Shown here: positions 1 through 34,643 of the stretch, piece after piece
How positions within the stretch are numbered: position 1 is the first letter of the stretch
Layout: every line of letters begins with the position of its first letter
Virus record (IMG/VR): IMGVR_UViG_3300030061_003813
Location: 1-34,643 of that record
DNA: 34,643 bases
Reading direction: 5' to 3' (one strand)
DNA from: a virus
Program-made: the position numbers and the translations under genes
The notes under the pieces: model-generated
What the model saw: the letters and a program-made list of their open reading frames with translations, nothing else
Told to the model about the DNA's origin: nothing
Database searches by the model: none

Positions 1-1
1 T

Positions 2-139
2 CGTAATTGCTCTGATCTAATTATTGAAGACAATATTGATTTTTGGTACGACAGTCTCAATGATTGTTACAAGAATCAAATGTCAATTGAAATGATCTGT
101 ACTTATGTTGAAGCTATTAATGATGACGATATTGAATAG
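2..139 (+). CDS. Partial hypothetical protein (5' end outside window)
   Basis: A frame open from the left edge to a TAG at 137-139 shows the last 45 residues of a protein, acidic at its end (NDDDIE). Composition (Asp, Asn, Tyr, Cys) is like the neighbouring phage proteins, and the stop is followed 8 bases later by a conserved leader element in front of the next gene. No family recognised. The start lies upstream of the window, so length and function cannot be judged. Confidence 0.55.
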   Translation, partial: RNCSDLIIEDNIDFWYDSLNDCYKNQMSIEMICTYVEAINDDDIE

Positions 140-147
140 TTAACTTA

Positions 148-184
148 CCAGGGGGCTGCGCATCCTACCAACGCAGACATCCAC
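148..184 (+). promoter_or_regulatory. Element B, copy 1: conserved 37-base hairpin leader
   Basis: A 37-base sequence repeated with a single substitution at 645-681. It starts CCAGGGGG, then has a CTGCG/CGCAG stem enclosing an 11-base loop (CATCCTACCAA), then ACATCCAC. It ends 18 bases before the ATG at 203. Position and conservation suggest a 5' untranslated regulatory RNA or an RNA-processing signal; the function is unknown. Confidence 0.6.
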
Positions 185-202
185 TCTGTTTTTAATTAAC
201 TC

Positions 203-349
203 ATGTCAGTTCTTATTGATTTTGAAGACGCTCAAGCGATTGCCCAAAACATTGAAGAAAATCTTCAGTATGACGGAGAGGAAGACAAAGAATTTTGGGA
301 AGCGATTCTTATGCGCTTGAACATAGCTCTTCGCCACGCAAAGGACTAA
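203..349 (+). CDS. Small acidic hypothetical protein (48 aa)
   Basis: ATG at 203 opens a 48-residue frame beginning MSVLIDFEDAQAIAQNIEEN and ending in a basic HAKD. It looks like one or two amphipathic helices rich in Glu and Asp. It follows element B directly, and the start is preceded by the AT-rich non-Shine-Dalgarno leader (TTAATTAACTC) typical of this arm. No family recognised. Composition and placement favour a real gene. Confidence 0.65.
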   Translation: MSVLIDFEDAQAIAQNIEENLQYDGEEDKEFWEAILMRLNIALRHAKD

Positions 350-383
350 TGACTAACAACACCCAAAAACATTGCATTTTACT

Positions 384-638
384 ATGACTGTTCAAACATT
401 CGACAATGGTGGTTATGTTGTCACTGGTGACAGCATTCCTAAGTATCGTCTTTTGATGTTACGCAATGGATTAAAGATGGAGATGAAAGGATTACGTATT
501 TCTTCTCGTGGTCCTACCGCATACTCCATCATCAAGAAAGAGTTTAATTTAAAAGGTTCAAAAGCTAAAGTTTTAGCTGCATTTGAACGCATCCTTACCC
601 ATGATTACAATTTAAATTTAACAAATTTATCTGTTTGA
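384..638 (+). CDS. Conserved-type small phage protein (84 aa)
   Basis: I take the ATG at 384 (MTVQTFDNGGYVVTGDSI); an in-frame TTG at 372 would add four residues. The protein is basic, with an N-terminal beta-rich part (GGYVVTGDSIPKYRLLML) and a C-terminal helical part (KAKVLAAFERIL). It looks like small proteins common in cyanophage early regions, but I know no function. It ends 6 bases before element B copy 2. Confidence 0.75.
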   Translation: MTVQTFDNGGYVVTGDSIPKYRLLMLRNGLKMEMKGLRISSRGPTAYSIIKKEFNLKGSKAKVLAAFERILTHDYNLNLTNLSV

Positions 639-644
639 CATGGG

Positions 645-681
645 CCAGGGGGCTGCGCATCCTTCCAACGCAGACATCCAC
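645..681 (+). promoter_or_regulatory. Element B, copy 2: conserved 37-base hairpin leader
   Basis: Same 37 bases as 148-184 with one A-to-T change in the loop. Stem CTGCG (653-657) pairs with CGCAG (669-673). It ends 15 bases before the ATG at 697. An in-frame ATG at 640 would read through the element, but conservation of the element as RNA argues that this part is untranslated. Confidence 0.6.
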
Positions 682-696
682 CTTATCTCAATTCAA

Positions 697-1050
697 ATGG
701 CTAACAAAGTTGTTCCTCCGATTCTTGATCGTGCGTGTTTCGGTCCGTTGCTTACAACACCAACAGTACGTGACACTGTTCCTCCTGCAGTTATTGTTCG
801 TTTAGCAGAACGTCACTTCAATGATGATTGGGGTGATCTGCCAGGAGAAGATCAAGAGTTAAATATGAATATCATCAACGGTATTCATAACAAAGATAAG
901 GAGGCTGAATTTGGTCGTATCATGTCTGTTTACACATGGCCAGGTCTACCAGAAAAGATCTGGATCATTTCATATCTGCAACATGATTCCAAATTGCAAC
1001 AAGATCCTGACTGCTGCAACACAGTAGTTATGTTTCCATCAGAGTACTGA
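697..1050 (+). CDS. Hypothetical protein (117 aa)
   Basis: Start taken at the ATG at 697 (MANKVVPPILDRACFG), downstream of element B; the longer frame from 640 is just translation of the element. The protein is soluble and has many Asp and Asn residues and several Trp. No recognised domain. Leader sequence TCTCAATTCAA instead of a Shine-Dalgarno. The stop is followed 6 bases later by element A. Confidence 0.7.
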   Translation: MANKVVPPILDRACFGPLLTTPTVRDTVPPAVIVRLAERHFNDDWGDLPGEDQELNMNIINGIHNKDKEAEFGRIMSVYTWPGLPEKIWIISYLQHDSKLQQDPDCCNTVVMFPSEY

Positions 1051-1056
1051 ACTATT

Positions 1057-1119
1057 CTGGGCTGTATGTCTCAATACATTCGTCCTGTACTAGGAACAAC
1101 GAGACTACGTAAGTCCCAG
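1057..1119 (+). promoter_or_regulatory. Element A, copy 1 (long form)
   Basis: Closing stem CTGGG (1057-1061) with CCCAG (1115-1119); the conserved TAAGT lies just before the 3' strand. The insert is the longest of the family and folds further: TGTAT with ATACA, and TCGT/CCT with AGG/ACGA. It lies 36 bases upstream of the ATG at 1156. The same closing stem plus TAAGY recurs seven more times on this strand. Confidence 0.7.
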
Positions 1120-1155
1120 ACAATTACATCTATTCAATTCAACATTCCAAACACT

Positions 1156-1335
1156 ATGTCTCTCATCAAAACCTGGTTACTCGAACAGCAACGTCTTCGT
1201 GACGCAGCTGTTAAAACTGAATACACAGAAGATCAGCTATTTGTTCTTAACGATATTGCTAATGAGCAAGAACAGCTGATGCAAGAACTTATGTCAGAGG
1301 AGGTATCAGGTGATGCCGATTACCACCAAGAATGA
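1156..1335 (+). CDS. Small helical acidic protein (59 aa)
   Basis: Start at ATG 1156 (MSLIKTWLLEQQRLRDAAVK) because an upstream in-frame ATG (1066) sits inside element A. Gln/Glu/Leu-rich with heptad-like spacing, so probably a short coiled coil. The leader is TTCAATTCAACATTCC. No family recognised. Confidence 0.65.
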   Translation: MSLIKTWLLEQQRLRDAAVKTEYTEDQLFVLNDIANEQEQLMQELMSEEVSGDADYHQE

Positions 1336-1401
1336 CACAAACGATGATGTCATCTTGCACATCATTGTTATCAGTTCAATCATCATTACAGAGTTGATCT
1401 C

Positions 1402-1749
1402 ATGTCTCTTTCTCCAGAAACCTACGCCATTGCTCAAGCCCTCACAGGATACGAAAAGTTCAGTGAGGAAGAATACCTTGAGCAGTGGGAAGCAGAAGTT
1501 ACCTACGACAGAGCCAAACCTTGCAACAAGCCGCCGCTCAATGGCAGCATCAGCAAAGACAAGAAAGGCAAACTCTGGTGCTACTGGATCCCAACAAAAG
1601 ACCCGGACAGTCTCGAAGGTTGGTACGAAGTCCCGTGCAAAGAAGACATCGAAGACTACTGCCTTGGATCAGTAGCTTATACACCAGGTGATGACGAGGT
1701 AGAACCAGATCATCCTGATTCCTGGTTAAATCTACTTTGTTTAATCTGA
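1402..1749 (+). CDS. Hypothetical acidic Trp/Tyr-rich protein (115 aa)
   Basis: Begins MSLSPETYAIAQALTGYEKF after the leader GTTGATCTC. The central part (residues 45-75) is Lys/Trp/Tyr-rich and contains WYEVPC; the C-terminal third is very acidic with many Pro. Two other frames are open here but have low-complexity Ser/Lys/Arg translations. No family recognised. The stop is followed 6 bases later by element A copy 2. Confidence 0.75.
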   Translation: MSLSPETYAIAQALTGYEKFSEEEYLEQWEAEVTYDRAKPCNKPPLNGSISKDKKGKLWCYWIPTKDPDSLEGWYEVPCKEDIEDYCLGSVAYTPGDDEVEPDHPDSWLNLLCLI

Positions 1750-1755
1750 TTTAAT

Positions 1756-1785
1756 CCTGGGCAGCTATCATGCGTAAGTCCCAGG
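1756..1785 (+). promoter_or_regulatory. Element A, copy 2
   Basis: Stem CCTGGG (1756-1761) with CCCAGG (1780-1785). Variable inner hairpin, then the conserved TAAGT on the 3' side of the internal loop. It is followed by CTTTTTATTATTT and the ATG at 1813, 27 bases on. The T-run could give this copy some terminator activity, but the other copies lack one. Confidence 0.7.
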
Positions 1786-1812
1786 CTTTTTATTATTTAC
1801 TCAAATTATTTT

Positions 1813-2064
1813 ATGGACACAGTCAAAGATGTTTATGGCGAGTATTACGAAGCTAAAGCTCGTGAGATACCAAGACAATCAAGTCTCAGTCCTGAAGCCA
1901 AAATATTATGGCAACGGATGGAAGACATGGCTTGGTCTGTGACATACTCCAATGGTTCTTCCAAAGATCTTGAAGAAGCTGTTTTAGCTTTATCAGAACA
2001 TCCAGGATGTACATGGAAGGAGAGTACTCTTTGGTACTACCTCCGTCAAATGTACTGGAAATAA
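1813..2064 (+). CDS. Hypothetical protein (83 aa)
   Basis: MDTVKDVYGEYYEAKAREIP start, helical and Trp/Tyr-rich, ending YYLRQMYWK. Second half (AVLALSEHPGCTWKESTLWY) is probably helical. Directly downstream of element A copy 2. No family recognised; amino-acid composition supports a genuine gene. Confidence 0.7.
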   Translation: MDTVKDVYGEYYEAKAREIPRQSSLSPEAKILWQRMEDMAWSVTYSNGSSKDLEEAVLALSEHPGCTWKESTLWYYLRQMYWK

Positions 2065-2095
2065 CCTTCCAAAGTATAAGGAAAACTTATCACCC

Positions 2096-2302
2096 ATGGC
2101 ACAACCTCAACAGTATTTAGTGAAACCAACAACTGGCATTGATCAGTCTATGGTTGAACTACTCGCAGAAGTACTTGAAGTCGATCCGCACCAGGTCATT
2201 GAGACTGCACTGCATGAATGGCTTGAAGCAAACTTCATGCGTATCAACTCACTCCATCGCAACACGCAACAGATTTACACTCAGCTCCATCCTGAATCAT
2301 GA
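2096..2302 (+). CDS. Ribbon-helix-helix-like small protein (68 aa)
   Basis: The segment from about residue 15 to 47 (DQSMVELLAEVLEVDPHQVI then ETALHEWLEANF) matches the helix-turn-helix half of Arc/CopG-type ribbon-helix-helix proteins in length and hydrophobic pattern. If so it would be a small DNA-binding regulator or antitoxin-like protein. Its TGA overlaps the next ATG (ATGA at 2299-2302), indicating translational coupling. The family call is inference. Confidence 0.65.
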   Translation: MAQPQQYLVKPTTGIDQSMVELLAEVLEVDPHQVIETALHEWLEANFMRINSLHRNTQQIYTQLHPES

Positions 2303-2571
2303 CAACTAAATTCACCACACCAAAGATCAATCTCAATGGTACTTCAGCCGAAACACTCTATGAGGAATTCAGTGAAGCAAGAGTAAAACTTACTCAAGCT
2401 TTAAAAGGATTACGAGTTCTTACGGTTCATCCTCGAGACTTCCAGACAATAGCTGATGGTACTTGGATTCAAGCTAAAACTGAATATTACGAAGCTATGA
2501 ATCGTGTTGATGATGCCCTAGATTGGGTTGACGCATGGTTGGTAGCTATCGAAAAACAAATGTCCGCTTGA
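2299..2571 (+). CDS. Hypothetical helical protein (90 aa)
   Basis: Translationally coupled by ATGA to the preceding ribbon-helix-helix-like gene. The chain after residue 15 is helical (SAETLYEEFSEARVKLTQAL) with a second helix pair near the C-terminus (EAMNRVDDALDWVDAWLVAI). No known motif. A partner role with the upstream protein is suggested only by coupling. Confidence 0.7.
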   Translation: MTTKFTTPKINLNGTSAETLYEEFSEARVKLTQALKGLRVLTVHPRDFQTIADGTWIQAKTEYYEAMNRVDDALDWVDAWLVAIEKQMSA

Positions 2572-2599
2572 TCAAACTCATTCAATTTAATTCAAACTC

Positions 2600-2872
2600 A
2601 TGGCTAAGAAACGTAGTGCCATCAACTTTCGCAAGACAATTGGTGGCTTTGACATCACTGAAAATGGTGTACAGTCTTTCGGCAAATCCGTAAAGCTTGG
2701 ACCATTCCAATTCACCTTAAATGCAGGACGCTCCGGTATCCTGGGATCTGTGGCGATCCCCGGAACCGGCGTCAGCAAACGTAGAATCAAACTGTGTGAT
2801 TGGCCAGACCTCAGAACTTCTGATCTACCAGAACACAATCGTAAACCTGACATGTGGTCTGACGACGAATAA
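2600..2872 (+). CDS. DUF4236-like small protein (90 aa)
   Basis: Residues about 8-60 read NFRKTIGGF, then GPFQFTLNAGRSGILGSV, then PGTGVSKRRIK. This resembles the DUF4236 pattern (a beta-hairpin with F-R-K/R, L-G-P, S-G-hydrophobic-G and P-G-T-G-hydrophobic-S), whose function is unknown. Leader is TTCAATTTAATTCAAACTC. The C-terminal 25 residues are acidic and Pro-rich. The family match is from memory. Confidence 0.6.
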   Translation: MAKKRSAINFRKTIGGFDITENGVQSFGKSVKLGPFQFTLNAGRSGILGSVAIPGTGVSKRRIKLCDWPDLRTSDLPEHNRKPDMWSDDE

Positions 2873-2958
2873 CTTCAATTCATTAAGAAATAATAAACCC
2901 CCCTGCACCCCCTGAGGGGCCACCAAGAGTACTTATATACCTTTAAGTAAATACTTTA

Positions 2959-2993
2959 TCTAGGCATTGCTTACCCTGCATGTAAGTCCTAGA
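2959..2993 (+). promoter_or_regulatory. Element A, copy 3 (CTAGG variant)
   Basis: Stem TCTAGG (2959-2964) with CCTAGA (2988-2993). Relative to the CTGGG/CCCAG copies, the middle pair changed G-C to A-T on both strands, a compensatory change. Conserved TAAGT before the 3' strand; inner stem CAT-TGC with GCATG. It lies 27 bases upstream of the ATG at 3021. Confidence 0.7.
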
Positions 2994-3020
2994 CTTCTGT
3001 TGTTCATTCCATTTCATCTC

Positions 3021-3272
3021 ATGACTCAACACAATGATCCACTCATCCATGAAACCATCGAACGGATGGAAGCTTATGGTGGTAGTTTTGCTTCTGCTCT
3101 TGCAGTAGCTTATGCGAAAGCTGATCCAGATAATCAGCAACTCATTATTGACACATGGCCTGAGCTGTTTAAGAAGTATGGTCCTACTGGGATCTTTTCT
3201 TCTCCTCAGCAACGTGTCCATAGCTATGGCTATGAGTTGACCAAACGACTTACCATCCGTCCCTCCAAATAA
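3021..3272 (+). CDS. Hypothetical protein (83 aa)
   Basis: Start at ATG 3021 (MTQHNDPLIHETIERMEAYG), right after the TTTCATCTC leader; an upstream in-frame start at 2967 lies inside element A and encodes an unlikely Leu-rich extension. Helical, then a Pro/Gly region (YGPTGIFSSPQQ) that may be an active loop. No family recognised. It ends 2 bases before the next ATG. Confidence 0.75.
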   Translation: MTQHNDPLIHETIERMEAYGGSFASALAVAYAKADPDNQQLIIDTWPELFKKYGPTGIFSSPQQRVHSYGYELTKRLTIRPSK

Positions 3273-3274
3273 TC

Positions 3275-3556
3275 ATGGCTGTAATCAACATCATTGATCT
3301 TGAGGAGGATCTTGTTACTGATGAATCAATTCATTATGTCGTCACTGCAATGGTTGAAGACATGCGTCTTACCAAGGCTGCAATCTATCACCCAGCAGAT
3401 CTTGCTTCGCCTGAAGAGCATGGCCCTGGTGTTTGCTCAGCAGGGTTTGAAGTTATGTTTGGCGACGATCCTCCACCGACCTTGGGTAGTCCTTTAGATC
3501 TACTTAGCTATGTTCAAGACCTTGATCTTGACTGGCAACTAGACGAAGAAGACTAA
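3275..3556 (+). CDS. Acidic hypothetical protein (93 aa)
   Basis: MAVINIIDLEEDLVTDESIH start; strongly acidic, with a Pro-rich segment (FGDDPPPTLGSP) and an Asp/Leu-rich C-terminus (DLDLDWQLDEED). Two bases separate it from the upstream gene, so they are probably co-transcribed. The acidic, DNA-mimic-like composition is typical of small phage inhibitors, but that is only a guess. Confidence 0.7.
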   Translation: MAVINIIDLEEDLVTDESIHYVVTAMVEDMRLTKAAIYHPADLASPEEHGPGVCSAGFEVMFGDDPPPTLGSPLDLLSYVQDLDLDWQLDEED

Positions 3557-3560
3557 TCTA

Positions 3561-3606
3561 CTAGGCAGCCGAGTAACATTATTTGTTGCGTTAGGCGTAA
3601 GCCCTA
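3561..3606 (+). promoter_or_regulatory. Element A, copy 4, directly before the tRNA
   Basis: TAGG (3562-3565) pairs with CCTA (3603-3606), with TAAGC on the 3' side and an inner stem GCC/GGC plus GTAAC/GTTGC. This copy is 8 bases upstream of the tRNA instead of a CDS, and the nearest start codon (3729) is beyond the tRNA. It is the most diverged copy. Confidence 0.55.
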
Positions 3607-3613
3607 TTTTCTT

Positions 3614-3702
3614 GGGAGCGTGATGGAATTGGTAGACATTGCAGACTTAAAATCTGTTGACCAGTAATGGTCGTGCGGGTTCAAGTCCCGCCGCTCCTAC
3701 CA
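3614..3702 (+). tRNA. tRNA-Leu (anticodon UAA)
   Basis: An 89-base class II tRNA. The 7-bp acceptor stem GGGAGCG/CGCTCCT has the G1-U72 wobble typical of bacterial tRNA-Leu. Anticodon stem GCAGA/TCTGT holds loop CTTAAAA with anticodon TAA at 3648-3650. There is a variable arm (TGACCAGTAATGGTCG region), a T arm GCGGG/CCCGC with TTCAAGT, and an encoded ACCA end. It reads UUA (and UUG), codons common in this AT-rich genome. Such tRNAs are common in cyanophages. Confidence 0.96.
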
Positions 3703-3728
3703 CATTCACTTTCAACTCATTTCTTATC

Positions 3729-4082
3729 ATGTTCGGTGCAATCAAACATCTGATTCCTCAGCCTCATGGTTACATGGATTCAGATCAACGCTACAACGTT
3801 GGCTTGACTTGGATTGACCAAGAAGGCCTCACTGATTTTCACAACCTTCAGATTCAATACGTTCGCAATAACGAGCGTCTTGCTATCGAAAACGGTGAAC
3901 CTCAACCTGATGGCAGTTGGGCCTACAAAGAAACAAACGGTACTGTTCACACAATGAGTGCAGAACGTGTCAATGCTTTCATGGCAAAGACGCAAGAACA
4001 TGCAACAATTATGTGTTCAATGCTCGACAAAATCAACGCAGCATCAGGAGAAACTCTTGACGCTACTGCTTCTGTTGTTTAA
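3729..4082 (+). CDS. Hypothetical protein (117 aa)
   Basis: Start at ATG 3729 (MFGAIKHLIPQPHGYMDSDQ); the frame is open further upstream only because it runs through the tRNA. Mixed alpha/beta with a glycine-rich centre (NGEPQPDGSWAYKETNGTVH) and a helical C-terminus. The leader CTCATTTCTTATC belongs to the recurring start context. No family recognised. Confidence 0.75.
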   Translation: MFGAIKHLIPQPHGYMDSDQRYNVGLTWIDQEGLTDFHNLQIQYVRNNERLAIENGEPQPDGSWAYKETNGTVHTMSAERVNAFMAKTQEHATIMCSMLDKINAASGETLDATASVV

Positions 4083-4120
4083 CCTCTAGCCAGATCGCTT
4101 GGTAACCGATCTGTTCGAGG
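4083..4120 (+). other. Hairpin between stop codon and terminator
   Basis: CAGATCG (4091-4097) pairs with CGATCTG (4107-4113) around a 9-base loop, and CCTC (4083-4086) can pair with GAGG (4117-4120). It lies right after the stop of the 3729 gene and 9 bases before a rho-independent terminator. It could stabilise the mRNA 3' end or form part of a leader; no specific RNA class is recognised. Confidence 0.45.
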
Positions 4121-4129
4121 GGTGTTTGT

Positions 4130-4166
4130 CCCAGTTACTTGTCGAGTAGTAACTGGGATTTTTCTT
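4130..4166 (+). terminator. Rho-independent terminator
   Basis: CCCAGTTACT (4130-4139) pairs perfectly with AGTAACTGGG (4148-4157) around an 8-base loop, followed by ATTTTTCTTT. It closes the transcript carrying the tRNA and the 3729 gene. The next gene starts at 4183. Confidence 0.8.
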
Positions 4167-4182
4167 TGCTTTTCAAATTCTT

Positions 4183-4470
4183 ATGACACGCAGAAAATCT
4201 CAATCCAAATTCAATGTTGGTGATCGTGTTATGCACAAATCAACTGACATAAGTGGATTTAAAAGCCCATTGCCTCCACGTACAAAGCTTGGTGTTATTC
4301 AACAAATTGAATACAAATCAAATGCTAGAGGTGCATTAATGCCTTGGCTCAAAATTAAATGGGATTCTTCTTATCATTCTGAATGGCATATGACAATGCG
4401 TGTTGTTTTGGCTCCAGATCAGGAAACGGTTGATGCTGTTGTACAGAATAAACAAGAGAAAATCAATTGA
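4183..4470 (+). CDS. SH3-like/KOW-type hypothetical protein (95 aa)
   Basis: Basic N-terminus followed by FNVGDRVMHK (residues 10-19) and a later GVIQQIEYK strand, the pattern of small SH3-like barrels of the KOW kind in which a G-D-x-V turn opens the fold. It may bind RNA, DNA or protein. Its stop lies 8 bases before the thyX ATG, so it is likely in the thyX transcript. Fold assignment is inference. Confidence 0.7.
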   Translation: MTRRKSQSKFNVGDRVMHKSTDISGFKSPLPPRTKLGVIQQIEYKSNARGALMPWLKIKWDSSYHSEWHMTMRVVLAPDQETVDAVVQNKQEKIN

Positions 4471-4478
4471 ACTCAGCC

Positions 4479-5141
4479 ATGCTCAAACCACATTGTGTTT
4501 CTTTAGTCTGGCGTACTGAAGAAGCTGAACGAATGATCGTGCGTACTGCTCGTGTCTCTGCGCCAAAAAATGAAAACAACATGGAAACCGGTCCACGGCT
4601 TCTTCGCTATCTCATCAAACAAAATCATTGGTCACCATTTGAGATGGCCAATATGTGTTTAGAGATTCACACTACACGCACTATCAGCCCACAGATACTG
4701 CGACATAGATCTTTCTCATTCCAAGAATTTTCACAACGTTATGCCAACACCAATGAAATTGGTCGTCCTTTAGTTCCTCAACTCCGTTCTCAAGATCCAA
4801 AAAATCGTCAAGATTCTCATGATGATTTACGTGAAAAGCTGGGCAAACCACGCATTGCTGATTATTACAGACGCATAAGCATTCTTTTTGAAGATGCTGA
4901 ACATCTTTATCAAGAGATGATAAGTGATGGTATTGCAAAAGAATGTGCTCGTGCAGTGCTTCCTAATGCTCCAACCAAGATGTACATGAATGGAACTCTC
5001 CGTTCATGGTTACATTACATTGATCTTAGAACAGCTAATGGCACACAACTAGAACATAAAGAAATCGCAGAACAATGCAAAACAATTTTTAAGGAACAAT
5101 TCCCCATTATTTCGGAGGCAATGTGGGACACACTCTCTTAA
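4479..5141 (+). CDS. thyX: Flavin-dependent thymidylate synthase ThyX
   Basis: Makes dTMP from dUMP using methylene-tetrahydrofolate, FAD and NADPH. The ThyX signature R-H-R-x7-S-x-R-Y is at residues 75-88 (RHRSFSFQEFSQRY). Also present are NHWSPFEM (49-56), which corresponds to the folate/FAD-binding H-x-S-P-F-E segment, and the C-terminal LR-TANGTQLEHKEIAEQ dUMP-binding region. 220 aa is normal for the family. I prefer ATG 4479 over the TTG at 4467 that overlaps the upstream stop. It would support phage DNA synthesis in a host poor in dTMP. The end overlaps the next gene by 19 bases. Confidence 0.95.
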   Translation: MLKPHCVSLVWRTEEAERMIVRTARVSAPKNENNMETGPRLLRYLIKQNHWSPFEMANMCLEIHTTRTISPQILRHRSFSFQEFSQRYANTNEIGRPLVPQLRSQDPKNRQDSHDDLREKLGKPRIADYYRRISILFEDAEHLYQEMISDGIAKECARAVLPNAPTKMYMNGTLRSWLHYIDLRTANGTQLEHKEIAEQCKTIFKEQFPIISEAMWDTLS

Positions 5142-5617
5142 ATAAGAATGAACTTCAATTGAAATGTGACTGTTGTGGAAAAATTTTTAAGCGTTCAAAG
5201 TGGTTGCACAAAGCAAACATAGAACGTGGACGCCTTAAAAATTTTTGTTCACGACAATGCATGGGTATTTTTTATCGTAAACCTTTTGTAATGCCAACTA
5301 CAGATCAACTCAAAGCTGCAAGAGAATCCATTATGGAAAAGTGTCCCAATTGTGGGAAGCGTTTCCTAAAAGTTATTGAAAGCAGATTGAATGGTAATGG
5401 TAATCGACGACGACGAAAACAATGTCAGGCTTGTGATTATCGTGTTACAACAATTGAACTCCCTGAAATAGAAGCTAAAAAATATTTAAACAAGAAAGCA
5501 ATTGTATGTTTAAACTGTAAGCATTATCACCAAGAAAATGACCGTTGTGATTTTGATATCCCAGAGTACATGACTCCTGATGCACAAGACTGTAACCTCT
5601 TTGGAAGATGCTCTTGA
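5123..5617 (+). CDS. Triple zinc-module protein with NrdR-like zinc ribbon (164 aa)
   Basis: GTG start at 5123, chosen because GGAGG (5114-5118) lies 4 bases upstream inside thyX. Three zinc modules are visible: (1) residues 15-46, CDCCG then CSRQC, a treble-clef-like finger; (2) about residues 72-110, CPNCG, a central ESRLNGNGNRRRRKQC and CDYRVTTIE, close to the zinc ribbon of NrdR, the repressor of ribonucleotide reductase operons; (3) the C-terminus, CLNCKHYHQENDRCDF. The NrdR ATP-cone is absent. Coupling to thyX suggests a link to deoxynucleotide supply. Probably a nucleic-acid-binding regulator; the exact role is unknown. Confidence 0.8.
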   Translation: MGHTLLNKNELQLKCDCCGKIFKRSKWLHKANIERGRLKNFCSRQCMGIFYRKPFVMPTTDQLKAARESIMEKCPNCGKRFLKVIESRLNGNGNRRRRKQCQACDYRVTTIELPEIEAKKYLNKKAIVCLNCKHYHQENDRCDFDIPEYMTPDAQDCNLFGRCS

Positions 5618-5777
5618 TCTTATCTACAAAGGACAGACCAACGTAGCTGTCATAGCAAAAGAAACAGGCATCTCATTAGAAGAAATGAAACGCCTGTTTG
5701 GTTTGTATGTAAGTCAACGACCAATTGATCCGGGTATCTGGGAAGCTGACGTTGAACTTGGTTGGCCTTGGGTTTAA
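5580..5777 (+). CDS. Helix-turn-helix-like small protein (65 aa)
   Basis: Residues 6-40 (SLEDALDLIYKGQTNVAVIA then KETGISLEEMKRLF) look like a compact helix-turn-helix in which NVAVIAKETGISLEEMKRLF would be the HTH pair. The rest (SQRPIDPGIWEADVELGWPW) is a conserved-looking tail. It overlaps the zinc protein by 38 bases, implying coupling. Resembles small cyanophage proteins of unknown role. Confidence 0.75.
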   Translation: MHKTVTSLEDALDLIYKGQTNVAVIAKETGISLEEMKRLFGLYVSQRPIDPGIWEADVELGWPWV

Positions 5778-5923
5778 ACTACTTCGCCTTTCATACGCAA
5801 TTGATCAAGTTTCTTTTCAAACTCTTCACGTTGCCTACGCAGTCTTTCATTCAGCATCCAAGATGCCATTGGGCTTGTTTGTTCGTACTTGACGCCACGA
5901 TAAGTGAGTGTCTTGTTAGACAT
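5774..5923 (-). CDS. DUF4278-like small protein (49 aa)
   Basis: Start at the ATG complementary to 5921-5923, with a clear GGAGG Shine-Dalgarno 6 bases upstream on the minus strand. The N-terminal MSNKTLTYRGVKYE matches the L-x-Y-R-G-x-x-Y-E signature of DUF4278, a family largely restricted to cyanobacteria and their phages. The remainder is a charged helix (NERLRRQREEFEKKLDQLRM). It is convergent with the 5580 gene, overlapping by 4 bases. A longer frame (to 5980) is unlikely given the Shine-Dalgarno. Confidence 0.75.
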   Translation of the reverse strand: MSNKTLTYRGVKYEQTSPMASWMLNERLRRQREEFEKKLDQLRMKGEVV

Positions 5924-5927
5924 GATG

Positions 5928-5994
5928 TCCTCCGCTAAAACCCAGACCCCGTTCCCTGTCTGGTGAATTGCGCCCCACACTTGGGGTGAACGTT
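5928..5994. other. Structured intergenic region between divergent genes
   Basis: Two hairpins lie between the divergent genes. CCAGAC pairs with GTCTGG around CCCGTTCCCT (about 5951-5972), and CCCCA pairs with TGGGG around CACT (about 5982-5995). The region must hold the promoters for both directions. I could not identify clear promoter hexamers. Confidence 0.35.
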
Positions 5995-6022
5995 CTACTA
6001 TCCTAACCTAAAACAATTTTTC

Positions 6023-6271
6023 ATGCTCCCTGAAAACCAATTTCATTCTGCAACTTCATCAGAATTAGATGAAGCCCAAGCTCGTCGTAGTCGGTTTGAC
6101 AACTGGATCCTTGAACGAAAAAATAAAGCTGGCATTAGGTTGTCTGCTGAATACACACAAGATGAAGCAGCTCAAATTACAGCAGCTGCTAAATGTCTAG
6201 AGCTTCCTATTGAAAAATTTATCAATGATGCTGCAATACATTATGCAAAATTAGTTTTGCGCCATCGTTAA
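6023..6271 (+). CDS. Ribbon-helix-helix-like protein (82 aa)
   Basis: From about residue 36 a strand (AGIRLSAEYT) is followed by two helices (QDEAAQITAAAKCLELPIEK, then FINDAAIHYAKLV), the layout of ribbon-helix-helix proteins of the DUF1778/CopG kind. The N-terminal third is charged and probably flexible. It may bind DNA as a dimer. Inferred from pattern only. Element A follows its stop by 5 bases. Confidence 0.65.
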   Translation: MLPENQFHSATSSELDEAQARRSRFDNWILERKNKAGIRLSAEYTQDEAAQITAAAKCLELPIEKFINDAAIHYAKLVLRHR

Positions 6272-6276
6272 TTAAA

Positions 6277-6316
6277 CTGGGCATCAGTGTGGGGTCACAC
6301 ACTGTGTAAGTCCCAG
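6277..6316 (+). promoter_or_regulatory. Element A, copy 5
   Basis: Stem CTGGG (6277-6281) with CCCAG (6312-6316), TAAGT before the 3' strand, and an extended inner hairpin CAGTGTG with CACACTG. It lies 23 bases upstream of the ATG at 6340 across CCCATCTCATTTCATCTC. TGGGGT in its loop could pair with ATCCCA just downstream (one G-U), a possible pseudoknot peculiar to this copy. Confidence 0.72.
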
Positions 6317-6339
6317 GCTATCCCATCTCATTTCATCTC

Positions 6340-7110
6340 ATGCACACATTAAAGTTTTCAAAAGGCAATGCCAAGCTTGGCAAACGTTTGATCTTTTCTT
6401 TACCAGCTGGATACACTTGTCCTAATGCTGGTCATTGTAAAACATTTGCTGATCGTGCTACAGGGCAAATTCGTGATCTGCCACAATCATCTCATGCTAC
6501 TGGTGAGGAGTACAGATGTTTTGCTGCAATGTCAGAAGCACGCAGTAAACAATGCCGTGATGCACGCTGGCATAACTGGGACGCCATTAAAGAAACAATT
6601 TATGGTGAAGGCGTCCAAGATCCACAAGGTGCATTAGAAGATACAATTGCTTACGGTATTTGGCAACATAATAAAGGCCGTACTAAATATAACCTTTGTC
6701 GCATCCACGAATCAGGTGACTTCTGGTCTGAGCTTTATTTCAATGCTTGGCTTGAAGTTGCTCGTCAACACCCTGACATCAAGTTCTATGCCTACACCAA
6801 ACAACTCACATACTGGCTCACTGCGATTGATCGCATTCCTTCTAACTTCTTTCTCACTGCTTCAGTTGGTGGTAATCTCGATCCTTTGCTCGCCAAGTAC
6901 GCCCATGTATTTAAGCGAATCGCTCATGTAGTTTATACAGAACAAGAAGCTGCTGACCTTAATCTTGAGATTGACCATGATGACAGTCATTGTTTTGGTG
7001 ACAAACCATTTGCATTGTTAGTTCATGGTGTTCAGCGCAAAGGATCGTTAGCTTCTGAAGCACTTTCCAAGCGCAAACGTGAGGGAACCTGGACAGGATA
7101 TTCCAAGTGA
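6340..7110 (+). CDS. GP88-family phage protein (256 aa)
   Basis: Resembles the 'gene product 88' family first seen in mycobacteriophages. Near residues 23-34 is TCPNAGHCKTF (family pattern C-P-x-A-x-x-C), then at about 122-142 LCRIHESGDFWSELYFNAWL (family pattern R-I-H-x-S-G-D-F) and KFYAYTKQL. Cys/His/Asp conservation suggests a metal-dependent enzyme, but no activity is established. The length fits. Preceded by element A copy 5 and closed by a strong terminator, so it is probably a single-gene unit. Confidence 0.85.
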   Translation: MHTLKFSKGNAKLGKRLIFSLPAGYTCPNAGHCKTFADRATGQIRDLPQSSHATGEEYRCFAAMSEARSKQCRDARWHNWDAIKETIYGEGVQDPQGALEDTIAYGIWQHNKGRTKYNLCRIHESGDFWSELYFNAWLEVARQHPDIKFYAYTKQLTYWLTAIDRIPSNFFLTASVGGNLDPLLAKYAHVFKRIAHVVYTEQEAADLNLEIDHDDSHCFGDKPFALLVHGVQRKGSLASEALSKRKREGTWTGYSK

Positions 7111-7126
7111 ATACTTGCATTTTTAG

Positions 7127-7165
7127 ACGGGATATGTATTATTTACATGTCCCGTTTATTTTTTT
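7127..7165 (+). terminator. Rho-independent terminator after the GP88 gene
   Basis: ACGGGA plus ATGTA pairs with TACAT plus TCCCGT (7127-7155) around a 5-base loop, followed by TTTATTTTTTT. It separates the GP88 unit from the DNA polymerase genes. The putative GTG start at 7166 immediately follows the T-run, so that gene would need read-through or another promoter. Confidence 0.85.
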
Positions 7166-7399
7166 GTGTCGTATTTAATTACTACTTATTTAAAAGGAAT
7201 TCCACATGCAATTACTCCTGATACAGAAAAAAATTGTTTCAGTTTAATTCCAATCACAACTGACTCTCAAATTTCAAAAGCTTTTTGTTCACCAACCAAA
7301 ACAGGTGCCGTGAATATACTCAACTGGATTAATGAAAACGATGCAAAACTTGGCAAACAAAATCTTTCCGTTGAGCCTGAAGCCAGATTCTTCTGTTGA
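7166..7399 (+). CDS. Small hypothetical protein before DNA polymerase (77 aa)
   Basis: GTG start at 7166; no ATG is available in frame. Begins MSYLITTYLKGIPHAITPDT, mixed alpha/beta with a helix GAVNILNWINEN. It overlaps the polymerase reading frame by 68 bases if that starts at 7332, so the two are probably coupled. The start right after a terminator T-run is unusual and may indicate a leader peptide or that translation starts elsewhere. Confidence 0.55.
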   Translation: MSYLITTYLKGIPHAITPDTEKNCFSLIPITTDSQISKAFCSPTKTGAVNILNWINENDAKLGKQNLSVEPEARFFC

Positions 7400-9200
7400 A
7401 AAATGGTATGTATTTGATTTAGAAACTAACGGACTTTATGATGATGTTAACGAAATCTTCTGCATCGTTATTCACGATGTCACGCGAAACAAAACTATTA
7501 CTTATAGGCCTGACGCTATTGACAGTGCTATTGAGCATCTCAACAACGCTGATGTACTTATCGGTCATAACATAATTTTTTACGACATTCCTGTCTTACA
7601 AAAATTAAAACCATCTTTTGTTTTAGACAAACAACATGTCATCGACACACTCATTTGCACACGACTCATCTGGCCAAAAGAAAAACTATTTGAGTCAGAT
7701 ACAAATGCATACACACATGTGCCAGGTGGACTCAAAGGGTCGGCTTCACTCAAAGCTTGGGGATATCGACTATCCGACTACAAAATTGACTTTAAAGATT
7801 TCACCTCTTTTTCTGAAGAGATGTTGTCCTACTGTGTACAAGATGTTAACGTTACCTATAAGTTATTCCAACACATCCAAAAACAAAACATTGCTCATTC
7901 CTGTTTGGAACTTGAGCACATTTTTGCCTCGTGCATTGAAAGACAAATCAGATCAGGTTTTCCTTTTGATATTGATGCAGCTCTTACTTTTGTGGATGAA
8001 CTTGAAGATAGAAAAAGAATATTAGAAAATCAATTATGTGAATTATTTCCTCCTATAACTCATGAGGAATGGTTTACACCAAAGGTTAACAATGCAAAAC
8101 GTGGTTATATCAAAGGGCAACCTTTCTGCAAAACACGTACAGAAAAATTCAACCCTGGTTCAAGACAACAAATAGTTGATCGTCTTCATAAAAAATATGG
8201 TTGGATTCCAGAGACTCGTACTGAGAAAGGTAATCCCATTCTTAATGATGATGTCTTAGAAAAACTTCCGTATCCAGAGGCTAAACCTCTGTCAGAATAC
8301 ATGCTTCTTAAAAAAAGATTAGGTCAAATCAAAGATGGAAACAATGCATGGATCAAACTTGTCTCTCCTGACGGTTTCATTCACGGCGACGTGGTTACTA
8401 ATGGTTGTATTACTGGGCGCTGTAGTCACCGGAATCCAAATACAGCTCAAATTCCCGCTGCTTATAGTCCATATGGCAAAGAATGCCGTTCCTTATTCCA
8501 TGCTCCTGACGACTGGATCCTTATTGGTTCTGATGCTAAAGCCTTGGAACTACGTTGTTTGGCTGGGTATTTGGCATTCTGGGATGGCGGAGAATATGGG
8601 CAAATGGTTACTGACGATTCAGTAGATATTCATATATATAACCAAGAAAAGTTTGGTGTTGAAACTAGAGACATAAGCAAGAGACTTCTTTATGCAGTAC
8701 TTTATGGAGCTGGTTTTCTTAAGGCAGGAAGCATTGTAGATCCAAACGAAAAAAATCCAGAAACATTAAAACAACTTGGTAAAAATGCTATTTATTCATT
8801 CATGACTGGTGTGCCAGCTCTTCAAAAATTAAAACAAAAACTAGCCGAAAATTTAATTGCTCGTGGTTATCTTCTTGGTTTAGATCGTCGTCCTTTGTAT
8901 TGTCGATCTGACTTCAAAGCTTTAAATGTTTTACTTCAATCTTGTGGTGCTGTTCTCATGAAACAAGTAGTAATAAATATTCATGATAATTTAAACAAAG
9001 CTGGTTTTATTTATGGTGTTGATTGGCATCAACATGGAATGATTCATGATGAAATCCAGCTTAGTTGTAGGCCTGGAATTCAAAATGACATCATTCAATT
9101 AGTACTAAATGCTTTTCCAGTAGCTGGCAACACATTTAATTTTCAATGTAAGATTGAAGGCGATGCCAAAACCGGATACACCTGGTACGATACACATTGA
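7332..9200 (+). CDS. T7-like family A DNA polymerase with 3'-5' exonuclease (622 aa)
   Basis: Replicative polymerase. The exonuclease has all three motifs: Exo I FDLETNGL (Asp29, Glu31), Exo II GHNIIFYDIP, and Exo III YCVQDVNVTY (Tyr, Asp), so proofreading should work. The polymerase part has GRCSHRNPNTAQIP, motif A SDAKALELRCLAG, motif B RDISKRLLYAVLYGAG and motif C MIHDEIQLSCR, all closest in style to T7 gp5. Motif B has Tyr at the position of T7 Tyr526. 622 aa is a little shorter than T7 gp5 (704). Start ATG 7332 gives 28 residues before Exo I. Element A and the SSB gene follow. Confidence 0.95.
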   Translation: MKTMQNLANKIFPLSLKPDSSVEKWYVFDLETNGLYDDVNEIFCIVIHDVTRNKTITYRPDAIDSAIEHLNNADVLIGHNIIFYDIPVLQKLKPSFVLDKQHVIDTLICTRLIWPKEKLFESDTNAYTHVPGGLKGSASLKAWGYRLSDYKIDFKDFTSFSEEMLSYCVQDVNVTYKLFQHIQKQNIAHSCLELEHIFASCIERQIRSGFPFDIDAALTFVDELEDRKRILENQLCELFPPITHEEWFTPKVNNAKRGYIKGQPFCKTRTEKFNPGSRQQIVDRLHKKYGWIPETRTEKGNPILNDDVLEKLPYPEAKPLSEYMLLKKRLGQIKDGNNAWIKLVSPDGFIHGDVVTNGCITGRCSHRNPNTAQIPAAYSPYGKECRSLFHAPDDWILIGSDAKALELRCLAGYLAFWDGGEYGQMVTDDSVDIHIYNQEKFGVETRDISKRLLYAVLYGAGFLKAGSIVDPNEKNPETLKQLGKNAIYSFMTGVPALQKLKQKLAENLIARGYLLGLDRRPLYCRSDFKALNVLLQSCGAVLMKQVVINIHDNLNKAGFIYGVDWHQHGMIHDEIQLSCRPGIQNDIIQLVLNAFPVAGNTFNFQCKIEGDAKTGYTWYDTH

Positions 9201-9203
9201 TCG

Positions 9204-9231
9204 CTGGGCATTCTTAAGATGTAAGCCCCAG
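9204..9231 (+). promoter_or_regulatory. Element A, copy 6
   Basis: Stem CTGGG (9204-9208) with CCCAG (9227-9231); 3' internal loop TAAGC; inner stem CATT/GATG. It starts 4 bases after the polymerase stop and lies 26 bases before the SSB ATG at 9258. Being right between two replication genes, it could set their relative expression. Confidence 0.72.
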
Positions 9232-9257
9232 GTATTCGATCTCATTTCTAACTAACC

Positions 9258-10175
9258 ATGAATCAAGTTTTTGTTTGCGCTCAAGCAGTAGAAAATCCCA
9301 CGGAAATCTATTTAGATTCTTCTCGGACTGCATTAAAGGTAAAAGTGCAGTTACCTCCTCTTAGTGCTTCCAAGCGACCAACAGAACTTTATTATCACAT
9401 CTATAAAGATCAAAGCCGTTGGCGTTCATTGATCACTTCAGGTACTTGTTTGTTTATTCATGGTGCAAAACTTCAACATGATTTAGATGCACAAGAGCAT
9501 TCTATTCATGGTGGCAACCCAGCCATTGTTGATGATTCTTTTCCCATCTACAACACAGTCCTTCTTACTGGTCGTATGGCAAAACCAGTTGATCAAAATA
9601 ATTCAAAATCATATGTAGTTACTGATCAATATATAATTGCAAACACCAGTATTACCGTAAGCCGTGGTAATCAGCAGGCAGATTTATTTAATCTTTGTGC
9701 AATTAACAAAGCTGATGATCGTTTTAAGTTAGCAGAATTTCTTGCTAATACAGCACCAAAAGGAACAGGTATTACCATTAGAGGACAACTAGTTACTAGT
9801 GGATGGTTTGATCATGACAAGAAACAAGATCGAACCAGGACTAATATTCAGTTACAACAAGTAACATTGGCTCCTAAATCAAATACAACAGCTACAACAA
9901 TTAAGCCTGCAACAACAATCAATAGTGATTCTCAACCTAAGACATTATGGGGTGGACGCACTGCTGAATCAATGGCCGAATCACCGCATCAAGCAGCTAT
10001 TGCTACACCAAAGGGTCAAGTACTTGAATCACAACAAGCAGCTCCTGCAAAACCTATGGCAATTGCAGAACCTTGGGACGTTAGCTCTGCACTTGATGAC
10101 ACATCGCATTTTCATAGTGACCTAAACGTTCCTCAAACATTACCGCCTCTTCCTACTGACAAAGACCCATTCTGA
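9258..10175 (+). CDS. SSB-like single-stranded DNA-binding protein with two OB-like domains (305 aa)
   Basis: Residues about 95-205 have the bacterial SSB OB-fold pattern: YNTVLLTGRMAKP, then SRGNQQADLFNLCA, AEFLANTAPKGTGITIRGQL and RTNIQLQQVTL. The first 90 residues (NQVFVCAQAVENPTEIYLDS and onward) look like a second, diverged OB-like domain. A disordered Thr/Ala/Gln/Pro-rich linker leads to an acidic tip ending DKDPF, like the partner-binding SSB tail D-D-D-I-P-F. It would coat single-stranded DNA and recruit replication or recombination proteins. It lies directly after DNA polymerase. The N-terminal domain assignment is inference. Confidence 0.82.
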   Translation: MNQVFVCAQAVENPTEIYLDSSRTALKVKVQLPPLSASKRPTELYYHIYKDQSRWRSLITSGTCLFIHGAKLQHDLDAQEHSIHGGNPAIVDDSFPIYNTVLLTGRMAKPVDQNNSKSYVVTDQYIIANTSITVSRGNQQADLFNLCAINKADDRFKLAEFLANTAPKGTGITIRGQLVTSGWFDHDKKQDRTRTNIQLQQVTLAPKSNTTATTIKPATTINSDSQPKTLWGGRTAESMAESPHQAAIATPKGQVLESQQAAPAKPMAIAEPWDVSSALDDTSHFHSDLNVPQTLPPLPTDKDPF

Positions 10176-10190
10176 GCTACACTAACCGCA

Positions 10191-10220
10191 TCTGGGCACT
10201 CCTTTGAGATAAGTCCCAGA
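10191..10220 (+). promoter_or_regulatory. Element A, copy 7
   Basis: Stem TCTGGG (10191-10196) with CCCAGA (10215-10220), TAAGT before the 3' strand, inner stem CTC/GAG. It lies 15 bases after the SSB stop and 25 bases before the ATG at 10246. In this copy the leader to the start is not the usual TTTCAT type but contains GTCCGACGGAC, a small palindrome. Confidence 0.7.
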
Positions 10221-10245
10221 TATCCACACTAGTCCGACGGACATT

Positions 10246-11364
10246 ATGACACCCGCAAAAGCAGCAGACAAATCCATTGCGATGAGTCTGTTTCCTGAAA
10301 CATCTTCAATTCAAATTCAAAAAGCTTCAAAGCCACGTTCACTTGATTCTTTTCTACATCTCACACAACCAGAATTTGTAGGAGCTGCTCCAACTCCAGG
10401 GCAAATCATTGCACTCAACAAACCAAACGACCGTAATCATTCTCGTGATGCAGGTGGTTTGTTTATTAAGCAAGAAGATCTAATTAAGTGTGCATGGAAA
10501 GCTTCTGCAGATGATCTTGAGCCTGGTTCATTCATTCAACCTTACAATCAAAAGTTTGGTGGTAATGATAAACCAAATGCAGGAATTCTTTTTACTAAAC
10601 CAAGATTTCAAATTGTATTTGAAACCGCTGGTCTACTTGAAAAGAATGTAGTAGATGAAAAAACTGGTGCTAACAAAGCAGTTATCATTGGTTCATTTAA
10701 TCCTGCAGATAATCAATCTGATCCAGGTAGAGTCAATATGCTGTGGGATCTTTACAACGAGAATAAAAAAGATCACACCATTCGTACTTGGTACTATGTG
10801 TATTTCATGAGTGGTTATGGTCAACGTTGCCATGATCTTCCTTTGATTCTTAGTATCAAAGGTGCAGTGGGTGCATCTTTCCGTGATCAGTTAAAAGCAT
10901 TCAGAGATGACGTTAGCTCTGCACTTGCAGCTGCTACGAAAACTCCGAAGCGTCCTGCTAACTATGACGCATTTGCTCAATACATTTTCCAACCTCACCT
11001 TGAGTTGAAAGATGTAGGTCAGGGTAACAATCAGTCAACAGCAGTTACTGCTTTTGATTATGAACGTCCTCTGTATGACCAAGGACAAGAAGCCGCTAAG
11101 GTTTCTCTTGATAGTCATATTATTCCTGACGATCTAATGAAACGTACCAAAGAAGAACGTCAAGATGAGTATGCAATTGGAATGATGAGTCGTTACACAG
11201 ACGGCAATAGTTTTATCAACATTGCAGATGGTGTACAGATTACACCTCTGGGAATCATGCCTCCCATGATGCCTGAATCTTTTAATAATGCTTTAGAAAG
11301 TTCTATCCCAGACAAGATGCTTGCACCTGTTCGGGATTCACATGGAGCTGACGCCAAGTTCTGA
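10246..11364 (+). CDS. Conserved-type replication-region protein, function unknown (372 aa)
   Basis: Soluble, no catalytic motif recognised. The N-terminal 40 residues are Ser/Lys-rich and probably flexible. The core has EPGSFIQPYNQKFG and KPRFQIVFETAGLL, and a central segment (TWYYVYFMSGYGQRCHDLPL, then IKGAVGASFRDQLKAF) that vaguely recalls the cyanobacterial DUF5895 type. Its place behind polymerase and SSB and ahead of the SWIM and Gp157-like genes suggests a DNA replication or recombination accessory. Its 3' end overlaps a minus-strand gene by 27 bases. The DUF5895 similarity is from memory and weak. Confidence 0.8.
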   Translation: MTPAKAADKSIAMSLFPETSSIQIQKASKPRSLDSFLHLTQPEFVGAAPTPGQIIALNKPNDRNHSRDAGGLFIKQEDLIKCAWKASADDLEPGSFIQPYNQKFGGNDKPNAGILFTKPRFQIVFETAGLLEKNVVDEKTGANKAVIIGSFNPADNQSDPGRVNMLWDLYNENKKDHTIRTWYYVYFMSGYGQRCHDLPLILSIKGAVGASFRDQLKAFRDDVSSALAAATKTPKRPANYDAFAQYIFQPHLELKDVGQGNNQSTAVTAFDYERPLYDQGQEAAKVSLDSHIIPDDLMKRTKEERQDEYAIGMMSRYTDGNSFINIADGVQITPLGIMPPMMPESFNNALESSIPDKMLAPVRDSHGADAKF

Positions 11365-11544
11365 TTCCATACGGTCTAGTGAATCTTTTACTAGACCTTT
11401 AATTACACACTGACGGGTTGCGGCTAGCTTGACAAGCATGGTCGCAATCTGTTTTAATTCATCCATTGAGCTACAATCTTCGATGTAACGGGTCATCTTG
11501 ACCTTCCAGAATTCTTCTTCTGGACTCGAATCAAAACTCAACAT
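11338..11544 (-). CDS. Small helical hypothetical protein (68 aa)
   Basis: Only minus-strand gene in this stretch; its end overlaps the convergent 10246 gene by 27 bases. MLSFDSSPEEEFWKVKMTRY is followed by helices (SMDELKQIATMLVKLAATRQ, then CVIKGLVKDSLDRMESEL). The even mix of charged and hydrophobic residues argues against chance. It resembles small helical proteins of cyanobacteria and their phages, with no known role. No Shine-Dalgarno is visible. Confidence 0.65.
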   Translation of the reverse strand: MLSFDSSPEEEFWKVKMTRYIEDCSSMDELKQIATMLVKLAATRQCVIKGLVKDSLDRMESELGVSSM

Positions 11545-11574
11545 TTATTTAAATCAATTCATTTCATTCTAATC

Positions 11575-12507
11575 ATGACTACAGTAATTGAACAACTTAA
11601 TTCAGGCCAAAGATTAATCTATTCGTATTCAAATATACGAAGAGCTTTCATTGATTTTGATGATACAGATATATCAGGTATGTATCTAAACGATGATGAC
11701 CTTGTTGTTGTTTACAACGATGGTGCAGAAAAATTATTTGATAAACGTCCTATTAAAGAAGCATTCAAAGATTTTCGTTCTCGTTGTCCTGACTTCTTTT
11801 CTTATCTTGGACCTGATTTAAGAGGTCCTAGTTTTTGGCGTAACAATTGTTATGTCTTATACAAAGGTTGGAACTATCAATTCCAAGGGTCATACAAATT
11901 ACCTCAAGCAATTATGCAGCAACGTTGGGGTGACAAACTTCAATTAATTGAAAATGAAGAAGGTATAAAAGCTTTCTTGGCTAATCCAGATTATGGTTTT
12001 GGTTATTTGGTTGCACCTGATGGTGTTGTGTTGCCAGCTCCTCCTTTGTCTTTAGATGATTCAGATGAAATAGCACAAGAGCCAGATCTATCTCCTTACT
12101 GTTCATGTGGTTCTTTTCTACAACAAAAACAATCACTTGAAGAAATACAAAAAGAAATACCTGGTTATGAACCAACTTGTAAACATTTGACTTGGATTAA
12201 TCGCTACCGAGAGTTTTTATCTAAACGTTCAGCATTGCTTAGTAATAGTTCAGGCATTGTTGAAAAAGCTACTGCTTGGTCTTATGCACCACCAGCAGAA
12301 GGTGAAAGTTTTGGACAGTTTCAGATTTTATATACAACATCTGGCAAAATGGCTCCAATTAACAAATGGAAAATCTATAAGAAAGATATGAAGTATTGCC
12401 AGCATGATGCGTGGAGTCTCTTTGACGCTATGCTTGAAAATGAATTTGTACCATTTCCAGCTCCAGCTTTAACTCAACTCAAACCTTTCTTTGACAAGAA
12501 AAACTAG
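11575..12507 (+). CDS. SWIM zinc-finger protein (310 aa)
   Basis: Near residues 177-210 the motif C-x-C (YCSCGSF) followed 30 residues later by C-x-H (PTCKHL) fits the SWIM zinc finger (C-x-C-x(n)-C-x-H), a DNA- or protein-binding module found in SWI2/SNF2 ATPases and in recombination mediators of the Shu type. No ATPase motif is present. The N-terminal region has beta-rich repeats (FDDTDISGMYLNDDDLVVVY). Its place in the replication/recombination block suggests a DNA-binding accessory. The stop codon TAG is part of element A copy 8. Confidence 0.78.
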   Translation: MTTVIEQLNSGQRLIYSYSNIRRAFIDFDDTDISGMYLNDDDLVVVYNDGAEKLFDKRPIKEAFKDFRSRCPDFFSYLGPDLRGPSFWRNNCYVLYKGWNYQFQGSYKLPQAIMQQRWGDKLQLIENEEGIKAFLANPDYGFGYLVAPDGVVLPAPPLSLDDSDEIAQEPDLSPYCSCGSFLQQKQSLEEIQKEIPGYEPTCKHLTWINRYREFLSKRSALLSNSSGIVEKATAWSYAPPAEGESFGQFQILYTTSGKMAPINKWKIYKKDMKYCQHDAWSLFDAMLENEFVPFPAPALTQLKPFFDKKN

Positions 12508-12528
12508 GCAGCACTGCGTAAGTCCTAG
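12504..12528 (+). promoter_or_regulatory. Element A, copy 8 (shortest; CTAGG variant)
   Basis: Stem CTAGG (12504-12508) with CCTAG (12524-12528), carrying the same compensatory A-T pair as copy 3; inner stem CAG/CTG; TAAGT before the 3' strand. It contains the stop codon of the SWIM gene, so ribosomes finishing that gene would unfold it. It lies 27 bases upstream of the ATG at 12556, which opens a 36-codon ORF. Confidence 0.72.
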
Positions 12529-12555
12529 CGTTTACTCTCATTCCTATTTCATTTC

Positions 12556-12666
12556 ATGTTTAGTTTTATCTTTGGTATTGCATCAGATTTAGTTCGTGAG
12601 GTTGCTTATGCAGCCATGGGAGCTGTCTGTGCTTTTGCTATTAACTATGTCACTTCTTTCTTTTGA
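12556..12666 (+). CDS. Very small membrane peptide (36 aa)
   Basis: ATG 12556 follows the TTCCTATTTCATTTC leader after element A. The peptide (MFSFIFGIASDLVREVAYAA, then a hydrophobic Ala/Val/Phe run ending TSFF) could form one membrane helix or an amphipathic helix. A short ORF right behind this element is the arrangement described for Downstream-peptide RNAs. The stop lies 5 bases before the next ATG. Confidence 0.6.
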   Translation: MFSFIFGIASDLVREVAYAAMGAVCAFAINYVTSFF

Positions 12667-12671
12667 ATCCA

Positions 12672-13313
12672 ATGAAACAACTCACACCAACCAAATTGAA
12701 TACACTCAATACATTTGAGCTGTTTAACCACCATGTTGCCCTGCAAAGCAGTCTTGACCTTATTGGTCCTGACTCCAAGGAGCTGGTCCTTGCTGAGCTT
12801 GAGGCCTGCTCCAGGTTCCGCTCTAGAAAAATTGATAGCGTTTACTATCACATCAAAAAGAACGAAGCTGCAGTAGAGCGTGGTAAACAAATTAAAGATG
12901 AAATCAATGATGCAATCAAGCATCATCAATCACAAATTAATTCCATGCGCTCAATGCTTATGGAGTTGCGACGAAGAGGACACGCAAAAGAAAATAAAAT
13001 AACTGGTAAAGATTATGAATTTACTATTTCACCTATCAAAGACAAGCTAGAAATTTCTAGCTCAGTTGACGACTGGTCCGCTGACGAACGTAGTAAATAC
13101 GCTATGGTTAAAAAGACCACTACGCTAACTAACTGTACAGACATTGCTGGCAATGTTCTGCACACCGATCAAAAGGTCAAAACCGAAACGATACCCAATC
13201 CTGATGCCATTTTCAACGCCCACAAAGAAGGTCAACTACTTCCCCCAGGAGTCAAAGTCGTATCAAACTATGCAATCAAATCTCGAATCCTCTTGGATCA
13301 AACATCATCCTAG
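12672..13313 (+). CDS. Gp157-like siphovirus protein (213 aa)
   Basis: ATG 12672 preferred over TTG 12663. The first 100 residues form a long charged helix or coiled coil (VYYHIKKNEAAVERGKQIKD, then DEINDAIKHHQSQINSMRSM). It is followed by KITGKDYEFTISPIKDKLEI, the beta segment typical of the Sipho_Gp157 family (helical N-terminus, then a short x-F-x-I/L-S-x-x-K strand region). Family members lie in phage replication/recombination blocks near SSB, which fits here; the biochemical role is unknown. Overlaps the next gene by 44 bases. Confidence 0.8.
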   Translation: MKQLTPTKLNTLNTFELFNHHVALQSSLDLIGPDSKELVLAELEACSRFRSRKIDSVYYHIKKNEAAVERGKQIKDEINDAIKHHQSQINSMRSMLMELRRRGHAKENKITGKDYEFTISPIKDKLEISSSVDDWSADERSKYAMVKKTTTLTNCTDIAGNVLHTDQKVKTETIPNPDAIFNAHKEGQLLPPGVKVVSNYAIKSRILLDQTSS

Positions 13314-13590
13314 TATTCAAGAGTCTTTTTACCAAAAACTTGAACCTCCTAAAAACATCAAAGATGCTGAACTCAAAATGAATTGCCACAAACAAACAGT
13401 TAATGATCTTGATCTTCAATTGGAAATCAATGAACAAGAAATTGAGTTAGAAAAAGGAGAAGAAGTTCCTTACAACGAAAGCAAAATTGACAACTTGCTT
13501 GAACATAAACTAAAACTTACCAAAGCAAAACGTTATCACAGTAACGTAGTTAATGCTTACTGGTATTACATGCAGGTTGCGTTAGGATGA
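13270..13590 (+). CDS. Coiled-coil hypothetical protein (106 aa)
   Basis: ATG 13270 (MQSNLESSWIKHHPSIQESF) sits 44 bases inside the Gp157-like gene; a longer upstream extension would only shadow that gene. Residues 35-90 are Lys/Glu/Leu/Asn-rich heptads (NDLDLQLEINEQEIELEKGE), indicating a coiled coil. It may be a partner of the Gp157-like protein, given the overlap. No family recognised. Confidence 0.72.
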   Translation: MQSNLESSWIKHHPSIQESFYQKLEPPKNIKDAELKMNCHKQTVNDLDLQLEINEQEIELEKGEEVPYNESKIDNLLEHKLKLTKAKRYHSNVVNAYWYYMQVALG

Positions 13591-13606
13591 TTAAAAATGG
13601 TGTGCC

Positions 13607-13879
13607 ATGAATTCTAAAAATTACGAGGAACTTATTTATTATGTCCTCGATCATTTTACGAAAGGCGGTACACCTCTTCCTGCGTTAATTGGTAACAAGC
13701 TTGAATGGCAGGTCACCACACTAGTGGCTGGCCTGCTTGCTAATGAGCATGTGTCTTCTTCTTTAGATGCTACCGACATTGTTGATGCTGCTATTAACTA
13801 CGTCAACATCATTCAAGAACGTTTAGGTCACTATGAAAATGCAAAAGTAAATAGTCTGGAACATTTGCTAGATAAGTAA
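13607..13879 (+). CDS. Hypothetical helical protein (90 aa)
   Basis: MNSKNYEELIYYVLDHFTKG start, four likely helices; centre LPALIGNKLEWQVTTLVAGL. No signal peptide or clear membrane segment. Third of a run of tightly packed small genes (gaps 16 and 29 bases). No family recognised. Confidence 0.72.
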   Translation: MNSKNYEELIYYVLDHFTKGGTPLPALIGNKLEWQVTTLVAGLLANEHVSSSLDATDIVDAAINYVNIIQERLGHYENAKVNSLEHLLDK

Positions 13880-13908
13880 TATAATTTTAAAAACTAATTC
13901 TTTAATCA

Positions 13909-14103
13909 GTGACCAAGCCTATTGCTCAGATCAACTTTACAGTTGACATTGAAATTGAGTACAACCCTTTTGAAGGCCGCACACCCGAACAATTTGCAGA
14001 AATTATTCATGATGAATTAATAGATGCTTTGTGGGAAATGCGTGACGGCACTGTGCATGGTTTATTGACAGATGTAAAATCTGTTCATGTTCTTGGAGAG
14101 TAA
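13909..14103 (+). CDS. Small hypothetical protein, GTG start (64 aa)
   Basis: GTG at 13909 starts MTKPIAQINFTVDIEIEYNP; strand-helix-strand pattern (INFTVDIEIEYNPF, TPEQFAEIIHDELIDALWEM, DVKSVHVLGE), possibly a single ferredoxin-like half. It ends one base before the next ATG (TAAATG). The pattern is common among small cyanophage proteins. Confidence 0.72.
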   Translation: MTKPIAQINFTVDIEIEYNPFEGRTPEQFAEIIHDELIDALWEMRDGTVHGLLTDVKSVHVLGE

Positions 14104-14355
14104 ATGGACAGTTCTTATCTAAACGGTTGGGACGCAAAAGCAGAACAACAAAAAGCAGACTTTATGGAGCATATGTACCAATGCTCTGGTCGTACTAACG
14201 GTTTATTTACTGGTCTTTGGCATGACTTTTGTCTCAACGAAGCAGGTCCCACTTGCCGTCAAATGTTTTTTGATCGCAAAGAAGCTATTCAAAAATTTAT
14301 TGAGATGGAGGAAACCAAACAACAAGAACAGTTCATGGCAACCCTACATGATTGA
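14104..14355 (+). CDS. Hypothetical protein (83 aa)
   Basis: Directly abuts the upstream stop. Begins MDSSYLNGWDAKAEQQKADF; holds three Cys and several Trp/Phe (GLWHDFCLNEAGPTCRQMFF), then a Gln/Glu-rich helix. No metal site is obvious. It overlaps the next ATG by 8 bases, which suggests coupling. Confidence 0.72.
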   Translation: MDSSYLNGWDAKAEQQKADFMEHMYQCSGRTNGLFTGLWHDFCLNEAGPTCRQMFFDRKEAIQKFIEMEETKQQEQFMATLHD

Positions 14356-14554
14356 CAGTGAACGTTTAGAGCTTGATTTTGAAGACGTTCTTTGTGGCGC
14401 TACAGAACAATTTACAGGCCTAGAAATTTATGATGCTTTAAATAAAGCAATCAATAAACAAATGGCCTGGCATCAAAACGAACTTAAAGCTCTTCAGGAG
14501 TTTCAATGGTTAGTGACGGGTGCTGCTCCAGAGGGTCCTTCTGATTTGCTGTGA
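14348..14554 (+). CDS. Small helical protein (68 aa)
   Basis: ATG 14348 chosen because it overlaps the end of the previous gene by 8 bases; an open extension upstream would shadow that gene. MIDSERLELDFEDVLCGATE, then helices (EIYDALNKAINKQMAWHQNE) and a conserved-looking end (FQWLVTGAAPEGPSDLL). The last gene of the left + strand block, 39 bases before a terminator. Confidence 0.7.
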   Translation: MIDSERLELDFEDVLCGATEQFTGLEIYDALNKAINKQMAWHQNELKALQEFQWLVTGAAPEGPSDLL

Positions 14555-14651
14555 TTGCACTGGCTCTTTGATAAAACATGTTATCTGTTTTGCCCACCGA
14601 CTCTAGGTGGGTTTTAATTTTTTCCCAATTATCTTTTGTATATTGATCCAT
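14484..14651 (-). CDS. Small hypothetical protein (55 aa), minus-strand cassette
   Basis: Start at ATG complementary to 14649-14651: MDQYTKDNWEKIKTHLESVG, then KTDNMFYQRASAITANQKDP. Helical and natural-looking; it overlaps the preceding minus-strand gene by 23 bases and runs 71 bases into the convergent + gene. It also contains the + strand terminator. Probably the last gene of a four-gene cassette. Confidence 0.62.
   Translation of the reverse strand: MDQYTKDNWEKIKTHLESVGKTDNMFYQRASAITANQKDPLEQHPSLTIETPEEL
14593..14623 (+). terminator. Rho-independent terminator ending the left + strand block
   Basis: CCCACC (14593-14598) pairs with GGTGGG (14606-14611) around a 7-base loop, followed by TTTTAATTTTTT. 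It sits inside a minus-strand gene (14484-14651), so two functions share the same bases. Confidence 0.78.
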
Positions 14652-14787
14652 AGTAAGAAGCAAAGGCAAGTTTACAGTGAGCTTTGTCTGCTTTGCGAAT
14701 AACTTCTTGAGCTTCTTCGCGTGATAAACATTGCTCAGCTTTTACATTAAGTGCTTGTAATTTTTTATATTGTTTTAATGGATTCAT
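14629..14787 (-). CDS. Small basic helical protein (52 aa)
   Basis: MNPLKQYKKLQALNVKAEQC, then LSREEAQEVIRKADKAHCKL and a Tyr-rich end. LSREEAQEVIRKADKA is a helix with EF-hand-like or HTH-like spacing, but no family is certain. Its ATG overlaps the upstream TGA (ATGA, 14784-14787), and its end overlaps the next start. Too short to be obvious but well supported by both overlaps. Confidence 0.65.
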   Translation of the reverse strand: MNPLKQYKKLQALNVKAEQCLSREEAQEVIRKADKAHCKLAFASYYGSIYKR

Positions 14788-15005
14788 TTGGTTGATCTCC
14801 CGGTTCCTATGTTTGTGATTAAAGCTAAAACAGTAGCTACTTGCCCAGCAAAGGTCATCTCTAATCTTTTTCCTATTTCAGGACAGGCTTTTAATCCTCC
14901 ATTATTTGTACAGTAAAAGACTGTATGCCCTAAGAAAAACAATTGTGACGCAAAAATAACCCCTAAAAAACTTAAAAGGACTTTTTCTTTTTGCGATAAA
15001 TTCAA
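14784..15005 (-). CDS. Small membrane protein, two predicted helices (73 aa)
   Basis: TTG start at 15005-15003, overlapping the upstream TGA (TTGA). Residues 8-31 (KVLLSFLGVIFASQLFFLGH) form one membrane helix; residues 49-66 (MTFAGQVATVLALITNIG) a weaker second one, with a Cys-containing loop between (YCTNNGGLKACPEIG). It could be holin-like or an inner-membrane accessory. It is far from the lysin, so holin function is only one possibility. Confidence 0.65.
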   Translation of the reverse strand: MNLSQKEKVLLSFLGVIFASQLFFLGHTVFYCTNNGGLKACPEIGKRLEMTFAGQVATVLALITNIGTGRSTK

Positions 15006-15172
15006 TCTCTTTCTATGTTGTCTGGTATGTAATACTCATTATATTCGATATGTTTTGCTACAGCTTCATGTAGTTGCCAGTAACGTTGATACCAATCGGA
15101 AATTAAACCGTAATGTGGCAACACAAAATAATCGTCTTCATTCTTGATTAACAATTTAATAAGTTCTTCCAT
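15002..15172 (-). CDS. Small acidic Tyr/Trp-rich protein (56 aa)
   Basis: MEELIKLLIKNEDDYFVLPH, then GLISDWYQRYWQLHEAVAKH and an acidic Tyr-rich end. First gene of the minus-strand cassette; its TGA overlaps the TTG start of the membrane protein. No family recognised. The aromatic content is unlike a chance frame. Confidence 0.65.
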   Translation of the reverse strand: MEELIKLLIKNEDDYFVLPHYGLISDWYQRYWQLHEAVAKHIEYNEYYIPDNIERD

Positions 15173-15216
15173 ATCTAGTTCAGTAGAATAGAAGCTAATA
15201 ATAAACTAACTGGGCT

Positions 15217-15756
15217 ATGTATAGTGGAATCTCTTTGGAGCAACCTGATCAGGCTCTGCAGGGGCAAGAGGATCCAGTAACCAATGATCCACAGCCCAAG
15301 AGTAAGCGTGAACCCGTAAGTCGATTGGCCAATGAACTGATCAACCTTGCGGGCGAGGCAGCTCAACTGATGTTGCAGTCGCATCTGATTCATTTTAATT
15401 ACGAAGAAGCTAACTTTTTTGGTGTTCATAAGTTCACCAAGAAACAATATGAAAAACACCAAGAACAACTGGATCGACTCGGAGAACTCGTGCGCTCGCT
15501 TGATTTTATGATGCCAATGTGCAGTAAAGGTTTGCTTGGTGCGTATAAAAAATTTGACCATGTTGATACATACGGTGGTGGTTCAATGCTTTATATCTAT
15601 TATAAAAATCTTGAAGAGTTTGGAATGAATTCTAAAAAGGTTGCCAAACTTGCAGCCAAACAAGAAGCTTATGATATTGAAAATTATTGTGGTGAATTAA
15701 TTGAAGATGCTTTTAAATCTTCTTGGATGGTTAAAGCTACGCTACGCAAGAACTAA
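15217..15756 (+). CDS. Dps-type ferritin-like protein (179 aa)
   Basis: Residues 59-90 carry the Dps ferroxidase pattern with exact E. coli Dps spacing: His59, His71 (12 apart), Asp86 (15 further) and Glu90 (4 further), matching His51, His63, Asp78 and Glu82. The segment IHFNYEEANFFGVH mirrors the Dps A-H-W-N-M-R-G-A-N-F-I-A-V-H stretch. Dps forms hollow dodecamers that oxidise iron with peroxide and often bind DNA. Length fits; the 33-residue Gln/Pro/Lys-rich N-terminal tail could bind DNA. It stands alone on + between minus-strand genes and overlaps the convergent endonuclease VII gene by 20 bases. The C-terminal helices are more diverged. Function inferred from motif. Confidence 0.82.
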   Translation: MYSGISLEQPDQALQGQEDPVTNDPQPKSKREPVSRLANELINLAGEAAQLMLQSHLIHFNYEEANFFGVHKFTKKQYEKHQEQLDRLGELVRSLDFMMPMCSKGLLGAYKKFDHVDTYGGGSMLYIYYKNLEEFGMNSKKVAKLAAKQEAYDIENYCGELIEDAFKSSWMVKATLRKN

Positions 15757-15997
15757 GATATTCAATTGCATTCAATAATTGCTTTGGGTCATCATTCATA
15801 TGGCCCAGGGCAACATTACATTTGTGACATAACAAACCACGTACTTTATTTGTTGCATGGCAGTGATCTACATACAACGGTTTAATTGGCTTGCAATTAC
15901 AAATTTTACAACAATGGTTTTGTGTAACTAGCATCTCATCATATTCTTGTTCGGTAATGCCATATCGATGTTTAAGATTATGTTTACGACTAGCCAC
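15737..15997 (-). CDS. T4 endonuclease VII-type recombination endonuclease (86 aa)
   Basis: Contains the endonuclease VII core: CCKIC then YVDHCHATNKVRGLLCHKCN and LGHMNDDPKQL. Zinc is held by the paired C-x-x-C knuckles, and D-H-C-H is the catalytic beta-beta-alpha metal motif. T4 gp49 resolves branched DNA before packaging and trims mismatches. At 86 aa this is the short form common in phages, lacking the C-terminal dimerisation part of gp49. The N-terminal NLKHRYGITEQEYDEML is the usual helix. Convergent with the Dps gene. Confidence 0.93.
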   Translation of the reverse strand: MASRKHNLKHRYGITEQEYDEMLVTQNHCCKICNCKPIKPLYVDHCHATNKVRGLLCHKCNVALGHMNDDPKQLLNAIEYLSSCVA

Positions 15998-16027
15998 TAA
16001 TACTATTTAACTTTTATAAATACTAAC

Positions 16028-16051
16028 AAAAAAGCGAGTGACTAGCTCGCT
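16028..16051 (-). terminator. Rho-independent terminator for the minus-strand sugar operon
   Basis: Read on the minus strand, AGCGAG pairs with CTCGCT around a 7-base loop and is followed by TTTTTT. It lies 60 bases beyond the stop of the 16112 gene, closing the three-gene operon. Confidence 0.8.
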
Positions 16052-16111
16052 ATGTATTCCTTAAACCGTTCCGTCGTGAACATCTTGTACTAGAAGTTAA
16101 AGCCCTTTCGA

Positions 16112-17416
16112 CTATCGGGCTGGTGCAACTATAGACCAAATAATATCGTCGTAACGACCACGGCTAGATCGATTATCAAAAATCTGTACACAACGATGCA
16201 GTTCTTCAGGTAATGCTGCAGTTAATGCATCAACATGTTGAATATCTTGTATATCTTCAATAATTAAAACACCATTTGGTTTTAACATTGGAAAGTAATG
16301 AGACACAGTAAAGATTTGTGATGCCAAAGTATGAGGTCCATCATCAATAATGACATCAAAACCTTCTGCACATTCATCACAAAATAATTTTAAACTTCCA
16401 CCGTTATATGCATCGCCTTGATAAAAGTCATAACGATCAGGATCCATTTGATCCCAAATAATATCAGGAACAATATCTTGAATATCAGAAAGAAATAATC
16501 TAAAGCCTGTAAGATATTCATGCCATAACAACGATGAACCTCCATGTTGCACACCAATTTCTAATAGTGTTCCACGTTGTTTGCGATAAGGTTTTAATAG
16601 CTGTGAATAAATACCTGTGTAGTTATGAATAGTATTTTTATCGGTGCCTCCAGGGGATTCAAAACCATTGATGTTAAGTGAAACTAATAAGTTAGAAAGT
16701 TCTGGATCAGGTTTATCCCAATTAGCTTGTCTTTTCATTTTTTGTTCGTTTAAATACGTATTACTATACAATTTTTTAGAATACGATTGAGTGTAATGCA
16801 TTGCTTTATCTACACAATTTAAATGACTTTCCCATAAATTACTAACAATTGGTTTGCCTGTTCCAATCCAAAACTCACGCCAATAACGATTTGGATGTTC
16901 TAAATATTCTTCTGATAAGCCTGCTACATAATCAGAGTTTGCCCACCAAAAACCACCAGAAAAATGAGGATGGTATCCCATTGATGTTTGTTCTTGCCAA
17001 TTAATACCAACAAGATCAGATGGTGGTGTATTCTCATCTGCACCCAGTACTAAATGAGTAATACATTCTTGCCAGTTATGGATACAAAAAAATTCCATTA
17101 GATGACGCCAGTCATCTGTATATTGTGTTCGGCGTGATACACCTTTAGTGTGCATGTAAAGCACAGCTGAATCAGGATTTTTTTTGCACCACTGATACAA
17201 TGCTTTTAATGTATCTGTTTCCTCTTGTTTATTCTGATTCTCGCTCGCAATAGCTTTATCTGGAAGAGACAGTAAGTCAAGGCTGCCGTTAAACCCAATG
17301 TGCAAATGATCCAGTTGTTCATACAGTTTACTTGCTAAAAGTGAGCCAAGTTGTTCCAGGTACATTTCTTCCCAATTATCTCCTGGGAAAACGTGATAAA
17401 AGACAGCATATTTCAT
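16112..17416 (-). CDS. Glycosyltransferase-methyltransferase fusion (434 aa)
   Basis: Two parts. Residues 1-220 look like a glycosyltransferase-type domain: FYHVFPGDNW start, AVLYMHTKGVS, then a Trp/His-rich stretch with FSGGFWWANSDYV. Residues 260-434 are a class I SAM methyltransferase: GTDKNTIHNYTGIYSQLL, motif I LLEIGVQHGGSSLLW, LSDIQDI, DVIIDDGPHT and LIIEDIQD, like sugar O-methyltransferases of the MycE/macrocin type, which use an acidic D-D/H metal site. It would attach and methylate a sugar on a virion or host glycan. ATG overlaps the stop of the upstream gene (ATGA, 17413-17416). Confidence 0.82.
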   Translation of the reverse strand: MKYAVFYHVFPGDNWEEMYLEQLGSLLASKLYEQLDHLHIGFNGSLDLLSLPDKAIASENQNKQEETDTLKALYQWCKKNPDSAVLYMHTKGVSRRTQYTDDWRHLMEFFCIHNWQECITHLVLGADENTPPSDLVGINWQEQTSMGYHPHFSGGFWWANSDYVAGLSEEYLEHPNRYWREFWIGTGKPIVSNLWESHLNCVDKAMHYTQSYSKKLYSNTYLNEQKMKRQANWDKPDPELSNLLVSLNINGFESPGGTDKNTIHNYTGIYSQLLKPYRKQRGTLLEIGVQHGGSSLLWHEYLTGFRLFLSDIQDIVPDIIWDQMDPDRYDFYQGDAYNGGSLKLFCDECAEGFDVIIDDGPHTLASQIFTVSHYFPMLKPNGVLIIEDIQDIQHVDALTAALPEELHRCVQIFDNRSSRGRYDDIIWSIVAPAR

Positions 17417-18636
17417 TGATGATCCTGTGCTTCGTCGATGTAGATGTCTGGCATCATTGTAATGATTCTTCCTTTGTAACCGTCACGACGTAATTTAGTT
17501 GTAATAAAACCAGCAAAATTATGAGCCAAAATAATTACATTTTCTGGATTATCTTCTAACATAAATTCTTTGCTTTTGATTTGCATGCCCGTACCAGGAA
17601 CAAATAAACCTTGTTTACCTGGAGTGTCATCAACAACATAGGTGTCTTTCTCTGATGTTTGTTGCAGTGCATTTAAATAAACACAACCCTTGGCTGCTGC
17701 ACCAAAGTAAACAGTTTTACCTTGTAATTTATTAATAAAAACTGTATCTTCAATAATTTTTTTAAAAGCTTGACTATAAAAACATCGATAGTCAAACTCT
17801 TCTTCTTCTTTGATAAATTTTTCTGCTGTTTCTGTATTAGCATAAACATTTTTGTTTGTAATCCATAAACGCATTGTGCCACCATGGATATCATTTTCTT
17901 CTGCGTGATAAATATTTAAACCGTGTTTGGCAAGTAGTTTTTTTAATGGCTTGACCATCCAGTAATAATAATGTTCGTGATAAAACTGATCAAACTGTAA
18001 AGTTTGAATTGTTCGTAATGTATAAGGAAACTCAAGAATCCAGGTGCCATCTAATTTTTCTGCAATGCCTTCCACGAATCGTTCAGCATCTGGCGTGTGC
18101 TGAAAGACATTGGTTGAAGTAATAAGATCTGCCTTGGGTACATCGGTATCTTTATTAAAGTAATCATTTACATAGTTAATACCTTTGGTTTCATTTGTTT
18201 CTTTAAACGATGTACTAGCATCAACGTTATACAAATTTAATTTATCTTCAGTTTGTGATTGGAATGCTTCAAGCAAAGTGCCATCATTACCACCAATATC
18301 AATAATAGTGTTATGTCGAAGATGTTTAATGCTGTGCCACATCTGACGGCAGTGTTGAATGTAAGGCATGCTTACTCCAGAGGTGTAAAGATAATCTTTA
18401 TATAATTCGTCACTGGGAATAATTGTATTGAGTTTAATTAATAAATTTTCGTCAATGGTTGCGCAAAGTTGATATTTTTTTGCATTTAAAGCAGCTTGTT
18501 CAGATCTGCATAAATTATTAACTAAAGGCTGAACGCCTAGATTTAATAAAACGATTTCACCAACGGAGTTCTTCTCGACGTGAGGGATTGAACGCCCAGT
18601 AGTTGATGGGTAATCCTTTGTTGAACGGAGTTGCAT
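17413..18636 (-). CDS. Sugar C-methyltransferase-like protein (407 aa), NovU/TylC3 type
   Basis: The domain order of TDP-sugar C-methyltransferases is visible: an N-terminal region with LLNLGVQPLVNNL and YKDYLYTSGVS; a SAM domain at about 105-230 (IIDIGGNDGTLLEAF, STNVFQHTPD); FDQFYHEHYYYW (family Y-H-E-H); and a C-terminal domain (VYFGAAAKGCVYLNAL, GTGMQIKSKE). The N-terminal zinc-finger cysteines of the family are missing. ATG at 18636 lies 80 bases inside the preceding glycosyltransferase, an unusually long overlap, so the true start may differ. Probably modifies a nucleotide sugar used by the neighbouring transferases. Confidence 0.82.
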   Translation of the reverse strand: MQLRSTKDYPSTTGRSIPHVEKNSVGEIVLLNLGVQPLVNNLCRSEQAALNAKKYQLCATIDENLLIKLNTIIPSDELYKDYLYTSGVSMPYIQHCRQMWHSIKHLRHNTIIDIGGNDGTLLEAFQSQTEDKLNLYNVDASTSFKETNETKGINYVNDYFNKDTDVPKADLITSTNVFQHTPDAERFVEGIAEKLDGTWILEFPYTLRTIQTLQFDQFYHEHYYYWMVKPLKKLLAKHGLNIYHAEENDIHGGTMRLWITNKNVYANTETAEKFIKEEEEFDYRCFYSQAFKKIIEDTVFINKLQGKTVYFGAAAKGCVYLNALQQTSEKDTYVVDDTPGKQGLFVPGTGMQIKSKEFMLEDNPENVIILAHNFAGFITTKLRRDGYKGRIITMMPDIYIDEAQDHQ

Positions 18637-19282
18637 ATTTTTCTTGGGTAGGAGTACCGCCCCATTTTTCTACATAATACTCATAATTTTTGTGAAATGT
18701 ATACTGATTTTTCTTTTTAAACTCAGTTGAACTATTTAAAGTACTAGATCTTTCGTGAGTATTGTATAAAGGACAATGCAATACGTCAGCATTAGCTAAC
18801 TGAATACGACGTTTATAATCATTATCTTCATAGTAACCAGGGAAAAAATTCTCATCTAGTAATCCCACTTTCTCAATAAGACTTGGGGTAAAAATAAATC
18901 CACACATATCGTCGATCCCTACCCCTAGAAAAACACCATCTTTAAAATTAGTGGTTAGTAGCTTTTGATATTGACCTTTTGCTACCCACCAGTCAAAGCC
19001 AGTTACAATCCAATGATTACAATCAGTATTGTCACGGATAATTTGATTGACCGCTCCAGGGTATCCTGAGTTCTGATTATTACTGACGACAACAATTTCT
19101 TCTATGTGATCTGGTTTTGAGTCGCAAATGAGATCAATAGCTTCATCTACAGATGGATCTACGCTCATTGAATTATCAAGAATATAGTAACGCTTGACAG
19201 GAACATCAATTGTTTTAAAATGCCGTACTAATTTTTCGCCTTGTACCATAACTGGCACGGCAATAAGATCTAAGCTTTTCAT
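18557..19282 (-). CDS. GT2-type glycosyltransferase (241 aa)
   Basis: GT-A fold features: an early strand with YYILDNSMSVD, NSGYPGAVNQII (donor binding), the nucleotide-sugar Asp region HWIVTGFDWWV and the acceptor/catalytic segment FFPGYYEDNDYKRRI (family E-D x-D). First gene of the three-gene sugar operon, divergent from the exonuclease gene with 40 bases between. It probably transfers a sugar to a virion or lipopolysaccharide acceptor; donor and acceptor unknown. Confidence 0.85.
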   Translation of the reverse strand: MKSLDLIAVPVMVQGEKLVRHFKTIDVPVKRYYILDNSMSVDPSVDEAIDLICDSKPDHIEEIVVVSNNQNSGYPGAVNQIIRDNTDCNHWIVTGFDWWVAKGQYQKLLTTNFKDGVFLGVGIDDMCGFIFTPSLIEKVGLLDENFFPGYYEDNDYKRRIQLANADVLHCPLYNTHERSSTLNSSTEFKKKNQYTFHKNYEYYVEKWGGTPTQEKYATPFNKGLPINYWAFNPSRREELRW

Positions 19283-19322
19283 TAATTTTAAGCTACAATA
19301 AAATTAATATACACAACTCACT

Positions 19323-20171
19323 GTGGTTGATACGGATAAAACAGCAACTGTATACGAACTTTATAATGAAGATCCAGAGTCATTTCTTCAGTTAAATACA
19401 AAGCCTGCACGTGTTGTTATTAATGGTAAACGCCATTATGAAACACCGTTCCAAACGGGTCCAGCTGCTTCTGTTACTACCATTATTTCTGAGACAGCGT
19501 CTGAAGCCAATAAGAAGAAGTTAGAGATGTGGGCAAAATCGAACCCTGGTGTGAAAGAAGCTGCAGCAGAACGTGGTACTGCGATACATAGCTGTATGGA
19601 GATGTTCCTGAAGAAAGAAGTCTTTGACGTTCCTGAGGAGTATCAAGAATTTTGGACTGGTATGCCTGAGATTCTTGAACAATTTGAAGAAATTCTTTGG
19701 GCAGAAACACCCTTGAAGGATGACTACAAGTTTTCTTTATCTGAAGACGGAATTGGGCGCGTGTGGGGGCGGGACGAGGAAGAGAGACCATGGGTTGGTA
19801 GTCCTGACATCATTGGGATCGCCAACGGCAAGCTAACGCTTGCTGATCTAAAGACTAGTGTCAAACCATACTGTCGTTGGTGGCCTAAAGATTTTGAAAA
19901 GGGTTCCCAGGAGTGGCGAACTCGTTTAGGTGGCTATATGAAATTTAAAAAATGCTGTCTACAACTGGGTGCTTATGCCTTAGGTATTGAACAAACACTG
20001 AATCTTAAAGTTGAACAGGCAGCTATTATTGTGTCAACACCTGCTGACACACAGCTATTTAAAATCTCTCGCCGTCATCTTGACTATTGCCAAAAAGATT
20101 GGTTAAAAATTGTAGAAGAATATTACAAACAAATTAATAATTGTATTGTTTATGACCTAGATAATATTTAG
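19323..20171 (+). CDS. PD-(D/E)XK exonuclease, RecB/Cas4-like (282 aa)
   Basis: GTG start at 19323. Nuclease motifs: RGTAIHSCMEMF (His89 motif of RecB-like nucleases), VGSPDIIG (Asp162), LADLKTS (Asp175-x-Lys177) and a downstream helix KCCLQLGAYALGIE with the Q-x3-Y motif. Phage members serve as 5'-3' exonucleases in replication or recombination and host-DNA recycling. Standing next to a PrimPol-helicase and downstream of PolA/SSB, it would supply the T7 gp6-like function. CTACAAT 30 bases before the start could be part of a promoter. Confidence 0.9.
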   Translation: MVDTDKTATVYELYNEDPESFLQLNTKPARVVINGKRHYETPFQTGPAASVTTIISETASEANKKKLEMWAKSNPGVKEAAAERGTAIHSCMEMFLKKEVFDVPEEYQEFWTGMPEILEQFEEILWAETPLKDDYKFSLSEDGIGRVWGRDEEERPWVGSPDIIGIANGKLTLADLKTSVKPYCRWWPKDFEKGSQEWRTRLGGYMKFKKCCLQLGAYALGIEQTLNLKVEQAAIIVSTPADTQLFKISRRHLDYCQKDWLKIVEEYYKQINNCIVYDLDNI

Positions 20172-21238
20172 AGAAATTGAAAGTCAAGGTATTTACTTTG
20201 AACTTTCTTCCCTACTTTTCCACCTTTATCTATAAAATCGTTTAAAAAGTTTTTGATATCTTTTTCTGTTGCGCCAGTGGCTTCTAATTCTTTCATTTCT
20301 TTTTTATCAAATTTATTTCCATAATCTTTGCTAATGCCACCGAAAACACCAAGCCTATCATAAACTTTGTCAGTAACTCTGCCACCTCCTTTAGTATAAT
20401 CAGCTAAAAAGCTTTCAATTTCTTCAGCTGAGGCGCCACCTCTTTTGGTAGATCTTAAATCTTTATTGGTAAATACATTACCAAAACTATCTTGTACTTT
20501 ATCTGTTAATTCAAAACTTGTTTTAGGTTTTTGGCCTGGTAAATATCCTGTTTGAAAAGCATTTACAATTTCCTCTGCCTCAGATTGTCTATTAACATTG
20601 CTAATATCTAAAGCTTTTCCCCATCGTTTTATTTGTGCTTTACTCATACCTGCATCAAGCATAGGTTGAATTTCTTTCTTATCTCCATCTGTTCTCATAT
20701 ACTCGTCATAACCTTTTCCATCAAATGAAATTGATTTGTCTTCCCAATCTTTTTCTTCTATACCTTTTTGTCCTGTTTTTACTTCTTTAAATACCTTATC
20801 AGGTAATTTTAATTTTTCAATTTCTTCTTTATAAGGTTCTTCTTCTTTTTTAGTTGTTTGACTTGCTTTATTTTCTTCTTCTACTTCGTCTAAAAATCCT
20901 GCACCATAAGCTCCTGGTACATAACTATCAATATCAGCTTGTAATCCTGCCATATAAGTAGCTACATCAAAACTATCAGTTTTTGTTCCACTTGTTCCCT
21001 CTGTATTAGGAACAACATCTGTAAGAGTTGCTACTGTTTCACTAAGAATTTCTTCTGGTGTTTTTTGCGGAGTGCTTCCATAATTACTTCTGCTATCTCC
21101 TAATGTAATATTACGACCACCAAAAGTAGCATTCATATCGACTTCATTGCCTGCTTCATCGTAAAAAGTTTTTCTTTCTGGTTCATACATCCCAGTTGCA
21201 TCATTGTAAACAATGCCTTCAATACCGGTATAAGACAC
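20168..21238 (-). CDS. Acidic protein with internal repeats, possible virion protein (356 aa)
   Basis: No known domain. The N-terminus has short beta segments (YNDATGMYEPERKTFYDEAG); residues about 120-160 are a Lys/Glu-rich, probably helical or disordered stretch. The C-terminal half contains three similar 45-55-residue units with core pattern G-A/M-S/T-x-x-x-I-x-x-F/W-L-x-x-F/Y (GMSKAQIKRW, GASAEEIESFLADYTKGGGR, GATEKDIKNFLNDFIDKGGK). Such repeats occur in tail or internal virion proteins. Convergent with the exonuclease, overlapping by 4 bases. AT-rich codon use like its neighbours. Confidence 0.75.
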   Translation of the reverse strand: MSYTGIEGIVYNDATGMYEPERKTFYDEAGNEVDMNATFGGRNITLGDSRSNYGSTPQKTPEEILSETVATLTDVVPNTEGTSGTKTDSFDVATYMAGLQADIDSYVPGAYGAGFLDEVEEENKASQTTKKEEEPYKEEIEKLKLPDKVFKEVKTGQKGIEEKDWEDKSISFDGKGYDEYMRTDGDKKEIQPMLDAGMSKAQIKRWGKALDISNVNRQSEAEEIVNAFQTGYLPGQKPKTSFELTDKVQDSFGNVFTNKDLRSTKRGGASAEEIESFLADYTKGGGRVTDKVYDRLGVFGGISKDYGNKFDKKEMKELEATGATEKDIKNFLNDFIDKGGKVGKKVQSKYLDFQFL

Positions 21239-21353
21239 AATCCAAGTCCTTTATGATTTTATTATTCTAAATCAATTAATTAATAATTTTTATATCGAAC
21301 TATTTTTAGATGTAAAGACCGTAGGATAATAAGACAAAACAACTCAAAACCCC

Positions 21354-21527
21354 ATGGAGCACCGCATCGCAATGGGGCAGTGGATTGCACATCTCGCTTG
21401 CATCATGGCATCTGCTCATGATGGAGACTGTTTTTTATTGCCTTCATATGCACATTTTCATGCTTATGAAATAACAAAAAACACTGCATTTGAACAAAAA
21501 AGTTTTACAGTAAGGATCGAACTATGA
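21354..21527 (+). CDS. Small protein coupled to primase-helicase (57 aa)
   Basis: ATG 21354 opens MEHRIAMGQWIAHLACIMAS, then AHDGDCFLLPSYAHFHAYEI. His-, Ala- and Met-rich. The TGA overlaps the ATG of the primase-helicase (ATGA at 21524-21527), so both are probably translated together. No family recognised; the D-G-D-C-F-L-L-P-S-Y-A-H stretch looks conserved. Confidence 0.72.
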   Translation: MEHRIAMGQWIAHLACIMASAHDGDCFLLPSYAHFHAYEITKNTAFEQKSFTVRIEL

Positions 21528-24139
21528 GTCTGATGTCAAACCAGAATTTTAATGCTTTAGAGCCAGGGCAAATTAATCTTTCTTTAATCCCTGTTGATTG
21601 GCCGCTTACTCCTTTAGGAAACAATAAAAATCCTTACGTTTCTGGTTGGCAAAACAAACCATTTACTGTAAACGATATTGCACATGAAATTGAAGAAGGA
21701 CTTTGTAAAGCTGTTGGCTTGTTAAGTGGACCTATTTACAATGAACCTTATGGTTTTGTTTGGGTCGATATTGATGGTCCTAGTGTTTACGAAAAAATTA
21801 AAGAACTTTCAGGTTCTTCTGTTGAAGAGGCTTTGCCTTCTACGCTGACCATTTGTTCAGGTAAAGAAGGGCGAGAACGAAAATTATACAAAGCACCTAA
21901 GCAAATTTGGAAACACTTTGTTCGTAATAAATATTGCTGGCATGCTAGTGCTGATCGTGAAAAGCTTGAAATTCTTTGGCAACGACATCAAGGTGTCTTG
22001 ATGGGTGCTCATCCTGATACAGAAGGATATTACACAAAAGAAGGACAAGATTTTAATTTTATTGAAAAAATTCCTAATTTACCTCCTTGGATTCTTACTG
22101 AAATTGCAATTAAAAATAAAAAACAAGGTTCTCCAACTGAATCAGTGGGCCGTGTTTATGGGCCAAATTTTGCTATTAATACCACAATTGGATTAGAACG
22201 CACGATTAAAGAAGCTGTTGATGCTTTATGGAAATTGCCGCCAGAGGCAACTGATGATTATGATATTTGGATTACCATTGGTCAATCTCTTCATTCTGTT
22301 GATGATTCTCTTTTAGAGCAATGGGATGAATGGTCTAAACAATCAGAAAAATATAAAGAAGGTGAGTGTCATCGTCGTTGGCTTTCCTTTTCAAAAGGTG
22401 GTGGTCGTGGCATTGGATCTCTTTTTCACATGGCTAAAGAACATGGATTCCAATTTGATGAAAGTCATCGTGGTTTAAATGTTGACGACACATTATTAGA
22501 GTACACAGTTCAATGTTTAGAAGAAGCTGAAAAAGATAACAACATGTCTTCACTTAACGCCGTTTTAAATTCTTTGACATCAACTCCTGAATCAAAGGTT
22601 TCATTTACTCGCCCTCAAAAACAAGAACGTAAACGCAATAAGTCTGATGATGTTATTGCAAACATTCTTTTGGGTATGTACAACGGGAACTTTTTGTACT
22701 CAAAAGGGCATGAAGAATTTTTTATGTATGAAAGGACATCTCCTGGACTTTGGTCACCACTTAATGAGCTAGAAGCAAAAGCAGATATTTATGAAAAATT
22801 AAATATTCTTAAAGAAGAACATTTGCCTCGGGGCTTTGGTTCAAAGCTTATTAATGACATCTTTAATTTATTGAAGATGCAACTGAACTTTGATTCATGG
22901 AATGAAAATAAAAGCATGTTGCTTTTTAAAAATGGTGTATTAGATGTTTCTTCTTTAGGCTTAATGCCTGTTCAAAGAGAATTTTATTTAACTCAACTGC
23001 TGCCATATGAGTACGATCCACATGCAGAGTGTGAAGCCATTATTAAATGGTTGAAGTTTACACAAGACAATGACTGGGGTCGTGTCCAGGTTTTACGTGC
23101 ATGGTTGCGTGCTGTTCTTTTAAGCTCATCTGATATTCAAAAGTTTGTTGAAATTGTTGGTCCCGGTAAGTCAGGTAAATCGACCTATGCCAATCTTTGT
23201 AATGCTTTAGTGGGAGATGAGAATACAACAATATCAACTTTGGAACACCTTGAGAAAAACAGGTTTGAAACAGCAAACCTTTATAAAAAGAAACTACTTC
23301 TTTTTAATGATGTTGAGCGTTATGGCGGTAGTGTTTCTATCTTGAAGGCACTGACTGGTCGTGATCTTCTCCGGAATGAGCACAAATATCAAACAGGTAA
23401 ACAAAAACCATTTAAATTTGATGGCTTGTGCATGATTACTGCTAACGAACCAATCCAAACAACGGATCCTACTTCAGGTTTGGCACGTCGTCGTCTCACG
23501 ATTCCATTCAATAATCCATTCCGTGGTAGTGCAAAAGAACAAAAAACCTTGATTGATATGGATGATCAAGGAAATGCATTTGGTGAATTTGCTCCCATGC
23601 TTCCAGGGTTGGTTAACTGGTTATTGGATATGTCCCATGATCAAATGCGGGAGTATCTAATGGAAACTACTAAGCACGTTAAGTTCTTTTCTGATTACAC
23701 CATTGATCAACAACTTAAATCAAACCCTGTTAAAGACTGGATGCATCACTGTCTTGTCTTTGAACTCAATACATCTGCTCAAATTGGCTTTAAGAAGTTT
23801 GCCCCCCAGGGGAGTTCAACTCATTACGCCAAAACTAATGAGTGGCTATACGCTAGTTATTGCGAATTCTGCATGAATTCCAACAACAACATCATGTCTC
23901 GCTCACGTTTTGAGTCACTTTTGGTAGACATTTTTAATCATCAATTACATTTAAATATTTATGTTCGTCGCAATACAAAAGGTTTGCGTGTCTTTAATGT
24001 TGCTATTAGAACAGGTCAACAACGTTTTGATAGTTATCCGTCATTAATTGATTTAGGTGAAAATCCTGAACGCTATAAAGATTTTTATGGGCAGATTGAT
24101 GTTGGGTACAAGCAACACCTACCTAATAATCAAGATTAA
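21524..24139 (+). CDS. PrimPol-type primase with SF3/D5-like helicase (871 aa)
   Basis: Residues 20-200 form a bifunctional primase/polymerase domain (KNPYVSGWQNKPFT, GFVWVDIDGPS with the D-x-D metal site, GVLMGAHPDT). Residues about 235-320 resemble PriCT-2 (DDYDIWITIGQSLHSVDDS, GIGSLFHMAKEHGF). Residues 370-700 form the D5_N plus SF3 helicase: Walker A GPGKSGKST (about 546-554), Walker B LLLFNDVE, motif C CMITANEP. It would unwind DNA and make primers at the fork. T7-like phages use TOPRIM plus a DnaB-type gp4, so pairing this enzyme with a T7-like polymerase is notable. Coupled by ATGA to the 57 aa gene. Confidence 0.92.
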   Translation: MSLMSNQNFNALEPGQINLSLIPVDWPLTPLGNNKNPYVSGWQNKPFTVNDIAHEIEEGLCKAVGLLSGPIYNEPYGFVWVDIDGPSVYEKIKELSGSSVEEALPSTLTICSGKEGRERKLYKAPKQIWKHFVRNKYCWHASADREKLEILWQRHQGVLMGAHPDTEGYYTKEGQDFNFIEKIPNLPPWILTEIAIKNKKQGSPTESVGRVYGPNFAINTTIGLERTIKEAVDALWKLPPEATDDYDIWITIGQSLHSVDDSLLEQWDEWSKQSEKYKEGECHRRWLSFSKGGGRGIGSLFHMAKEHGFQFDESHRGLNVDDTLLEYTVQCLEEAEKDNNMSSLNAVLNSLTSTPESKVSFTRPQKQERKRNKSDDVIANILLGMYNGNFLYSKGHEEFFMYERTSPGLWSPLNELEAKADIYEKLNILKEEHLPRGFGSKLINDIFNLLKMQLNFDSWNENKSMLLFKNGVLDVSSLGLMPVQREFYLTQLLPYEYDPHAECEAIIKWLKFTQDNDWGRVQVLRAWLRAVLLSSSDIQKFVEIVGPGKSGKSTYANLCNALVGDENTTISTLEHLEKNRFETANLYKKKLLLFNDVERYGGSVSILKALTGRDLLRNEHKYQTGKQKPFKFDGLCMITANEPIQTTDPTSGLARRRLTIPFNNPFRGSAKEQKTLIDMDDQGNAFGEFAPMLPGLVNWLLDMSHDQMREYLMETTKHVKFFSDYTIDQQLKSNPVKDWMHHCLVFELNTSAQIGFKKFAPQGSSTHYAKTNEWLYASYCEFCMNSNNNIMSRSRFESLLVDIFNHQLHLNIYVRRNTKGLRVFNVAIRTGQQRFDSYPSLIDLGENPERYKDFYGQIDVGYKQHLPNNQD

Positions 24140-24149
24140 TTGTTATAGT

Positions 24150-24170
24150 TAGATCAGTTTTTATGATCTA
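24150..24170 (+). promoter_or_regulatory. Inverted repeat abutting the GT4 start codon
   Basis: TAGATCA (24150-24156) and TGATCTA (24164-24170) are perfect inverted copies with a 7-base GTTTTTA spacer, ending at the base before the ATG at 24171. As RNA the hairpin would touch the start codon; as DNA it could be an operator. An out-of-frame ATG within the right arm is stopped after two codons. Confidence 0.5.
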
Positions 24171-25427
24171 ATGTCTAACAAGCCGAAGATTTTGTGGTCG
24201 GGTGATATCGTTGCCCGTACAGGTTTTGCACGTGTTACTGAAAACCTAATCACTAGGCTAAAAGATCGATATGAAATTGTTGTTTTAGGCAATAACTGGT
24301 GGGGAGATCCCAATGAATTCCAAACGGAATTTAAAATGTATCCTTCATCCAATCGTTTTCAAACAGAACCTTTTGGTGTTCAACGTATTCGTGAAACTGT
24401 AGAAAAAGAACAACCTGATTTAATTTTTGTTAATAACGATGCGTGGATTGTTAATCAACTTTATAGCCAAATTAAAGATTACCACGATGCCGGTAAGTTT
24501 AAATTTGTAGCTTACATGCCAATGGACAGCTATGGCTGGACTGGTTGTTTAAACGACCATGCAAGCAGTTGGGATGGCATTGTTGTTTACACAGAATTTG
24601 GTGCGCGTGAATTCCACTCTGCTGGAATTACTAAAGCGATTACTGTTATTCCTCATGGTGTAACAGATGGTCAATTCTTCCCTCTTGATAAGGTTGAGTG
24701 TCGTAAAAAATTAAATCTGGCAGAGGATGGTTTTATTGTTTTTAATGGCAATCGTAATCAAGCACGGAAGCGTATTGATATCACGATTGATGCCTTTGCT
24801 GAATTTGCTATTGGTCGTCCTGATACCAAGCTTTACCTTCATATGGGCAAGAAAGACCAGGGTTGGGATGTAATGCATTTGTTTGGTCGTGAGATGCGTA
24901 AGCGTGGCCTCGATCCCAATGGTCGAATCATCATGACTACTGATACTCCCCAGCCTCCTTCAGTTGATATTGGCTTGCTTAATATCATCTATAACGCTTG
25001 TGATGTGGGCGTTAACACCTGTAAAGGAGAAGGTCATGGCCTGGTCAACCATGAGCATGCAGCTTGTGGTGTCGCCCAGGTAGTGCCCAACCACACGTCT
25101 TGTAAGGAGATCTTCGAGGGAGCTGCACCCTTGATCGATAACTGTTTTATTGATGTGGACATGAACTACAACCGGGACATGCCAGTGCCCAGTGCTGAGC
25201 ATCTGACTGAGATTTTAGTAGAGCTGTACGAAGACAGGACATTGCTTAAGCAGGTTGGAGCTGACTGTTTCCAGCGTGCAACAGACTCTAAGTATCAATG
25301 GGACACAATTGCAGAACAGTTTAACGAGGTGTTTGAAGAGACGTTGAAAGACCCAATTGAGATTGATAAGCCTGTAGTACGTAAGCCCAAGCGACGTAAA
25401 AAGAACAAGAAAGCTGTAGCGGCCTGA
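24171..25427 (+). CDS. GT4-type (GT-B) glycosyltransferase (418 aa)
   Basis: N-terminal Rossmann half begins KILWSGDIVARTGFARV with the Gly-rich acceptor loop. C-terminal half has VFNGNRNQARKRIDI (the donor-binding N-R-x-x-x-K-R segment) and CKGEGHGLVNHEHAACG, where E-x7-E is the donor ribose-binding motif of GT4. The last 20 residues are very basic (RKPKRRKKNKK), perhaps binding nucleic acid or membrane. It transfers a sugar from a nucleotide donor, target unknown; together with the minus-strand sugar operon it implies a glycosylated virion or DNA. A hairpin overlaps its start. Confidence 0.88.
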   Translation: MSNKPKILWSGDIVARTGFARVTENLITRLKDRYEIVVLGNNWWGDPNEFQTEFKMYPSSNRFQTEPFGVQRIRETVEKEQPDLIFVNNDAWIVNQLYSQIKDYHDAGKFKFVAYMPMDSYGWTGCLNDHASSWDGIVVYTEFGAREFHSAGITKAITVIPHGVTDGQFFPLDKVECRKKLNLAEDGFIVFNGNRNQARKRIDITIDAFAEFAIGRPDTKLYLHMGKKDQGWDVMHLFGREMRKRGLDPNGRIIMTTDTPQPPSVDIGLLNIIYNACDVGVNTCKGEGHGLVNHEHAACGVAQVVPNHTSCKEIFEGAAPLIDNCFIDVDMNYNRDMPVPSAEHLTEILVELYEDRTLLKQVGADCFQRATDSKYQWDTIAEQFNEVFEETLKDPIEIDKPVVRKPKRRKKNKKAVAA

Positions 25428-25575
25428 ACTTTTTGTAGCCTTTTGGGTCCTAATTTTTTTGTAGGGCGGAGTTTGGTTGTCTCATTTCAATCTCAGCCCT
25501 GCTGTAATCCATTGTGTTGGAAGGGGTTCCAGCTATTAGGGCGGATCTCGACCCCCTTAAACCTCTTAGTCTTAG

Positions 25576-25672
25576 AAAAACGACCTTTTTGGGGTACCTT
25601 AATGGGTGACACTTTGGGGCAAAGGCCGCCCAAAACTGTCGCCCAAAACTGTCGCCCAAAAGGGTCGTTTTT
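25576..25672. repeat. 18-base inverted repeat enclosing tandem repeats
   Basis: Left arm AAAAACGACCTTTTTGGG (25576-25593) is the reverse complement of the right arm CCCAAAAGGGTCGTTTTT (25655-25672) with one mismatch. The 61-base interior holds the first two tandem units. As RNA it would make a strong long hairpin followed by T-rich sequence. Confidence 0.7.
25629..25667 (+). repeat. Three tandem 13-base repeats
   Basis: CCCAAAACTGTCG occurs at 25629-25641 and 25642-25654 exactly, and a variant CCCAAAAGGGTCG at 25655-25667; the variant coincides with the right arm of the inverted repeat. Confidence 0.85.
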
Positions 25673-25754
25673 ACTAGAATAAATAGAAATAAGGGGGTAA
25701 GAATGATGAGACTTACGTGAGATCCATTGCCCTGCAATTGATTTGCATCGAAAA

Positions 25755-25787
25755 CAAAGTCCGCCCTGAGACACCAAAGTCCGCCCT
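25755..25787 (+). repeat. Direct repeat CAAAGTCCGCCCT before the HNH-like gene
   Basis: CAAAGTCCGCCCT at 25755-25767 and again at 25775-25787, 20 bases apart (about two helical turns), ending 4 bases before the ATG at 25792. The inverted form AGGGCGGAGTTTG (one mismatch) is at 25463-25475 and a shorter AGGGCGGA at 25538-25545. Spacing suggests paired protein-binding sites. Confidence 0.65.
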
Positions 25788-25791
25788 AACC

Positions 25792-26490
25792 ATGGCAAAC
25801 ACGCTTACTAACCGCAAATACAGAGCTAAAAAAATCCTGGATGGACTGAATTTCAGATACCTTCCAAATGAAGAAGACGAAACCTTGGAAGCTTTAGGAT
25901 ATTACAGAGGCTTTTCCTGTCCTTTTGGTCATGAAATACGGGATAAAAAAGAACATTGGTGTTATCACTGTGTACGACGTATTCAATCAAATATTTGTGG
26001 TTTAGACGTTAATTACTTACATAATGTGTATCAACAAGATGCAAAAGACATTTTAAATTTTATTGAGGTTAAGGAGCCTACAGAATGTTGGCCAATTCAT
26101 TTAGAAGAAGATAACTATAGAGAATATAAAACACCAAAAAGAATTAATTTTCCTTCTTATCGATCTGGACAAATGGATCGTCGCGCTGATCGCGTTAGTA
26201 TTCATAAAGCAATTTATACATTTACTTGGGGTGATGTAGGCAGCATGCGTATTAGTAGACGTTGTCGAAACAAATGGTGTGGTAATCCATTGCATATGTG
26301 CTCTAGCTGGAATCGAGCCCATGTTCCAAAAGATTTTCATTACCTTGATCTTGAGTTAAATCCAAAGAAATTATTGCTAATGGCAAAACGTCATCGTCAT
26401 AATTTACCTATTGAAGATTTAATTTCTATGTCTTATCGGCCAACGATTGAAAATCCTTGTGATATTTCCCAGAAGTACAATGGAGAATAA
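25792..26490 (+). CDS. Zinc-binding HNH-like protein (232 aa)
   Basis: ATG 25792 preferred over a GTG at 25717, which would extend into the repeats. N-terminal zinc site: CPFGHEIRDKKEHWCYHC then NICGLDVNYLH. C-terminal segment IHKAIYTFTWGDVG, then RRCRNKWCGNPLHM, resembles the end of homing-type HNH nucleases (pattern C-x-N-x-x-C-x-N-P-x-H-L), but the first catalytic His is not evident (RISRRC where H-x-C is expected), so it may not cut DNA. Similar zinc proteins are frequent in cyanophages. Followed by virion-type genes. Confidence 0.75.
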   Translation: MANTLTNRKYRAKKILDGLNFRYLPNEEDETLEALGYYRGFSCPFGHEIRDKKEHWCYHCVRRIQSNICGLDVNYLHNVYQQDAKDILNFIEVKEPTECWPIHLEEDNYREYKTPKRINFPSYRSGQMDRRADRVSIHKAIYTFTWGDVGSMRISRRCRNKWCGNPLHMCSSWNRAHVPKDFHYLDLELNPKKLLLMAKRHRHNLPIEDLISMSYRPTIENPCDISQKYNGE

Positions 26491-26505
26491 AGCCTCTGTG
26501 GGCGA

Positions 26506-27471
26506 ATGACAGCGCAAAGAGAACGTTCACAACACAATCCTTTAAATCTTGGAACTTTTAATGCTACGTCTTTACGTATGTTAAAAGGTACCCTGGGACC
26601 AAAAAGTGAAATTATATCTGGTGGTTATGGGCGTGAAACATACAACCACTGGTTCCAGGTTACGCTTGCTTCAGAAGCATGGATTATTTTATTTAAAGCT
26701 TCTTCTGAATTAGCAACAGGAAATAATCAATTATCAACCAGGAGATCTCCTTTAACGACACGATTTTCTATTAGTGTTCTTGATCAAAACAAAAACCCAG
26801 TTCAAGGACGTAATATTTTTCAAGCTGATTCGGCATTAGTACAAAACAATCGCGATAGTTTTCATACTACATTTGACAATAGCTATACCGGTCAGGTTAT
26901 GGCTGCTCAAAGTGACTTATACAATACATTTAGTTCAACTAATGCAGATCGTGGGGATGATCGTTATTTTCCTTTACGAGCTGGAAATTATTTAATTTGT
27001 ATTTCTGCTGATAGAAATGAAGAGTTTCAGTATGGTGTTGGTTTAGTTGTAGAGTTTCAAACTCCAAATGATGAATTATTTTTCTTATGTGAAGATACTT
27101 CTGATATTACTTATTTGATTACAGAAAATGATCTTAATGAAGCTGTTGTAGAAATTGTTCCTAATACTGTTACTAGTGGTATTACATTATCTACATTAAA
27201 TGGTTTTACAGAAAATCTTTGTACAATTGTTGACCCCAATGGTATTGTTCAAGTTAACTATCAAAATTCTGATGGTAACCCATTGTCTTGGTTAATTGGT
27301 CCGGATCCAGGGGACATTACAGCTGGTCGTGTTTTATTAGACGCTACTGAGAATTGGATTGATACAACACACGAACATTCACTAACACAATGGCGTGCAG
27401 CATGGGAACGTGATCATTCTATGGATGATAAATTTCCTAATGTTTTTGCAACATATACTAACGTTGCCTAG
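26506..27471 (+). CDS. Probable virion structural protein (321 aa)
   Basis: Beta-rich throughout, with Asn/Thr/Ser-rich strands (TYNHWFQVTLASEAWIILFK, RFSISVLDQNKNPV, NYLICISADRNEEF), resembling pre-peptidase-type beta-sandwich domains found in tail and neck proteins, then Asn-Gly loops and a C-terminal THEHSLTQWRAAWERDHSMD helix. No enzyme motif. Placed between the HNH-like gene and a set of cyanophage-type hypotheticals near the fibre block; structural role is inference. Confidence 0.72.
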   Translation: MTAQRERSQHNPLNLGTFNATSLRMLKGTLGPKSEIISGGYGRETYNHWFQVTLASEAWIILFKASSELATGNNQLSTRRSPLTTRFSISVLDQNKNPVQGRNIFQADSALVQNNRDSFHTTFDNSYTGQVMAAQSDLYNTFSSTNADRGDDRYFPLRAGNYLICISADRNEEFQYGVGLVVEFQTPNDELFFLCEDTSDITYLITENDLNEAVVEIVPNTVTSGITLSTLNGFTENLCTIVDPNGIVQVNYQNSDGNPLSWLIGPDPGDITAGRVLLDATENWIDTTHEHSLTQWRAAWERDHSMDDKFPNVFATYTNVA

Positions 27472-27500
27472 ACCTACAATAAAAGTGTGTCTAAATTATT

Positions 27501-27668
27501 ATGACTACTGATTCCTTAGGCAGAGTAGACCAAACTAAAGATTTAATCTCTGATTATTGGACAGGTAAAACAGAACATAAAGAAGAGATAATTAAACCTA
27601 CTGAGTTTTTTAAAATGTATTGCACAGCTGAGCCTTGGATGCCAGAATGCAAAGAATATGATGTCTGA
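27501..27668 (+). CDS. Small acidic protein (55 aa)
   Basis: ATG 27501 opens MTTDSLGRVDQTKDLISDYW, then TGKTEHKEEIIKPTEFFKMY and CTAEPWMPECKEYDV. Two Cys and three aromatic clusters; no known domain. It is three bases from the next gene (GTG 27672), so they form a unit. CTACAATAAAA lies 20 bases before the start and also before the exonuclease, perhaps a shared promoter element. Confidence 0.65.
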   Translation: MTTDSLGRVDQTKDLISDYWTGKTEHKEEIIKPTEFFKMYCTAEPWMPECKEYDV

Positions 27669-27671
27669 TTT

Positions 27672-28406
27672 GTGTCTACTTTAATTACCAATCTTCCTCC
27701 GGTTAAAGTATGGGTGCGTAAAGAATATCTTCGCGATCTTCGTGATGGTCATGGTGAATATACTTTGGGTTATTGGACTAGTGTAAAATCTATTCCTGGG
27801 CGTGTGTTTTATTTTGAAACGTTTCTTCCAGAATATGGAGCTTTGTTTGACAAACTACCCATTTCTGCTTTTTTGCTTTGGGACTCAGACTCTCCTGATG
27901 CTCCTGAAACACCAGCACCAGATTTACCTCTAGAAGAATTACAATTTTGGAATTGTTTTAGTTATGACATTACCACCCTGGAAAAAAATCTTACGTTCAC
28001 AATGGGATGGGAAATCAGAACCAAAACCCACGGTACTATCCCTGGCGAATATTTGTTTACTATTGACAGCTTTAATGGCGACCGCTCTAGGACTGATATC
28101 TCTTTCGCAGAGACGCCAGATGAACACAAATCCTTCAATATTATTGGGTTGCCGAATGGTCAAATTGCAGCGTATCCCAACAACAGATGCCGTCTTGCTG
28201 ACCCTTCTTTGTCCCCCGAGACGTTAAAACAACCTGACTTTCTTGTCTCAAGTCGATATTTTCAAGTTGAAAGTCCCAATGCAAAATGGGGGCGCCTTGG
28301 TGAATCAGAAGAATATTTCTGGGAAACAAAAACTGAGCAAAACAAAAAACCAAATGAGTATATGCTTTTTATTCCAGAGAATGATCAAGAAGAATTTGAC
28401 CGGTAG
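27672..28406 (+). CDS. Hypothetical protein, probable virion or tail accessory (244 aa)
   Basis: GTG start at 27672. Beta-rich first 110 residues (VKVWVRKEYLRDLRDGHGEY, GRVFYFETFLPEYGALFDKL), an acidic Pro-rich linker (DSDSPDAPETPAPDLPLEEL), then a second beta region and a charged end. Pattern resembles cyanophage proteins encoded near baseplate or fibre genes; no firm function. Confidence 0.72.
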   Translation: MSTLITNLPPVKVWVRKEYLRDLRDGHGEYTLGYWTSVKSIPGRVFYFETFLPEYGALFDKLPISAFLLWDSDSPDAPETPAPDLPLEELQFWNCFSYDITTLEKNLTFTMGWEIRTKTHGTIPGEYLFTIDSFNGDRSRTDISFAETPDEHKSFNIIGLPNGQIAAYPNNRCRLADPSLSPETLKQPDFLVSSRYFQVESPNAKWGRLGESEEYFWETKTEQNKKPNEYMLFIPENDQEEFDR

Positions 28407-28433
28407 AATAGTGTTGTTGAGTTAAGTTTAACC

Positions 28434-28580
28434 ATGCAAGAGATTCTTACTAATCCTATTACTTGGATTATTATTGCAGCAGCTTCTGAAATTATTGCTT
28501 TATCTCCCTTAAAAGATAACAGCATTATTCAAGTTGTATTAAAGGCTGTGCTTAAGCTTAAGCCTTCTGTAAAAAAGTAA
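28434..28580 (+). CDS. Small membrane protein, zero-frame product of a -1 frameshift pair (48 aa)
   Basis: ATG 28434: MQEILTNPITWIIIAAASEI, then IALSPLKDNSIIQVVLKAVL and a basic end SVKK. One membrane helix near residues 8-24 with a basic C-terminal tail facing the cytoplasm; holin-like in size but unproven. The last codons GTA AAA AAG are followed immediately by TAA and form an A-AAA-AAG slippery heptamer. A fraction of ribosomes should shift to make a 104 aa fusion with the next frame. Confidence 0.72.
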   Translation: MQEILTNPITWIIIAAASEIIALSPLKDNSIIQVVLKAVLKLKPSVKK

Positions 28581-28634
28581 AAGGCATCACTCCTGACGAT
28601 GCTGTGTTTCTTGCACAGTGGTCGTTACGGAGTG
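28571..28634 (+). promoter_or_regulatory. Programmed -1 ribosomal frameshift signal (slippery site plus stem-loop)
   Basis: Heptamer A-AAA-AAG at 28571-28577 in the correct phase (gtA AAA AAG), followed directly by the zero-frame TAA. After a 10-base spacer comes a stem-loop: CACTCC (28588-28593) with GGAGTG (28629-28634), TGACGAT with GTCGTTA (one bulge, two G-U), and CTGTG with CACAG around a 7-base loop, about 18 pairs in all. The -1 frame continues open into 56 more codons that have no ATG upstream of residue 34. Confidence 0.75.
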
Positions 28635-28747
28635 ACAAACAACGCATTAAAGATGAAATAAAACGTCGTAAAAATATGTCTTTAACAAGTCATCGAATTG
28701 ATGAAGCTATTCGTAAATACAAAGAAGAAACAGGATGGGATGATTAA
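28577..28747 (+). CDS. -1 frame extension of the 28434 gene (56 aa C-terminal part)
   Basis: Read in the -1 frame from the slippery site: VKGITPDDAVFLAQWSLRSD, then KQRIKDEIKRRKNMSLTSHR and IDEAIRKYKEETGWDD, a well-formed charged helical domain. In-frame stops at 28553-28561 exclude an earlier start, and the only independent start would be GTG 28604, inside the stem-loop, which would cut off the natural-looking ITPDDA. Fusion to the membrane segment gives 104 residues. Function unknown. It overlaps the minus-strand gene at its end by 4 bases. Confidence 0.65.
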   Translation, partial: VKGITPDDAVFLAQWSLRSDKQRIKDEIKRRKNMSLTSHRIDEAIRKYKEETGWDD

Positions 28748-28902
28748 TCATCTAATGCCTGGAACCAAAAGATAAATCCATCATTTGCTTCAACCCAACG
28801 TTTGGTTTTATAAGCATCTTCTTTTTCCATTGTCTCGCATTTGCGCGTCTTGCCACACTCCCAACAAACGTTGACACGAATGGGTTTATCTTTATTTTTC
28901 AT
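28744..28902 (-). CDS. Small zinc-finger-like protein (52 aa)
   Basis: MKNKDKPIRVNVCWECGKTR, then KCETMEKEDAYKTKRWVEAN and DGFIFWFQALDD. CWEC and a further Cys (KC) give three of the four ligands of a small zinc knuckle; His is absent. Its ATG overlaps the upstream TGA (ATGA, 28899-28902), so it is coupled to the membrane protein. Convergent with the frameshift gene. Confidence 0.65.
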   Translation of the reverse strand: MKNKDKPIRVNVCWECGKTRKCETMEKEDAYKTKRWVEANDGFIFWFQALDD

Positions 28903-29087
28903 TGTATTAATTTATTTACTAATAAAACTATAGAAGCAACACCCCAAAAACCCAATCCAAAAATTGCTATTGCAATTCCTTCATACGTTAAAAACTTTTT
29001 TGGTAATTTCGTATTTAAGGTCTCGGTCTTCTTTACCGTTCCATCCTCCGTTGATTCTGTAACAACAGGCGTCGAATCCTTGTCCAA
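28899..29087 (-). CDS. Small single-helix membrane protein next to the lysin (up to 62 aa)
   Basis: The convincing part is the C-terminal 38 residues: KLPKKFLTYEGIAIAIFGLG, then FWGVASIVLLVNKLIQ, one membrane helix preceded by basic residues. No ATG exists in frame; the TTG at 29087 is the only listed start and places 107 bases inside the GH19 gene. Being right after the lysin and coupled to the next gene, it may be a holin, pinholin or spanin-like membrane partner. Start is uncertain. Confidence 0.5.
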   Translation of the reverse strand: MDKDSTPVVTESTEDGTVKKTETLNTKLPKKFLTYEGIAIAIFGLGFWGVASIVLLVNKLIQ

Positions 29088-29661
29088 GACAAATACCTAA
29101 TAGATCGTTATCTTTAATCCATGTTAAAGCAGATCTAAAAGGATAATGGTCAGTTACATACTCACATCCGCGTTCCACGATAAGTGGATCATGTAATTCA
29201 GCTGCCAGGCGCGTGTAGTTGTACTTTCCAGTTAGCATTAGTACACCTGTACCTTTATACTTAGGCCCGTCATTTGGGCCATTACCTAGATCAGCACGGT
29301 TGTTATAAGCTGTGCCATCGGCAATTTCTTTCATCCAACGAAAGTTTCCTGTTTCATGCATGAGATTAGCAATCAACATGCACATGGCCTCTCTGTGCTG
29401 ATCAAAACCTGTTGTCATCAACAACTTGTTGAAATCACCACAAAAAGTTTCATCAAAATTACTGGCTTGATATCCAGTAAGTTTCTGCATAATGTCAGGT
29501 GTGATGATTTTTCCTGAGGGATTTGCAGGACCTGCACGATACAGATCCGCAAATTCATCAAGTTGTTCATCTGTCAAAACAGATTCAAGCCAATTCCAGG
29601 CAGCAAGCTGGTGAGATTCCTCCTTGTAATACTTAGCTGCTTTGCTCAGGTTGATCGTCAT
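28981..29661 (-). CDS. GH19 (chitinase-type) endolysin (226 aa)
   Basis: GH19 hydrolase that would cut peptidoglycan glycan strands during lysis. Family motifs: LIANLMHETGNFRWMKE, with catalytic Glu103 in H-E-T-G; GPKYKGTGVLMLTGKYNY (family G-P-x-Y-x-G-R-G-x-x-Q-L-T-G-x-x-N-Y, here with Leu-Met for Ile-Gln); and a C-terminal CCYRINGGWNG. The first 45 residues (YYKEESHQLAAWNWLESVLT) are a helical segment seen in some phage lysins. Start at 29661 because GAGGAA lies just upstream; an upstream in-frame ATG at 29769 would overlap the neighbouring gene. No signal peptide, so it needs a holin. Confidence 0.9.
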   Translation of the reverse strand: MTINLSKAAKYYKEESHQLAAWNWLESVLTDEQLDEFADLYRAGPANPSGKIITPDIMQKLTGYQASNFDETFCGDFNKLLMTTGFDQHREAMCMLIANLMHETGNFRWMKEIADGTAYNNRADLGNGPNDGPKYKGTGVLMLTGKYNYTRLAAELHDPLIVERGCEYVTDHYPFRSALTWIKDNDLLGICLGQGFDACCYRINGGWNGKEDRDLKYEITKKVFNV

Positions 29662-29812
29662 TGGTTTCCTCTTCTTCGGGTTCGTATTCCAGGCTATCAA
29701 CATATTGGACCAAAAGTTGGCTAGAAAACTGAATAAGGTTTCCATCATTTGAACTGCGTGCTGCAGCAAAAGAATTAATGGCTGACACTAATTCAGATTT
29801 TTTACAGGCCAT
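29633..29812 (-). CDS. Small acidic-tailed protein (59 aa)
   Basis: MACKKSELVSAINSFAAARS, then SNDGNLIQFSSQLLVQYVDS and LEYEPEEEETNDDQPEQSS. A helical N-terminal half with a strongly acidic tail. Overlaps the lysin start by 29 bases, so it is probably coupled to it. No family recognised. Confidence 0.65.
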   Translation of the reverse strand: MACKKSELVSAINSFAAARSSNDGNLIQFSSQLLVQYVDSLEYEPEEEETNDDQPEQSS

Positions 29813-29872
29813 AATTAAAAGTTATCTCGTAAATAATATATCAGTTATTTTCTAGTGTTGCAATATGGGTTT

Positions 29873-31528
29873 TTACGAAAGAGTCAAACTGTTAAATAAA
29901 CCTTTAACGTAGTAGCTTATCTGATTTTGTCCAGCGTTCTGATTGGTGTAAGTGATAGTAATGTTTTGTCCTGATTTGGTGACGGCAAAATCAGAAGTAC
30001 TTACTTGGAAAGAGCCTGTGGATTCATTCAATGATTGTCTAATTGCCGTTGTTCCTCCGCTACCTTGAGCATCACAAGTAATAAGTTCATAATCAAAGTG
30101 AGCCTGTAGTGCGCCATTAGCTGCAAAATTTACCTTAATGTAAACCTGGACAAACGTTGGATTAAATCCGTTAATAGTTAAAGTAGAAGCAGCAGAAGCA
30201 TCAACAGTTCCACCTGTTGAGTCACAAGTAAACCAACTTGTTTTTGTAGGTCCGTTTACAATTAAGTTGTAATTATGAGTATTAGTAGTTGTATTAACCC
30301 ATAACTGCTTACTAGAGGTAAGACGCATTGATTCCGTAATAGATCCAGCAGCATTGCCCGTTGCAAATTGTAAATAGCCACCAGCTTGGCCACTGGTTGC
30401 ATTTTCTTTTCGACCTGCAATAGAAGCTACGCCGTAGTTAGCTTGAGTTCCAATATGCGAAGTAAATACAAGAGGTAAACCCGTGTCAGCTGCTAAAGCT
30501 GATGTGGACTGAAACAACACACCATCACGACTGCTTACAGTCTCACTTGCTGCTGCAACGTGTAAGATCTCGTCTGAAGTCGTCGTTCCAATACTGACCT
30601 TCCCAGCAAACGTGGCATTACCGTTCGTGCCATCTAAAATAATGTTGGAGTTATTACCGCTGACAGGCCCAATATTTACATATCCAGCATCGGTAGCAGC
30701 AAACGTTGCAGTGTTATCAGAAGATCTACGACCAATGTATGTATAAGTTGCAGAAGTTACGTCAACAACACTCTTAAACGTGGCAGATCCACCTTTTGTA
30801 ATAAATGAGGTAATCCCACTGTCATTGATACCAGTAAAGTTGTGATCTGTTTCGGCTCCGCCTGAACGGTTTGAATAAGCTACGATATTATAAACCGAAT
30901 CTGATGTAACTCTAAGCTGATTATCACTAACTACAGCTTCACCAATAGCTACATGACCATCGAATTTTCCAGTTCCACCAAACTCCGCAGCTCCGGTGCT
31001 GGTGATGGTAAACCTGTTTTGACTAGCTGTGTAATCAAATATCTTAAAGTTGCTTCCACCATTTTGAATGCCGTAAATCTTAGAAGTGTTTGTATCGTTT
31101 AGAACAACGCCAATGTTTTTGGTTGCGCTTGATCCTTGTATGTTTAATAAATTATCATCAGTCATTGTAGTTCCACCTATTCCTACATAGCCATTGCTAT
31201 CAATATCTAATGCACGAACAGATCCGTTTGTTCCTGAATAAATTGTATGAGCTGTTGCACCAAGAACTAATTTATTACTACCACCAGTAACAAGATTAAG
31301 AGTATTAGCACCGCTACTAAATAAACCAGTGTCAGTATCGCCTTCAAACCGAAGAGAAGGCTGAGATGCACTGCCTAATTCAAGAGTTAAATTACCAATT
31401 GGAGAGTCGGTAGTAAGAAGGGTACCACCAACTGCAGGAAGGATAAAGGTCTGATCGCCTGCTACTGCTGCTGCTTGCAGTTCAGCGTAACCAGATGTTG
31501 ATCCACGTAGCCTTAAGGTACCCGACAT
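29873..31528 (-). CDS. Tail fibre protein with beta-repeat shaft (551 aa)
   Basis: Gly/Ser/Thr/Asn-rich throughout. N-terminus LRLRGSTSGYAELQAAAVAG; then the motif PSLRFEGDTDTGLFSSGANT (P-x-L-x-F-x-x-D-x-D-T-G-L-F/Y-S) found in many phage fibre and cyanophage structural proteins; then repeated short strands with G-x-A-x-F-x-G turns (GNATFAGKVSIG). Residues about 430-551 form a distinct C-terminal beta domain (NGFNPTFVQVYIKVNFAANG), unlike the LDDYEEG type of the two other fibres. A trimeric receptor-binding fibre is likely. Confidence 0.85.
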   Translation of the reverse strand: MSGTLRLRGSTSGYAELQAAAVAGDQTFILPAVGGTLLTTDSPIGNLTLELGSASQPSLRFEGDTDTGLFSSGANTLNLVTGGSNKLVLGATAHTIYSGTNGSVRALDIDSNGYVGIGGTTMTDDNLLNIQGSSATKNIGVVLNDTNTSKIYGIQNGGSNFKIFDYTASQNRFTITSTGAAEFGGTGKFDGHVAIGEAVVSDNQLRVTSDSVYNIVAYSNRSGGAETDHNFTGINDSGITSFITKGGSATFKSVVDVTSATYTYIGRRSSDNTATFAATDAGYVNIGPVSGNNSNIILDGTNGNATFAGKVSIGTTTSDEILHVAAASETVSSRDGVLFQSTSALAADTGLPLVFTSHIGTQANYGVASIAGRKENATSGQAGGYLQFATGNAAGSITESMRLTSSKQLWVNTTTNTHNYNLIVNGPTKTSWFTCDSTGGTVDASAASTLTINGFNPTFVQVYIKVNFAANGALQAHFDYELITCDAQGSGGTTAIRQSLNESTGSFQVSTSDFAVTKSGQNITITYTNQNAGQNQISYYVKGLFNSLTLS

Positions 31529-31554
31529 TTTACAACGTACTTTTTATTTAACTA

Positions 31555-31887
31555 TTATACGGCTTCCGTATCTGTCGTTTCTTCTGTATCTGTAACTACT
31601 TCATCTGTAGTTGCAACCTCTTCTTCTTCTGTGATTGGTTCAACCGGAGTTGGATCAATACTCTCTTTGTAATCTTCGATTAACTCAGGAGTCCAGAGTG
31701 CACCTGCAACATCTTGTACTTCTTGCGGTGCTTCAGAAACATCATCACCAGGGGAATATACAGTGCGGTGATAACCACGAGCAATTTCTACACCATCTTT
31801 AAGAACGATGTCAGCACGACGGCACTGGATGATAGACCAAGGGGGAATAATTTCCAGCTTGTATTCAATCTTTTCTTCGTAAGCCAT
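31555..31887 (-). CDS. Fibre-cluster companion protein with acidic tail (110 aa)
   Basis: Start ATG at 31887 with a canonical GGAGG Shine-Dalgarno 9 bases upstream. IEYKLEIIPPWSIIQCRRAD, then VLKDGVEIARGYHRTVYSPG form a compact beta domain; the last 45 residues are Thr/Glu/Val-rich and acidic (TEEEEVATTDEVVTDTEETT). Similar proteins sit between fibre genes in cyanophages. It pairs with the protein at 33549, and both are preceded by the same fibre plus hairpin arrangement. Possibly a fibre attachment or chaperone protein. Confidence 0.72.
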   Translation of the reverse strand: MAYEEKIEYKLEIIPPWSIIQCRRADIVLKDGVEIARGYHRTVYSPGDDVSEAPQEVQDVAGALWTPELIEDYKESIDPTPVEPITEEEEVATTDEVVTDTEETTDTEAV

Positions 31888-31930
31888 TAGGATTGTCCTC
31901 CAGACAAAACAGATTTAGGTATTAGTTTAG

Positions 31931-31944
31931 AGCCATTGCGGGCT
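31931..31944 (-). repeat. Conserved hairpin AGCC-ATTGCG-GGCT, copy 1
   Basis: Fourteen bases AGCCATTGCGGGCT (GCC pairs with GGC; flanking TTTA/TAAA extends the stem) lie 9 bases beyond the stop of the 31953 fibre and 43 bases before the start of the companion gene. The same sequence occupies the same place after the next fibre (33916-33929). No T-run follows on the minus strand, so it is more likely an mRNA-processing or stability hairpin than a terminator. Confidence 0.6.
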
Positions 31945-31952
31945 AAATAAAA

Positions 31953-33524
31953 TCAAGTAAAATAAGTAATTTGCCACTGCATAAATGAACTGCCGCCGAC
32001 ATTGGAAACAGTAGTGGCATCATACTGACCGTTAGCGGCAGTTTTATAGTAAACATTAATTTTGGATTGGTTAGCATCTAGATGGACATAAGCTGGCCAA
32101 CCATTCAAATACAATCCAAGATTATAATAATTAACAATAGTTCCTATGAACCTATTGGATTGAGTGCTAATAGCTGCAAAGGGCAAGCCTTCAACGGAAA
32201 AAGTACCTCCAGTTGTGCCTGCTGTAGTTTCATTATTTAAAGTAAAATTAACTGTTACTACTCTTCCAACTTTTGTGTAAGTAAATTGACTATCGCCTCC
32301 ACTATATGTAATTGTATTAGTGCCACTCTTAAGCACAGGAGTCCAGGTGCCTTCTTCATAATCATCTAGTAAATCAGCAGAAGTAGAACTACCAAAACCA
32401 ATACCTGGAGAGTTTGAAGGAAGCTGGAGTGTTCTATCTTTATTTATTAATAAAGCAGTAGCTAAGGTACCTGCACCTCCACTAGAAGTTTGAAATTCTA
32501 AACCACCATCATTTTGAGAATTTAAACCTCCTGCATCGGTTCCACATACGCCTTTAATAGCTGCACTACCACCTTGATTGCCAGAAGTAGAACATTCAAA
32601 CAATAACGCAGCTTTTGTATTTACACTTGCTTTGTAATTACGAATTTTAACTGGTGTTGTATCAGTTGCAGAGCTATCTTCAACATGTAATTTAGCTCCT
32701 AAGCTAGATGTTTTACCAATACCAACACTTCCATCAGCAAGAATAACAAATTTTTCAATTTTATCTCCTGATGAGCCACCCACATCAGATTGTACTTTAA
32801 AAGGCGTGGCAGTAGCTGTTTGTGTCTGTTGATATAAATCGATTGCGCCATCATTTATAGTGACACCACTGTTTTGTGCTATCTGAACATATGATCCTGA
32901 GGTATTTCCAAAAACAGCTTTTCCATCGGCATACATCGAAACTCTTTCTACGTTGCTAGCATTGCGATCTAAAATTCTAAAAGCGTCTTGACCATAGGCA
33001 GGACTATGTGTTGTTCTTTTAATTGTTAATCTGCCAGTTGACTCTATGTCAAGATTTTGTGTAGCAAAAAATGCTGCTCCAGTACTACCAGTAAGTCCAA
33101 TCCTGTTACTACCAGTTAAATCTCCTCCAATGTATAAATCACCATCCGTTTGTAATCCTGAATGCCAAACATTGGCAGTTGTATCTTTGGCAGCCCAAAC
33201 ATAGTCAGCTCCGCCTAAATTTGTTCCGGTCTGGAACCAAGAGTTAGTTGCTGTGCTCTGAGCTGATAAAGAAGTTGTTGTAATTGCTCCAGTAAAAGTT
33301 GTATTTCCAGTGCTTGCAATAGTTAAAATTGCAGAGCCACCAACACCTAAAGCAATTGAGTTTGCACCAGGAGAATATAAACCGGTATCTAAATCATCTT
33401 GGAATGACAAAGCTGGAGCACTAGCTGTACCATCTGCTAATGCTGCTGTTCGATCGTTTGCCAGCACAATATTAGGATCACTAGCATCCGTATGCTGTAA
33501 ATTTGTTAGCCTAAGAGTGCTCAT
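31953..33524 (-). CDS. Tail fibre protein (523 aa)
   Basis: Begins LRLTNLQHTDASDPNIVLAN, then APALSFQDDLDTGLYSPGAN, the same fibre motif as in the other fibres. The shaft has many short Gly/Ser strands (GNTTFTGAITTTSLSA). From about residue 385 is the C-terminal module LLDDYEEGTWTPVLKSGT, then QFTYTKVGRVVTVNFTLNN, also present in the fibre at the right edge (LDDYEEGSWTP, YYTKVGKIVTLNF). The last 100 residues differ and may hold host specificity. Lies between two companion genes. Confidence 0.87.
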   Translation of the reverse strand: MSTLRLTNLQHTDASDPNIVLANDRTAALADGTASAPALSFQDDLDTGLYSPGANSIALGVGGSAILTIASTGNTTFTGAITTTSLSAQSTATNSWFQTGTNLGGADYVWAAKDTTANVWHSGLQTDGDLYIGGDLTGSNRIGLTGSTGAAFFATQNLDIESTGRLTIKRTTHSPAYGQDAFRILDRNASNVERVSMYADGKAVFGNTSGSYVQIAQNSGVTINDGAIDLYQQTQTATATPFKVQSDVGGSSGDKIEKFVILADGSVGIGKTSSLGAKLHVEDSSATDTTPVKIRNYKASVNTKAALLFECSTSGNQGGSAAIKGVCGTDAGGLNSQNDGGLEFQTSSGGAGTLATALLINKDRTLQLPSNSPGIGFGSSTSADLLDDYEEGTWTPVLKSGTNTITYSGGDSQFTYTKVGRVVTVNFTLNNETTAGTTGGTFSVEGLPFAAISTQSNRFIGTIVNYYNLGLYLNGWPAYVHLDANQSKINVYYKTAANGQYDATTVSNVGGSSFMQWQITYFT

Positions 33525-33548
33525 TTCTTTGTCACATACCAGTATTGT

Positions 33549-33887
33549 TTATTCTAGCGTTACCACACTAGTTTCCCAGGGCACACCAGCTTCGTGTGTG
33601 GGCTGTTGTTGTTCATTTAAATTTTCAGTTATTTGTGATTCATAGTCAAGTACTTTTTCTGGACCGACTTGATCTTTTACCCAGCCAATACAAGTTTCTT
33701 CTTGTAAATCTTCATAGGGAATAAACCCAGGACTAAGTGGGTTAGCTGTGAAATTACAAAAGCTTTGAATCGTTGCTACGTAATCTGGCTCACGTTCAGC
33801 GGAAAGTTCCCAATAAATACGTTCTACAACACCCTCGCGAATTTCGCGATCCATAGTAAGAACTTTCCAGTTATAGTTATCAGACAT
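33549..33887 (-). CDS. Fibre-cluster companion protein (112 aa)
   Basis: MSDNYNWKVLTMDREIREGV, then VERIYWELSAEREPDYVATI, a small alpha/beta domain with Trp/Tyr, followed by FIPYEDLQEETCIGWVKDQV and a Gln/Pro/Glu tail. It occupies the same position after a fibre as the 31555 gene. No Shine-Dalgarno visible. Function unknown; fibre chaperone or connector is a guess. Confidence 0.75.
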   Translation of the reverse strand: MSDNYNWKVLTMDREIREGVVERIYWELSAEREPDYVATIQSFCNFTANPLSPGFIPYEDLQEETCIGWVKDQVGPEKVLDYESQITENLNEQQQPTHEAGVPWETSVVTLE

Positions 33888-33915
33888 TGCTATTAAGCTT
33901 TAGGTTTTAGTTTAT

Positions 33916-33929
33916 AGCCATTGCGGGCT
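33916..33929 (-). repeat. Conserved hairpin AGCC-ATTGCG-GGCT, copy 2
   Basis: Identical 14 bases to 31931-31944, again between a fibre stop (33943) and a companion-gene start (33887). Flanking sequence TTTAT/TTAG is also similar, which suggests duplication of the whole fibre-hairpin-companion unit. Confidence 0.6.
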
Positions 33930-33942
33930 TAGTAAATATGCT

Positions 33943-34643
33943 TTAAGTCAGGTAAGTAATACTTCCTCTAAAGAAATCAGCCCCTGTGCCGGCAGAGCCT
34001 GCCAATGGTCGTGAGGTTTCAAAAAACAAATTGTTGCTATTACTATTTACGTAAATTAAAACAAGTTTATTTGTTCCAAATATACAATTTGTGGCTTCTA
34101 CACCTGTATTTGAATTGTAATCACCTGGCTGAAACGGAACTCCAGCCACTGCTGAATAAGTCGCTGAGTCGTCCAGGCTGCCATAATTAAACTGGAAATT
34201 AAGCGTTACTATTTTCCCAACTTTTGTATAATACCCTTCGGCGTTTGTAATATTATTAAAGTTATTATTGCCCGTAGGAGTCCAGCTTCCCTCTTCGTAA
34301 TCATCTAAAGCATTAGCTGCTGCAGTATCGTTATTAAATTGAATGCCTGGACTATTTGTATGAAGACGTAAATAGCCATCTCCCGTAATTACCATCCGCC
34401 GATCTACCGAATCATTCCCATCCGAAGTGGTTGAAAAAACAATTGCGCCTGGCATATCATTAGCAGCTGGTGTCCCATCTGCTTCAGCTGAAATTCTTGC
34501 AGCTTCAACTAAATCAGTGCCATCAGATCCTTGGAACGAAAAAATACCATACGTAACACTATTAGAAACTAGATTATTGCTTCCAGAAGCGCTGCCGCCT
34601 GTAGCGCCTAAGACAAGCATTGGTCCGCCGCTGTTGTCATTAT
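33943..34643 (-). CDS. Partial tail fibre protein (C-terminal part; 5' end beyond window)
   Basis: The frame stays open to the right edge (upstream codons read NDNSGGP), so the ATG at 34620 is internal. It shows a G-A-T-G-G-S-A-S-G-S-N-N loop, FSFQGSDGTDLVEAARISAE, then LHTNSPGIQFNND, LDDYEEGSWTP and GYYTKVGKIVTLNFQF, the same C-terminal module as in the 31953 fibre. The final 70 residues are different (SNTGVEATNCIFGTNKLVLI), perhaps host-range determining. Confidence 0.82.
   Translation of the reverse strand, partial: NDNSGGPMLVLGATGGSASGSNNLVSNSVTYGIFSFQGSDGTDLVEAARISAEADGTPAANDMPGAIVFSTTSDGNDSVDRRMVITGDGYLRLHTNSPGIQFNNDTAAANALDDYEEGSWTPTGNNNFNNITNAEGYYTKVGKIVTLNFQFNYGSLDDSATYSAVAGVPFQPGDYNSNTGVEATNCIFGTNKLVLIYVNSNSNNLFFETSRPLAGSAGTGADFFRGSITYLT

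Follow-up and report, generated by a model that had tools for sequence, protein, structure and literature searches.

RNase III cuts the polycistronic mRNA of phage T7 at intercistronic hairpins that carry an internal loop on their 3′ side, and the cut leaves structured 3′ ends. Cluster K mycobacteriophages carry start-associated and extended start-associated sequences (SAS and ESAS), which occur in many copies in one part of the genome, ahead of non-structural start codons, include inverted repeats with a variable spacer and are uncommon in host genomes (PMC3203893). In cyanophages, the structured RNAs manA, wcaG and PhotoRC-II are found in gene leaders (PMC2864571), and glutamine riboswitches also occur in phages of this kind (PMC9964418). 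We analysed a 34,643-nt stretch of DNA from a cyanobacterial virus (positions 1 to 34,643 of IMG/VR record IMGVR_UViG_3300030061_003813, hereafter the window) that contains repeated copies of a small hairpin, Element A, resembling each of these systems in some traits and differing in others. It shares with the T7 sites the intercistronic hairpin and the 3′-side internal loop, cleavage of Element A being putative, whereas the T7 helices are longer and lack its UAAG/CTNGG consensus. Indeed, RNase III classically acts on longer helices than those of Element A. The many copies in one genome part, the position before non-structural start codons and the inverted repeats with variable spacer recall SAS/ESAS. 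However, SAS is a linear sequence of 13 bp and the ESAS arms span about 17 bp, without a covarying bulged hairpin, and both are described essentially from one phage cluster and not before tRNAs (PMC3203893). The 13-bp SAS repeat, GGGATAGGAGCCC, is absent beside the start codon from the Element A leaders of the window. Finally, manA, wcaG and PhotoRC-II are likewise structured RNAs of cyanophage leaders, but they are tied to metabolic or photosynthesis genes (PMC2864571), and their Rfam models gave no match to Element A.

An earlier reading of the sequence alone had proposed eight plus-strand copies of a conserved hairpin in the left part of the window. We found all eight and confirmed the hairpin (Table 1); one-base differences in the ends of some copies arise because that reading included one extra flanking pair. 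No more copies were detected, either in the copy-bearing part of the window or in the other 23.5 kb. The consensus, CTNGG–C–A–[inner hairpin]–G–UAAGN–CCNAG, folds into a helix 1 of 5 bp, a 5-nt bulge (UAAGN) on the 3′ side, a single C-G pair, a 1-nt 5′ bulge and a variable helix 2; the inner segment ranges in length from 10 to 48 nt. Copy 4 lacks the outermost pair of helix 1.

Table 1. Positions of the Element A copies and of the tRNA gene that follows copy 4
Feature	Stem	Position	Strand	Context	Score (bits)
Element A copy 1		1057..1119	+	36 nt upstream of ATG 1156	
Element A copy 2		1757..1784	+	stop 7 nt before, ATG 1813 28 nt after	37.9
Element A copy 3	CTAGG/CCTAG	2960..2992	+	28 nt upstream of ATG 3021	31.8
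Element A copy 4	CTAGG/CCTAT	3561..3607	+	tRNA-Leu(UAA) 6 nt downstream	16.9
tRNA-Leu (UAA)		3614..3702	+	directly 3′ of copy 4	
Element A copy 5		6277..6316	+	GP88 gene (6340) 23 nt downstream	34.1
Element A copy 6		9204..9231	+	SSB gene (9258) 26 nt downstream	40.2
Element A copy 7		10192..10219	+	DUF5895 gene (10246) 26 nt downstream	38.3
Element A copy 8	CTAGG/CCTAG	12504..12528	+	27 nt upstream of ATG 12556	31.5

The compensatory changes that had been taken as evidence of RNA pairing hold in a larger sample. The switch of the third stem pair from G-C to A-T is present in the three copies where it was reported (at 2960, 3561 and 12504), the site of copy 7 has CTAGG/CCTAG in relatives, and across relatives this pair is G-C, A-U or U-A. 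Helix 2 covaries strongly as well: of 80 sequences, 32 have changes on both sides of pair 9-16 and 31 on both sides of pair 10-15, and no shuffle reached the helix-2 covariation score, although covariation of this helix played no part in selecting the sequences. Single-sequence folding favoured a rival inner pairing, CUUA/UAAG, in four of the eight window copies. Element A is kept in relatives as a real RNA element, and its status as a structured RNA family is well supported. No promoter or operator conservation was found in 199 flanks, where the signals noted were a weak A between −5 and −3 and a weak T at +3/+4. Hence, Element A is self-contained, and not a promoter or a DNA operator with conserved flanks. 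We dropped an RNase E-like reading of the +3/+4 Ts, since it fails for the copies in front of tRNAs. A DNA-level repeat, serving as operator, recombination or replication site, could explain the inverted repeat arms of many copies. Yet the UAAG is asymmetric, helix 2 covaries freely around an inner segment of very variable length and the copies lie in sense orientation to the next gene, which leaves this explanation with hardly any credibility.

How widespread is the element? A structural descriptor retrieved 223 copies from loci totalling 1.43 Mb and none from reversed controls, and the pattern read backwards had no match in this record, so these occurrences are not due to chance. A stricter pattern matched viral contigs in at least 119 stretches and was absent from 257 Gb of cellular genomes; in the viral scan, the matches in L043, L100, L118 and L085/L110/L122 are, judged by eye, probably due to chance. 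Carriers belong to several unrelated phage groups and include the isolates S-EIV1 and Bellamy, which makes Element A directly testable; in Bellamy it lies at about 72923-72968 of MF351863. Strict copies are lacking in S-LBS1, S-CBWM1, S-CBS1 and S-CBS3. We identified the isolates by gene synteny, as BLAST searches with the bare element returned no match among isolated phages because the inner helix is too variable. Up to ten copies occur in a single phage, where they precede a tRNA and mutually unrelated genes. We compared the proteins of S-EIV1 and of eight element-bearing genomes or large contigs by all-against-all BLASTP, taking four cyanophages without a strict match as reference; no protein family was common to all carriers, a result in which fast-evolving proteins may be missed. 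Our literature searches, by literal sequence and for motifs of this kind, found no description of the element. Element A is an abundant family of phage structured RNAs with a nearly invariant consensus and without an Rfam model.

The sequence-only reading had likened the element to the Downstream-peptide (glutamine-II) riboswitches, RF01704, which are also small RNAs in leaders of short ORFs with a cyanophage context. Their fold and sequence differ from those of Element A, and no copy matches the models of RF01704 or glnA (RF01739) at E values up to 10, which speaks against membership in either family. The only RF01704 match in the window is at 5995-5941 on the minus strand (49.1 bits, E 3.7e-9), where it precedes a DUF4278-like ORF of 49 aa. 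None of 4227 Rfam 15 families could be assigned to Element A: copy 5 is overlapped by one chance lncRNA-type match (E 9, far under the gathering score), and the other copies tested had no match at all. We also considered the GYAAGU strand of twister-sister or cobalamin T-loops, which presumably resembles that of Element A, but these models have no match in the window. Other features could still suggest a metabolite riboswitch, glutamine-II-like or of a new class: the element is compact, its unpaired nucleotides are highly conserved, it sits in gene leaders and glutamine riboswitches are known in cyanophages (PMC9964418), with one in this very window. Against this, no riboswitch model matches any copy, an expression platform is absent and the genes that follow (SSB, GP88, DUF5895, tRNA, capsid and small ORFs) have no metabolic theme. 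Given also that the many copies precede a tRNA and genes of no common kind, and that other structures take their place in orthologous positions, the metabolite-sensor idea is very improbable.

The placement of Element A is more informative. It is oriented in sense with the next gene, a median of 7 nt after the preceding stop codon and 30 nt (quartiles 27-32 nt) before the next ATG, and in 215 of 256 copies a same-strand ORF ends at most 80 nt upstream. Such a location, between genes that run in the same direction, also characterizes T7-type RNase III sites. For example, copy 6 begins 3 nt past the stop of the DNA polymerase gene, and copy 8 overlaps the TAG stop codon of the upstream gene. In the window, the ATG lies 23-36 nt downstream of seven copies, as noted before, and the eighth precedes a tRNA. 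The latter is no exception: tRNA genes start 3-5 nt after 20 copies, with an overall tRNA spacing of 3-6 nt. The element persists at the tRNA-Leu sites, including those where it runs into the upstream reading frame, and among relatives the same Element A is followed by differing tRNA-Leu sequences.

We tentatively interpret Element A as a phage-specific cis-acting RNA boundary, either a processing site or a nuclease stop, that would fix the 5′ limit of the RNAs behind it, a mechanism that we infer. The covarying fold, the placement, the phage-only distribution, the G-poor leaders with hardly any Shine-Dalgarno sequences and the exchange with other structures agree with this. The element would be placed at boundaries within polycistronic phage transcripts, where, once transcribed, its fold would be cut by a nuclease or would halt one. 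The downstream mRNA or tRNA would thereby acquire a precise 5′ end and a leader that is short and open, while the upstream message would keep or gain a structured 3′ end. The UAAG bulge might be recognized by a processing factor or be the source of the resistance of the fold; its strict conservation exceeds the needs of a plain roadblock. Such a factor is more likely to be a host enzyme than a phage protein, given the lack of a protein common to all carriers. Copy 3 need not be intercistronic, as it lies 87 nt past the preceding stop codon and directly behind an AT-rich, possibly promoter-like stretch that is kept in relatives. If processing or nuclease stopping is true, the element would reveal a way in which streamlined phages split long transcripts into mRNAs and tRNAs, and cyanobacterial synthetic biology would gain a compact insulator. 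A location directly past stop codons could also point to a transcription terminator or attenuator, especially as hairpin-plus-T-run terminators occupy the place of Element A at the tRNA-Leu site of two loci (L113 and L070). This is quite unlikely, however, because no T-run follows the hairpin and, on the strand of the element, no terminator is called at any of the eight copies. Terminator-like sites in the window are elsewhere (4128-4159, 7124-7158 and 11373-11397).

In orthologous ssb, GP88 and DUF5895 leaders, Element A gives way to Element C, an H-type pseudoknot (GTCCT-S2-AT-GAC-N-TTAAACT-S2′) that is also without an Rfam family. The same exchange occurs between T4-like cyanophages, with Element A in Bellamy and Element C in S-SCSM1, so that the replacement is seen in two phage lineages; plain hairpins also stand in for Element A at orthologous sites. 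This replacement by pseudoknots, terminators or hairpins makes a gene-specific metabolite riboswitch unlikely. Both elements have an outer helix around a CA/AU step, an inner helix and a 3′ strand rich in A (GUAAGU or UUAAACU), the inner helix being local in Element A and formed with an upstream strand in Element C. More speculatively, the two might be topological versions of one phage RNA device, which would stop or steer nucleases and so set the limits of RNAs. Used in phages of cyanobacteria and Firmicutes alike, it would be the bacteriophage equivalent of exoribonuclease-resistant RNAs; we regard this as a long shot. Whatever the function, the exchange at orthologous boundaries amounts to a natural complementation experiment, in which either fold can serve.

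Two other explanations concern translation. Small hairpins with a conserved bulge are typical protein-binding sites, and Elements A and C might be translational operators, bound by phage or host RNA-binding proteins that control downstream translation as an RNA regulon. The fixed distance of seven window copies, and of most others, to a start codon and the presence of several copies within one block of one genome agree with this. Yet no translation follows the copies that lie 3-6 nt from a tRNA gene, 22-32 nt separate the end of the hairpin from the ATG, which places it close to the border of a ribosome footprint, no protein is common to all carriers and orthologous genes exchange Element A for a different structure. 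An operator is thus possible but rather unlikely. We find it less probable still that the hairpin, just outside the ribosome, keeps an unstructured leader without a Shine-Dalgarno (SD) sequence accessible for ribosome loading. Leaders are indeed G-poor (6% G) and SD-like sequences occur in only 2 of 172, and the spacing to the ATG is tight for both A and C. The tRNA copies speak against this explanation, as do S-CBWM1-like phages, where copies lie 47-51 nt before the major capsid gene in a leader with an SD-like GGAG. The latter also qualify the earlier remark that no copy is near structural genes, which is correct for this virus and not in general.

Copy 1, whose orthologues are in L008, L098 and L121, has an in-frame ATG at 1066 inside its long loop, and in relatives a coding frame reads through its sequence.

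The eight copies of Element A listed by the sequence-only reading are all present on the + strand of the window, and seven have the ATG that it placed 23-36 nt downstream. The window covers bases 1 to 34,643 of the virus record, which is 58,154 bases long. Over the whole record, a regular-expression search and a covariance model were concordant, and neither found further copies in the remainder. The reversed pattern had no match in the record. A structural descriptor (helix 1, GGC, UAAGNCC and four or more pairs in helix 2) had 223 matches in 1.43 Mb of fetched loci versus 0 in the reversed copies; many of these loci were retrieved by a related pattern, so that 223 is not a prevalence, while the zero of the reversed control is fair. 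Since both reversed controls gave zero, Element A exceeds chance expectation.

We then derived a consensus from 80 distinct, loop-trimmed copies: CTNGG-C-A-N-helix 2-G-UAAGN-CCNAG. Pair 3 of helix 1 is G-C, A-U or U-A, and pair 1 is C-G, A-U or U-A; sampling demanded helix 1 pairing, which biases its pairing percentage and leaves the range of paired types unbiased. There was no such requirement for helix 2, where pair 9-16 is formed in 79 of the 80 sequences (both sides changed in 32) and pair 10-15 in 69 (both sides changed in 31), with a covariation score that no shuffle attained. An unpaired A occupies position 7 in most copies, with G-C, C-G or A-U after it; alternatively, an A-U pair is followed by a bulged U. 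Hence, a one-base 5' bulge is preserved in both cases. Loops are frequently GCAA, GTAA, GAAA, GCGA or TTCG. Single-sequence folding is weak, and for the copies at 2960, 9204, 10192 and 12504 it favours inner pairing with the UAAG strand. The proposed fold rests on comparative evidence. Orthologous copies agree with this. In the DUF5895 leader, the window has CTGGG/CCCAG with one helix 2, and the retrieved loci L008 and L010 have CTAGG/CCTAG with a different one.

The positions of the copies relative to genes are regular. An ATG-started ORF lies downstream of 208 of 256 copies (distance quartiles 27, 30 and 32 nt), and 215 of the 256 have a same-strand upstream ORF at a median stop-to-element distance of 7 nt (usually 3-16 nt in the window). 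Another 20 of the 256 lie 3-5 nt upstream of a tRNA gene, which is tRNA-Leu(UAA) in 19; in S-EIV1-like phages, these tRNA-Leu copies overlap the 3' end of the upstream reading frame. At one such site (L023, L044, L025, L034 and others), the same Element A precedes different tRNA-Leu(UAA) gene sequences, and the upstream ORF terminates within the tRNA gene, as if the tRNA-Leu had been exchanged behind a constant element. Among 172 leaders between Element A and the ATG, only two have an SD-like sequence and G content is 6%. We found neither conserved flanks outside the element nor a common theme of the downstream genes.

Coordinates of the features (L numbers are retrieved loci or contigs)
Feature	Location	Strand	Remark
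Element A	window 3561-3607	+	6 nt upstream of tRNA-Leu(UAA)
Element A	window 12504	+	upstream stop codon inside element
Element A, copy 3	window 2960	+	exception: upstream stop 87 nt away
Element A	S-EIV1 (KJ410740) 41475-41439 and 40784-40729	minus	phage isolate
Element A	Bellamy (MF351863) about 72923-72968		phage isolate
Element B	window about 150-182 and 647-679		
Element B	L008, L014, L018, L034, L050, L098, L120		
Element C	L011, 33603 and 30514	minus	
Element C	L171, 872-898		
Element C	L046, L014, L054, many others		
Glutamine-II (Downstream-peptide) riboswitch	window 5995-5941	minus	49.1 bits
49-aa DUF4278-like ORF behind riboswitch	window 5923-5774	minus	below Pfam cut-off
~200-nt conserved RNA	L083 around 3280-3478; L124 around 390-586; L087; L065		no Rfam match

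The pattern CTGGGCAN{6,36}GTAAGTCCCAG matched at least 119 viral stretches in IMG/VR. A stricter one also matched at least 119 stretches in viral contigs, and none in cellular genomes (257 Gb, 84,980 species). The carriers form several groups without common gene content, the hosts of uncultured contigs being inferred by similarity. Many S-EIV1-like phages have 4-10 copies in a single co-directional block; S-CBWM1-like cyanomyoviruses have one or two, one of them 47-51 nt upstream of the major capsid gene. It is also carried by T4-like cyanomyoviruses, by podovirus-like contigs and by contigs whose terminase resembles those of phages of Firmicutes. In this last group, Element A is the last hairpin of the ~200-nt conserved RNA, between two structural-region genes.

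An H-type pseudoknot, GTCCT-S2-AT-GAC-N-TTAAACT-S2', emerged when orthologous leaders were compared. This Element C has a constant TTAAACT, and both of its stems covary. Stem 1 is fully paired in 45/52 and stem 2 in 38/52 non-redundant copies, sampled by unpaired letters only. Its geometry is like that of Element A (median 23 nt to the ATG, 6 nt after the stop). The SSB leader has Element A in the window, L008, L010, L113 and L056, and Element C in S-EIV1, L108, L046, L140, L115 and L009; the two elements also alternate in the GP88 and DUF5895 leaders. Among T4-like cyanophages, a small-ORF leader has Element A in Bellamy and group C contigs, and Element C in S-SCSM1 (MK867354, about 1871-1897). 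At the tRNA-Leu site, terminator hairpins replace Element A in two phages. Element C was located in at least 120 viral stretches, with no Rfam match among hits in the loci carrying it, and in 23 cellular contigs (L325-L347). Several of these contigs are from Omnitrophota and Firmicutes, and some of the 23 may derive from prophages or phages.

The suggestion that Element A is a Downstream-peptide (glutamine-II) riboswitch is not supported: no copy matches the model, and the true member of that class is encoded on the opposite strand. An intrinsic terminator was also rejected. What stays constant around Element A is how far it lies from the functional start of the RNA that follows: far enough for a ribosome to load on mRNAs, and a few nucleotides on tRNAs. 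This constant spacing, the exchange with other compact structures, the tRNA copies and the lack of a phage protein common to the carriers favour a boundary function on RNA, by processing or by stopping a nuclease, over a translational operator or a ligand sensor. We infer the involvement of a nuclease, which nuclease it would be and the side on which it would act. Recognition by an RNA-binding protein stays alive as a rival, because the near-invariant UAAG suggests specific recognition. Copy 3, which follows a conserved AT-rich stretch, agrees better with a role at a 5' end than with one at the 3' end of the upstream gene. This stretch, CTTATATACCTTTAAGTAAATACTT (window 2900-2960, immediately 5' of the copy), is possibly a phage promoter; L008 and L010 share it, and L098 and L121 do so in part. 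At window 1066-1155, the loop of copy 1 can be read in frame as an extension of the N-terminus, MSQYIRPVLGTTRLRKSQ..., with codons apparently conserved in L008 and L121.

A search over open-licence papers found no description of Element A. Among described systems, the SAS/ESAS repeats of Cluster K mycobacteriophages come closest: they too recur ahead of start codons and have no known function (PMC3203893), but differ in sequence and form. Element B, a GGGGGCTGCGCATCCNNNNNACGCAGA hairpin ahead of start codons, is widespread in S-EIV1-like phages and shares its start, CTGNGCATCC, with Element A.

Follow-up and report, generated by a model that had tools for sequence, protein, structure and literature searches.

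A short gene in the viral DNA analyzed here very probably gives rise to two proteins through a programmed -1 ribosomal frameshift, the longer of which, designated A-B, would join a small putative membrane peptide (A) to a charged extension (B). The evidence for this conclusion is comparative and includes no expression, ribosome-profiling, or peptide data. A preliminary description of the locus had proposed such a frameshift, and the comparison with related loci strongly supports this reading. In the proposed mechanism, ribosomes that terminate normally at the stop codon of A would produce a 48-aa membrane peptide, and a fraction would slip back by one base with both tRNAs on A_AAA_AAG, aided in the clade to which the DNA belongs by a hairpin 9 nt downstream. 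The slipped ribosomes would bypass the stop of A in the -1 frame and produce the 104-aa fusion A-B. Both the occurrence of slippage in cyanobacterial cells and the ratio of the two products are inferred.

The predicted frameshift site in the window

The DNA analyzed (the window, 34,643 nucleotides) is part of a 58,154-base IMG/VR virus record. Nucleotide searches of the window against a phage collection returned no useful match, and a search of Rfam returned no relevant match. From its sequence relatives, which are cyanophages, the host is inferred to be cyanobacterial. The features of the locus are as follows:

27672-28406: ferredoxin-family gene directly upstream of A (phrog_3704, E 1e-90)
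28434-28580, plus strand: zero-frame gene A, encoding a predicted 48-aa membrane peptide, MQEILTNPITWIIIAAASEIIALSPLKDNSIIQVVLKAVLKLKPSVKK (phrog_22542, function unknown), with its TAA stop at 28578-28580
28571-28577, plus strand: slippery heptamer A_AAA_AAG, read directly, abutting the zero-frame stop
28578-28586, plus strand: spacer of 9 nt, its first bases being the TAA stop of A
28587-28635, plus strand: downstream hairpin of 21 pairs with two single-base bulges and a 5-nt loop, the likely frameshift stimulator
28577-28747, plus strand: -1 frame extension B, 56 codons encoding a predicted charged helix, VKGITPDDAVFLAQWSLRSDKQRIKDEIKRRKNMSLTSHRIDEAIRKYKEETGWDD, with its TAA stop at 28745-28747
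28981-29769, minus strand: endolysin gene, the convergent neighbor (phrog_181)

On the minus strand, an ORF of 52 aa that contains a CxxC motif (28744-28902) converges on B and overlaps its last bases.

Direct reading of the window gave GTA AAA AAG TAA as the last codons of A, placing the heptamer in register for tandem -1 slippage and in contact with the stop codon, as had originally been reported. The -1 frame is closed just upstream by a TAA at 28559-28561 and is open from 28562 to the stop of B, and the coordinates of the ORFs bear out a 56-residue tail and predicted products of 48 and 104 aa. The positions given in the preliminary description were accurate overall to within a base or three. 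Its downstream stem is also real, but comprises 21 pairs rather than about 18 at 28588-28634, and follows the heptamer after 9 nt rather than ten. It had noted that the -1 frame has no ATG before residue 34, and no start codon of B is conserved across clades, but it did not mention a possible start in this frame, a GTG at 28604 that forms the tenth codon of B.

With 11 copies in the window, AAAAAAG is rarer than in shuffled sequences, and the heptamer by itself is thus unremarkable. When reading frames were assigned manually, the copy at 28571-28577 was the only one in the X_XXY_YYZ register inside the longer listed ORFs. What makes the locus more than chance is its conservation over about 150 loci.

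The hairpin had a predicted folding energy of -28.2 kcal/mol in a fold of 28581-28650 (z -4.3), and 0/200 shuffles were equally stable. In the clade of the window, it outperformed synonymous-codon shuffles in 13/13 members (p <= 0.025), and four of its pairs, as determined by fixed-structure counting, carried changes on both sides. Judged from these sequences, the hairpin is selected beyond the protein sequence, in this clade only. RNAalifold, applied to all 12 sequences of the clade, found little because the register of the inner pairs differs between subgroups, which is why the hairpin was assessed by counting pairs in a fixed structure and by synonymous shuffles of each sequence. In the podovirus and siphovirus clades, conserved structure was weak or absent, and a putative stimulatory RNA structure at the expected 5-10 nt downstream of the slip site is supported in the clade of the window only.

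Conservation of the heptamer and the -1 frame

Searches with A, a search with B, and annotated records together yielded 151 distinct A loci (the A-first set). The heptamer A_AAA_AAG (129 loci) or G_GGA_AAG (3 loci) was present in 132 of these, at the stop of A or one codon earlier, and B was found in the -1 frame in 132/132. At eight of the 132, which an over-strict motif filter had missed, B was assigned by reading; these included one locus in which B carries an in-frame internal deletion (L062) and one in which B is cut by the end of the contig (L121). Among the 19 loci with neither heptamer, 17 also lack B. One exception, L067, keeps B with G_AAA_AAG and so still has the tetramer A_AAG, the most shift-prone in E. 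coli (PMC4066793). The other, L183, from a Cyanobium genome contig, keeps B with a non-standard C_CCC_AAG and is unexplained. At L183, A and B stand in the usual -1 relation (4001-4087), and the locus is possibly a decaying prophage or has a different slip site.

A further search used B alone as the query, so that its loci were chosen neither by A nor by the heptamer (the B-first set; 65 distinct loci, partly overlapping the A-first set). A was found upstream in the other frame, with the heptamer in register, at 65/65 loci, the heptamers being A_AAA_AAG at 59 (including L248), C_CCA_AAG at 5, and G_GGA_AAG at 1. None of the 65 B-first or 151 A-first loci had A and B in one frame, an arrangement that the preliminary description had said would refute its reading. 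It had also proposed looking for the heptamer, the stem, and both frames in relatives; the heptamer and frames are kept there, the stem in the clade of the window only. Parsimony on a tree of A placed 10 changes in the heptamer and 8 in B, with none in opposing directions. This tree excludes the heptamer region and, A being a short gene, is weak, with only 4 well-supported independent pairs.

Annotated relatives of A occur in S-CBS1, S-CBS3, KBS-S-2A, S-EIVl, S-B28, 7B11-B, WH11-B, and an uncultured Oinezvirus. The first seven, all isolates, have the same frame relation as the window. None of their annotations joins A and B, which instead appear as two genes, in truncated form, or not at all, so that the annotation should be corrected. 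The Oinezvirus-like group (L095, L135-L156) has A without the heptamer and without B.

The heptamer is also conserved beyond what the encoded residues would explain. Its Lys-Lys pair is always AAA AAG in heptamer loci, and the codon before it always ends in A, even though the residue at this position is V, P, A, G, S, Q, E, or T (eight kinds). The codon usage of each locus would predict A_AAA_AAG in about 6% of cases, and among the remaining genes at these loci it was found in 14/453 (3%) xKK triplets. In the B-less Oinezvirus-like group, the same Lys-Lys is encoded by AAG AAA or AAG AAG, indicating that lysine coding does not need the heptamer. By sequence comparison, then, the heptamer is in the right register and is conserved as nucleotides.

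B contains 43% charged residues in the window and matched no known family in Pfam, PHROGs, or the PDB. AlphaFold2 modelled it as mainly one long helix, with low confidence (pTM 0.36-0.39). Outside the clade of the window, a short MSIxAPW-like motif terminates many B tails. For B, dN/dS was estimated at about 0.11 in the clade of the window and 0.19-0.21 in siphovirus groups, and by this measure B is under purifying selection.

It remains conceivable, but very unlikely, that A and B are separate genes, with B starting at a codon such as GTG 28604 or by re-initiation and the A-rich run serving only as lysine codons. A GTG is present at codon 10 of B in 12/13 members of the clade of the window, and the GenBank records of S-CBS1, S-CBS3, and S-EIVl give B a gene of its own from an internal start. 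However, no start codon is common to the clades, an independent start of B in homologues being another result that had been named in advance as a refutation; near the slip site, a start is missing from most B frames of siphoviruses and podoviruses, and the internal ATG annotated in S-CBS3 is not kept by all of its relatives. In the clade of the window, the residues between the slip site and the GTG are conserved, and the variable columns of this stretch fall on -1-frame third positions (9) more often than on first (4) or second (1) positions, implying that the nine codons before the GTG are translated too. B was never found without an in-register upstream A in the B-first search, and conservation of the heptamer as nucleotides would not be needed for lysine coding. 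Based on these alignments, B is a conserved coding -1 frame without a start of its own, with the caveat of the codon-10 GTG in the clade of the window.

That the fusion arises because the RNA polymerase, and not the ribosome, slips on the A run appears extremely unlikely. The window does have six consecutive As, but in bacteria such slippage is usually associated with runs of >7 A (PMC3711429). Moreover, two of the three heptamers, G_GGA_AAG and C_CCA_AAG, contain just three As yet keep B and the X_XXA_AAG register, which argues against slippage during transcription. This form, common to all three heptamers, is the one that tandem slippage by the ribosome would require. Homopolymer runs are error-prone, and the pattern might also be put down to faulty sequencing or assembly or to gene decay, but this can be dismissed for practical purposes: the frame relation is repeated in about 150 distinct assemblies and seven isolate genomes, and selection on B is not that of a decaying gene. 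In light of the comparative data, chance or sequencing error is untenable.

Gene A and its putative lysis context

A single hydrophobic stretch spans residues 8-26 of A and contains an invariant Ser-Glu; it is followed by an amphipathic segment (residues 29-42) and a basic C-terminus, and the net charge of A is +3. These assignments derive from hydropathy only, and membrane insertion and topology are inferred. Searches of Pfam, PHROGs, and the PDB did not name A; none calls it a holin, and the best match is phrog_22542, of unknown function. Given its single hydrophobic segment, amphipathic segment, basic C-terminus, and adjoining endolysin, A would most likely be a small holin-like membrane peptide of a lysis cassette. 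As far as hydropathy can tell, it fits the class III holins in being a small protein with one predicted transmembrane segment and a basic C-terminus, and it is, like them, encoded with an endolysin. We consider it probable that A is a lysis peptide, but this function is inferred from gene neighborhood and hydropathy, and lethal membrane lesions are likewise unproven.

Comparison of the loci establishes the linkage to an endolysin, a homologue of which lies <=1.5 kb downstream of A, on either strand, at about 115/151 loci. In the siphoviruses, B runs up to or into the probable start of the endolysin gene, so that frameshifting ribosomes would reach this start and translational coupling is possible. 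The overlap is ~29-32 nt at most siphovirus loci (L092 around 4340-4371). Where B has been lost, at L048, L056, and L069, 0-5 nt separate the stop of A from the start of the endolysin match. The gene usually found upstream of A encodes an 81-aa protein that is hydrophobic in an N-terminal stretch and charged over the rest, and is a candidate further lysis gene. It lies directly upstream of A at, for instance, L091 (3754-3996), L092 (3714-3959), and L098 (3769-4014); the protein belongs to phrog_26178 or phrog_12220 and has weak matches to hemolysin-type families.

Distant homologues of A are found in the endolysin region of P60, S-CBP1 to 4, S-CBP42, S-SRP01, and DSL-LC07, and P60 gp39 matched phrog_22542 at 2e-7. 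The P60/S-CBP cyanopodovirus proteins (phrog_15106; L264, L265, L266, L267, L269, L270, L271) resemble A-B in having a charged C-terminal tail, but this tail is encoded in one frame without a heptamer, has no sequence likeness to B, and makes them always the long form. Dual output is thus not universal, and the B-less, P60-like, and heptamer-bearing homologues indicate that short-only, long-only, and frameshifting forms exist in the family.

The frameshift could also be real and its role not lysis, with A acting, for example, as a virion or host-takeover membrane peptide encoded near the endolysin. We regard this as unlikely, although it cannot be set aside: B is without a match to known families, and in S-B28, 7B11-B, and WH11-B it is a terminase or endonuclease gene, not an endolysin, that follows A/B. 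In T7, however, this TerS-adjacent position is occupied by the holin gene 17.5, and the frequent downstream endolysin, as well as the location of the P60-like homologues, also points away from a role outside lysis. If A is indeed a lysis peptide, A-B would most likely be the less abundant isoform; its charged tail would probably lie in the cytoplasm, and by entering oligomers of A the fusion would adjust the timing or manner of membrane opening. Such a regulatory role for B is inferred, and the idea that A-B regulates A remains tentative.

Comparison with known recoding and lysis genes

Tail-assembly chaperones of the lambda G/GT type are isoform pairs produced by -1 slippage and conserved across diverse dsDNA phages (PMC3556154). 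The A/B gene is like these in pairing a short zero-frame protein with a C-terminally extended isoform via X_XXY_YYZ, but it adjoins an endolysin or small terminase gene instead of lying upstream of a tape-measure gene, A is a predicted membrane peptide, and no sequence relation was found. The preliminary description had drawn this parallel while treating the zero-frame product as a membrane peptide; the A/B gene is not a tail-chaperone gene but adjoins an endolysin gene. An assignment as a tail-assembly chaperone gene was rejected: the neighbors in the window are the ferredoxin-family gene and the endolysin gene, with no tape-measure gene next, and the isolates have endolysin or terminase/endonuclease neighbors.

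Use of A_AAA_AAG together with a downstream stem is known from E. coli dnaX and IS3-family cassettes (PMC3711429, PMC4066793). The window has both elements but, unlike these systems, no upstream Shine-Dalgarno-like stimulator that could be seen by eye. The predicted frameshift product A-B is the longer one, as in IS3 elements and unlike in dnaX. A single lambda gene yields two lysis-membrane proteins, S107 and S105, in a fixed proportion by means of two start codons, and these proteins differ at the N-terminus. Like these proteins and the products of dual holin/antiholin genes, A and A-B are two predicted isoforms from one gene that share most of their sequence; unlike S107 and S105, they would differ at the C-terminus through frameshifting, and antagonism between them is hypothetical. 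A class III holin example from a cyanophage, the holin-like ORF70 of MaMV-DC (PMC12843271), is similar to A in its small size, one transmembrane segment, charged C-terminus, and lysis context, but the paper describing it does not mention frameshifting.

Full-text searches of the literature for frameshifting in connection with holins, cyanophages, or slippery sites turned up no report of this gene; only open-licence papers were covered, and an earlier report is not excluded. The part of the main recoding review available to us (PMC5009743) contains no mention of holin.

With these results, cyanophages of abundant marine picocyanobacteria gain a recoding gene that is conserved yet unannotated, and programmed frameshifting is assigned to a membrane gene linked to lysis. 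It is possible, though at present speculative, that many cyanophages, siphoviruses and podoviruses alike, time lysis by frameshifting, with A as the holin and A-B as an antiholin or co-holin. If so, this would be a holin pair generated by C-terminal recoding instead of dual starts, and, should A prove to be a holin, the timing of cyanophage lysis would be testable through single silent changes in a seven-base site.
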